IMG/VR virus record: IMGVR_UViG_3300030090_002860 | Span: 1-27,219 of that record | Length of the DNA stretch: 27,219 nt | Source of the DNA: a virus | Strand: one strand, 5' to 3' | Shown: positions 1-27,219 of the stretch, piece by piece | Numbering within the stretch: the stretch's first letter is position 1 | How the letters are laid out: every line of letters begins with the position of its first letter | Notes under the pieces: model-generated | Databases searched by the model: none | What the model was told of the DNA's origin: nothing | The model's input: the letters and a program-made list of their open reading frames with translations, nothing else | Program-made: the position numbers and the translations under genes

Positions 1-104
1 TACCATTCACGTTCATGATCTATAACATCCTGCTGATAATGGCCCCACACATACGCCAAGTTAGGCGCAGTTTCAATGTCATAAAACAGAACCTTAGGTT
101 CCAC
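1..104 (-). CDS. DEDD-type 3'-5' exonuclease / RNase H-like protein, 5' part only
   Basis: Only the first 34 codons lie in the window; the rest continues beyond base 1. The start is taken as the GTG at 104-102, which overlaps the stop of the preceding gene (TAGTG) and has GAGG a short distance upstream. The readable N-terminus is VEPKVLFYDIETAPNLAYVW. A hydrophobic strand followed by D-I-E-T and APNLAYVWG is the exonuclease I motif seen in phage YprB/DnaQ-like RNase H-fold nucleases and in the exonuclease domain of some phage DNA polymerases. Which of these it is depends on the missing C-terminus. It follows the helicase, consistent with replication or repair. The motif is directly visible; the precise function is inferred. 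Confidence 0.6.
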   Translation of the reverse strand, partial: MEPKVLFYDIETAPNLAYVWGHYQQDVIDHEREW

Positions 105-295
105 TAATCATCCTCAGCTAACACACGTAACCTGACTGTAGGCCAACAGAAATCCATACCGTCATACTCATCAGCGAGCTGACTAAATAGTTCTCCATCT
201 TCAGGCGCATACAAGTCATGGTTAGCGCAGTAGTTAGATGTACAAAACCCTTCTTCAATTCCGTATCTGAGCCAAGCTCCGAACGTCATACCCAT
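104..295 (-). CDS. Small acidic protein of unknown function (63 aa)
   Basis: Unrecognised 63-aa acidic protein with three cysteines (CTSNYC and one downstream) and a C-terminus rich in Asp and Glu. It begins 13 nt after the stop of the preceding gene and its stop overlaps the GTG of the exonuclease gene, so it is probably read in one operon with both. No convincing Shine-Dalgarno sequence precedes either in-frame ATG (295 or 289), so translation may depend on coupling to the upstream gene. No signal peptide or membrane segment is seen. Confidence 0.6.
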   Translation of the reverse strand: MGMTFGAWLRYGIEEGFCTSNYCANHDLYAPEDGELFSQLADEYDGMDFCWPTVRLRVLAEDD

Positions 296-308
296 GCATT
301 AGAGTATA

Positions 309-626
309 CTACCAATCCATATCTTCTTCATCATCTTCATACCAGGCGTTAGGTCTTATGAATCTGATCACCATTTTCGAGATGCGACCATCTTCCACAT
401 CAACATACACAGGGTAAGAACCATCACCGTAGCCAGTACTACATACTGCACCAAGATCAATCGTTCCAGCCATTTCATCGCTACATGTAACGTCAATGAT
501 GTCATCATATAATTTGTTTAACCTTTCATCCTTAGTATTATTATCAGCCAGAATATAGCAAGGATCTACTAACATCATCTGACCTGAATCAACAGGAATC
601 TCACCTATCTTTCTTAAATTACCCAT
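309..626 (-). CDS. Conserved phage protein, DUF4241-like (105 aa)
   Basis: The start is the ATG at 626, preceded by AAAGGAAAGAAAGTT; the frame is open further upstream but there it runs inside the helicase gene. The protein opens with IGEIPVDSGQMMLVDPCYIL and later has YPVYVDVEDGRISKMVIRF. This pairing of a V-D-S-G-Q-x-x-x-x-D-P-C-Y motif with a strand-rich C-terminal half is typical of small phage and bacterial proteins grouped near DUF4241; that assignment is from memory and tentative. It ends in an acidic tail (DEEDMDW). The start overlaps the end of the helicase gene by 8 nt, indicating translational coupling. Function unknown. Confidence 0.65.
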   Translation of the reverse strand: MGNLRKIGEIPVDSGQMMLVDPCYILADNNTKDERLNKLYDDIIDVTCSDEMAGTIDLGAVCSTGYGDGSYPVYVDVEDGRISKMVIRFIRPNAWYEDDEEDMDW

Positions 627-2328
627 AACTTTCTTTCCTTTCATTAGATAAAGCTTGGAAATATTCTTCATACACATCGAACTTATTAGACATTTTATGA
701 GCCAGGTGCTCCTCGACAGTGTCTTCAGCTCGGAGGGATATAGCAGGCACAACATGAGTTGAACCTACCCTACGAACACGACCACGACACTGTATGAACT
801 GTTGTAAGCTGGTTGGTTCCTGAGCAAATACAAGCAAACCAGCGTTAGTAAGAGACACAGATTCAGACATCGTGCCACTAGTACACACAAGAATTTTTCG
901 AATCAGATCATTAGTGTCTTGGAATCTTTTGATCATATACTCTCTAGTAATTTGTCTTGTATCACCAGTGATAAGATTAACCAAAAATTTCTGAGGCAAA
1001 CGTTCTTCAAGCGCACGGAAAAACATACCAGCAACTTTAGAATGCTCACAAAATACAAGAACATTGCAATCAACATCCTCAAGTAAATCAACCAGGGCAT
1101 CGACCTTCGCAGAAGGAGTAGATAAACCCATCACACGATTCGCATCATTTAAAATAGGTCTACCATTAGCCCACTGTCTAAGCTTAGTAAATTTATCCAA
1201 ATCATTTTTAGCTATAAGAATATTGTCATCCCAATCTGATATATAGGATTCCAACATTTGATCGTACCCTTGTCGCTGGAGTGTGTTTAAAGGAACTTTA
1301 ATGACAGTATGCGGGCCTTCTTCAGGTATCGTCATGCCACGCATAGCATAAGCAACATTTCTATCACCAAACTGATTATAACTAGTACGCCACCCACATA
1401 TCTGAAGATAATGCGTATGACCTGTCTCGTTCCAACCAACACAATCTAAACCACCGTGCCAGTTCTCACGCATATTAAGGAAACGTTCACGCCAAGCACT
1501 CAACGTAGGAAATTCTTTAGGTGAAAGGAACCGCCATTGCGCCCACAAATCTTCGGCGCTACCAGTAGTAGGCGTAGCAGTTAAGGCTATTCGTTTATCA
1601 GCATTATCAGCAAGAGTCCAGCAACAACGAGTACGCAAAGCCTTAGGGCTTTTAATCCTATGTGATTCATCGATAATAACCGAGTTATATTCGTGGAAAT
1701 CAAGTTCCCCTGCCGGAAGCTTTTTACTATTAGGCCAATGCCTACAACTAACATGCTTAATAAGGTTATCGTAAGAGATAATAACAAAATTAACATCCTC
1801 AACATGCTTTAACCTTTCCTCACGTTCTTTCTTCTCGCCAACAATAGTAATATAGTCAGCGCCAGGGAACACAGTCTCAATTTCTTTAACCCACACGGGG
1901 ATGGCAACCTTAGGGCAGACAATAATGTTAGGAGCTAGCCTAAAGTTATTACTTAAAGCACATAAAGCAGAACGAGTCTTACCTAAACCAGTGCCATCAT
2001 TAATAAACAAAGACTTATTCATGCACCCAGCATGAGCAAGCTTCTGACCAGTCCACCACTGATAACCAAACCACTCATCAGAATTATCAATAATACTTTT
2101 ACGAGCCTCTAACGATAAACGTTGCTCGCCCCATTCATGTATACGATCAATGCCCTCTTGGTTAATTCTTTCCGTATCATAATGATCAGACAAACGAATA
2201 TCCCAAGCGGAAAGATACGTATCAGGTAGTGTAACAAACTGATTTGCATGAGGAGTCTCAGTATATATACGCCAATCCCTTATACCAGGTCGATACTCGA
2301 CAATATCATTTTTCTTCAACTGGAACAT
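619..2328 (-). CDS. SNF2-type superfamily II DNA helicase (569 aa)
   Basis: ATP-dependent DNA helicase or translocase for phage replication or recombination, acting in the cytoplasm. Visible motifs in order: Walker A GTGLGKT (112-118), DESH box (220-223), motif III LTATPTTG (249-256), motif V-like SVSLTNAGLLVFAQ (490-503) and motif VI QCRGRVRRVG (513-522), i.e. both RecA-like domains are complete. The DESH box and Q-x2-GR-x-R-R motif fit SNF2-like phage helicases. The ATG at 2328 is preferred because a GGTGGT purine run lies upstream; a longer version from a TTG at 2388 is possible but overlaps the small gene ending at 2306 much more. The gene overlaps both neighbours, so it is embedded in one operon. 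Confidence 0.93.
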   Translation of the reverse strand: MFQLKKNDIVEYRPGIRDWRIYTETPHANQFVTLPDTYLSAWDIRLSDHYDTERINQEGIDRIHEWGEQRLSLEARKSIIDNSDEWFGYQWWTGQKLAHAGCMNKSLFINDGTGLGKTRSALCALSNNFRLAPNIIVCPKVAIPVWVKEIETVFPGADYITIVGEKKEREERLKHVEDVNFVIISYDNLIKHVSCRHWPNSKKLPAGELDFHEYNSVIIDESHRIKSPKALRTRCCWTLADNADKRIALTATPTTGSAEDLWAQWRFLSPKEFPTLSAWRERFLNMRENWHGGLDCVGWNETGHTHYLQICGWRTSYNQFGDRNVAYAMRGMTIPEEGPHTVIKVPLNTLQRQGYDQMLESYISDWDDNILIAKNDLDKFTKLRQWANGRPILNDANRVMGLSTPSAKVDALVDLLEDVDCNVLVFCEHSKVAGMFFRALEERLPQKFLVNLITGDTRQITREYMIKRFQDTNDLIRKILVCTSGTMSESVSLTNAGLLVFAQEPTSLQQFIQCRGRVRRVGSTHVVPAISLRAEDTVEEHLAHKMSNKFDVYEEYFQALSNERKESYG

Positions 2329-2470
2329 ACCTATGCACCACCCTTTCGTTACTAGTAATAAAAACATCTTCAGTGTGAAGAGTGTCAATTAAATTATTTA
2401 TATCAGTGTCTACGTTCTTATTAGACTGAGCTTCATACTTCATAAGTATCGTCAATTCAATAGCATCCAT
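2306..2470 (-). CDS. Small protein of unknown function (54 aa)
   Basis: A short gene starting MDAIELTILMKYEAQ and ending VPVEEK. The ATG at 2470 has AAGGATAAGTA upstream, a good Shine-Dalgarno, and it overlaps the stop of the preceding gene by one base (TAATG), the spacing used elsewhere in this operon. Its 3' end overlaps the helicase start by 23 nt in another frame. No domain is recognised; it looks helical and hydrophilic. Support comes from the ribosome binding site and the tight packing rather than from homology. Confidence 0.6.
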   Translation of the reverse strand: MDAIELTILMKYEAQSNKNVDTDINNLIDTLHTEDVFITSNERVVHRYVPVEEK

Positions 2471-2658
2471 TACTTATCCTTCTTCCACACAAAGTTACGT
2501 AGATCACTACGAAACGCAAATGCTTTAGCAAACTGCTCAGTAATCTGCCCCATAAGCTTCTGCATTATGTCTTCAAAGATAAGAATAACCGCCAACCTAA
2601 AGACAGGATCAGAGGCCCTCTCTTCAGCTTCAGTTTGGATATCTTTATATGCACCCAT
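2470..2658 (-). CDS. Small helical protein of unknown function (62 aa)
   Basis: The start ATG at 2658 is preceded by AAAGAAAGGAAAAGATT, the standard ribosome binding site of this arm. The protein (MGAYKDIQTEAEERASDPVF...) is predicted by eye to be helical, with an amphipathic segment (FRLAVILIFEDIMQKLMGQI) and a lysine-rich end. No family recognised. It lies between the RuvC-like resolvase gene (26 nt gap) and the 54-aa gene (1-nt overlap), in the same operon. Confidence 0.65.
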   Translation of the reverse strand: MGAYKDIQTEAEERASDPVFRLAVILIFEDIMQKLMGQITEQFAKAFAFRSDLRNFVWKKDK

Positions 2659-2684
2659 AATCTTTTCCTTTCTTTATTGTTTCT

Positions 2685-3155
2685 TTATTTTCTCAAATTT
2701 TTTATATACTCCCTGGACACATTACTATCAGGTTTATGGGACAAATGATGTCGCACAATATGGCGCATCGCATCATTAGCATGACGCATACTAGGCGTAT
2801 ACAAACCCATAGCTTTTAACGGGGGGTTCTTAATAGTCTTTCCTTCCGAAGGGGACTGAGGATACAAACGTATACCCAGCCACAAATCAAACTCGACAGT
2901 AATCCAACCAATAAGATGCAAAGCATCAAACACACCAGTGTTGCCAGCTTTTAATGTCCTATCCCCAATGTAAAATGTTTCATACACAAGCTCGATAAAC
3001 TGACCCTCACAATGCCTGCGGAGCCAGTGTGCCGCATCATGAGGGCCAGAGACTTGATCATGGGCGGCTATCCAGCCATCACCAGTTTCTCTAAGGACAG
3101 CTAAGCCAGTAGTAGAACCAGGGTCTACACCAACATATGTCCTCGGTAATGTCAC
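2685..3155 (-). CDS. RuvC-like Holliday junction resolvase (156 aa)
   Basis: RNase H-fold endonuclease expected to cleave branched DNA made during phage replication or recombination. Evidence is the N-terminal strand YVGVDPGSTTGLAV with catalytic Asp 11, a central strand LVYETFYI with Glu 59, and a C-terminal HANDAMRHIVRHHL with Asp 128, which is the acidic triad of RuvC-like nucleases in phages. Length is normal for the family. The only possible start is the GTG at 3155: an in-frame TAA lies just upstream. There is no clear Shine-Dalgarno. A perfect TATAAT on the minus strand (3164-3159) ends only 3 nt before the GTG, too close to serve a leaderless start at that codon. The gene follows directly after the structured non-coding stretch. 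Confidence 0.85.
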   Translation of the reverse strand: MTLPRTYVGVDPGSTTGLAVLRETGDGWIAAHDQVSGPHDAAHWLRRHCEGQFIELVYETFYIGDRTLKAGNTGVFDALHLIGWITVEFDLWLGIRLYPQSPSEGKTIKNPPLKAMGLYTPSMRHANDAMRHIVRHHLSHKPDSNVSREYIKNLRK

Positions 3156-3177
3156 ATAATTATATTAGCGAATACCT

Positions 3178-3879
3178 GAAGTAATAGGGGACACCTCCCT
3201 GAATCCCCTTATCAGAGGCTCTGGGATCTGGTGGGACATATTCGTCAAAGACTTGTACAGTACTTTGCTTTGCCGGATACTAACCGCTAAGTTTTCACCA
3301 TGCACACTGGATGATCAATCCGTCCTTTATTACATTCCCCTATTACTTCCTTCGGCATCAGAGGACCGGAACGCTTGACATGTCCAAAGGTCCTGCGTCT
3401 TGAGCCGAAGCGATCTTAAATTTTAAATGTGAGTGTGGATCTACCATGGAAAACACCCTTATGCCACTGAAATGTGGACTTACGAGGGATTAATACATGT
3501 AACCCGTTCACAATGGCGCTTCCACCACCACCGTCCATTATGGGTAGATCTACTGTCATGCACTACAGCCGGAGGAATATTCTCATATAGGACCATCCTC
3601 TCCATCACTCAACTAGGCTCGCAGGTCGTGTCTACGTTGAGCACAAGCTTGCGACTTTACCTGGGCCTAGAACTTTTAGAGCTGTTATTTAGTCTCTCCT
3701 TACCTGTCTGCGACGACTCTCAGGGCATTGGACACACGTGATTAAGTATACTTTCCACTCCTAAACACATTTAACCTATTAAGGCACTCTATGTCGCACA
3801 ATTAGCTCGTTTACCAAGTCTACCTTGCACGACGATTTAAATGGCAGGGAAACGGAGGGAGTACAACGCTTCCCTGCCA
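3178..3879 (-). ncRNA. Candidate large structured non-coding RNA (about 700-770 nt)
   Basis: Bases 3156-3925 hold no credible gene. Read on the minus strand the stretch is dense in complementary segments: a 10-bp stem 3842-3851/3870-3879; a 9-bp stem 3793-3801/3825-3833 enclosing a smaller hairpin; nested 3613-3618/3665-3670 and 3622-3626/3659-3663; a hairpin 3572-3600 with a GAGA loop; long-range 3438-3445/3543-3550 enclosing 3475-3479/3533-3537; 3350-3356/3404-3410 enclosing a possible pseudoknot; and a perfect 14-bp helix 3178-3191/3336-3349 around a multi-hairpin domain. Several stems use G.U pairs that exist only on the minus strand. Size and phage context resemble large ornate RNAs such as GOLLD and ROOL, but no conserved motif of these could be confirmed. 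Exact ends and promoter are unknown; it may be cut out of the operon transcript. Confidence 0.7.
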
Positions 3880-3925
3880 GCCGACGGGGAAATAGAAAGG
3901 TGTAACTAAACCCGCCGACGAACAA

Positions 3926-5068
3926 CTACACTAATGCTTTAGCATGCTCAATAGCTGAATCATCAAGCGACTGAGCAACATCATTAGGTACATAATCTTT
4001 CTGCGAATACGAAGTAATAGCCTGAGCTACACCAAACGCAGTCAAATCAGTACCCATAACAAAGTCATCAAAGATACCCATAGCGACATCATCATCGAAT
4101 GCCGTCTGCAAATAAGTATTAACAACTTGAACGCCGACAGGTTTCTTCAAACCTTGAAGCTCATTCACCTTAGCCTGAATAAAATCAGGATGAGCTATCT
4201 CAACAACCTTGTCAATAGTTTCAGATGTAATCAACTCAGTAGTCGCACGTAACGTACGCTGAGAAACAACACCAGATTCTAAACTAGCACCAAGGTGAAC
4301 CTTACGATAAATATCTTCAGTCAATGTCATGCCATTATCACAAACTTTAATGATAACAGAAGGCACAAGACTGAAAGCACCAGCGCCAACCTCAGAGTTA
4401 CGTATCTCAATACCCATAAACACAATGGGGTTATCAATGCCACGATGACCAGTAAACGGTGACGTGTAATTACGCAACAATTCCTCAGCTACCACATGCA
4501 ACTGAGGTATGTTAATACGAGCACGCATTTGCGTATCGCTAACAGATGCAGGGCCAGGCTCAAAATCAATACCATGTTCTTCACGAACAGCTTTAAAACC
4601 CTCGAAAACAGCGGCAAGAATATCAAAATTCTCAATAATACTGTAACTAGGAGAAACAACAGCACGGCAAAAGAAATCTCTACCATTAGGGTCAATCAAA
4701 CCACGCAACATAACATCACGTTCTTCTACCCGATTGGTAGTATTCATAATTTCTTTAGCCAACTCAGGATAAGCATAAGTTTCATGACCAACAAGCTTAG
4801 ACATATACTTAGCTGGAACATTAAACTTATGACACCACTGACGCAAAGCATGAGGCGTCAACTCCCAATCACGAGGGGGTAAACCCACGCCTTCCGAAGT
4901 TAAAACGTCACCTATCTCAGGAGTACGAAGAAAACCAGGTACATGACTGACCAAATCCTTCGTATTCACCACAATATCGTGGCGAGCATCCCGAACAGCT
5001 GACAAATTTTCTTTCAGCTCACTAAAGGTAATATTTTTACCCCTAGTTTGCTCTATAATACTAGACAT
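3926..5068 (-). CDS. DUF932-like phage protein (380 aa)
   Basis: The start is the ATG at 5068, with AGAAAGGACAAAAT upstream; the frame stays open for 18 codons above it but these read as a lysine run through the ribosome binding site. The sequence has the usual course of DUF932 / phage-plasmid-like proteins: ELTPHALRQWCHKFNVPAKYM near residue 75-95, then LRGL..., RAVVSPSYSIIENFDILAAV, a GIEIRNSEVGAGAFSLVPSVIIKVCDNGM segment, and a helical C-terminal half. Family assignment is by pattern memory, moderately sure. Molecular role is not established; these genes usually sit with phage replication or recombination genes, as here. The gene ends immediately before the structured RNA region. Confidence 0.75.
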   Translation of the reverse strand: MSSIIEQTRGKNITFSELKENLSAVRDARHDIVVNTKDLVSHVPGFLRTPEIGDVLTSEGVGLPPRDWELTPHALRQWCHKFNVPAKYMSKLVGHETYAYPELAKEIMNTTNRVEERDVMLRGLIDPNGRDFFCRAVVSPSYSIIENFDILAAVFEGFKAVREEHGIDFEPGPASVSDTQMRARINIPQLHVVAEELLRNYTSPFTGHRGIDNPIVFMGIEIRNSEVGAGAFSLVPSVIIKVCDNGMTLTEDIYRKVHLGASLESGVVSQRTLRATTELITSETIDKVVEIAHPDFIQAKVNELQGLKKPVGVQVVNTYLQTAFDDDVAMGIFDDFVMGTDLTAFGVAQAITSYSQKDYVPNDVAQSLDDSAIEHAKALV

Positions 5069-5099
5069 ATTTTGTCCTTTCTTTTTTCTATATTTTTTC

Positions 5100-5396
5100 T
5101 TATTCTTCTTGATCATCTTCAAGAAGAACAGACCATATTAACTCAACACTAGGATTATCATCAATTTGATTGATAAAATCTATGATAGTACTGTCATTAG
5201 CTGTTTTAATTAACAAATCACGGAACATTTCACGCAATTCAACAGCTTTCCCATACGTTTTAGGCGAAACATCATCATCAGACGAAACTTTAGCAAAAAA
5301 CATAAACTGTTCCGCAAGAGCCACCTGAATAGAGATTAATTCGTCCTCAGTCAACGTAATTGAGTAATTTCCATCATTATTTATGAGCAAAACCAC
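5100..5396 (-). CDS. Acidic protein of unknown function (98 aa)
   Basis: Start GTG at 5396 with AAAGGAGAAAAT upstream. An overlapping ATG two bases earlier opens only a five-codon frame, so the GTG is chosen. The protein has a predicted strand then helices (ITLTEDELISIQVALAEQFMFF...) and a very acidic C-terminus (LLEDDQEE). No family recognised. The end lies 31 nt before the DUF932-like start, so both are probably co-transcribed. A possible promoter lies about 70 nt upstream in an AT-rich gap. Confidence 0.65.
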   Translation of the reverse strand: MVLLINNDGNYSITLTEDELISIQVALAEQFMFFAKVSSDDDVSPKTYGKAVELREMFRDLLIKTANDSTIIDFINQIDDNPSVELIWSVLLEDDQEE

Positions 5397-5461
5397 ATTT
5401 TCTCCTTTCTTTTTCTTTTAATTCTTTTAATTTAGACACAAAACGTACCACAATCACCAAA

Positions 5462-5490
5462 AAAATATCAACTTTTGTCTACACCATCAA
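5462..5490 (-). promoter_or_regulatory. Possible sigma70-type promoter upstream of the 98-aa gene
   Basis: On the minus strand TTGATG (5490-5485) is followed after 17 nt by TATTTT (5467-5462), about 65 nt before the GTG at 5396. It sits just downstream of a terminator-like hairpin, where a new transcript would be expected. Both hexamers match only partly and the region is AT-rich, so chance matches are likely. Confidence 0.3.
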
Positions 5491-5519
5491 AAGCCTGTGA
5501 CCAGCACAAACAGCACCAA

Positions 5520-5565
5520 TAGTAATAATAATAATAATAAATAGACAAAATAATAATAATAATAA
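5520..5565. repeat. Two TAA trinucleotide tracts
   Basis: Two runs of the trinucleotide TAA/ATA (about 5521-5541 and 5549-5563) flank the short segment ATAGACAAAA, in the 226-nt gap between the 98-aa gene and the zinc-ribbon gene. The unit TTTTGTCTA occurs three times nearby: two direct copies (within 5471-5481 and 5615-5625) and an inverted copy (5542-5550). On the minus strand the first tract forms the U-rich tail of the adjacent hairpin. Confidence 0.7.
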
Positions 5566-5610
5566 GGGTACTAGGTAGTGTGTTAACTATTGGAGGCCTA
5601 CCTAGTACCC
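5566..5610 (-). terminator. Terminator-like hairpin, 13-bp perfect stem
   Basis: GGGTACTAGGTAG (5566-5578) is exactly complementary to CTACCTAGTACCC (5598-5610), with a 19-nt loop. On the minus strand it follows the zinc-ribbon stop codon by 12 nt and is followed by repeated TTA ending in TTTT, a U-rich though interrupted tail. A terminator for the upstream minus-strand operon is the simplest reading. The stem is not especially GC-rich, so an RNA processing site or a protein-binding palindrome remains possible. Confidence 0.6.
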
Positions 5611-5622
5611 AAAAACTTTTGT

Positions 5623-5787
5623 CTAATGGCTATCCGACCAATTCGCACCACCACAAAACTTACAATCAGGATAATCCTTAAACACACGATCAGAATAAAT
5701 AGCACGACAATCCAAACACCTCACCCAAAACTTAGCCTTCTTATAACCCACACGCTTAGGCTTCTCAACATCAAAATCAAAGTCCAT
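5623..5787 (-). CDS. Zinc-ribbon mini-protein (54 aa)
   Basis: Two knuckles, CLDC and CKFCGG, separated by about 16 residues, form a treble-clef or rubredoxin-like zinc ribbon; the rest is basic N-terminally (KPKRVGYKKAKFWVRC). The ATG at 5787 is chosen because GGAG lies 5 nt upstream; a start at 5814 is possible but lacks a ribosome binding site. The start overlaps the end of the transglycosylase gene by 11 nt, so the two are coupled. Likely binds nucleic acid or a protein partner through the zinc site; that is inference from the fold only. Confidence 0.7.
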   Translation of the reverse strand: MDFDFDVEKPKRVGYKKAKFWVRCLDCRAIYSDRVFKDYPDCKFCGGANWSDSH

Positions 5788-6181
5788 AACAACTCCAATG
5801 TTGCCAACCACCATGACGAGCAGTCAACAACCAAGCCGAAGCAAAAATATTAGCAACAGGATTCAAAGGCGAATACCCAGGCATACCAATAGCCTCAGCA
5901 CGAGCATCCCACCACCTAGGCATATGTTGCATGAGCCCAGAAGCTTGATCCTTAGGATTATCATAAACCCGATCATTAACAGCACTAGGATCACCACGAG
6001 ACTCACAATGCATCACACGCATAAACGTATCAAACTCCTCAGGAATGCCATACACCTCCAACGCAAGCTCCACAATAGGCGCCCAACGATCAACATCATG
6101 ACCCCAACGCTCATAATCATTAGCCTGCATCATCGCAGAAGGCATCCAAGGGACACAAAAAAACCATAATAAATTTAACAT
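5777..6181 (-). CDS. Lytic transglycosylase-like muramidase with N-terminal signal (134 aa)
   Basis: A small SLT/lysozyme-fold enzyme expected to cleave the peptidoglycan glycan strand. MHCESRGDPSAV carries the catalytic Glu (residue 60), followed by ASGLMQHMP (81-89), the GLMQ motif of the transglycosylase family, and a C-terminal GGWQHWSCYGL. The first 20 residues (MLNLLWFFCVPWMPSAMMQA) look like a short signal sequence or membrane anchor. The start ATG at 6181 has GGAG at good spacing; the longer open frame upstream runs through strong hairpins and is not believed. Found in the early arm, away from the M15-type endolysin at 16491, so it may be a virion-entry or accessory lysis enzyme. Confidence 0.82.
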   Translation of the reverse strand: MLNLLWFFCVPWMPSAMMQANDYERWGHDVDRWAPIVELALEVYGIPEEFDTFMRVMHCESRGDPSAVNDRVYDNPKDQASGLMQHMPRWWDARAEAIGMPGYSPLNPVANIFASAWLLTARHGGWQHWSCYGL

Positions 6182-6223
6182 ACTCACTCTCCAAATAATC
6201 GCTAGGGCTACTATCCTTGCATG

Positions 6224-6373
6224 GCTTACGAACGTATGCGAGGAGCGTAGCAATGAACTTGAAAGACTCTCCATTGCGGAGTTGGAGAGCCTTACTAGAG
6301 AACTATGCGGAGAAAGCAACAAACCACATAGTTCTCTAGTAAAGGGGCAGAAGGATGGGGGATCCTCCTGCCC
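6224..6373 (-). other. Cluster of four hairpins in a 200-nt intergenic region
   Basis: The gap between the transglycosylase start and the DUF669-like stop contains successive inverted repeats: GCTTACG/CGTAGC (6224-6230/6246-6251, one bulge), CTCTCCA/TGGAGAG (6267-6273/6283-6289), a perfect 16-bp pair (6292-6307/6327-6342, 19-nt loop), and GGGCAG plus GGAT pairing with ATCC plus CTGCCC (6345-6373). The last one follows the DUF669-like gene by 8 nt on the minus strand and could terminate it, although its trailing U tract is only CCTTT. The rest may form a structured leader for the transglycosylase mRNA. The stems are seen directly; the role is inferred. Confidence 0.6.
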
Positions 6374-6381
6374 ACGATACA

Positions 6382-6843
6382 TCAGCTATCGCTGGAAGCA
6401 CGAGTCACGCCACTCCACTCATAACGAGGGAAGATGCGCCCATCAGTGCCTTCCTCATGATCTACCACATAGACAGAAGCCTCAGTGATGGATTCTAGGT
6501 CAGACGCTATAGCATTAAGGTCACCAGACTGGATAAGTTCAGCAGGTACGCCAAGTGCAAGCAGTCGCTCAATAGTAATACGAGTACCAGTAGTAGAGGT
6601 AGTAGAGAAGGTAAAGTTCTCAAAGTGAGCAATACCCTCAGCGCCCTCACTGGACACATTACTAAAGCCTAGAAGGATAGTAGGATTGCCTGAACGAGAT
6701 TCTTTAACTCGTGCGAACTCAATGTTCACATAGAAGTCAGAACCCATATCAGGAACAATCTCCATATCTCCGCCACGGACATAACCGTCAGGCAGGTCAG
6801 AAGTATCCGACATAGCTTGGTTGATAAGGTCAGCAATATTCAT
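6382..6843 (-). CDS. DUF669-like, possible ssDNA-binding protein (153 aa)
   Basis: The start ATG at 6843 is preceded by AAAGGATATTCCT. The middle of the protein (FYVNIEFARVKESRSGNPTI, then LLGFSN and AHFENFTFS) resembles DUF669 and related phage OB-fold proteins, in which a strand with K-x-S-x-S-G-N-P is typical and which are often linked to single-strand DNA binding or annealing. The acidic C-terminal half ending DSITEAS-like and ASSDS would fit an SSB-type protein-interaction tail. The assignment is by pattern memory, not by search. Its neighbours include recombination and replication genes, in agreement. Confidence 0.5.
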   Translation of the reverse strand: MNIADLINQAMSDTSDLPDGYVRGGDMEIVPDMGSDFYVNIEFARVKESRSGNPTILLGFSNVSSEGAEGIAHFENFTFSTTSTTGTRITIERLLALGVPAELIQSGDLNAIASDLESITEASVYVVDHEEGTDGRIFPRYEWSGVTRASSDS

Positions 6844-6867
6844 AGGAATATCCTTTCATTATATTTT

Positions 6868-7056
6868 TTAAAATGGATCAAGTGCAGATACATCCAAAGG
6901 CGCATCACACACAAGATCACTAAGCTGGGCTACCGATTTGATAACCCAACGAATTTGCGGACAATTCTCAATAGAACGATCCGAAGAATAATTGATAAAT
7001 GCACTACGACATTCATACAATGCAATAACTAACTTAATTACATCTTCATCAGTCAC
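6868..7056 (-). CDS. Small protein of unknown function (62 aa)
   Basis: Starts with GTG at 7056, with AAAGGATAAGT upstream. A helical, mildly acidic protein (MTDEDVIKLVIALYECRSAF...) with three cysteines and no recognisable domain. It lies 24 nt upstream of the DUF669-like gene and 13 nt after the lipoprotein gene, in the same operon. The strong ribosome binding site is the main support. Confidence 0.6.
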   Translation of the reverse strand: MTDEDVIKLVIALYECRSAFINYSSDRSIENCPQIRWVIKSVAQLSDLVCDAPLDVSALDPF

Positions 7057-7069
7057 ACTTATCCTTTCT

Positions 7070-7399
7070 TTAATTCTTACAATTTATTATTTTACTTTTT
7101 ACTTCAATTCTTTTATTACTTCTATAATCAGTGCGGATAGGTAGATATGTAATTTCTCTACCTTCTAAATGCGACCTAAGGCACATCATCTGTAATTGAC
7201 CGTGCGGTAGGTCTACACTTATGTCCAGGTAATTAAGAACGTCAGCAGTAATACCATTATTAAGTTGTACTGTGTTAGAGTCCAAGACCTTCACGACTGT
7301 TGCGACACAGTACGGATTGCAAATAGGTTGCACTGTGTCGCACGCAGTCGACAATAGAAAGGTCAGGAAGATCGCTAACGTTTTGCACGTGGCGGACAT
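7070..7399 (-). CDS. Putative lipoprotein with degenerate thermonuclease-like fold (109 aa)
   Basis: The N-terminus (MSATCKTLAIFLTFLLSTAC) is a lipoprotein signal peptide with lipobox LSTAC and acceptor Cys 20. The mature part begins VATVVKVLDSNTVQLNNGITADVLNYLDI, matching the first strands of the staphylococcal nuclease OB fold (V-x-x-V-x-D-G-D-T-x-x-L...G...V-x-L-x-x-I) but with the active-site G-D-T changed to S-N-T and no R-L-x-G-I-D-A-P-E motif. The nuclease activity is therefore probably lost. It could be a surface lipoprotein displayed on the infected cell. The start at 7399 has AAGGGTAA upstream; it overlaps the 32-aa gene by 25 nt. Confidence 0.6.
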   Translation of the reverse strand: MSATCKTLAIFLTFLLSTACDTVQPICNPYCVATVVKVLDSNTVQLNNGITADVLNYLDISVDLPHGQLQMMCLRSHLEGREITYLPIRTDYRSNKRIEVKSKIINCKN

Positions 7400-7473
7400 T
7401 TACCCTTGGGGCATTTACAGTTGACATACCTGCCAATCTTGCCGTCACGATTTTTAAATACTAATGGTTTCAT
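7375..7473 (-). CDS. Cysteine-rich basic mini-protein (32 aa)
   Basis: A 32-codon frame starting MKPLVFKNRDGKIGRYVNCK and ending in a basic tail, with three cysteines spaced C-x-C-x4-C (residues 19-26) among Lys and Pro. The ATG at 7473 is preceded by AAAGGATAATGT, the normal ribosome binding site of this arm, and the gene directly follows a terminator plus dyad that seem to start a new unit. It overlaps the lipoprotein start in another frame. Reality rests on the ribosome binding site and position, with no known homologue recalled. Confidence 0.5.
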   Translation of the reverse strand: MKPLVFKNRDGKIGRYVNCKCPKGKCPPRAKR

Positions 7474-7513
7474 ACATTATCCTTTCTTTTATTTACACTA
7501 CTTTTTTATTTCT

Positions 7514-7528
7514 ATTACTTGTTGTAAC
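7514..7528 (-). promoter_or_regulatory. Dyad element E0 with ACAACAA core
   Basis: On the minus strand GTTAC-AACAA-GTAAT, a 5-bp dyad (outer G.U) placed directly after the terminator of the 293-aa gene and about 40 nt before the start of the 32-aa gene. It is a diverged member of the series found before the small genes further right: the arm sequence differs but pairing and the ACAACAA centre are kept. Confidence 0.45.
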
Positions 7529-7534
7529 GAAAAG

Positions 7535-7556
7535 AGGGAGAGCCGAGGCCCTCCCT
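7535..7556 (-). terminator. Intrinsic terminator after the 293-aa gene
   Basis: On the minus strand AGGGAGGGC and GCTCTCCCT form a 9-bp stem, including one G.U pair, closed by a CTCG tetraloop and followed by CTTTT. It lies 7 nt after the stop codon of the 293-aa gene. Its design matches the terminators at 8952, 9226 and 9470. Confidence 0.75.
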
Positions 7557-7563
7557 GATTCCG

Positions 7564-8445
7564 TCATGACCAGTCTTCCTCCATAAGCTCAGCTATGGAC
7601 AATTCCTCGTCAATGTCTTGATGGATACGGTTAGTCTCACGTGTCTTACCTTTGGAGGTAATGACTTTGCGAGTTTCTTTCTTGACATCTTTCGATTCAT
7701 CAATAAAGAAATCGTTTGTCAACTGATACAAGCCGGACTCAATCAACTTGGATTGAGTGTCATCGGTATCCCACAAGGTTTCGTCACGAGATTGCTTTTG
7801 GTTGCGATAAACACAAGCCATGTAATTCTGACTTAACCTGACGAATACGTTGAGCCAGTGATCACCTGCAACTATGTTGCTGAATCCAATAGGCTCAAAT
7901 ACGTATTTGTGTGGACGACCTTGACGGTCCTTTTTGATAGTGCCACTTGCAAGGTTATCGTAGAGTGGGTGGTTAAAAGCTTTGCCATCGTTCTCGTAAA
8001 TACGAGCAACAATGATTGCTTTGCCACGATACTCTGGAGACTTGCCACTGACAAAGTGCCAGTAGTCAATAACTCGTAACTGATAACCTAACAGAGTGCC
8101 AACAACTTCTGACATGTCGATAGTCTCGAAACTGACTGAGACTTGATCAATCCAGAAATTCTTGACTGGATCATCGTCAGTGAAGTTGCGATTGATAAGA
8201 CCATTGTTATCGTAATAACTCATGTCATTATCACGCTCATCAGTTTGCGTGACCCATGTTCTGCCGAACAATAAGCCTTTGTTTGACATCATCTCGTTAT
8301 AAGGACCATAACGTTCAGGGTCGCCAGAGTCACGATCTGCAAAACCGTGAAGAGCTGACAACGACGCTACGACTTCCTGAGAGAAGTTAGCAAAAGCTTC
8401 GTCGGGTGGCGTTTCAGTTCCACCATCATATGTTTGATATACCAT
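7564..8445 (-). CDS. Unknown phage protein (293 aa)
   Basis: Start ATG at 8445 with AATAGAAAGGTAATAC upstream. The protein is hydrophilic and acidic at both ends (TPPDEAF near the start, ELSIAELMEEDWS at the end), with a central part rich in aromatic residues (YYDNNGLINRNF, NFWIDQVSVSFE, LRVIDYWHFV) that suggests a folded mixed alpha/beta domain. No catalytic motif, signal peptide or membrane segment is visible and no family is recognised. It forms its own transcription unit: a structured 96-nt element precedes it and an intrinsic terminator follows. This unusual leader suggests post-transcriptional or attenuation control. Confidence 0.75.
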   Translation of the reverse strand: MVYQTYDGGTETPPDEAFANFSQEVVASLSALHGFADRDSGDPERYGPYNEMMSNKGLLFGRTWVTQTDERDNDMSYYDNNGLINRNFTDDDPVKNFWIDQVSVSFETIDMSEVVGTLLGYQLRVIDYWHFVSGKSPEYRGKAIIVARIYENDGKAFNHPLYDNLASGTIKKDRQGRPHKYVFEPIGFSNIVAGDHWLNVFVRLSQNYMACVYRNQKQSRDETLWDTDDTQSKLIESGLYQLTNDFFIDESKDVKKETRKVITSKGKTRETNRIHQDIDEELSIAELMEEDWS

Positions 8446-8463
8446 GTATTACCTTTCTATTGA

Positions 8464-8559
8464 ATAGCCGTATTGCAACGGCATGTGGGTTTGGAAACAG
8501 CGCCACCGGCGTGAGCCGGTATACTTGCGCCCAAACCCTTGCCGTTCCGCAGGGGCTAT
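8464..8559 (-). ncRNA. Compact rod-like structured leader or small RNA (96 nt)
   Basis: Six nested stems fold the whole segment into one rod: ATAGCC 8464-8469/GGCTAT 8554-8559; TGC 8474-8476/GCA 8549-8551; AACGGCA 8477-8483/TGCCGTT 8540-8546; GGGTTTGG 8487-8494/CCAAACCC 8531-8538; GCGC 8500-8503/8527-8530; ACCGGC 8505-8510/GCCGGT 8515-8520. That is 34 Watson-Crick pairs. On the minus strand it ends a few bases before the ribosome binding site of the 293-aa gene, as a 5' leader. A competing hairpin GCCGT/ACGGC (8467-8471/8478-8482) would break the rod, a switch-like arrangement. The apical loop reads GTGA (GNRA) on the plus strand and TCAC on the minus, so strand is not certain. No known riboswitch class was recognised. 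Confidence 0.65.
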
Positions 8560-8570
8560 AGTTAATGAAT

Positions 8571-8586
8571 GTACACATGCGTGTAC
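8571..8586 (-). promoter_or_regulatory. Dyad element, GTACAC-N4-GTGTAC
   Basis: A perfect 6-bp dyad placed between the T tract of the terminator at 8593 and the rod-like leader. The outer arms are the same as in the other dyads, but the centre on the minus strand is GCAT instead of the conserved ACAA. Confidence 0.55.
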
Positions 8587-8592
8587 AAAAAA

Positions 8593-8614
8593 TGGGAGGA
8601 CAAATGCCCTCCCA
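8593..8614 (-). terminator. Intrinsic terminator after the 92-aa gene
   Basis: TGGGAGG (8593-8599) pairs exactly with CCTCCCA (8608-8614), with an 8-nt loop. On the minus strand it is followed by six T residues and lies 7 nt after the stop codon of the 92-aa gene. Confidence 0.8.
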
Positions 8615-8621
8615 AGATTTG

Positions 8622-8900
8622 TTATTGCTCTTTATAGATACCGAGTTGCAAACCGAGTTTGTACTCTTTTTCTTCCCAAATCGCTAGGTCTCTTTCTAGC
8701 TTTTTGTTCAGATGCATTTGTTGCTTGGATACCTCAAGACATTGACGAAGCGCTGTTTCAAGCTCGTCAATCCTATTCTGACGATACTTGGCTACTTCGA
8801 GCGCAGTACGTCTACGAGCAAAACATAGAGGGTAATGTCCCCACCATGCCATATGCATTAGGACTTTTTTGTTTTCCCAAGCTTTATATCTCTTAAACAT
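8622..8900 (-). CDS. Coiled-coil protein of unknown function (92 aa)
   Basis: Start ATG at 8900 with AGAAAGAAAGAATA upstream. The N-terminal third is basic and aromatic (MFKRYKAWENKKVLMHMAWW); from about residue 35 a long amphipathic helix with leucine spacing (IDELETALRQCLEVSKQQMHLNKK...) predicts a coiled coil. No family is recognised. It is a single-gene unit bounded by the dyad at 8928 upstream and its own terminator downstream. Confidence 0.65.
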   Translation of the reverse strand: MFKRYKAWENKKVLMHMAWWGHYPLCFARRRTALEVAKYRQNRIDELETALRQCLEVSKQQMHLNKKLERDLAIWEEKEYKLGLQLGIYKEQ

Positions 8901-8927
8901 ATTATTCTTTCTTTCTATTTTTTACTT

Positions 8928-8945
8928 ATACACCTTGTTGTGTAC
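8928..8945 (-). promoter_or_regulatory. Dyad element E1, ACAACAA core
   Basis: On the minus strand GTACACAACAAGGTGTAT: 6-bp arms with a terminal G.U pair around the conserved core, joined directly to the T tract of the terminator at 8952 and followed by TATAAG. It lies 28 nt before the start of the 92-aa gene. Function as an operator, as part of a promoter or as an RNA hairpin cannot be told from sequence. Confidence 0.6.
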
Positions 8946-8951
8946 AAAAAA

Positions 8952-8973
8952 GGGGAGAGCTCACGCCCTCCCC
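8952..8973 (-). terminator. Intrinsic terminator after the 66-aa gene
   Basis: On the minus strand GGGGAGGGC and GCTCTCCCC form a 9-bp stem (one G.U) closed by a GTGA GNRA tetraloop and followed by six T residues. It begins 7 nt after the stop codon. The same hairpin is repeated exactly at 9226-9247. Confidence 0.85.
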
Positions 8974-8980
8974 AAATTTG

Positions 8981-9181
8981 TTAGCCGTGATACCTGTTAA
9001 GCAAGATATAATGGCGCTCAACGAATAGATCATCAAGAGTGATGTACACAAACTTGCCTAATCTAGTTTCCTTTTCGGATGCCCACCAGCAATGGCGACA
9101 CTCGAATTGGAATTGCATGAGGGCATTTCTCCAACACAAGAGCAAATGCCACTGAAGCTCTTCTATAAATTTGTTAAACAT
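8981..9181 (-). CDS. Small protein of unknown function (66 aa)
   Basis: Start ATG at 9181 with AATAGAAAGGTTAAC upstream. Rich in Trp, Cys and Leu in the first half (LQWHLLLCWRNALMQFQFEC) and more polar later; not clearly a membrane protein. The pattern C-R-x(2-3)-W-x2-E...G-K-F is loosely shared with the 56-aa product of the next unit, hinting at distant paralogy. Single-gene unit between a dyad and a terminator. Confidence 0.6.
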   Translation of the reverse strand: MFNKFIEELQWHLLLCWRNALMQFQFECRHCWWASEKETRLGKFVYITLDDLFVERHYILLNRYHG

Positions 9182-9201
9182 GTTAACCTTTCTATTATTT
9201 T

Positions 9202-9219
9202 ATACACATTGTTGTGTAC
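9202..9219 (-). promoter_or_regulatory. Dyad element E2, ACAACAA core
   Basis: On the minus strand GTACACA-ACAA-TGTGTAT, 7-bp arms (terminal G.U), continuous with the T tract of the terminator at 9226 and followed by a TATAAAATAAT stretch that could serve as a -10. It lies 21 nt before the start of the 66-aa gene. Confidence 0.6.
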
Positions 9220-9225
9220 AAAAAA

Positions 9226-9247
9226 GGGGAGAGCTCACGCCCTCCCC
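9226..9247 (-). terminator. Intrinsic terminator after the 56-aa gene
   Basis: Identical in sequence to the terminator at 8952-8973: a 9-bp stem with a GTGA loop on the minus strand and six following T residues, 7 nt after the stop codon of the 56-aa gene. The duplication of terminator plus dyad suggests that whole cassettes were copied. Confidence 0.85.
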
Positions 9248-9254
9248 AAATTTG

Positions 9255-9425
9255 TTAGCCAAGTTCGATGTCGTGGAAATGACGACCGTACTTAACTTCC
9301 CAACTCCATTCCTCGATACGGCATACAAGCAGTATCCAGTTTATGTAAAGTAAGGATAACCTAATTCGGAAGATTCTATAATCCATCTTCCACATGGCTA
9401 GCTTAAACTTTATAAGTTCTAACAT
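9255..9425 (-). CDS. Small basic-aromatic protein of unknown function (56 aa)
   Basis: Start ATG at 9425 with AATAGAAAGGTTAAT upstream; the frame is open further but there it runs back through the dyad, the terminator and the previous gene. The protein has a hydrophobic centre (LSLLYINWILLV, about residues 23-34) flanked by basic residues and could be membrane-associated; the end is acidic-aromatic (EEWSWEVKYGRHFHDIELG). Unknown family. Own dyad and own terminator. Confidence 0.55.
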   Translation of the reverse strand: MLELIKFKLAMWKMDYRIFRIRLSLLYINWILLVCRIEEWSWEVKYGRHFHDIELG

Positions 9426-9445
9426 ATTAACCTTTCTATTATTAT

Positions 9446-9463
9446 GTACACATTGTTGTGTAC
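9446..9463 (-). promoter_or_regulatory. Dyad element E3, ACAACAA core
   Basis: On the minus strand GTACACA-ACAA-TGTGTAC, a perfect 7-bp dyad, adjoining the T tract of the terminator at 9470 and followed by ATAATAATAG and the AGAAAGG ribosome binding site of the 56-aa gene. Confidence 0.65.
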
Positions 9464-9469
9464 GAAAAA

Positions 9470-9491
9470 GGGAGGAACCGAGGTCCCTCCC
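9470..9491 (-). terminator. Intrinsic terminator after the 93-aa gene
   Basis: On the minus strand GGGAGGGAC and GTTCCTCCC form a 9-bp stem with one G.U pair and a CTCG loop, followed by five T residues, 7 nt after the stop codon. The stem differs from its neighbours in sequence while keeping pairing. Confidence 0.8.
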
Positions 9492-9498
9492 AAAATCG

Positions 9499-9780
9499 TT
9501 ACCGACAGGAATCGTCGGCAAGGTCAGCGCAACCGCAACGAACTGCTTCGTCACGACTGACAACTGCACCAATACATGTACAACTAACGTGGCCTGCAAA
9601 CAGATCCAAGAAGTCGTACGCAATACCATCCACTATGGCGTGGTCGGCAAGTACAGGTCTAACCATGTTGCTTTCTCCTTTCTTATTTATTTCTTTACCT
9701 TTCCGTATTGCACTAGCAAGGTCTAAACGTCCTTGCTTAGTCACAGGAAAAGGGTCTGACCGATATGGTAGACGTGGCAT
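9499..9780 (-). CDS. Cysteine-containing protein of unknown function (93 aa)
   Basis: The start is taken as the ATG at 9780, with AATAGAAAGGTGCATAGTT upstream. A second, stronger ribosome binding site (AAAGGAGAAAGCAAC) precedes an in-frame ATG at 9666, which would give a 55-aa product MVRPVLADHAIVDGIAYDFL..., so two isoforms or a shorter true gene are possible. The C-terminal part has paired cysteines (SCTC, CGC and a late C) that might bind metal. The N-terminal part is basic. No family recognised. Confidence 0.55.
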   Translation of the reverse strand: MPRLPYRSDPFPVTKQGRLDLASAIRKGKEINKKGESNMVRPVLADHAIVDGIAYDFLDLFAGHVSCTCIGAVVSRDEAVRCGCADLADDSCR

Positions 9781-9804
9781 AACTATGCACCTTTCTATTA
9801 ATAA

Positions 9805-9822
9805 GTACACGTTGTTGTGTAC
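9805..9822 (-). promoter_or_regulatory. Dyad element E4, ACAACAA core
   Basis: On the minus strand GTACAC-AACAAC-GTGTAC, a perfect 6-bp dyad, continuous with the T tract of the terminator at 9830 and followed by TTATTAATAGAAAGG, the ribosome binding site of the 93-aa gene. Confidence 0.6.
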
Positions 9823-9829
9823 AAAAAAA

Positions 9830-9848
9830 GGAGGGCTAGATGCCCTCC
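9830..9848 (-). terminator. Intrinsic terminator after the 68-aa gene
   Basis: GGAGGGC (9830-9836) pairs exactly with GCCCTCC (9842-9848), with a 5-nt loop. Runs of seven A and seven T flank it, so on the minus strand it has a seven-T tail, and it could work in both directions. It lies 6 nt after the stop codon of the 68-aa gene. Confidence 0.85.
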
Positions 9849-9854
9849 CTTTTT

Positions 9855-10061
9855 TTATCTGCTCATCCTTTCGTAGAATAGATCAATAATAAACTTTGCA
9901 ACTCGTGGACTGATGTGACCATCATCCTCAAGATCCATAATGTCAGACTCAAACAGCATCATTTGAAGCTCGTTGTCTGGAATTTCCAAGGGGTGAACCC
10001 CACGGATCCTATTGCGCCAAGAGGCTAGAAACCTTTTGACTAAGTTGAATAAAGATAACAT
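9855..10061 (-). CDS. Small protein of unknown function (68 aa)
   Basis: Start ATG at 10061 with TATAGAAAGGAATAC upstream. The N-terminal 20 residues (MLSLFNLVKRFLASWRNRIR) form an amphipathic basic helix that may bind membrane or nucleic acid; the remainder is acidic (MLFESDIMDLEDDG) and ends FIIDLFYERMSR. No family known. Unlike the next four units it has no dyad upstream, and it follows the 89-aa gene by 31 nt, so these two probably share the first transcript of the left arm. Confidence 0.6.
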   Translation of the reverse strand: MLSLFNLVKRFLASWRNRIRGVHPLEIPDNELQMMLFESDIMDLEDDGHISPRVAKFIIDLFYERMSR

Positions 10062-10092
10062 GTATTCCTTTCTATAATGTTAAACGTTAGGG

Positions 10093-10362
10093 CTACACTT
10101 CACGACGGACGTAACGAGTAGGCCACCACGCTGAGGCTTTTGCCTCCGAGGAACGAGGCCACCGCTTGGCGCTTTTGTCAAGTCGAACAACTTTCTTACA
10201 TGGCTTACTAAGTTCGACTTTATAAAAGCGCCTCCACATAACAAACAACGTTAAGCAGAACAGGGTTACTAAGAGGGCTGTCTGATTCGGAACATAATGG
10301 ACAAAAGGCTCTGTGGTGGTCTGCGAAGTTACAGGGGGTGTAGTCGTGAAAGTGTAGACCAT
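10093..10362 (-). CDS. Small single-pass membrane protein (89 aa)
   Basis: First gene of the left arm. Thr/Pro-rich N-terminus (VYTFTTTPPVTSQTTTEPF), one hydrophobic segment (ALLVTLFCLTLFVMW, about residues 29-43), then a long basic tail (RRFYKVELSKPCKKVVRLDK...). The positive tail after the segment predicts N-out/C-in topology. ATG at 10362 has only a weak AGG upstream. Role unknown; it could modify the host membrane early in infection. Confidence 0.55.
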   Translation of the reverse strand: MVYTFTTTPPVTSQTTTEPFVHYVPNQTALLVTLFCLTLFVMWRRFYKVELSKPCKKVVRLDKSAKRWPRSSEAKASAWWPTRYVRREV

Positions 10363-10383
10363 CAGCCTAGGTCACAGCACTCT

Positions 10384-10420
10384 CACACAACAATTGACTA
10401 GATTCGGCTTTTGTTGTGTG
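10384..10420. promoter_or_regulatory. Divergent-arm inverted repeat, candidate operator
   Basis: CACACAACAA (10384-10393) and TTGTTGTGTG (10411-10420) are perfect complements separated by 17 nt, in the short space between the two divergent arms. The core CACAACAA is the same as in the dyads before the small left-arm genes, which suggests that one factor recognises all of them. A -35-like TTGACT lies inside the repeat (10394-10399). Confidence 0.6.
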
Positions 10421-10423
10421 GTG

Positions 10424-10452
10424 TTGACGTTTTGTTTGTCCTGAAGTATGTT
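10424..10452 (+). promoter_or_regulatory. Promoter for endonuclease VII gene, possibly leaderless
   Basis: TTGACG (10424-10429), 17-nt spacer, TATGTT (10447-10452). A start site seven bases after the -10 falls on 10459, the first base of the GTG codon proposed for the endonuclease. This would give a leaderless mRNA and would explain the missing Shine-Dalgarno. It lies immediately after the inverted repeat at 10384-10420, whose right arm ends 3 nt before the -35. Confidence 0.5.
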
Positions 10453-10458
10453 CTAAGT

Positions 10459-10893
10459 GTGGCTACGTCTGATTTTGTTGATAAAAATTTAAAATTTTGT
10501 AGGTATTGCCAGGAGTGGAAGTCTGAGTTTAAGGATAATCAGACGTATTGTGATTCGTGTTGGAAGGTGTATAAGCGTCGGCAGTATCATATTGCGAAGC
10601 ATAAGACTCGTTTGATGGTTGCTCAGGGTGGTCATTGTAAGATTTGTGGTGCGGATTTTGCGTATATGTCTTCTGGTAAGATTCATGTGGATCATTTGCA
10701 TGGTGATCGTTATTTGATTCGTGGGTTATTGTGTTTGCATTGCAATTCTGTGTTGGGGCATTCTTTGGACCGCCCCGATATTTTGCGTAAGGCGGCGGAT
10801 TATTTGGAGGCGACGGAGGCTCGCCCGTTGGAAGATATTTTGGAAGAGCTTGATATGAAGGAATCTGCGAGTAAACTAAAAGGTGTATTCTAG
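10459..10893 (+). CDS. Endonuclease VII-like junction resolvase with zinc ribbon (144 aa)
   Basis: Treble-clef/HNH nuclease of the T4 gp49 type, which resolves branched DNA before or during packaging. Motifs: a first cysteine pair set C14-x2-C17 and C31-x2-C34 (additional N-terminal zinc ribbon), then C60-x2-C63, HVDHLHG with H76, D78 and H79, and IRGLLCLHCNSVLGH with C92-x2-C95-N96, followed by a helix (PDILRKAADYLEA). The GTG at 10459 is chosen because the promoter start site coincides with it; upstream in-frame TTG codons overlap the promoter. First gene of the right arm, next to the packaging genes. Confidence 0.85.
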   Translation: MATSDFVDKNLKFCRYCQEWKSEFKDNQTYCDSCWKVYKRRQYHIAKHKTRLMVAQGGHCKICGADFAYMSSGKIHVDHLHGDRYLIRGLLCLHCNSVLGHSLDRPDILRKAADYLEATEARPLEDILEELDMKESASKLKGVF

Positions 10894-10905
10894 TTAAGGA
10901 GAATT

Positions 10906-11193
10906 ATGGCCGTTCATGGCGAAGACAATGCGCTAAGTACAGCTAGAGAAGTCGTTTGGACTGCTACGCAGGCCGCCTCTATTGATCATCCTAATCTTGT
11001 TTGGGTTGAGAATAAAGATGGCTCTATTGAGATGACTATTGGTGGCGCTGATGTTGCTGATGACTCAAAAGGGTTGACTTTGGCGGCAGGTGCAACCATT
11101 GGACCTATTACGCTGACTCAGCCAGGCGAACAGCTCTATGCTATTGCGGCATCGGGTACACCAACTATTAAAATATTTGTAACAGGAGTTTAA
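10906..11193 (+). CDS. Small beta-rich protein, possible virion accessory (95 aa)
   Basis: Start ATG at 10906 with AAGGAGAATT upstream. Predicted to be almost all beta strand (LVWVENKDGSIEMTIGG..., TLAAGATIGPITL, IKIFVTGV), with Gly/Ala/Thr-rich turns and no catalytic residues. This composition is common in small head-decoration or fibre-associated proteins, but no family is recognised. It sits 12 nt after the endonuclease gene. Confidence 0.65.
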   Translation: MAVHGEDNALSTAREVVWTATQAASIDHPNLVWVENKDGSIEMTIGGADVADDSKGLTLAAGATIGPITLTQPGEQLYAIAASGTPTIKIFVTGV

Positions 11194-11194
11194 T

Positions 11195-11302
11195 ATGCCA
11201 TATGGTAAAGGAACATACGGAAGTAAAAGGGGTCGCCCTTCTAAGGCGGCTAAGGCGGCTGGTCGTAAAAAAATGACTGGCATGAAGAAAAGGAAAAAAT
11301 AA
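11195..11302 (+). CDS. Tiny basic protein (35 aa)
   Basis: Begins MPYGKGTYGSKRGRPSKAAK and ends in a Lys/Arg tail. ATG at 11195 has ACAGGAGTTTAAT upstream; the stop overlaps the ATG of the next gene (TAATG). Very basic and Gly-rich; short MP(Y/F)GKGTYGSKxGRP proteins are familiar from aquatic short-tailed phages, where their role is not known. DNA-binding or internal virion protein is a reasonable guess. Confidence 0.7.
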   Translation: MPYGKGTYGSKRGRPSKAAKAAGRKKMTGMKKRKK

Positions 11303-11457
11303 TGCCTAAAAAGAAAGGGCTTTACGCCAATATTAATGCTAAAAAGAAACGTATTAAAGCTGGTTCTGGTGAGCGTATGCGTAAACCTGGTTCTAAGGGT
11401 GCGCCTACTGCTAAGGATTTTAAGCGTTCGGCTAAGACTGCAAAGAAAAAGAAGTAA
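11302..11457 (+). CDS. Small basic conserved phage protein (51 aa)
   Basis: Sequence starts MPKKKGLYANINAKKKRIKA and contains GSGERMRKPGSKGAPTAKDF, a pattern (KKGLYANI-x-AK-x-KRI-x-AGSGE-x-MR-x-PG) that recurs in many environmental phages; family name not recalled with certainty. It overlaps the previous stop by one base and precedes the next start by 2 nt, so the three basic proteins are translated together. Highly positive, likely binding DNA or RNA or packaged in the head. Confidence 0.75.
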   Translation: MPKKKGLYANINAKKKRIKAGSGERMRKPGSKGAPTAKDFKRSAKTAKKKK

Positions 11458-11459
11458 TT

Positions 11460-11747
11460 ATGCCTGCTAAGAAAAAAGATCCTAAGTTAAAAGCGGCTGG
11501 GGTTTCTAAATATAATCAAGTTAAAAAAACACCTAATCATCCTACGAAGTCGCATGTTGTTGTTGCTAGAGAAGGCGGCAAAACTAAAACTATTCGGTTT
11601 GGCCAACAAGGTGTTAAGGGTGCTGGTAAAAACCCTAAAACTGCTAAGGAAAAAGCTAGGCAAAAGTCTTTTAAAGCTCGACATGCTAAAAACATTGCTA
11701 AAGGTAAGATGTCTGCGGCGTATTGGGCTAATAAGACAAAGTGGTAA
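11460..11747 (+). CDS. Basic conserved phage protein (95 aa)
   Basis: Lysine-rich protein with the characteristic stretch HVVVAREGGKTKTIRFGQQG and a C-terminal SFKARHAKNIAKGKMSAAYW followed by ANKTKW. The pattern is common in phages of aquatic bacteria (possibly the DUF6321 group, uncertain) next to terminase genes, as here. A DNA-binding or packaging-associated role is plausible but unproven. ATG at 11460 follows the previous stop by 2 nt; the 3' end overlaps the terminase start by 7 nt. Confidence 0.75.
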   Translation: MPAKKKDPKLKAAGVSKYNQVKKTPNHPTKSHVVVAREGGKTKTIRFGQQGVKGAGKNPKTAKEKARQKSFKARHAKNIAKGKMSAAYWANKTKW

Positions 11748-13495
11748 TTAGTCGTTCTGACGACATTAATTATGAGGAGCTGTTAGGGCTTCTTGAGTTT
11801 GCTACTCCTGAGGAAACTAAATACATTGAGCAGTTGTTGTCCGCTAGGGTTGCTTTGGAATCCCCTTTGGATTATGCCTGCTATGTGTCGCCTCAGACGA
11901 TACGATATAAGCATGTTGAAGTTGTATCAGATTATATACAGTCTTTGTGCGAGTTTCGTTTGTATCATTCGGGGCCTGGTCCTGTGGCTGATTGGTTCTA
12001 TCGAACTGAAGAAGGAACGTACCCAATAGAGGGTCCTGATGAGCTTCGGGAGTTTTTGTCTTCTGATGATGGCGCTCAGGTTATTGAATTTTTTGGTTTG
12101 CATCCTGATACGGGTGAGCGAGTGGTTTTTCGCCTTGGGCTTTCGGCACCCCCTCGTCATGGCAAGTCGTGGATTACGACGTTGCATACGCCTGGCTGGT
12201 ATTTGTCTAGGTGGCCTGATCGGAAGCAAGCTATCGTTACGTATTCTGACGAGTTTTCGTGGGAATGGGGCGAACAAATTAATCGTCAATTAGATGAAAG
12301 GAATGGTTTTGTTGAAACTAAAGGAAACAGGCAACTTATCAGAGAAACCAAAAGGTTTGGTGAATTACGATTTGCTGGTGTGGGCGGGAAGCTTACTGGT
12401 ACTGGTTACCACTTTGGGCTTATTGATGATCCTTTTAAAAACTCTGAAGAAGCTCTTTCACAGGTAGCTAGGGACTCTAAGGACAATTGGTATGGTTCTG
12501 TTTGGTTAACTCGTAAAGAGCCTATGGCTGTTGAGGTAGTTATGTTTACTCGCTGGCATGAGGATGATTTATCTGGCCGAAGGATCTATTTGGCTAATTC
12601 GACTGTGCCTCGTGAGGATTGGTGTGTTTTGGAGATGCCTGCTATTGCGTTTGAACCTGACCATTATCCTCGTGATGGGTATAAGGATGTTATTGATCGT
12701 GAACCTGGGCAAGCGCTTTGTCCTGCTCGTAAGACGCTAAAGGAACTTGAGGACATTCGCAAGGATGATCCTTTGTGGTTTGAGGCTATGTATCAGGGTA
12801 ATCCGTCGTTGGAGGCTGGTGGTATTCTTTCGCCTCCGTATCATCATTGGTCTGATGCTGGTTCGCAGTATAAGTTAACGTATGATGATGACCGTCATTT
12901 AATGATACCTAAGCGTAATTGTGTACGGTTTGGTGTTATTGATTTGGCGGCTTCGTTAAAGACGTGGGCTGATTGGTCTGTTATGTCGATTTGGGATTGG
13001 CATCGTGATTCTCAGAATTTGATGTTGGTTCATATGGATCGTCAACGTATTGAGTCGGCTCGTCATTTGGAGTGGGCGCAGGGTTTGTGTCGTGAGTGGG
13101 ATGTCACTACGTTAGGAATTGAGGAGCGTTCGTTTGGTTTGACTCTTATTCAGTTGTTTCAACGTGCTGGCGGTTTTTTTGTTCGACCCCTTTTTCCGAA
13201 GGATCGTGACAAGGTTCAGCGTGCTATTCCTTATGGTGCTGGTATATCTAATCAGCAGGTTTGGTTTCCTCAGGGAGCTTCGTGGCTGTTTTTGTGGGAG
13301 CAGGAGCATAGGAATTTTCCGAATGCAAAGCATGACGATATGGTAGATACTGGCGCATATGCTTGGGAAATGACTCGTTCTATGCCAGCATATGTACAGA
13401 GAAGGAAAAAAGTGCCTACATTGGAAGATCGGTGTTGGGCGCAACTAGAAGAAAGAAGTAAGGAACCAGATAATTGGTCTTATATGATGAGGTAA
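11741..13495 (+). CDS. terL: Terminase large subunit (584 aa)
   Basis: ATP-driven DNA packaging motor and headful or end-cutting nuclease. ATPase part: Walker A SAPPRHGKS (135-143), Walker B FGLIDDP (225-231) and a coupling motif MFTRWHEDD (268-276). Nuclease part: RNase H-like strand FGVIDLAASLKTWADW with Asp 401, GIEERS with Glu 461/462, and AKHDDMVD with Asp 532/533. All key residues are present and length is normal. The GTG at 11741 is the only sensible start: it overlaps the previous gene by 7 nt and there is no early ATG. No small terminase subunit is recognised in the window; one of the small basic genes before it might fill that place. Confidence 0.95.
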   Translation: MVISRSDDINYEELLGLLEFATPEETKYIEQLLSARVALESPLDYACYVSPQTIRYKHVEVVSDYIQSLCEFRLYHSGPGPVADWFYRTEEGTYPIEGPDELREFLSSDDGAQVIEFFGLHPDTGERVVFRLGLSAPPRHGKSWITTLHTPGWYLSRWPDRKQAIVTYSDEFSWEWGEQINRQLDERNGFVETKGNRQLIRETKRFGELRFAGVGGKLTGTGYHFGLIDDPFKNSEEALSQVARDSKDNWYGSVWLTRKEPMAVEVVMFTRWHEDDLSGRRIYLANSTVPREDWCVLEMPAIAFEPDHYPRDGYKDVIDREPGQALCPARKTLKELEDIRKDDPLWFEAMYQGNPSLEAGGILSPPYHHWSDAGSQYKLTYDDDRHLMIPKRNCVRFGVIDLAASLKTWADWSVMSIWDWHRDSQNLMLVHMDRQRIESARHLEWAQGLCREWDVTTLGIEERSFGLTLIQLFQRAGGFFVRPLFPKDRDKVQRAIPYGAGISNQQVWFPQGASWLFLWEQEHRNFPNAKHDDMVDTGAYAWEMTRSMPAYVQRRKKVPTLEDRCWAQLEERSKEPDNWSYMMR

Positions 13496-13496
13496 T

Positions 13497-13817
13497 ATGT
13501 TTAGATTAGTTGAGGGTGGCGATTTTGGGTTAGATAGTGCTAATGTCGGATTATGCTATGTTTCTTTTTTGCCAAAAGCAGAAGGCGACGTTGGTATTTT
13601 TCGTGGGCCTGCTATTGAGGAAGAAGGTTTTTTAGATGTCGGTGTGGACTGTATTAAAGATGCGGCTCAACAAATTGGTTGGAAAGGTCCAGAGTATTGG
13701 AAACCGCTTGAGGTTTCATATGAAGAACTTAAAAAGCAATGTAAAAATTTGGAACAAAGGTTAGCTAAAGCAGAAAAAGCGTTAGGTTTAGTTAAGGAAA
13801 TTAAAAAGAGTAAATAA
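13497..13817 (+). CDS. Small protein with C-terminal coiled coil (106 aa)
   Basis: ATG at 13497, one base after the terminase stop, with GAGG just upstream inside the terminase end. N-terminal two thirds is a beta-rich domain (LCYVSFLPKAEGDVGIFRGP...), and the last 35 residues form a charged coiled coil (YEELKKQCKNLEQRLAKAEK). It lies between terminase and portal, and the stop overlaps the portal ATG by one base. No family recognised; a packaging or head-assembly helper is possible. Confidence 0.65.
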   Translation: MFRLVEGGDFGLDSANVGLCYVSFLPKAEGDVGIFRGPAIEEEGFLDVGVDCIKDAAQQIGWKGPEYWKPLEVSYEELKKQCKNLEQRLAKAEKALGLVKEIKKSK

Positions 13818-15724
13818 TGGCAGATAAGTACAATACAACAGTTGAGGAACTTTATGATGAGGCTTCTCGTCATGTTATGGGTCCTATGCGTAGTTATTGG
13901 CTTAATCATGCTTTTGTTCGTGGTATGCAATGGTTACGTTGGAATGCGGCTGTTACTCGTCTTAGTGAACAAGTAGAGGATCGTGACAGAATTCAAGCTG
14001 TGTTTAATAAAATGCGTGCTAACCAAAGAACTATTATTTCTAATTTGACTCAACGTAATCTTGTTTTTGAGGTTACTCCTACAGGTGCTGACGATGAATC
14101 TGTTCGTGCGGCTCGTTTAGCTGAAGCTATTTTGCGTGATTTGCATCGTAGTCAACGTTGGGAAGTGATTCGTGAAGAGCATATGGCCGCTACTTGCAAA
14201 GGTGGTACTGCGGCTTTGATGATTGAAATAGATCCTGATACTGGTTTGCCTATTATTAAACCGTTGTCTTTGGCTGAGTTTATTGTTGAGCCAGGTTCTA
14301 GAAGTGCTGAGACTGCTCGTTGGTGCATTAAAGTAGAGGCTTTGCCTCCTAAAACTGTTAAGGCTTTGTTTGAAATGCGTAAAGAGCCTCCGGCTGATGC
14401 TCATGCTGGTTTGGCTCCGTTTCAGCATAGAATGTTGCATCAATCTTGGGGTTCTGGAGAATCTACGCTTCCTGCGTTAACTAAAGTTTTGACATATTAT
14501 GAACGCCCTATGGGTAAAGGCAAGGGTGGTTTTCAGGTTGTTATTGATGGCAAGGTAGTGCAAAAGGGTGATTGGCCGTATCCGTTTGAGGATAGGTTGC
14601 CGATTGCTGTTGCTCGTGAAACTGTTGAGGAAAATCAATGGTGGGGTACTACCTATATGGATGATGTTCGGAAGATACAGGTAATACTTAATGGTATTTG
14701 GTCTGGTGTTGCTGAACATGCTAAGGAACTTGGAACTATTCGTGCGTTGTTTCCTGCTAGTGCAGAACCTTATGTTGAGGAAATGGTTGATAAGCCAGGT
14801 TTTCAGCCTTGGCCTGATGGCGTAGAACTGCCGTCGTATTTAGAACAGCCAAGAATGCAAACGTGGTATGAGTCTATTTTGGATCGTGCAAGCATGATGA
14901 TTGATGACATTATGGGTGTTCATGATGTTTCTCGTGGTATGGCTCCTGCAAACATTGAGTCTGGTACTGGGTTGTCTATTTTGTCGGAAAAAGATTCTTC
15001 TCCGACTGGTAGATTGTTAAAAGAAACTGCTCGGTGCTGGTCTGATTGTGCAAAGATGGCTTTGCAAATTTATCAAGAAACTCAGAAGAAAGAGAAAACT
15101 CTTGTTGTTGATGCTGGTTTTGGGCCTGAGCGTTTTCCTCATAGGGGTAGTGATTTGTCTTCTGAGTTTGAAGTTAGAGTGCCTGAGGAAGAAATACAGT
15201 CTCGTTCTCGTACTGCTATGATTCAGCAAGCTGACAAAATGTTACAAATGGGTTTGATACAGTCTCCTGCTCAGTATGTTCGTATTGCTGATTTGCCTGG
15301 AGCTGATGACATTATTGCTGGTATTTCTCCACAAATAGCTAAAGCTAAACGTCAAAATTCTCAAATGGCTCGTGGTGAAGTAGGTAACCCTGAGTGGGAT
15401 AGGGAAGACGATCATGATGTACACATTGAAGAACATCGTGCGTTTATGTCTACTAAACGTTGGGAAATGTTGCCTGAAAAAATTCAGAAACTTTTTGTTG
15501 ACCATGTACAAATACATAAAAACTTTAAAGCTGAAGGGCAAGCTAAAGATATTCAAATGGCTGGTGCTCAAGCTATGGCTGAACAAGCTATGGCTCCTGT
15601 TCCTGAGGTTGGGCAAGAAGGTATGGTCCCTCCACCACCTCAGGCTCCTCAGCAACCTATAATGCAAGAAGGAATGGAAGCTCCTATGGCTGATGATCTA
15701 GGAGCCATGTTAGGACAAGGATAA
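13817..15724 (+). CDS. Portal protein (635 aa)
   Basis: Forms the dodecameric ring through which DNA enters the head. Evidence: position directly after terminase, length, and the typical N-terminal course (VFNKMRANQRTIISNLTQRN, then VFEVTP, then a region of helices RLAEAILRDLHRSQRWEVIR), followed by ATCKGGTAALMIEIDPDTG and a central VQVILNGIWSGVAEH-like helix. The C-terminal tail (from about residue 585) is rich in Met, Gln, Ala and Pro and likely disordered, which is common in portals of environmental phages. ATG at 13817 overlaps the previous stop by one base and the stop overlaps the next ATG in the same way. Confidence 0.88.
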   Translation: MADKYNTTVEELYDEASRHVMGPMRSYWLNHAFVRGMQWLRWNAAVTRLSEQVEDRDRIQAVFNKMRANQRTIISNLTQRNLVFEVTPTGADDESVRAARLAEAILRDLHRSQRWEVIREEHMAATCKGGTAALMIEIDPDTGLPIIKPLSLAEFIVEPGSRSAETARWCIKVEALPPKTVKALFEMRKEPPADAHAGLAPFQHRMLHQSWGSGESTLPALTKVLTYYERPMGKGKGGFQVVIDGKVVQKGDWPYPFEDRLPIAVARETVEENQWWGTTYMDDVRKIQVILNGIWSGVAEHAKELGTIRALFPASAEPYVEEMVDKPGFQPWPDGVELPSYLEQPRMQTWYESILDRASMMIDDIMGVHDVSRGMAPANIESGTGLSILSEKDSSPTGRLLKETARCWSDCAKMALQIYQETQKKEKTLVVDAGFGPERFPHRGSDLSSEFEVRVPEEEIQSRSRTAMIQQADKMLQMGLIQSPAQYVRIADLPGADDIIAGISPQIAKAKRQNSQMARGEVGNPEWDREDDHDVHIEEHRAFMSTKRWEMLPEKIQKLFVDHVQIHKNFKAEGQAKDIQMAGAQAMAEQAMAPVPEVGQEGMVPPPPQAPQQPIMQEGMEAPMADDLGAMLGQG

Positions 15725-16491
15725 TGGCTGATATAGAAAAGGAATTAAAAAAAGTAAGGGATGAAGCCGCTCAACGAAGAGTTGAGTTAGCCCCTTATAA
15801 GAAAGCTTTTGAGTCTTTTGATGAAGAAGCTGTTGCTTGGTTGTTAGATACTATTTCGTTAATTAATGATAATCCTTATGAAGCTGGTGAACGTTTTGCG
15901 ACGTTAGCTGTTGGTAATATGGGTGAAGATGGTTTTACTGCTTGGGCTAAGGATATAGTTTTTGACGATGACGACAATACTGTTGCTAATACTACAAATA
16001 TAGGAGAAAATAATAAAATGGAACCTAATGAATTAAAAGCTGAGTTAGAAGCGTTTGAAGAACGTTTGCTTGGCCAGATAAATCAGAATAAAGCTGAAAC
16101 ACAAGAGTTGCTTCAAGAGCAACAAAAACGTGAACAGTTTCGTGAAATAACTGCGATTGTTACTAATTTGGGTTATGAGCCTGAATCTTGGCAAGGCAAG
16201 ATGCTTATTCAGGTTGCTAGTGGCGAAGTTGATGCTAATATGCCTATTCAAGAACGTTTAGGTAAAGCTCATGAAATAGTTTCTGAACGTTTAGGTACTG
16301 CTACTGAAGAGCCTTCTGATTCTGTTAAAATAGGAAATGCTGAAGTTTCTTCTGATCCTTTAAATGTTCCTGCTACTGGTGGGCAAGTGGGTGGCGGTGG
16401 CATACCTAATGCTGGTGAAAATGTTCCGTTAAGTTTTAATGATGCTGATGATGCGTTAATGACTTTGCTTAAATCAGAAATAGGTCAATAA
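15724..16491 (+). CDS. Scaffold-like head assembly protein (255 aa)
   Basis: Acidic, largely helical protein between portal and the capsid gene, the usual place of scaffolding proteins. Residues 1-78 are one helical domain; an acidic linker (DDDDNTVANTTNIGENN) follows, then a long coiled coil (ELEAFEERLLGQINQNKAET...) and a Gly-rich, poorly ordered end. An internal ATG at codon 99 lies exactly after the linker with AGGAG upstream, so a shorter 157-aa product may also be made, as in nested scaffold genes of other phages. No protease motif is seen. Assignment rests on position and composition, not on homology. Confidence 0.65.
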   Translation: MADIEKELKKVRDEAAQRRVELAPYKKAFESFDEEAVAWLLDTISLINDNPYEAGERFATLAVGNMGEDGFTAWAKDIVFDDDDNTVANTTNIGENNKMEPNELKAELEAFEERLLGQINQNKAETQELLQEQQKREQFREITAIVTNLGYEPESWQGKMLIQVASGEVDANMPIQERLGKAHEIVSERLGTATEEPSDSVKIGNAEVSSDPLNVPATGGQVGGGGIPNAGENVPLSFNDADDALMTLLKSEIGQ

Positions 16492-17255
16492 TGATTCCTA
16501 CGTCTAGTAAATGGGTGCGTTTACAAGAGTTGCATCCTAAAATGAAGTATCGTTTGGAAAAGTTTTTTGCTGATTCTCGCATCAAAGGCAAGGTTGTAGT
16601 TAGTTCTGGTGTTAGAACTTATGCACAGCAAAAAGATTTGTATCGACGGTATAAAGCAGGGACTTTTCCTAACCTTGTAGCAAACCCAGATCGTAAATTT
16701 GGCGGAGGTTTCCAGGGTTCTTGGCACATGCAACAGCCTAATCATCCTGAGGGGAATTATGGGTTTGCTGTTGATTTCCGTATTGTTGGCAATATATCCA
16801 CAGGGGATGTGAATAAAGTTGCTAAAGAATATGGGTTAGAACGTACTGTTCCTTCTGAGTGGTGGCATCATCAAGCGTACGGATATCGTTATGATACTAA
16901 AAAGTATGATTGGTATGATGCTCCTGCGTTGTCTAGTAAAGACGAAAAGAAAGCTGAAGTAGGCGCTACTGTTTTGGCTAAAACTCAGAATCGTGGAGCG
17001 TTTGCAGAAATAGCTTCTGCTATGAAAACTACGGTACGTAAAGGCGCTAAAGGTCCTGCTGTTAAGTTAATGCAATCTAGGTTAGCTAATCTTGGTTATC
17101 GTTTAACTAAGTATCCTTCAGCTAGGACAGGTATTGACGGACATTTTGGTTGGTATACACTTAGAGCGTTAAAACAATTTCAAAAGAAAAAGGGTCTTAT
17201 TGCTGATGGCATATGTGGACCTATCACATGGAAGGCATTGATGAGCAATGGGTAA
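16491..17255 (+). CDS. Endolysin: M15-type peptidase with peptidoglycan-binding domain (254 aa)
   Basis: Zinc peptidase that cuts peptidoglycan cross-links at lysis. The VanY/M15 domain shows SSGVRTYAQQ (38-47), the zinc-site segment SWHMQQ...NYGFAVDF with His 79 and Asp 95 (an enlarged S-x-H-x2-G-x-A-x-D motif with extra residues between His and Gly), and PSEWWHHQ with Glu 123 and His 126. Residues about 187-252 form a type 1 peptidoglycan-binding repeat (VRKGAKGPAVKLMQSRLANL ... GHFGWYTLRALKQFQ ... GPITWKAL). No signal peptide, so export depends on the holin that follows. ATG overlaps the previous stop by one base. Confidence 0.92.
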   Translation: MIPTSSKWVRLQELHPKMKYRLEKFFADSRIKGKVVVSSGVRTYAQQKDLYRRYKAGTFPNLVANPDRKFGGGFQGSWHMQQPNHPEGNYGFAVDFRIVGNISTGDVNKVAKEYGLERTVPSEWWHHQAYGYRYDTKKYDWYDAPALSSKDEKKAEVGATVLAKTQNRGAFAEIASAMKTTVRKGAKGPAVKLMQSRLANLGYRLTKYPSARTGIDGHFGWYTLRALKQFQKKKGLIADGICGPITWKALMSNG

Positions 17256-17520
17256 AATAGACTACAGAGATTTAGCAGAGCGTGTCGTGGCCACGTTTTT
17301 GCAGGCTTGTGGGGGAACTTTAGGCACTAACTCAATTGTAGATATGGGTATTTCTGAATGGAAACTTATACTTGCATCTGGTGGAGCCGCTGTTCTTAGC
17401 TTCTTAAAAGGATATGCCGCATCTATTCTAGGAAAGGATGGGTCTTGTTCTGCTGTTCGCAGAAAGGATCTAGATGAATCCGACTTGGAAGCGATGTATG
17501 GCGAGGTTCCGGCGAACTAA
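17248..17520 (+). CDS. r1t-like holin (90 aa)
   Basis: Small membrane protein that permeabilises the inner membrane to release the endolysin. Two hydrophobic segments (about residues 13-32 and 39-61), a conserved-looking linker with [20 protein letters not shown], then GKDGSC and an acidic tail; this is the layout of phage r1t-type holins of Gram-positive hosts. It overlaps the endolysin by 8 nt and the following gene by 47 nt, forming a compact lysis cassette. Confidence 0.82.
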
Positions 17521-18895
17521 AAAATTATCTCAAGTTTTAAGCAGAGGCTTATTAGCTTCTTTGCTTTTAATTGTTTGGTTTGCGCCTCCTGCGCCTGCCC
17601 AAACTGTGTGTTCTGAGATTGAATCTGGATGGGAATGCACAATAGTTGTAGATACTGTAGATGAGGGACCTGAGTTTACTTTTGTTATTACAGAATCAAC
17701 ACAGGTTACTATTACTACGTATACAAGTTTAACGTGTAATGATCACGGATTAGAAAATGGAAGCGCAGACCCCTATATTTATTTGTATGACAATAATGAA
17801 ACGTTACTTTATGAAGATGATGATTCGGCTCCGCATAATAATGGAACAAATTTTTGCTGGGATTCCCACATACAAGAAACCTTAGACCCTGGCACCTATG
17901 TGCTTAGGGCTGATGTTTTTGATGAGTATACGACTGGGACTTATTCGATGGATATTTCTGGTGGGAATTGGACTGTTCCGCAGGAGCAAGAGCCTGAACC
18001 AACGCCTGACCCAACTCCGGTACCTGAGCCAGAGCCAACGCCAGAGCCAGAACCTGAGCCAACTCCTGATCCGACTCCACAGCCTACTCCCGAACCTGAT
18101 CCAGTTCCTGATCCGACCCCTGAACCAACTCCTGAGCCAATACCAGAACCCACACCACCAGAGGTACTCCCCACCCCAACACCAGAGCCTGAACCCATCC
18201 CATCTCCACTCCCAACGCCATCATTACCAGTATTTGAGATGCCGACAATAGACATAGAGGAATTAGAATTAGTCCCATGGGAAGATGATATCACATGGGA
18301 AGATATTGATTATGAAGATTTTGAAGGACTGGAAATTGAAGAAATTGAAGAAGAAGAAATTGAAATTTTATTTGAAGAACCTGAAGCAGAATTGAGTGAC
18401 GAAGAACCTTTGGAAGAGGAGGAAAATTTTGAAATAATAGAAGAAGATGAACTGTTATTGGAAGAACCCGAATACGAAGACTTTGAAGTGGATGACCTCT
18501 TTGAGGAAGAGGCAGAACTTTTGGAAGAAGTATTATCAGACCCAGAGGAAATTGAAGACTTTTTTGAGGATGTCTTAGAAGATAATGAAGATTTTTTTGA
18601 AGAAGCTCAAGAAGAGGAATTAGAAGAATTATTTGAAACTGCTCCGGCTTTATTTAATGAAGCACCTGATGAAGTCAAAGATGAATTTGAGGAATCTGTA
18701 AATATTTTTGACGGCGGTTTTGATGATTATGTTGCTGAAGATAGCACTATAACAGTAGAAGAAAGGCGTGTTGTTGTGGCGGCAACAACAGTAAGTGCAG
18801 TAGTAGCCGCTAGACCTGCGGTACAGCCGAAGCCTATACTAGGTTCATCGCCTGCAAGCGGTCCATCAATCCCTCAACGAAGGAGGAATACATGA
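17474..18895 (+). CDS. Secreted protein with Pro-rich linker and extremely acidic domain (473 aa)
   Basis: Start ATG at 17474, inside the holin gene, with AGAAAGGATCTAG upstream. A signal peptide is clear ([20 protein letters not shown] then [11 protein letters not shown], cleavage after about residue 42). Residues 43-165 form a beta-sandwich resembling bacterial pre-peptidase C-terminal domains ([50 protein letters not shown]). Residues about 168-255 are a Pro-Glu-Pro-Thr/Asp repeat; residues 260-420 are dominated by Glu and Asp; the end has a short Val/Ala-rich segment and a basic tail. No catalytic motif. Its place in the lysis block suggests an envelope-acting or virion-surface protein, but the function is unknown. 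Confidence 0.75.
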
Positions 18896-19077
18896 TTAAA
18901 TTCTTGAAGAAGTTTATTCAAGAGACAACCATGCTGGGCTGGACTATTGGAGGTACTGGCCTTGTATTAATAACATTATCGGGAGAAACACGTGAATACG
19001 GTATTTATATTTCTATTGCAAGTTTTATTGTCCACATGTTCGGTGTACTTATTAATTGGAATGGCAAAGAAGAATGA
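18892..19077 (+). CDS. Small two-pass membrane protein (61 aa)
   Basis: Two predicted membrane segments ([18 protein letters not shown], 14-31; [20 protein letters not shown], 37-56) and a basic N-terminus (KFLKKF). The ATG overlaps the previous TGA (ATGA) after an AGGAGGAATAC ribosome binding site. Could be a second holin, an antiholin or a membrane partner of the secreted acidic protein; position in the lysis block is the only clue. Confidence 0.7.
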
Positions 19078-19322
19078 GTTTATTTGTAAACACAGCTCTA
19101 CGCATTGTGAGTGTTTTCGGTATCCAGGTAATGGCAATTATCGGAGGAGCCAGTATGATTGGCGGCATCCCAGTTTACAAGGCCGCAATCCTGAGTGGTG
19201 TGTGTGCTGTGGCGCAAGTCCTTCAGAAAATTGCAATTGCATTTGCTGATGATGGTGTTTTAACTGTTGAAGAACTTAATGCCGCTTTTTCTAATCACAC
19301 GGCTCCACAAACTGAAGAATAG
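19074..19322 (+). CDS. Small two-pass membrane protein, holin-like (82 aa)
   Basis: The ATG at 19074 forms ATGA with the previous stop and is preferred over one 18 nt upstream. Two hydrophobic segments (about 11-31 and 36-58) are followed by an acidic, EF-hand-like tail FADDGVLTVEELNAAF. Holin-like proteins with this order (hydrophobic hairpin, then A-D-D-G-x-L-T-x-E-E) occur in phages of actinobacteria, from memory. Probably works with the r1t-like holin. Last gene of the lysis block, before a promoter. Confidence 0.65.
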   Translation: MSLFVNTALRIVSVFGIQVMAIIGGASMIGGIPVYKAAILSGVCAVAQVLQKIAIAFADDGVLTVEELNAAFSNHTAPQTEE

Positions 19323-19351
19323 TTGCATTTAGGTTACAAATACCTTATATT
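19323..19351 (+). promoter_or_regulatory. Promoter upstream of the major capsid gene
   Basis: TTGCAT (19323-19328), exactly 17 nt, TATATT (19346-19351; five of six consensus). It starts one base after the stop of the last lysis gene and gives an expected start near 19358, leaving a leader of about 90 nt. An extra promoter here would raise capsid expression above that of the preceding genes. Confidence 0.6.
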
Positions 19352-19359
19352 TAGTTGTA

Positions 19360-19398
19360 GGTGACAGGTCACCAAGTCGCATCAAAGCAGGCTTTGAT
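19360..19398 (+). other. Two adjacent palindromes in the capsid leader
   Basis: GGTGAC-AG-GTCACC (19360-19373) and ATCAAAGC-AG-GCTTTGAT (19381-19398) are both perfect inverted repeats around the dinucleotide AG, 7 nt apart, right after the predicted transcription start. As RNA they form two short hairpins upstream of the AAGGAG ribosome binding site; as DNA they could bind a protein. mRNA protection or regulation of capsid synthesis is a possibility. Confidence 0.6.
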
Positions 19399-19448
19399 AG
19401 CAAGACGAAGTAATTTATTCATCTACAAGCATATAAGGAGTTAGCCAA

Positions 19449-20699
19449 ATGACGGCAACGACTACTACGCTGGATGCGGCGCTAAAGGAATATTATCTTC
19501 CACCAGCTCGTGAACAGCTAAACAATGAAAACATGATGCTTGCTCAGATCGAACGGTCTTCACGTCACGTAGAAGGTCGCCGAGCTGTACTTTCTTTGCA
19601 CGTACAACGTAACAGCGGTGTTGGTGCTAGAGCAGAAGGCGGTCAACTACCAACGGCAGGAAGCCAGGGATACGCAGAAGAAAGAGTAGGCCTTGCCTAT
19701 AACTATCTGCGAATTAAAGTATCTGGTCAAGCAATGAAAGCTACAGTAAATGACTCAGGTTCATTTGTGCGAGCACTTTCATCAGAAATGACACAAGGTG
19801 TTAACGACCTACGTCGTGACATTAACCGTCAAATCTTCAACGATGGAAATGCGGCTATAGCACAATGCGCTTCAGTGTCTACAGCAACTATTACACTTAC
19901 TAGCCCAACAACACAACAACTGAATCAACTTCATGTTGGTATGTTAATTGACGTTGGTACAGTATCTGATGCTGACGCTAAAGGCGCTGGGCTTGAAATT
20001 GCATCTATTGATAAATCAGCAGGTACAGTAACCTTTACTACTAACCCAACTGCCGGTGTCGGCACGTCGCACTTCCTATTTAGGCAGGGCAACAAAAAAG
20101 ATGCTGACGGTTCAGGTGCAGATGCCGCTGATAACGCAGGTACACACGAGCTTATCGGTCTTGCAAAGATCGTTGGAGCCTCTGGTACTTCGCTACACAA
20201 CGTAGATTCAAGCACATACCCATCTTGGTCATCTATTATCAACGACAACAGTGGCACAAACCGAGCCGCAACTGACACTCTCTTTGAGAAAGTCATAGAC
20301 GACATAGACATAGAATCAGGCAAAAGCCCGAACCTATGTGTCACCACTAAAGGTGTACGTCGTAACTATGCGGCACAGTTGAAAAGCATGAAGCGATTCA
20401 ATGACGGAGCTTCTCTTACCCTTAAGGGTGGTTTCAAAGCTCTAACTATTGATTGCGGAGATGTTTCACTTCCACTTGTAGCTGATAGAGACTGTCCAGC
20501 TAACCTGGCATACTTGCTTAACACCAATCATATCGTTCAACACGAAATGTCTGATTGGGAATGGGCAGATTATGACGGAGCTATTCTTAGGAATACTGCT
20601 GGTTACGATCAATTTGAAGCTTACATGTTTAAGTATCATCAAATCTGTACTGACCAGAGAAACACACACGGTAAAATTTCTGACCTATCGGAGAGTTAA
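19449..20699 (+). CDS. Major capsid protein, HK97-type (416 aa)
   Basis: Main shell protein. It has a helical N-terminus (LDAALKEYYLPPAREQLN...), an E-loop-like segment (GQLPTAGSQGYAEERVGLAY then NYLRIKVSGQAMKATVNDSG), a spine-like helix region (VRALSSEMTQGVNDLRRDIN), a middle insertion of small beta strands, and a C-terminal P-domain/A-domain end (NLCVTTKGVRRNYAAQLKSM, LPLVADRDCPAN, DWEWADYDGAILRNTAGYDQ). This matches capsid proteins of environmental phages with portal genes like this one. ATG has AAGGAGTTAGCCAA upstream. Codons here use C and A at third positions more than the T-rich neighbours do, fitting high expression or a different origin. Confidence 0.88.
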   Translation: MTATTTTLDAALKEYYLPPAREQLNNENMMLAQIERSSRHVEGRRAVLSLHVQRNSGVGARAEGGQLPTAGSQGYAEERVGLAYNYLRIKVSGQAMKATVNDSGSFVRALSSEMTQGVNDLRRDINRQIFNDGNAAIAQCASVSTATITLTSPTTQQLNQLHVGMLIDVGTVSDADAKGAGLEIASIDKSAGTVTFTTNPTAGVGTSHFLFRQGNKKDADGSGADAADNAGTHELIGLAKIVGASGTSLHNVDSSTYPSWSSIINDNSGTNRAATDTLFEKVIDDIDIESGKSPNLCVTTKGVRRNYAAQLKSMKRFNDGASLTLKGGFKALTIDCGDVSLPLVADRDCPANLAYLLNTNHIVQHEMSDWEWADYDGAILRNTAGYDQFEAYMFKYHQICTDQRNTHGKISDLSES

Positions 20700-20701
20700 T
20701 T

Positions 20702-21019
20702 ATGGCTCTAACGATATCTAATGAAGACCGTAGGATTATGGGTGACAGGGTAGTTATCGATGCAAAAATTGCATTTGATGATAACTATCCTACAAACGGT
20801 GAAGCTTTGGCTAACACAGCTTTTTCTGGGTTGCACCAAATAGATTCAGTGATTGTACACTCAACTAATCTTGCGATGTACCGTGTTATCTGGGATGACA
20901 CCAATAGCAAACTTAAAGTATTCCTTGAAGCCAGTGGCGGTGACGGCGCTGAAGACGAGGTTGGTGATGGCGTAGACATCAATACTTTGCGTTGCTTGGT
21001 ACAAGTTACAGGTAAATAA
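20702..21019 (+). CDS. Small head-associated protein of unknown function (105 aa)
   Basis: ATG at 20702 two bases after the capsid stop, with GGAGAGTTAATT upstream. Beta-rich protein: MGDRVVIDAKIAFDDNYPTN, then IDSVIVHSTNLAMYRVIWDD, then a TNSKLKVFLEAS strand and an acidic loop. Proteins with a G-D-x-x-V..DxxYPTxGE pattern follow capsid genes in several marine phages and may decorate the shell; not firmly known. A strong hairpin follows before the next gene. Confidence 0.65.
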   Translation: MALTISNEDRRIMGDRVVIDAKIAFDDNYPTNGEALANTAFSGLHQIDSVIVHSTNLAMYRVIWDDTNSKLKVFLEASGGDGAEDEVGDGVDINTLRCLVQVTGK

Positions 21020-21027
21020 CCTCTAAA

Positions 21028-21072
21028 CTAGGACCGGCAGGGTTTTTTTCCTTTCTTCCCTGTCGGTCTTAG
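21028..21072 (+). other. 15-bp hairpin ending on the next ribosome binding site
   Basis: CTAGGACCGGCAGGG (21028-21042) pairs with CCCTGTCGGTCTTAG (21058-21072) in a 15-bp stem with two G.U pairs on the plus strand. The 15-nt loop begins with seven T and is all pyrimidine. The 3' arm runs into AGGAG (21071-21075), the ribosome binding site of the next gene, so folding would limit its access. No U tract follows the stem, so a normal terminator is unlikely; an attenuator, RNA processing site or translation control is more likely. It separates the capsid-level genes from lower-level ones. Confidence 0.65.
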
Positions 21073-21079
21073 GAGAGTT

Positions 21080-21508
21080 ATGGACAGATCAGAATTAACT
21101 AAACGTATTCGAGAAACTAAACTTATAGGCAATGATCTAGCAGATATTATAACTAAAGGATCTCCAGCTATGGGTTGGGAAGGTGACCCCTTCCTTATGG
21201 TTTGTTGGAATAAAGAATTAAATCGCATTGAAATATGGGATGAGCGGAACGGGCCTGGCAGAGAAACTCTGGTAGGCTCTGCTCCTTTTGATCCTCCTCC
21301 TAATCCATATCAGATGGTCCAGTATTTGTTAATGCGTGATATGTCAAGGAAATCTATTGATCAGATAGTTAATGAGATAGATACTCATAATGACAAAATA
21401 ATGGAAGATCAGGCAAAGGAGCACGCTGATCGGATGGCGGAAGCTGAGGATAAGGTTGCTTTAGCTCACCATAAAGAAGTTGGTGGCTATCGTAGCAGAG
21501 TGTACTAA
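21080..21508 (+). CDS. Unknown protein of the head-tail region (142 aa)
   Basis: ATG at 21080 with AGGAGAGTT upstream. The N-terminal two thirds is mixed (LIGNDLADIITKGSPAMGWE then GDPFLMVCWNKELNRIEIWD), followed by FDPPPNPYQMVQYLLMRDMS and a long charged helix to the end. Conserved-looking but no family recalled. Its place between capsid and adaptor genes suggests a virion or assembly protein. The helical end is rich in His, Glu and Asp. Confidence 0.65.
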   Translation: MDRSELTKRIRETKLIGNDLADIITKGSPAMGWEGDPFLMVCWNKELNRIEIWDERNGPGRETLVGSAPFDPPPNPYQMVQYLLMRDMSRKSIDQIVNEIDTHNDKIMEDQAKEHADRMAEAEDKVALAHHKEVGGYRSRVY

Positions 21509-21517
21509 GGTAGTTTT

Positions 21518-21889
21518 ATGGTAGATAAACGAGCAGGTAATTTAGATTCGCAAAGGATACATTCTCGTAATGTGGCTAGAAATCCGATGGTTCGGGAAGC
21601 TCGTCGTAATAATCGTAAACCACGTAAACAGATGCCTAAAATGGGAGCGCCTACTCCTAAGAAAGTTCCTGTTGAGCCTAGAGCTGTTGATGTTTCTAAT
21701 GCTCAAAATGTTGATCGTAAACAACGTATGCAACAGGTAGTTCCTGCTAGTACTGTTCCTACTGTTGCTCCTCAACCTGAACCTAATGTTTCTGGGTTTC
21801 CTCCTATTACGTCTTTTACTGAGGATCAACAGCAAATTATGAAAATTATGGCTCTTAAAAGTTGGATAGAATATGAGATGGGATTATGA
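21518..21889 (+). CDS. Basic, Pro-rich protein of unknown function (123 aa)
   Basis: ATG at 21518 with AAGGTAGTTTT upstream. Very basic N-terminal half (RNPMVREARRNNRKPRKQMP), a Pro/Val-rich linker (VPASTVPTVAPQPEPNV) and a short C-terminal helix (DQQQIMKIMALKSWIEYEMG). The composition suggests a disordered, DNA- or partner-binding protein inside the virion or in assembly. Its stop overlaps the adaptor start by 4 nt (ATGA). Confidence 0.65.
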   Translation: MVDKRAGNLDSQRIHSRNVARNPMVREARRNNRKPRKQMPKMGAPTPKKVPVEPRAVDVSNAQNVDRKQRMQQVVPASTVPTVAPQPEPNVSGFPPITSFTEDQQQIMKIMALKSWIEYEMGL

Positions 21890-22515
21890 CTGCGGCTTCT
21901 GCGTTAATTGTTCAAATACGTAATCGGGTTAATTTAGCTACTGATGATGCCAGGGTAACTGATACTAATATTCTTGATTTTATTAATGCCGCTATGCAAG
22001 ATGTTGAGTCGCAATATAGTTGGCCTTGGCGACAGAAAATAGAAACTATTTCTGTTAGCGCTGATGATAATACGTATACGCCTGCGGCTGATTGGCGTAA
22101 CACTTTGTCTGTTACTTTAGTGGACCCTCCTGCTGTTTTACAGAAACGTACTTGGAAATGGACTAGGCGTGTTGCTTGGGCTGATATGACGGGTACTCCT
22201 GCTTATTATACTGAGCATGCTGGTCAAATTTATTTGTATCCTATGCCTGATAAAGCGTATTCGATTGAGCATAGGTATTTAGAAACTACTGATGTTTTGG
22301 GTAGCACGAGTGCTACTGTCGGTAATCCTGATTGGTTTGACAATGTTATTGTTACTAAAGCTTCTTCGTATGTAGCTCAAAAACTTAGGGATAGTGAGTT
22401 GTATCAAATGTTAGAAACTCAATATAAGCAACAGTTAAAGTCTTTTGCTGATGATGTTTCTAGAAGTTATGAACCTGTAACTATAGCTACACGTAGGGAT
22501 TGGGAGCATGGATAA
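21886..22515 (+). CDS. Head-tail adaptor, gp4-like (209 aa)
   Basis: Helical adaptor expected to bind below the portal. The N-terminus SALIVQIRNRVNLATDDARV then TDTNILDFINAAMQDVESQY is the typical beginning of phage adaptor/gp4-like proteins (short helix, then D-x-x-I-L-x-F-I-N-x-A). The middle has beta strands (YTEHAGQIYLYPMP), and the C-terminal part is helical (SSYVAQKLRDSELYQMLETQ). ATGA overlap with the previous gene and one-base overlap with the next. Family placement by pattern; the position supports it. Confidence 0.75.
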   Translation: MTAASALIVQIRNRVNLATDDARVTDTNILDFINAAMQDVESQYSWPWRQKIETISVSADDNTYTPAADWRNTLSVTLVDPPAVLQKRTWKWTRRVAWADMTGTPAYYTEHAGQIYLYPMPDKAYSIEHRYLETTDVLGSTSATVGNPDWFDNVIVTKASSYVAQKLRDSELYQMLETQYKQQLKSFADDVSRSYEPVTIATRRDWEHG

Positions 22516-24335
22516 TGCCTACAGAGCAGAAAGATATTGTCACATTTGACGATTGGACTACTGGTCCATGGCATTCGTTAGGTTCTGATCATGGCCCTAA
22601 AAAAGGTTATTTTTATGATTGCGTAAATATGCAGTTGTATGAGAATGGTTCTTTGGGGCCTAGGCCTTGTTTAAAAGAGGTTGGTATTAACGGGGATGTT
22701 TTGTTTCATTCTGCGTATCAGCATTTTGCTGGTGTTGCTTGGTATCAAGCTACTGACTTTAATGCTGGGCCTTTGTCTATAGAAGCAAGCGCTAAGGCTC
22801 GTTTGATGATTATGGAAAAAGGTAGTGGCACTAGGTATTATTGGGATGAGACAGCTCATTCTGCTGGCACTTTAGGTAGTATTGATCATTCTACGTTTAG
22901 ATGTTTTCTTAAACCTGCTAGGTATTCTGAAGCGGCTTGGGATGCTAGTTCTGAAATTCTTATTAGTTCTATGCCGTTTCAATATAAAGGCAGTACTGAT
23001 ATTATTTTTGGTGGTGACGGTTATTTTAATGGTTTAGATGACACTGGAACTGATGGTTATCAAGCTATTACTGCAAGTGGTGACGCTACATTAACATCTA
23101 ATGAGTACCCACAAAACTGGGACCCTATGGGTTTATTTGGTTGGCGTGACAGGTATTGGGCTTGGGGCGATTACGATTCAGGAACTAACTATAACGGCAA
23201 CCGAATATATTATTCCCGTGTAGGGGATATAAGTGATTGGCGAGATGACGACAATGGGGAGAATGCGTTCATTGCCGTAGGAGCTGACCCTGATTTGGCT
23301 ATAGTTGGTTGTTGGCAAACGTTTGATTCTTTACTTATAGCTATGGCTGATGGTAGATGGTATAGGTTTGCGTATACTGATAACCCTGGTTTTGGCGAAA
23401 TTAGATATATAGGCACTAAAATATTGCCTGATTTTTATGTAACTGCCGCTGTTACGGGATCAGCAATTGTATATATAACAAGACAAACAGGTGTTGTTGT
23501 TGCAACTAAAGACAACATAGATGACCAAACGTTTAGTTATGTAAAGATACCTAACGAAGGAGATGACGCTATCGACGCATATTTTATGCGAGGCGTTCCT
23601 TCACACGCACATAACGCTGTGTGTTTACCTTACAAAGTAAAAACTGTAGGTAGCACTGTTACTAATAACGTGTATAAAGGTGACCGTTCTTTAGATTTAG
23701 TTAATGGTGTATGGACTCATCAATTGTATTTTGGTCCAGGTGACGATAGCGTATTAAACCCTGCAATTGTTGATGTTATTCCTATGGGAAATGACCATTG
23801 GGGGTTCTTTGCGTTAGATGAATACAACACACATGCTAATCCTGATAATTCTTTGTACGTTAGACCTGTAACTTTAAATAGACCTTCTAATAGTAATGAT
23901 GCGTTTACGGGCAACACTGAAGTTGCTGTTCATACAACTGATACTGATGACAGATTTGAAGGCGCTATTTGGTTAGCTACCTATAGGCCTCCTGAAAAAA
24001 CATCTGCGGCTATAGAAAAAGTTATTATCGATTTTGATTTTTGGAACTCTAGTGGTTTTACGACACCTGCGTTTACTGTTAAAGCTGATTGTGTACATCA
24101 AGGTGATGAAATAAGCACTATTACTGTAGGTTCGTTAGACGCTACTGAGTTAAGTTCTACTTCTGGAACTGTGTATAAACCAAAGCGAGGTCGTGTAGTT
24201 TTGCGTCCTGCTCGAATGCCTTTGTGTTCTCAAATAAATGTAAGCATTACAGGTATTAAGTCTGTGGCTTTTAATGAAGTAACGGTTGAGTATGCGTATG
24301 AACCGCAAACTCCTTTAACAAACATAAACACATGA
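22515..24335 (+). CDS. Large beta-rich tail protein, tail tube/stabiliser-like (606 aa)
   Basis: The start is the ATG at 22515, overlapping the adaptor stop by one base; an upstream TTG is less likely. The protein is nearly all beta strand, with many Trp, Tyr and Gly residues (FDDWTTGPWHSLGSDHGPKK, ILISSMPFQYKGST, WDPMGLFGWRDRYWAWGDYD, SLLIAMADGRWYRFAYTDNP), consistent with a propeller-like fold as in P22 gp10 or T7 gp12-type tail proteins, which form the short tail beneath the adaptor. No exact family is recognised from sequence alone. Directly followed, with a 4-nt overlap, by the tail fibre. Confidence 0.7.
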   Translation: MPTEQKDIVTFDDWTTGPWHSLGSDHGPKKGYFYDCVNMQLYENGSLGPRPCLKEVGINGDVLFHSAYQHFAGVAWYQATDFNAGPLSIEASAKARLMIMEKGSGTRYYWDETAHSAGTLGSIDHSTFRCFLKPARYSEAAWDASSEILISSMPFQYKGSTDIIFGGDGYFNGLDDTGTDGYQAITASGDATLTSNEYPQNWDPMGLFGWRDRYWAWGDYDSGTNYNGNRIYYSRVGDISDWRDDDNGENAFIAVGADPDLAIVGCWQTFDSLLIAMADGRWYRFAYTDNPGFGEIRYIGTKILPDFYVTAAVTGSAIVYITRQTGVVVATKDNIDDQTFSYVKIPNEGDDAIDAYFMRGVPSHAHNAVCLPYKVKTVGSTVTNNVYKGDRSLDLVNGVWTHQLYFGPGDDSVLNPAIVDVIPMGNDHWGFFALDEYNTHANPDNSLYVRPVTLNRPSNSNDAFTGNTEVAVHTTDTDDRFEGAIWLATYRPPEKTSAAIEKVIIDFDFWNSSGFTTPAFTVKADCVHQGDEISTITVGSLDATELSSTSGTVYKPKRGRVVLRPARMPLCSQINVSITGIKSVAFNEVTVEYAYEPQTPLTNINT

Positions 24336-26473
24336 CGGCTTGGCTTGATTATATTAATAATTTAAATACTGATTTTGATGACGATAGTCCTATTTATTCT
24401 TCTATTAATGTTGGTACTGGATTAGTGCTTAATGGAAACTTGCGTCAAACTCAAGGAGAGATACAAGCAACTGGAGTAAAGCTTGACAGTGTTTCTTTAA
24501 CTACGGTTCAAACTGGTGATGAAAGTTTTGTCGATAATAATACTTCGATTATGACTAGTGCCGCTGTTCAAGATAAGATTGAGTCCTACGGATATACGAC
24601 TGCCACCGGAGATATTACGGGGGTAACGGCAGGAACCGGACTTTCGGGCGGAGGTGCGAGTGGAGCCGTTACCCTCAATGTTTCAGGTCTTACTGTCTCT
24701 GAGTTTGATGGTGCGGCAATTCAAACAGGTACTGAGGTATTTGCTGACAATGACACAACATTAATGACGAGTGCGGCAGTTCAAGATAAAATACTTTCTT
24801 ACAGTTACATTACGGGTGTGACAAATATTAGTGGTAACGCTGGGACTGCTACAGCATTGGAAACAGCACGCACTATAGGTGGCGTTTCATTTGACGGGAC
24901 AGGTAATATCAACCTTCCAGGTGTAAACACAGCAGGTAATCAAGCTACGTCAGGAAACGCCGCAACAGCTACAGCGCTAGAAACAGCACGGAATATAGGC
25001 GGAGTGTCGTTCGATGGGACAGGTAACATTGATTTAGCTGGAGTGAACGCTACAGGTAATCAAGACACTTCTGGCAATGCCGCAACAGCGACAGCTTTAG
25101 AAACGGCTAGGACTATAGGCGGTGTGTCGTTTAATGGTACAGGTAATATTAATCTTCCAGGAGTAAATACATCTGGTAGTCAAGATACCTCAGGTAATGC
25201 GGCTACAGCTACTGCTTTAGCAACTGCTAGGACAATAGGTGGAGTTTCATTTGACGGTACAGGCAATATTGATTTGCCAGGAGTTAATAGTGGAGGCAAT
25301 CAAGCTACATCTGGTAATGCGGCAACTGCCACGGCATTAGAGACAGCACGTACTATAGGTGGTGTATCTTTTGACGGGACAGGTAATATTAATCTGCCAG
25401 GTGTTAATACTGCTGGTAGTCAGGATACGTCTGGGAATGCGGCGACTGCTACTAAATTGGCTACTGCTCGTACTATTAATGGTTTATCGTTTGATGGTAG
25501 TGCAGATGTAACTGGCAACACTTCTATTACTGGTACGTTAACTGTTGGATCTGATGGTTCAGGACATGATGTCAAGTTTTATGGAGCTACTTCTGGGAAA
25601 TACATGGAATGGGATGAGGATGAAGATGACCTTAATGTTTCTGGTGCTCTTAAATTAAGAGGAGGTAGTTTTTCTTCACTTACTAATAACAGTGGAACTG
25701 GTCGTGAAATACTTCAATTAAGGGCTAAAAGCACTACTGCTGATGGTGTTGCATTAAACATGTATGGAGATGGCGACTCTACTAATGCAGGGAGATTTTT
25801 TCTTTATACTGGAGGAACAATTAGTTTTAGAATTGATCAAGACGGCAAAGCAGGATTTAGAGATGATGCAAACGCTAGCATTATAGGTGCTAGGATGCTT
25901 GCATTACGTACTCAAACATCAGGCATGGTTCCTCTTTTAGTATGGAATGATAAAGATGTTGATACTGGTAGTAGGATCGCAAGTATTTTTCAAGTAGGTG
26001 CTAGTGGCGATTCTTCTAACTTAGGTACTAATGACTATTGGGTTTTGTGGCGAAGAGGTAGCGGAAGCAACGCTGGCTATGTTAGAGGTACAGGTAGCTT
26101 AAGTGTTAGTTACGCATCTGCTTCTGACAAAACATTAAAGAATGATTTAGGTGATGCAGGAGATGTATCTAGCATAATTGACGCAATAAATGTCCGTAAA
26201 TTTACATGGAAAGGTGGCAGTTACCCAGACAGAGTAGAAATAGGTTTGTTTGCACAAGATATTTTAGAACTTCAAGATACGACTATATTGCCTATAGGTA
26301 TAGCTACAGAAGCTTCTACTATTAAAGAACAAACTAATATAGATGACGAAGAAGCAGAACCTATTTATGAAGATCAATATGTTCCTGCCGCTATAGATTA
26401 TGCTAAGTTTACGCCTCTTTTAATACAAGAAGTTAAAAGTTTAAGGCAAAGAGTAGCAACTTTAGAAGGATAA
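24332..26473 (+). CDS. Tail fibre with 40-aa repeats and S74 chaperone domain (713 aa)
   Basis: Receptor-binding fibre. It has a short N-terminal attachment part, two copies of an (A/S)AVQDKI segment (about residues 60-83 and 131-154), five full 40-aa repeats plus a partial sixth (residues 168-390, pattern GNAATATALETARTIGGVSF then DGTGNI), a variable beta domain (about 395-585), and a C-terminal intramolecular chaperone (SASDKTLKNDL at 596-606, INVRKFTWKG, IGLFAQDI). The chaperone is of the Peptidase S74 type, which releases itself after trimer folding by using the Ser before Asp (about Ser 598). It ends in a coiled coil (LLIQEVKSLRQRVATLEG). ATGA-type overlap with the preceding gene. Confidence 0.88.
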   Translation: MTAWLDYINNLNTDFDDDSPIYSSINVGTGLVLNGNLRQTQGEIQATGVKLDSVSLTTVQTGDESFVDNNTSIMTSAAVQDKIESYGYTTATGDITGVTAGTGLSGGGASGAVTLNVSGLTVSEFDGAAIQTGTEVFADNDTTLMTSAAVQDKILSYSYITGVTNISGNAGTATALETARTIGGVSFDGTGNINLPGVNTAGNQATSGNAATATALETARNIGGVSFDGTGNIDLAGVNATGNQDTSGNAATATALETARTIGGVSFNGTGNINLPGVNTSGSQDTSGNAATATALATARTIGGVSFDGTGNIDLPGVNSGGNQATSGNAATATALETARTIGGVSFDGTGNINLPGVNTAGSQDTSGNAATATKLATARTINGLSFDGSADVTGNTSITGTLTVGSDGSGHDVKFYGATSGKYMEWDEDEDDLNVSGALKLRGGSFSSLTNNSGTGREILQLRAKSTTADGVALNMYGDGDSTNAGRFFLYTGGTISFRIDQDGKAGFRDDANASIIGARMLALRTQTSGMVPLLVWNDKDVDTGSRIASIFQVGASGDSSNLGTNDYWVLWRRGSGSNAGYVRGTGSLSVSYASASDKTLKNDLGDAGDVSSIIDAINVRKFTWKGGSYPDRVEIGLFAQDILELQDTTILPIGIATEASTIKEQTNIDDEEAEPIYEDQYVPAAIDYAKFTPLLIQEVKSLRQRVATLEG
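24833..25501 (+). repeat. Tandem 120-bp repeats inside the tail fibre gene
   Basis: In-frame units begin at 24833, 24953, 25073, 25193, 25313 and 25433 (the last partial), each 120 bp long and coding for 40 residues. Protein sequence is conserved more strongly than DNA: synonymous sites differ between units, so the array is not recent. Units such as this form the repeated shaft of the fibre. Confidence 0.9.
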
Positions 26474-26475
26474 GA

Positions 26476-26610
26476 ATGGATATTACATTAGAAGAATTAG
26501 TAGCAGAAATGGATAAGACGTTTAACAAAGAACTAACTATCTGTGTACAGAAGCTACAGATAGCAAAACTACAGCAAATGCTTAATGACAAGCAAGAAGA
26601 AGAGGAGTAA
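26476..26610 (+). CDS. Small coiled-coil protein (44 aa)
   Basis: ATG at 26476, 2 nt after the fibre stop, with AGAAGGATAAGA upstream. One amphipathic helix (LEELVAEMDKTFNKELTICV and QKLQIAKLQQMLNDKQ) with an acidic end (EEEE). Small helical proteins of this sort after tail genes often act as assembly helpers; here no family is known. The good ribosome binding site supports it. Confidence 0.65.
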   Translation: MDITLEELVAEMDKTFNKELTICVQKLQIAKLQQMLNDKQEEEE

Positions 26611-26619
26611 CATACTCAT

Positions 26620-27219
26620 ATGGCGTATACGGTACAATCTGGCGATTCTTTATACAAAATAGCTAGAGACAACGGAATAACATATCAAGAGTTAATTCGT
26701 CTTAACCCTCAATACGCTGATAATCCTAACCTTATTAGGCCAGGTCAGATTATTAATTTGCCTCAAACTGAAGAAACAACTGATGACATTGACCCTGGCT
26801 TTAGTATGGAACCGGAACCTGTTCAAGGCGACGGCATGCTTGAAGATACTGAAGAAGAAGAGACTGTATCTGACCCATTTGAAGGAATAGAAGCACGAGA
26901 AGAATTACTAGCTGATCCTGCTTATGCAACGTTTATGGCCGCTTTCGGCATGGACAAAACAAACATTAATCGAACAATGAAGATGAATTATGATCGGCTA
27001 TTACAACAAGCTACTCGTAACTTCGGTTTATACGAAGGACCTGAGGATGCTTCGGAACGTAACCAACTAATGTCAGGTTCTCGTTCTGGAGGGTTGTATG
27101 ATCTTGAATTTGATAAAGCTAAAAACGTAGCTGTTAATCAAGCGGCTGGTCGTGGCATGGCATTTAGCGGTCAAACAGCTAGGACTGTTGGGGATTTAGC
27201 TGAGGAACGTTTGCTTGCT
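26620..27219 (+). CDS. LysM-domain protein, 5' part only (200+ aa)
   Basis: ATG at 26620 opens a frame that runs to the window end. Residues 1-46 are a LysM domain (MAYTVQSGDSLYKIARDNGI ... LIRLNPQYADNPNLIRPGQI), which binds peptidoglycan. It is followed by an acidic linker (EETTDDIDPG...EEEETVSDPFEG) and a predicted helical region with DRLLQQATRNFGLYEGPEDA. In the tail region it could be a virion protein contacting the cell wall during entry, possibly with a lytic domain further on. GAGGAG lies about 13 nt upstream of the ATG, rather far. Confidence 0.75.
   Translation, partial: MAYTVQSGDSLYKIARDNGITYQELIRLNPQYADNPNLIRPGQIINLPQTEETTDDIDPGFSMEPEPVQGDGMLEDTEEEETVSDPFEGIEAREELLADPAYATFMAAFGMDKTNINRTMKMNYDRLLQQATRNFGLYEGPEDASERNQLMSGSRSGGLYDLEFDKAKNVAVNQAAGRGMAFSGQTARTVGDLAEERLLA

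What the first reader, a model, noticed from the sequence alone, without database searches (positions are those of the whole stretch)
3156..3925. Large structured non-coding RNA candidate in a 770-nt gap of the early arm
The rest of the genome is packed with overlapping genes, so 770 nt without a gene is exceptional. The stretch contains at least nine separate complementary segments that nest into several domains, including a perfect 14-bp long-range helix, a GNRA-capped hairpin and a candidate pseudoknot. Size, intricacy and phage setting resemble the large ornate RNAs GOLLD and ROOL; it may be a divergent member or a new class. No conserved GOLLD or ROOL motif could be confirmed by eye.
Basis: partly seen in the sequence, partly recalled or inferred. 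Interest (0 to 1): 0.9.

Follow-up and report, generated by a model that had tools for sequence, protein, structure and literature searches.

The report
New modular large phage RNA
A group of uncultivated phages carries, always between the same two genes, a 440-770-letter stretch that codes for no protein but folds into a conserved multi-part RNA that matches no Rfam family, and whose parts are exchanged between related phages like building blocks.

Summary
Window 3156-3925 (minus strand) carries no conserved reading frame and encodes a large structured RNA. Relatives found here place it in six phage lineages, always between a phrog_1362 gene and a RuvC-like gene on the same strand, at lengths of 441-770 nt. 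In the best-covered domain (B, 3178-3350) 11 base pairs changed on both sides with pairing kept, against 0/500 shuffles and 0-3 in slid controls. The preceding hairpin B' adds 4 more such pairs. There are 12 G-U and no A-C cells, so the minus-strand transcript is the structured one. The RNA core is 90-95% identical where the flanking genes are 70-81%. No Rfam family matches; ROOL and GOLLD models give nothing at E<=10, and no tRNA lies in the records searched. It is therefore not a recognisable GOLLD or ROOL, although size, phage setting and variable-plus-conserved layout resemble them. New here: the RNA is a mosaic. Modules X, A, M and B occur in different combinations in related phages, and none is universal. 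Most likely it is a new family of large phage RNA that works through its folded shape, possibly as an oligomer or RNA-protein scaffold. Function, transcript ends and expression are not shown.

The parts
3178..3350 (-). Module B, 3' domain (173 nt): closed by a 14-bp helix, with an inner multi-branch domain and a long side hairpin
   Evidence: 4 lineages, 52 pairs, 98.1% of cells paired, 11 pairs with double-sided change; model R1 hits once per genome
3336..3349 (-). 5' arm of the 14-bp long-range helix
   Evidence: pairs with 3178-3191; columns 5-173 GC/AU and 6-172 UA/UG/CG
3178..3191 (-). 3' arm of the 14-bp long-range helix
3349..3411 (-). B' hairpin arm just 5' of B
   Evidence: stem pairs in all 4 lineages, 4 pairs with double-sided change (CUUCGG/CCGAAG, CUUCAG/CUGAAG, CUUAUA/UAUAAG)
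3421..3671 (-). Optional middle part, present here and in L002/L003, absent from L007/L008
   Evidence: alignment A2
3425..3582 (-). Module M inside the optional part, shared with G016 (75% over 171 columns; 94% over 88)
3668..3841 (-). Module A, 5' core (174 nt, 95% identical in L008; RNA nt 136-197 also in L041 at 85%)
3842..3879 (-). GC-rich 13-bp hairpin after the upstream gene; 5' end of the RNA or terminator-like
   Evidence: MFE in W and L002; comparable hairpins after the upstream gene in L041, L042 and G016 by sequence reading; absent in L008
3880..3919 (-). 5'-most hairpin, W and L002 only
3312..3317 (-). Self-complementary loop UGAUCA (UAAUUA in L002) in a module B hairpin; candidate self-kissing loop
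   Evidence: suggestive only
3254..3259 (-). Self-complementary loop UGUACA (UGUUAACA in L008 and L042); candidate self-kissing loop
   Evidence: suggestive only
3156..3177 (-). 3' tail up to the RuvC-like gene, with a TATAAT-like box at 3159-3164
   Evidence: sequence reading; the promoter scan found no full sigma-70 pair
3926..5122 (-).
2685..3155 (-). Downstream gene, RuvC-like resolvase (phrog_1981)

Best explanation
The locus encodes a large, structured, non-coding phage RNA read from the minus strand, in the replication-side gene arm. It is built of closed domains (X, A, M, B'/B) and acts as a folded RNA, not through a protein. SHOWN by comparison: the structure is under selection, the site is fixed, and module content differs between relatives. 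INFERRED: modules are exchanged by recombination; the RNA is made in the lytic phase as its own transcript or one processed from the arm transcript; and it works through its three-dimensional shape, as an RNA-only oligomer or an RNA-protein scaffold, in the manner proposed for GOLLD and ROOL. Domain B would be one core (it has two self-complementary loops), while X, A and M are exchangeable peripheral parts tuned to host or phage partners. I put the structured-RNA part at about 0.95 and the shape-based assembly or scaffold role at about 0.4-0.5. The confidence below is for the whole statement.
For: Covariation: 11 of 52 pairs in B with double-sided change, 98.1% of cells paired against 36-53% when slid, 0/500 shuffles; 4 further such pairs in the B' stem. 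Strand: 12 G-U and no A-C cells. Conservation: W against L008 is 95% (174 nt) and 90% (268 nt) in the RNA, against 81% for a segment spanning the RuvC-like gene and 70% for the upstream gene, at nucleotide level. Synteny in six lineages. Single copy, this locus only. Mosaic: L042 shares B with W (83%) and X with L041 and G016 (89-92%), although its RuvC-like protein is only 65-70% identical to theirs; M is 94% over 88 nt between W and G016 whose upstream proteins are 55% identical; the sisters L041 and G016 (RuvC 82%) differ in their central modules. Folding z -3.7, -6.4, -3.9 and -2.8 in W, L002, L008 and L042.
Against: L041 and G016 do not fold better than shuffles (z -1.4, -0.9), and in L042 the opposite strand also scores -3.7. 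Only four lineages support B and three or four the other modules. No expression data. Self-complementary 6-mers are not clearly enriched over the whole RNA (W: 25/300 shuffles as many) and the loop test was made after seeing them. No partner and no universal module were found.
Confidence: 0.5

Rival explanations
1. The locus is a cassette of separate small structured RNAs (X, A, M, B, each about 70-175 nt), transcribed together or apart; each works alone and phages gain and lose them.
For: No module is universal; modules are lost or joined cleanly (M absent in L008, A absent in L042) without disturbing B; B and B' are self-contained.
Against: All modules sit in one uninterrupted gap at one site with no gene between; in the L008 minimum-energy fold the A tail pairs with B', and in L041 the changed A tail GUGCCCAG can instead pair with CUGGGCAC of X, suggesting they fold together. 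This support is thin.
Confidence: 0.22
2. A decoy or inhibitor RNA against a host factor or defence system, with module exchange reflecting an arms race.
For: Module turnover between close relatives while the site stays fixed.
Against: The modules that are present are strongly conserved (83-95%), unlike a typical arms-race target; no similarity to any known RNA family. Overlaps in part with the scaffold reading of the best explanation.
Confidence: 0.12
3. It is a cis-acting leader or attenuator controlling the downstream RuvC-like and helicase genes.
For: It lies just upstream of the RuvC-like gene in all six lineages, same strand.
Against: Far larger than usual leaders; no Rfam riboswitch or leader; the scan finds no terminator-like site on the minus strand within the RNA; a TATAAT-like box directly before the start codon in W and L008 hints at a separate leaderless start (inference from sequence).
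Confidence: 0.1
4. A DNA element (replication origin or packaging site) whose hairpins act in single-stranded DNA.
For: Non-coding, structured, next to replication and recombination genes.
Against: 12 G-U and no A-C cells favour the RNA strand; GC skew does not switch at 3.2-3.9 kb; modules swap too freely for an origin.
Confidence: 0.04
5. A very divergent true member of GOLLD or ROOL.
For: Size, phage setting, conserved 3' plus variable 5' part, linker-like optional middle (compare PMC12286853).
Against: No hit of RF02032 or RF03087 at E<=10 in three records; no tRNA in the records scanned. One search warns that ROOL rang in none of its control genomes.
Confidence: 0.02

Closest known systems
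GOLLD RNA (RF02032)
   Same: Large phage RNA, commonly over 800 nt; conserved 3' region with variable 5' region; self-interacting kissing loops in the 3' region (PMC12286853). Here B is a conserved 3' domain in four lineages and has two self-complementary loops.
   Different: No covariance-model match at E<=10; no tRNAs in the records scanned; B is replaced in two lineages, so no universal 3' domain.
ROOL RNA (RF03087)
   Same: Phage RNA of similar size (574-position model) with a linker of little conservation between conserved parts (PMC12286853); the optional middle part 3421-3671 is placed similarly.
   Different: No covariance-model match at E<=10; no tRNA island; whole modules, not only a linker, differ between relatives.
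phi29-type packaging RNA (pRNA)
   Same: From general knowledge: a phage RNA of about 174 nt that forms rings through loop-loop contacts; module B is 173 nt with self-complementary loops.
   Different: No Rfam match of any kind; the locus is not next to the packaging genes.

Membership tests
GOLLD (RF02032) | match to the Rfam covariance model | tested here: not met
   no match at E<=10 in G000, G001, G002; none in cmscan
GOLLD (RF02032) | universally conserved 3' region | tested here: not met
   B is present in 4 of 6 lineages, replaced in L041 and G016
GOLLD (RF02032) | association with tRNA genes (frequent, not strict) | tested here: not met
   ARAGORN finds none in the window or in L017-L020, L051-L054, L056-L057
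GOLLD (RF02032) | homo-oligomeric nanocage | not testable with these tools
   needs native gel, mass photometry or cryo-EM; self-complementary loops are only suggestive
ROOL (RF03087) | match to the Rfam covariance model | tested here: not met
   no match at E<=10 (the tool warns that no control genome rang), none in cmscan
ROOL (RF03087) | setting in phage or prophage near tRNA islands (frequent, not strict) | tested here: not met
   phage yes, tRNA no
large structured non-coding RNA (general kind) | conserved secondary structure shown by covariation | tested here: met
large structured non-coding RNA (general kind) | no conserved reading frame | tested here: met
   length-changing insertions and deletions
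large structured non-coding RNA (general kind) | expressed as a stable transcript | not testable with these tools
   no RNA data
group I/II introns, HEARO, OLE and other Rfam families | match to any of 4227 Rfam models | tested here: not met

The most novel reading that the evidence does not exclude
A class of phage RNA that evolves by exchange of whole folded modules at one fixed genomic site and assembles with itself through self-complementary loops into a large RNA-only complex, a third phage RNA assembly besides GOLLD and ROOL.
Probability: 0.25. Interest if true: 0.92.

Novelty: new variant of a known kind. Interest (0 to 1): 0.74.

Why it matters
Very few large structured phage RNAs are known, and the function of GOLLD and ROOL is still open. 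A further, unrelated family in phages would show that such RNAs arose repeatedly. Its mosaic make-up gives natural domain-swap variants from 441 to 770 nt, which allow direct tests of which domains are needed for folding, assembly and phage growth.

Tried and rejected
Rfam at gathering and relaxed thresholds on the window and relatives: no relevant family. Single-family ROOL and GOLLD models: nothing. blastn in phage and plasmid collections with the W, L008, L041 and L042 RNAs: nothing significant. Three exact RNA patterns in IMG/VR returned the known loci plus chance matches L013-L016. A genome contigs pattern gave one archaeal chance match, L038. RuvC-based searches added no lineage beyond L002-L008; terminase relatives were short contigs or distant phages without the RNA. 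Cultured phages with phrog_1362 or RuvC-like homologues (VanLee, Skog, Bipper, JustBecause) show no gap of this size between those genes. Self-complementary loops as proof of dimerisation: rejected as proof because not clearly above shuffles. The conserved 26474-26619 stretch was dropped as a likely small gene (reading of the sequence).

Full report
SETTING. The window is bases 1-27219 of a 44,003-bp virus record (G000). The record's ends share about 27 nt with one mismatch, and contig G001 runs across the junction, so the genome is close to complete. Genes on the minus strand run from about 8.4 kb down through base 1 and on to 37.8 kb. They include an SLT-domain protein, the phrog_1362 gene, the RNA gap, a RuvC-like gene, an SNF2 helicase, and further proteins that look like recombination and replication genes by sequence reading. 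The plus-strand arm carries terminase and portal.

OBSERVATION. No ORF of 60 aa or more lies on the minus strand in 3156-3925, and the one plus-strand ORF is not conserved. The minus strand folds at -258 kcal/mol, z about -3.7, against -1.65 for the other strand. L002 and L008 give z -6.4 and -3.9. L042 gives -2.8 (opposite strand -3.7). L041 and G016 are not significant.

RELATIVES. The upstream and RuvC-like proteins found L002/L003 and L007/L008. An alignment of the upstream protein found L041, L042 and L045; L045 lies in record G016, where the RNA region spans the contig ends. In every lineage the order is phrog_1362 gene, RNA region, RuvC-like gene, on one strand. Lengths are 770 (W, the window), 695 (L002), 441 (L008), 456 (L041), 484 (L042) and about 473 (G016, joined over the contig ends). 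The W core is 95% and 90% identical to L008 over 174 and 268 nt, while the adjoining genes are 81% and 70% identical at nucleotide level.

STRUCTURE. Domain B was aligned from four lineages (A6). Its 52-pair consensus has 98.1% of cells paired, 11 pairs with changes on both sides, 0/500 shuffles as high, and slid controls with 0-3 such pairs. The 14-bp long-range helix changes G-C to A-U and U-A to C-G in L042. The side hairpin CCUCU/AGGGG of W is replaced by GUAUC/GAUAC in L002 and CCUUC/GGAGG in L008. The B' stem adds 4 pairs with double changes; its alignment followed the individual folds, so it leans towards them. The pairs in B include 12 G-U and no A-C cells, as expected for an RNA of the minus strand. 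Model R1 built from B hits each B-bearing genome once, at this locus only.

MOSAIC. Modules by lineage: W and L002: 5' hairpins-A-M-B. L008: A-B. L041: X-A-other 3' part. L042: hairpin-X-B. G016: X-other-M-tail like that of L041. L042 shares B with W (83%) and X with L041 and G016 (89-92%), although its RuvC-like protein is 65-70% identical to theirs. M is 94% identical over 88 nt between W and G016, whose upstream proteins are 55% identical. The sister phages L041 and G016 (RuvC 82%, terminase 90%) differ in their central RNA modules. The simplest reading is recombination of RNA modules at a fixed site, combined with strong selection on each; loss of modules from a larger ancestor could explain part of it. 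Within M, tip arms are also replaced.

FUNCTION. Not shown. The closest functional analogues are GOLLD and ROOL: phage RNAs that form cages held by kissing loops and A-minor contacts, with a variable 5' part or linker (PMC12286853). Two B hairpin loops are self-complementary in every B-bearing lineage although their sequence changed (UGAUCA/UAAUUA; UGUACA/UGUUAACA), as a self-kissing contact would require. The loop-shuffle probabilities are only 0.06-0.42 each, overall palindromes are not clearly enriched, and the test was post hoc. I therefore treat oligomer formation as a hypothesis. A GC-rich hairpin followed by A/U-rich sequence sits at the end of the upstream gene in five lineages, and a TATAAT-like box lies just before the RuvC-like start in W and L008 (sequence reading). 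Both hint that the RNA is a separate transcript, but the consensus scan gave no support.

MEMBERSHIP. No Rfam model matches; ROOL and GOLLD models fail at E<=10; no tRNA is present in the records scanned. It is not filed under either family. 'Works like' them remains open.

LIMITS. Four to six lineages give clear covariation for B and B' but little for A and X. The G016 RNA was read across contig ends and may contain an error there. A GNRA hairpin and a pseudoknot remain undecided.

Noticed in passing
L002 RNA (5198-5892), two places; window minus strand about 3707-3718: The hairpin AUC-GUCGCA-GAU occurs in module A and, only in L002, again as the replaced side hairpin of module B; GUCGCA also occurs in the optional middle part. 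Possible reused loop or contact motif.
   Followed up: partly
module B (window 3178-3350, minus) and module X of L041/L042: A similar internal-loop motif (CCC-A-GAG facing UUC-A-GGG) appears in module B and, with the strands in the opposite order, in module X (UUCAGGGU...AUCCUAGAG). May be a recurring structural element.
   Followed up: no
window 3842-3879; corresponding sites right after the phrog_1362 gene in L041, L042 and L050: A GC-rich hairpin followed by A/U-rich bases closes the upstream gene in five of six lineages, with different sequences; absent in L008. Looks like a terminator.
   Followed up: partly
G000 29028-37811: One 2927-aa protein fills a fifth of the genome; its relatives in the more distant phages are only 27-34% identical while terminase is about 84% or more.
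   Followed up: no
window 3926-5122: The gene called DUF932 has no Pfam or NCBIfam match; it belongs to phrog_1362, whose relatives in cultured phages are mostly in Mycobacterium and Gordonia phages, which may hint at an actinobacterial host.
   Followed up: partly
L041 4291-4453 (-): Weak Rfam match to RsaJ (30.5 bits, gathering 100), probably composition-driven.
   Followed up: no
window 26474-26619: Short conserved stretch between larger genes; reads as a small ORF (MDITLEELVAEM...), so probably a missed small gene.
   Followed up: partly
window 1-98 and G016 2713-2810: 98-bp stretch at 88% identity between G000 and G016, higher than the surrounding genes; not examined.
   Followed up: no

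Follow-up and report, generated by a model that had tools for sequence, protein, structure and literature searches.

Six gene boundaries carry the same terminator-dyad cassette

The early region of this viral DNA raises the question of how successive small genes, each of which is followed by what looks like a strong terminator, can be expressed one after another. We analysed a 27,219-nt stretch (the window) of a 44-kb record in which terminase, portal and head families were found, none of them identified as T4-type. Seven successive early genes (B to H) lie on the minus strand, and each of the six boundaries between them, from 9857 to 7514, carries one module, in which the stop codon is followed after about 6-7 nt by a GC-rich hairpin with a T tract and then by a dyad that begins where the T tract stops. 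This distance of 0 nt from T tract to dyad is the fixed spacing of the cassette. The hairpins (-16 to -18 kcal/mol, with the T tract behind them) have the make-up of intrinsic terminators, namely a GC-rich hairpin and then a T tract.

On the minus strand, cassette B/C (9790..9857) runs from a TAA stop codon through a hairpin (9851-9827), a T tract and the dyad GTACACAACAACGTGTAC (9822-9805) to the Shine-Dalgarno sequence AATAGAAAGG (9799-9790). The same order from stop codon to Shine-Dalgarno sequence is found in C/D (9431..9501; hairpin 9491-9470; dyad GTACACAACAATGTGTAC, 9463-9446), D/E (9187..9257; hairpin 9247-9226; dyad GTACACAACAATGTGTAT, 9219-9202) and E/F (8911..8983; hairpin 8973-8952; dyad GTACACAACAAGGTGTAT, 8945-8928). 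Cassette F/G (8561..8624) consists of the stop codon, a hairpin (8614-8593), a T tract and a perfect 16-bp dyad, GTACACGCATGTGTAC (8586-8571), and the degenerate cassette G/H (7501..7566) of a TGA stop codon, a hairpin (7556-7535), the sequence CTTTTC and a weak dyad, GTTACAACAAGTAAT (7528-7514). An earlier note on this DNA had placed dyads at 7514-7528, 8928-8945, 9202-9219, 9446-9463 and 9805-9822, and each of these does lie directly behind a hairpin and T tract. Its claim of a shared module at successive boundaries is borne out, but its count of five overlooked the sixth cassette, at 8624-8571.

The module itself is genuine and not a product of chance. The 3-kb block holds six units of hairpin, T tract and dyad; over 200 dinucleotide shuffles the mean was 0.035 and the highest count 2. 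A dyad is present at 6/6 hairpin and T sites of the block and is absent from the other two of the eight same-strand sites in the whole window, as well as from all four sites on the opposite strand. Allowing up to three mismatches, GTACACAACAATGTGTAC matches four times against 0.03 expected, and terminator-like sites between 4900 and 11000 number 13 against 4.6 expected.

Genes have been exchanged between persisting cassettes

Conservation in relatives, which the earlier note had named as a check on its reading, was found in two close relatives (L032 and L033), where the cassettes are conserved in differing copy numbers, but not in the more distant L085-L087, which have no cassette-like repeats; the cassette-bearing genomes are thus three only, the window included. 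A scan of IMG/VR with the dyad pattern returned 26 contigs, in which the cassette occurs only in L012 (the record of L032), the rest being without a hairpin or T tract, and a scan with the composite hairpin-T-dyad pattern returned the two relatives and seven contigs without a cassette. In 84,980 species genomes the composite pattern had two chance-like matches, and GenBank phages gave no nucleotide match.

Homology between the window and L033 breaks at 10065 and 9798, each an AGAAAGG Shine-Dalgarno sequence, which flank gene B and its cassette, and again at 9423 (the start codon of D) and 8613 (a hairpin); between L032 and L033 it breaks at a start codon and then at a hairpin. Between genomes, homology ends at a Shine-Dalgarno sequence or start codon and restarts at a terminator hairpin, with one breakpoint off this pattern (9277, L032), inside gene D. 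Breakpoints at gene edges are also the residue expected from selection for intact genes.

The genes between the cassettes, all on the minus strand, are mostly small and mostly without recognition by Pfam or PHROGs. Gene B (9855..10061, 68 aa, no family) is missing from L033 together with its cassette. Gene C (9499..9780, 93 aa, no family) is present in L033 and, cut to its 3' portion by the end of the contig, in L032, and gene D (9255..9425, 56 aa, no family) is longer in L032 and has an unrelated 29-aa ORF in its stead in L033. Both relatives lack genes E (8981..9181, 66 aa, no family) and F (8622..8900, 92 aa), the sole match of the latter being a weak one to an Rz-like spanin (E=0.03). Gene G (7564..8445, 293 aa), for which neither a family nor a solved relative was found, is 95-96% identical in L032 and L033 and has no relatives in GenBank phages; behind the G/H cassette lies the small predicted ORF H (7375..7473, about 32 aa). 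Cassettes D/E and E/F have in common an exact 49-nt repeat from the stop codon on, behind the unrelated genes D and E. As the genome comparison shows, whole genes have been exchanged, gained or lost between persisting cassettes.

Ends and beginnings of the putative transcription units

The distance from the dyad to AATAGAAAGG, put at 20-40 nt by the earlier note, is in fact 5-7 nt in four cassettes and 109 nt at 8571; only at 7514, with about 25 nt, does it fall in that range. The long gap at 8571 holds a rod-like structured leader RNA of ~95 nt (8465..8558, minus strand), which extends between the F/G cassette and the Shine-Dalgarno sequence of gene G and is near-identical in L032 and L033. 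The region 8440-8630 folds with z=-7.4; the leader matched nothing in Rfam at gathering scores, sub-threshold matches being judged chance, and had spurious matches only among GenBank phages. A/T-rich sequence with AGAAAGG precedes most early genes, whether or not a cassette is present. AATAGAAAGG, which had been counted as part of the module, is the ordinary Shine-Dalgarno sequence of the phage, general rather than cassette-specific.

That each gene would have its own transcript end, as had been proposed, is well supported by the strong predicted terminators. Its own beginning, the other half of that proposal, is a matter of inference: no sigma-70-like promoter was found in any cassette on the minus strand, a pattern that may not be of the host's type, and promoter-like sites are not more frequent than in shuffles. 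The argument for own beginnings is that six strong terminators one after another would otherwise leave all that lies behind them silent, so that the remaining early genes require either restarts or antitermination, and antitermination would explain these facts equally well. The dyad may start or regulate the next transcript. That the units form a regulon of early accessory genes, as the earlier note suggested, is possible. Because the phage has a giant 2927-aa protein, an N4-type hairpin promoter, served by a virion RNA polymerase, was considered; in sequence-level searches this protein had no match to a polymerase family or a solved structure.

Operator, RNA hairpin or conditional stop

The dyad arms are GTACAC/GTGTAY, 5-7 bp long, with 4, 5 or 6 nt between them. 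The copy at 7514, which had been listed as a full element, does have a dyad, but a degenerate one, a weak relative with -1.1 kcal/mol as RNA compared with -4.7 to -6.8 for the other dyads. The dyads were compared in a hand-made table, as the alignment (A2) places one hairpin and the dyads with a 4-nt loop one or two columns off.

The reading that we favour, with about even confidence, is that a composite terminator-plus-start cassette occupies each boundary and that accessory genes are shuffled between its copies. As judged from its sequence, the intrinsic terminator shuts the upstream gene, and a sequence-constrained dyad lies at the end of the T tract; together with the A/T-rich sequence that follows, this dyad would make up the region from which the next unit is started or controlled, possibly a promoter with an operator for the host or a phage-modified RNA polymerase. 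Every accessory early gene would then be transcribed as a unit of its own, insulated from its neighbours, and the copies of the cassette would provide homology for gene shuffling, as is said of the PeSL elements (reportedly promoter early stem-loop cassettes, from work by Arbiol in 2010 and Comeau in 2014) in T4-like phages. What counts against this explanation is that no sigma-70-like promoter was found in the cassettes on the minus strand and no dyad regulator among the proteins searched; that variable arm spacing is odd for a dimer operator; that the arm changes preserve G.U pairing on the transcribed strand, which hints at RNA; and that it draws on three cassette-bearing genomes, with the breakpoint at 9277 lying within gene D.

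This hint leads to a possible, if doubtful, alternative, in which the dyad, directly behind the U tract, is an RNA hairpin of a processing or start-associated kind that shields or controls the next message at its 5' end, early transcripts crossing the boundary or being processed there. All 11 dyads of the three genomes pair fully on the transcribed strand when G.U is allowed, compared with mismatches in 6/11 on the other strand; in L033, both arms of GTACAT/GTGTGC have changed, and each change yields a G.U pair; loops differ in size and sequence; and five of the six window dyads form with a pair probability of at least 0.9 in the wider transcript. However, there are only about four independent arm changes, for which G.U-only outcomes would arise by chance at an estimated ~0.06, the arms are nearly invariant, beyond the need of a generic hairpin, the degenerate 7514 copy barely folds in context, and the six strong terminators would still have to be passed. 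Antitermination would deal with the last point, the cassettes being conditional stops read through from a single early promoter near 10400 by way of a cis-acting RNA or a protein factor. A structured RNA (about 10090-10450) does head the early region; it has compensatory changes relative to L033 and folds very strongly in relatives, and in phage HK022 the put leader RNA suppresses terminators. We nevertheless consider this unlikely, as comparable terminators are missing from those relatives whose head RNA is largest, the dyad is left unexplained, and an action of the head RNA on polymerase is conjecture. Very unlikely, too, is an extended form in which the head RNA would be a cis antiterminator, the conditional cassettes would set the reach of early transcription, and the palindromes, perhaps cut by the phage's own endonuclease VII homologue when extruded, would be the sites of gene exchange.

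It is likewise improbable that the dyads are operators or stoperators through which a phage repressor silences the early genes in a lysogen. They are repeated, intergenic, sequence-specific and in a single orientation, like L5 stoperators (PMC5712189), but in the searched proteins (from a part of the phage's genes) neither a repressor nor an integrase was recognised, the arm spacing varies, and the dyads are confined to this block, with none at the divergent early/late region. That the cassettes are functionless copies of a terminator-dyad element spread by duplication is scarcely credible: the near-identity of the D/E and E/F copies and the limitation to one clade would fit, but the other copies have diverged while their stems are conserved, with lower-stem covariation (ACAAA/TTTGT, ACGA/TCGT, ACGGA/TTCGT), and the cassettes stand invariably at exact gene ends in a single orientation.

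Comparison with known systems

In T7-like phages, successive early genes are separated by hairpins that RNase III processes. The position is the same here, but a T tract follows the first hairpin, as in an intrinsic terminator, and the second is sequence-constrained. The earlier note had compared the module with the start-associated sequences of cluster K phages and the stoperators of L5; the analogy holds, but the sequences differ, as that note itself said. L5 stoperators are asymmetric 13-mers of the GGTGGMTGTCAAG type that lie scattered across the genome and are bound by the immunity repressor; like the present dyads, they are short intergenic repeats of uniform orientation, and recombination between copies deletes the intervening DNA (PMC5712189). 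In contrast, the sites described here are palindromic and occur as six copies in one block. In cluster K, SAS is a 13-bp repeat, GGGATAGGAGCCC, and the inverted repeats of ESAS measure 17 bp, with spacers of 4-13 bp (PMC3203893). In both systems, inverted repeats with variable spacers precede the starts of small non-structural genes. However, A/T-rich sequence with AGAAAGG, and no 13-bp GGGATAGGAGCCC, precedes the start codons here; the arms are of 5-7 bp with a spacer of 4-6 rather than 17-bp and imperfect; and the dyad is tied to a terminator, whereas ESAS is tied to the SAS at the start and is described without a terminator.

A closer match than either is probably the PeSL of T4-like phages, which are described as terminator-plus-start cassettes between small shuffled genes (PMC4503421). 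Compared with that description, the likeness lies in repeated cassettes between small variable early genes that are exchanged between them, in a stem-loop terminator on which the next gene's start region follows directly, and in the turnover, among related phages, of the genes that lie between copies. The differences are that a recognisable early promoter after the stem-loop was not found here by a sigma-70 pattern that may not be the host's, and that the carrier is an unrelated 44-kb phage rather than a T4-like myovirus. By this analogy, the cassette resembles a socket into which accessory genes are plugged. If so, a terminator-plus-start strategy for accessory-gene insertion would have arisen separately in an unrelated, uncultured phage, with a second half that differs from the T4-like version in that a constrained palindrome adjoins the T tract, and the cassette would be an easily recognised mark by which to find slots for accessory genes in phage genomes that lack annotation.

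Repeated cassettes at early gene boundaries

At six consecutive minus-strand gene boundaries, which separate the early genes B to H, the stop codon is followed after about 6-7 nt by a hairpin (-16 to -18 kcal/mol). Behind the hairpin come a T tract and, with no gap at all (0 nt), a dyad. The dyads lie on the minus strand at 9822-9805, 9463-9446, 9219-9202, 8945-8928 and 8586-8571, with a degenerate copy at 7528-7514. Within this 3-kb block, a dyad is present at 6/6 hairpin-T sites, and 200 dinucleotide shuffles of the block gave a mean of 0.035 units (maximum 2). Both of the two further hairpin-T sites in the rest of the window on the same strand are without a dyad, as are all four on the opposite strand. 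The earlier note had described a repeated terminator-dyad module between small genes; the module is real and non-random, but the list of copies was incomplete, the dyad at 8586-8571 having been overlooked.

The Shine-Dalgarno (SD) sequence had been placed about 20-40 nt beyond the dyad and counted as part of the module. The spacing found is instead 5-7, about 25 or 109 nt, and AGAAAGG preceded by A/T-rich sequence occurs upstream of most early genes and is outside the special module. Since the distance to the T tract is fixed (0 nt) and that to the SD is variable, the dyad goes with the terminator rather than with the start. The terminator stem is preserved across sequence changes and can be extended, as ACRA after the stop codon pairs with TYGT at the T-tract end; this extension covaries (ACAAA with TTTGT, ACGA with TCGT, ACGGA with TTCGT) and takes up the dyad's first two bases.

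Gene G is found at 95-96% identity in two contigs, L032 (3300017771_000199) and L033 (3300017733_000030). The examination of related phages that had been proposed bore out the module, as both contigs carry cassettes, in copy numbers differing from the window, and more distant relatives do not. Contigs with a terminase 84-87% identical have the endonuclease VII gene in common, and four records among them encode a phrog_1362 protein at 55-60% identity; these relatives have no cassettes in the corresponding interval. Hence, in the collections searched, the cassettes are specific to one small clade. The cassette is a genuine, non-random, clade-specific gene-boundary element. In the relative L083 (G004:C1:19752-20927, minus strand), the match of the phrog_1362 protein contains one in-frame TGA.

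Gene turnover between cassettes

Homology between the window and L033 covers 10454-10065 and 9798-9423, and resumes from 8613 onward. The segment missing in L033, 10064-9799, comprises gene B plus its own terminator and dyad, and has ATAGAAAGG-type sequence on each flank. From the D start codon (9423) to the F/G hairpin (8613), the window has D, E and F, and L033 a single unrelated 29-codon ORF. Between L032 and L033, homology stops at the start codon and restarts at the hairpin, with 99.4% identity beyond. When the window is compared with L032, E and F are missing from L032 and one breakpoint lies within the end of D. The D/E and E/F cassettes have 49 identical bases from the stop codon on; genes D and E are unrelated. 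Judged from these alignments, the pattern supports, but does not prove, a cassette-mediated exchange of genes, because selection partly predicts breakpoints at gene edges.

Structured regions and genome layout

The head of the early region (10064-10454, minus strand) contains an ORF, 10093-10362, which is not a conserved protein, since in L033 the aligned region is interrupted by indels of 8 and 2 nt and by stop codons in each of the three frames. The head region of the window folds (z=-2.7), and four pairs are changed on both sides between the window and L033, one of them in the stem GGCGCTTTT/AAAAGCGCC. The corresponding stretches of three more distant relatives, about 900 nt each (L085:6900-7800, minus strand; L086:2850-3800 and L087:3440-4400, plus strand), give z = -12, -10 and -22, and the head-region stretches have no Rfam match. 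By folding and comparison, the head is a predicted structured RNA (or DNA) and no protein gene, possibly a new large phage RNA.

The leader of gene G, which separates its SD from the F/G dyad, consists of nested helices in a rod-like arrangement (8558-8465, minus strand; z=-7.4 over the 191 nt that enclose it). This leader has no Rfam match and is nearly unchanged in L032 and L033, where no pair is changed on both sides and a few are broken by single changes, so that its structure is supported by folding energy and conservation.

The virus record is 44,003 bases long; the window covers its bases 1-27219 and has no nucleotide match among GenBank phages. Early genes, including an SNF2-type helicase and a transglycosylase-like protein, run on the minus strand from about 10060 down to 300; late genes lie on the plus strand (terminase at 11741, portal, major head protein, tail protein, endolysin), and primase-like, Sak4-like and exonuclease genes farther right in the record. 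A block, CCTGAAGTATGTTC (about 10424-10453, plus strand), upstream of the endonuclease VII gene, is conserved in the relatives covering the region and looks like the -10 region of a putative late promoter (TTGACG-17-TATGTT in the window). The 713-aa gene at 24332-26473 contains four 120-bp tandem repeats (24833-25492). A 2927-aa protein (L031:3029-11812, record 29028-37811, plus strand) gave no useful match in Pfam, PHROG or PDB; its C-terminal domain is conserved in relatives, whose open frames range from about 1,100 to 4,100 aa.

Transcription across the terminators

Six strong terminators stand in series ahead of the remaining early genes, an arrangement that would be understandable only with a restart of transcription at each unit or with a polymerase made resistant. 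Restart at each unit is the simpler reading, with about an even chance of being correct. The lack of a sigma-70-like promoter in any cassette on this strand counts against it, and the host's promoter type may differ from sigma-70. Antitermination, in which the polymerase is rendered terminator-resistant, would likewise carry transcription through the series, but we consider it improbable. Sequence-match family searches recognised no transcriptional regulator or RNA polymerase among the proteins tested.

Alternatively, the dyad could act as an RNA hairpin. Its arms are nearly invariant (GTACAC/GTGTAY), with a middle variable in sequence and length, and the arm changes across three genomes all retain pairing on the transcribed strand via G.U. 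This RNA-like signal is suggestive only, as it comes from about four independent changes, with an estimated chance of one in sixteen if transitions were random; the hairpin reading is possible but about half as probable as restart. Under the restart reading, every unit would begin transcription anew after the preceding terminator, by the same logic as the promoter early stem-loop (PeSL) cassettes of T4-like phages. The cassette is analogous to PeSL, and is a member of neither the SAS/ESAS elements of cluster K mycobacteriophages nor the stoperators of L5-like phages.

Follow-up and report, generated by a model that had tools for sequence, protein, structure and literature searches.

The window analysed here is a stretch of 27,219 nucleotides from a virus (IMG/VR record IMGVR_UViG_3300030090_002860, positions 1 to 27,219). 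The full virus record comprises 44,003 bases and encodes a terminase, a portal protein, a major head protein and a tail fibre. The window contains a minus-strand operon that starts with small genes. One of the operon genes (7564-8445, minus strand; start codon beginning at 8445) encodes a 293-aa protein to which no function is assigned. No relative of this protein is found in Pfam, PHROGs, NCBIfam, PDB or phage records, and none is among its 21 pattern matches in genome_contigs. Its AlphaFold model is uninformative (mean pLDDT 34). Relatives with 95-96% identity are encoded by two IMG/VR contigs, L005 and L006, and the same two contigs are recovered when the product of the next gene (109 aa) is used as the query.

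Terminator-palindrome units and the 293-aa gene leader

The intrinsic terminator of the gene upstream (8587-8614, minus strand; 9-bp stem, T6 tail) is followed directly by the palindrome GTACAC-N4-GTGTAC (8571-8586, minus strand), a small hairpin or operator whose stem is retained and whose loop is altered in L005 and L006. This arrangement, a GC stem with a T run and then a GTACAC...GTGTAC-type palindrome, precedes five minus-strand operon genes, the palindromes before the other four lying at 8928-8945, 9202-9219, 9446-9463 and 9805-9822 (minus strand). A ribosome-binding site, usually AATAGAAAGG, comes after each unit. The five similar units (8571-9822, minus strand) separate small early genes. 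When L005 and L009 (the contig of L006) are compared with the window, whole gene units are present or absent, as if the terminator-palindrome units were exchange points. A search of viral_contigs for the terminator-palindrome pattern returned 22 stretches; 20 of them are new loci, and none of these 20 resembles the window unit.

Between the palindrome and the ribosome-binding site of the 293-aa gene stands a 96-nt imperfect hairpin (8464-8559, minus strand), here called the rod. Because it occupies this position at the 293-aa gene only and is missing from the other four units, the rod seems to be a module that was added to this gene alone. It ends 5 bases short of the Shine-Dalgarno sequence AGAAAGG (8452-8458, minus strand), which lies outside it; an earlier reading of the sequence alone (the sequence-only reading) had likewise placed its end just ahead of the ribosome-binding site. 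That reading also took the rod to be the entire leader. This is overstated, as 141 nt separate the T run of the upstream terminator from the start codon and include the second small hairpin (8586-8571), but the rod does represent a structured leader element. Five strong minus-strand terminators lie upstream of the rod, and one further terminator-like stem follows the 293-aa gene (7535-7556, minus strand).

Predicted fold of the rod

The 34 Watson-Crick pairs in six nested stems that had been proposed for 8464-8559 are borne out exactly. In minus-strand order, the stems pair 8559-8554 with 8469-8464 (6 bp), 8551-8549 with 8476-8474 (3 bp), 8546-8540 with 8483-8477 (7 bp), 8538-8531 with 8494-8487 (8 bp), 8530-8527 with 8503-8500 (4 bp) and 8520-8515 with 8510-8505 (6 bp), and several asymmetric internal loops interrupt the helix. 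The minimum free energy (MFE) of the minus-strand RNA is -50.7 kcal/mol (z-score: -5.25), a value matched by none of 200 shuffles and by none of 5,000 dinucleotide shuffles in a separate set. The fold is genuine: the 96 bases ahead of the gene form one long hairpin. When both strands of the window are scanned in 100-nt windows, a single non-overlapping place is listed whose fold is stronger (-53.0 kcal/mol; from 6379 on the minus strand).

That place belongs to a second, stronger structured leader (6400-6185, minus strand; -53 kcal/mol per 100 nt) that contains an 18-bp hairpin and precedes a transglycosylase (SLT) gene. The called start of the 201-aa ORF behind it is probably too early, with the true start near 6182. 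Although L009 and L005 have the same leader, it is followed there by a different lysis-like protein; apparently, the leader was conserved and the gene after it exchanged.

As the 293-aa gene is read from the minus strand, its mRNA carries the minus-strand form of the rod. The apical loop of this form is UCAC; the GNRA-type loop (GUGA) belongs to the plus-strand form only, as had been noted. The plus-strand RNA also folds (MFE: -48.5 kcal/mol; z-score: -4.0), with one of 200 shuffles as good; this fold and the GUGA loop would suit a small RNA made from the plus strand, whether antisense or free-standing. Its z-score is weaker than that of the minus strand, no plus-strand promoter-like site is listed at 7961-9171, and no terminator-like site directly follows apart from the terminator of the upstream gene in reverse orientation. 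On the mRNA strand of both L005 and L006 the apex of the rod is CAAG, so the GNRA loop of an antisense RNA is not kept. An antisense origin, raised in the sequence-only reading, is therefore barely credible.

The same reading pointed to GCCGT/ACGGC (8467-8471/8478-8482) as an exclusive alternative to part of the rod, as in riboswitches or attenuators. This sequence does exist, and by our own reading the L005 arms (GCCGT and ATGGC) are still pairable via G-U, but as a competitor it is thermodynamically negligible. When the alternative 5-bp hairpin (GCCGU/ACGGC; 8467-8482, minus strand) is forced, the energy is -42.3 rather than -50.7 kcal/mol (8.4 kcal/mol worse); its pair probabilities are 1e-6 to 2e-6, and it is predicted not to form. 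The Shine-Dalgarno sequence lies outside both folds, neither of which masks the ribosome-binding site. There is no expression platform, the sole nearby terminator preceding the rod. With the alternative so much weaker, the Shine-Dalgarno sequence uncovered and no terminator after the rod, a riboswitch or attenuator is not supported and is considered highly improbable.

The rod also belongs to no known RNA class, as had been suspected: the covariance models of Rfam 15 give no matches in the window at the gathering score. With E-values of up to 10, seven sub-threshold matches are found at 8440-8640, none of which spans the rod; one of them, to rpsL_pseudo, overlaps the first 14 nt of the rod and scores 18.4 bits (threshold: 70). 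The rod is not a terminator, having no T run after it and being followed by TCAATAGAAAGG, and it is not a perfect inverted duplication, being broken by several asymmetric internal loops.

The rod hardly changes the accessibility of the start region. In predictions that omit the palindrome, the mean unpaired probability of the Shine-Dalgarno sequence is 0.73 when the rod is present and 0.69 when it is absent, and that of the start codon in the window sequence is 0.86 and 0.85, respectively. The right arm of the palindrome is able to pair with the start region in the window sequence; the rod does not. With the palindrome included, the start codon of the window is unpaired with a probability of 0.09 with the rod and 0.43 without it. 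The corresponding values are 0.74 and 0.92 in L005 and 0.45 and 0.72 in L006. Because these two genomes do not repeat the window values to the same degree, the pairing of palindrome and start region carries little weight.

Distribution and conservation

The rod is at the same place in both IMG/VR contigs that encode a relative of the 293-aa protein. DNA pattern searches of viral_contigs with the left half, the right half and the core with a variable apex each return only these same two contigs. A terminase search yielded 45 loci, of which only L009 carries both the gene and the rod. Both are missing from the long relatives L016, L017 and L021, which reach into the corresponding region; most of the other terminase loci are too short to judge. 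One of the sequences collected, L054, has an open frame of 2,927 aa in its late region (1809-10592, plus strand) without a Pfam or PHROGs match.

A covariance model of the rod (R1), searched with E-values of up to 10 against 54 sources (the window, L009-L054 and L075-L081), matched nothing other than the known copies in either orientation, and thus gave no second copy in the DNA examined. One 3-pair helix of this model is off by one column; the pair counts given below use the corrected helix. Two sets of candidates were rejected as chance. Five matches to the core pattern in genome_contigs have surroundings that form no rod, and a stretch in the operon leader of L009 (6564-6546) that agrees with part of the rod at 17 of 19 positions has a BLAST E-value of 0.37 and no covariance-model match. 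No publication on the element was among those listed in literature searches. In the DNA examined, the rod is present only with the 293-aa gene, and the gene is always found with the rod. The two occur together in three genomes of one marine phage lineage, which represent two distinct variants (L005 and L006 are nearly identical, differing by 1 nt over the 882-nt gene).

Compared with the window, the L006 rod has three substitutions and a 2-nt deletion, and the L005 rod has five substitutions and the same deletion. The differences fall in the apical loop, an internal loop and the helix ends. The helices themselves are nearly invariant: 34 of the 37 modelled pairs are identical in the three genomes, and the three that vary are at helix ends. 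None of the 37 pairs has compensatory changes on both sides, a count drawn from only three close sequences of two variants; the structure is therefore not proven by covariation. The downstream gene has a dS of 0.127, from which approximately 11 differences would be expected in an unconstrained rod (11.3, our own rough estimate). Rough Poisson probabilities are 0.004 for three or fewer differences and 0.03 for five or fewer. These figures speak modestly for purifying selection on the rod. A point against such selection is that the rod as a whole (94-96% DNA identity) does not clearly exceed the 2.5 kb around it (94.2%).

The lack of covariation and the restriction to a single lineage leave room for a chance fold without function. 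As none of 5,000 shuffles reaches the MFE and the helices are almost unchanged at a dS of 0.127, this explanation has very little to recommend it. Another is a DNA-level element, such as a site for recombination or replication or a protein-binding hairpin, that lies in the leader by chance. In its favor, both strands fold well and gene content near the rod differs among genomes, but the minus-strand RNA folds better, and its G-U pairs are kept by all three sequences. The exact placement between the terminator-palindrome unit and the ribosome-binding site and the single copy in the DNA examined also argue against a DNA-level element, which is regarded as improbable.

The main rival to a structural leader hairpin is a protein-binding operator, in which an RNA-binding protein of the phage or the host (the 293-aa product being one possibility) would bind the internal loops and adjust translation. 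The stems are invariant in sequence as well as in pairing, the asymmetric internal loops of the upper rod are unchanged in all three genomes, and the rod accompanies this one gene. The rod does not, however, overlap the ribosome-binding site, and nothing in the family, PDB and AlphaFold searches marks the 293-aa protein as RNA-binding. An operator is thus rather unlikely, if still a credible reading.

Candidate roles of the rod and related leaders

Structured nascent RNA can also act on transcription. HK022 put, as described in PMC9378689, is about 70 nt long and has two stem-loops. Like the rod, it is a nascent phage RNA with a structure of its own and belongs to an operon that has many terminators, and the five strong terminators before the 293-aa gene and the terminator-like stem after it make a read-through device plausible. 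A put-like antitermination RNA would bind RNA polymerase as nascent RNA and let it pass later terminators. The rod, in contrast to put as described there, is one continuous hairpin, and it is sited after most of the terminators; the five strong ones lie upstream, beyond the help of a cis-acting RNA. The rod is therefore very unlikely to act in this way. A better candidate for a put-like RNA is the long non-coding structured operon leader at 10062-10450 (minus strand), because terminators follow it. It contains a 21-base inverted repeat that is 90% complementary (10168-10188/10212-10232).

The motifs GTAAGCC and GCCCT recur together just before start codons in several otherwise unlike non-coding leaders (in the window at 10208-10093 and 6229-6210, minus strand, and in L009, L016 and L017). 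No consistent fold was found for these leaders, and the strict pattern occurs in three contigs of viral_contigs, one of which is that of L016.

Candidate structured 5' leaders are known from marine phages, namely the manA and wcaG motifs (PMC2864571). The rod is similarly a structured leader in a marine phage, but it matches no Rfam family. It could be the first one seen of a phage leader RNA class not yet recorded, with an irregular upper helix recognized by a phage protein or the transcription machinery and timing the expression of a lineage-specific gene, but this is decidedly unlikely.

Hairpins of the RNase III type that serve in processing or stabilization occur in phage and bacterial mRNAs, for instance in the early mRNA of T7. 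Like these and the hairpin of E. coli betT (PMC4067347), the rod is a long hairpin with imperfect pairing inside the message of a phage or bacterium. The betT hairpin lies inside the coding region, whereas the rod is in a 5' leader. Tentatively, and with somewhat less than even confidence, we favor a cis-acting hairpin that the mRNA of the 293-aa gene carries in its 5' leader and that acts constitutively through its structure instead of switching with a ligand. It may serve processing, stability or spacing. In favor of a leader hairpin are the fold beyond chance, the open start region, the invariant pairs, the lower than expected number of differences and the tie to one gene; against it are the lack of covariation, an identity near that of the flanks and the limitation to two variants.

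The proposed model for the leader hairpin is as follows. The minus-strand message would arise in one of two ways, by read-through of the terminator at 8614-8593 or by initiation at a promoter within or close to the palindrome. The rod would fold as soon as it is transcribed, and the resulting stable double-stranded 5' structure may serve as an RNase III type processing site, as protection of the 5' end or as both. The Shine-Dalgarno sequence and start codon would be left single-stranded, such that the gene could be translated from its own message.

By itself, the rod opens no long-standing question. If functional, it would add a compact 5' mRNA element to a phage group in which early genes are arranged as small units that are closed by terminators and trailed by palindromes, and it would shed light on the expression and exchange of individual genes within such a series.
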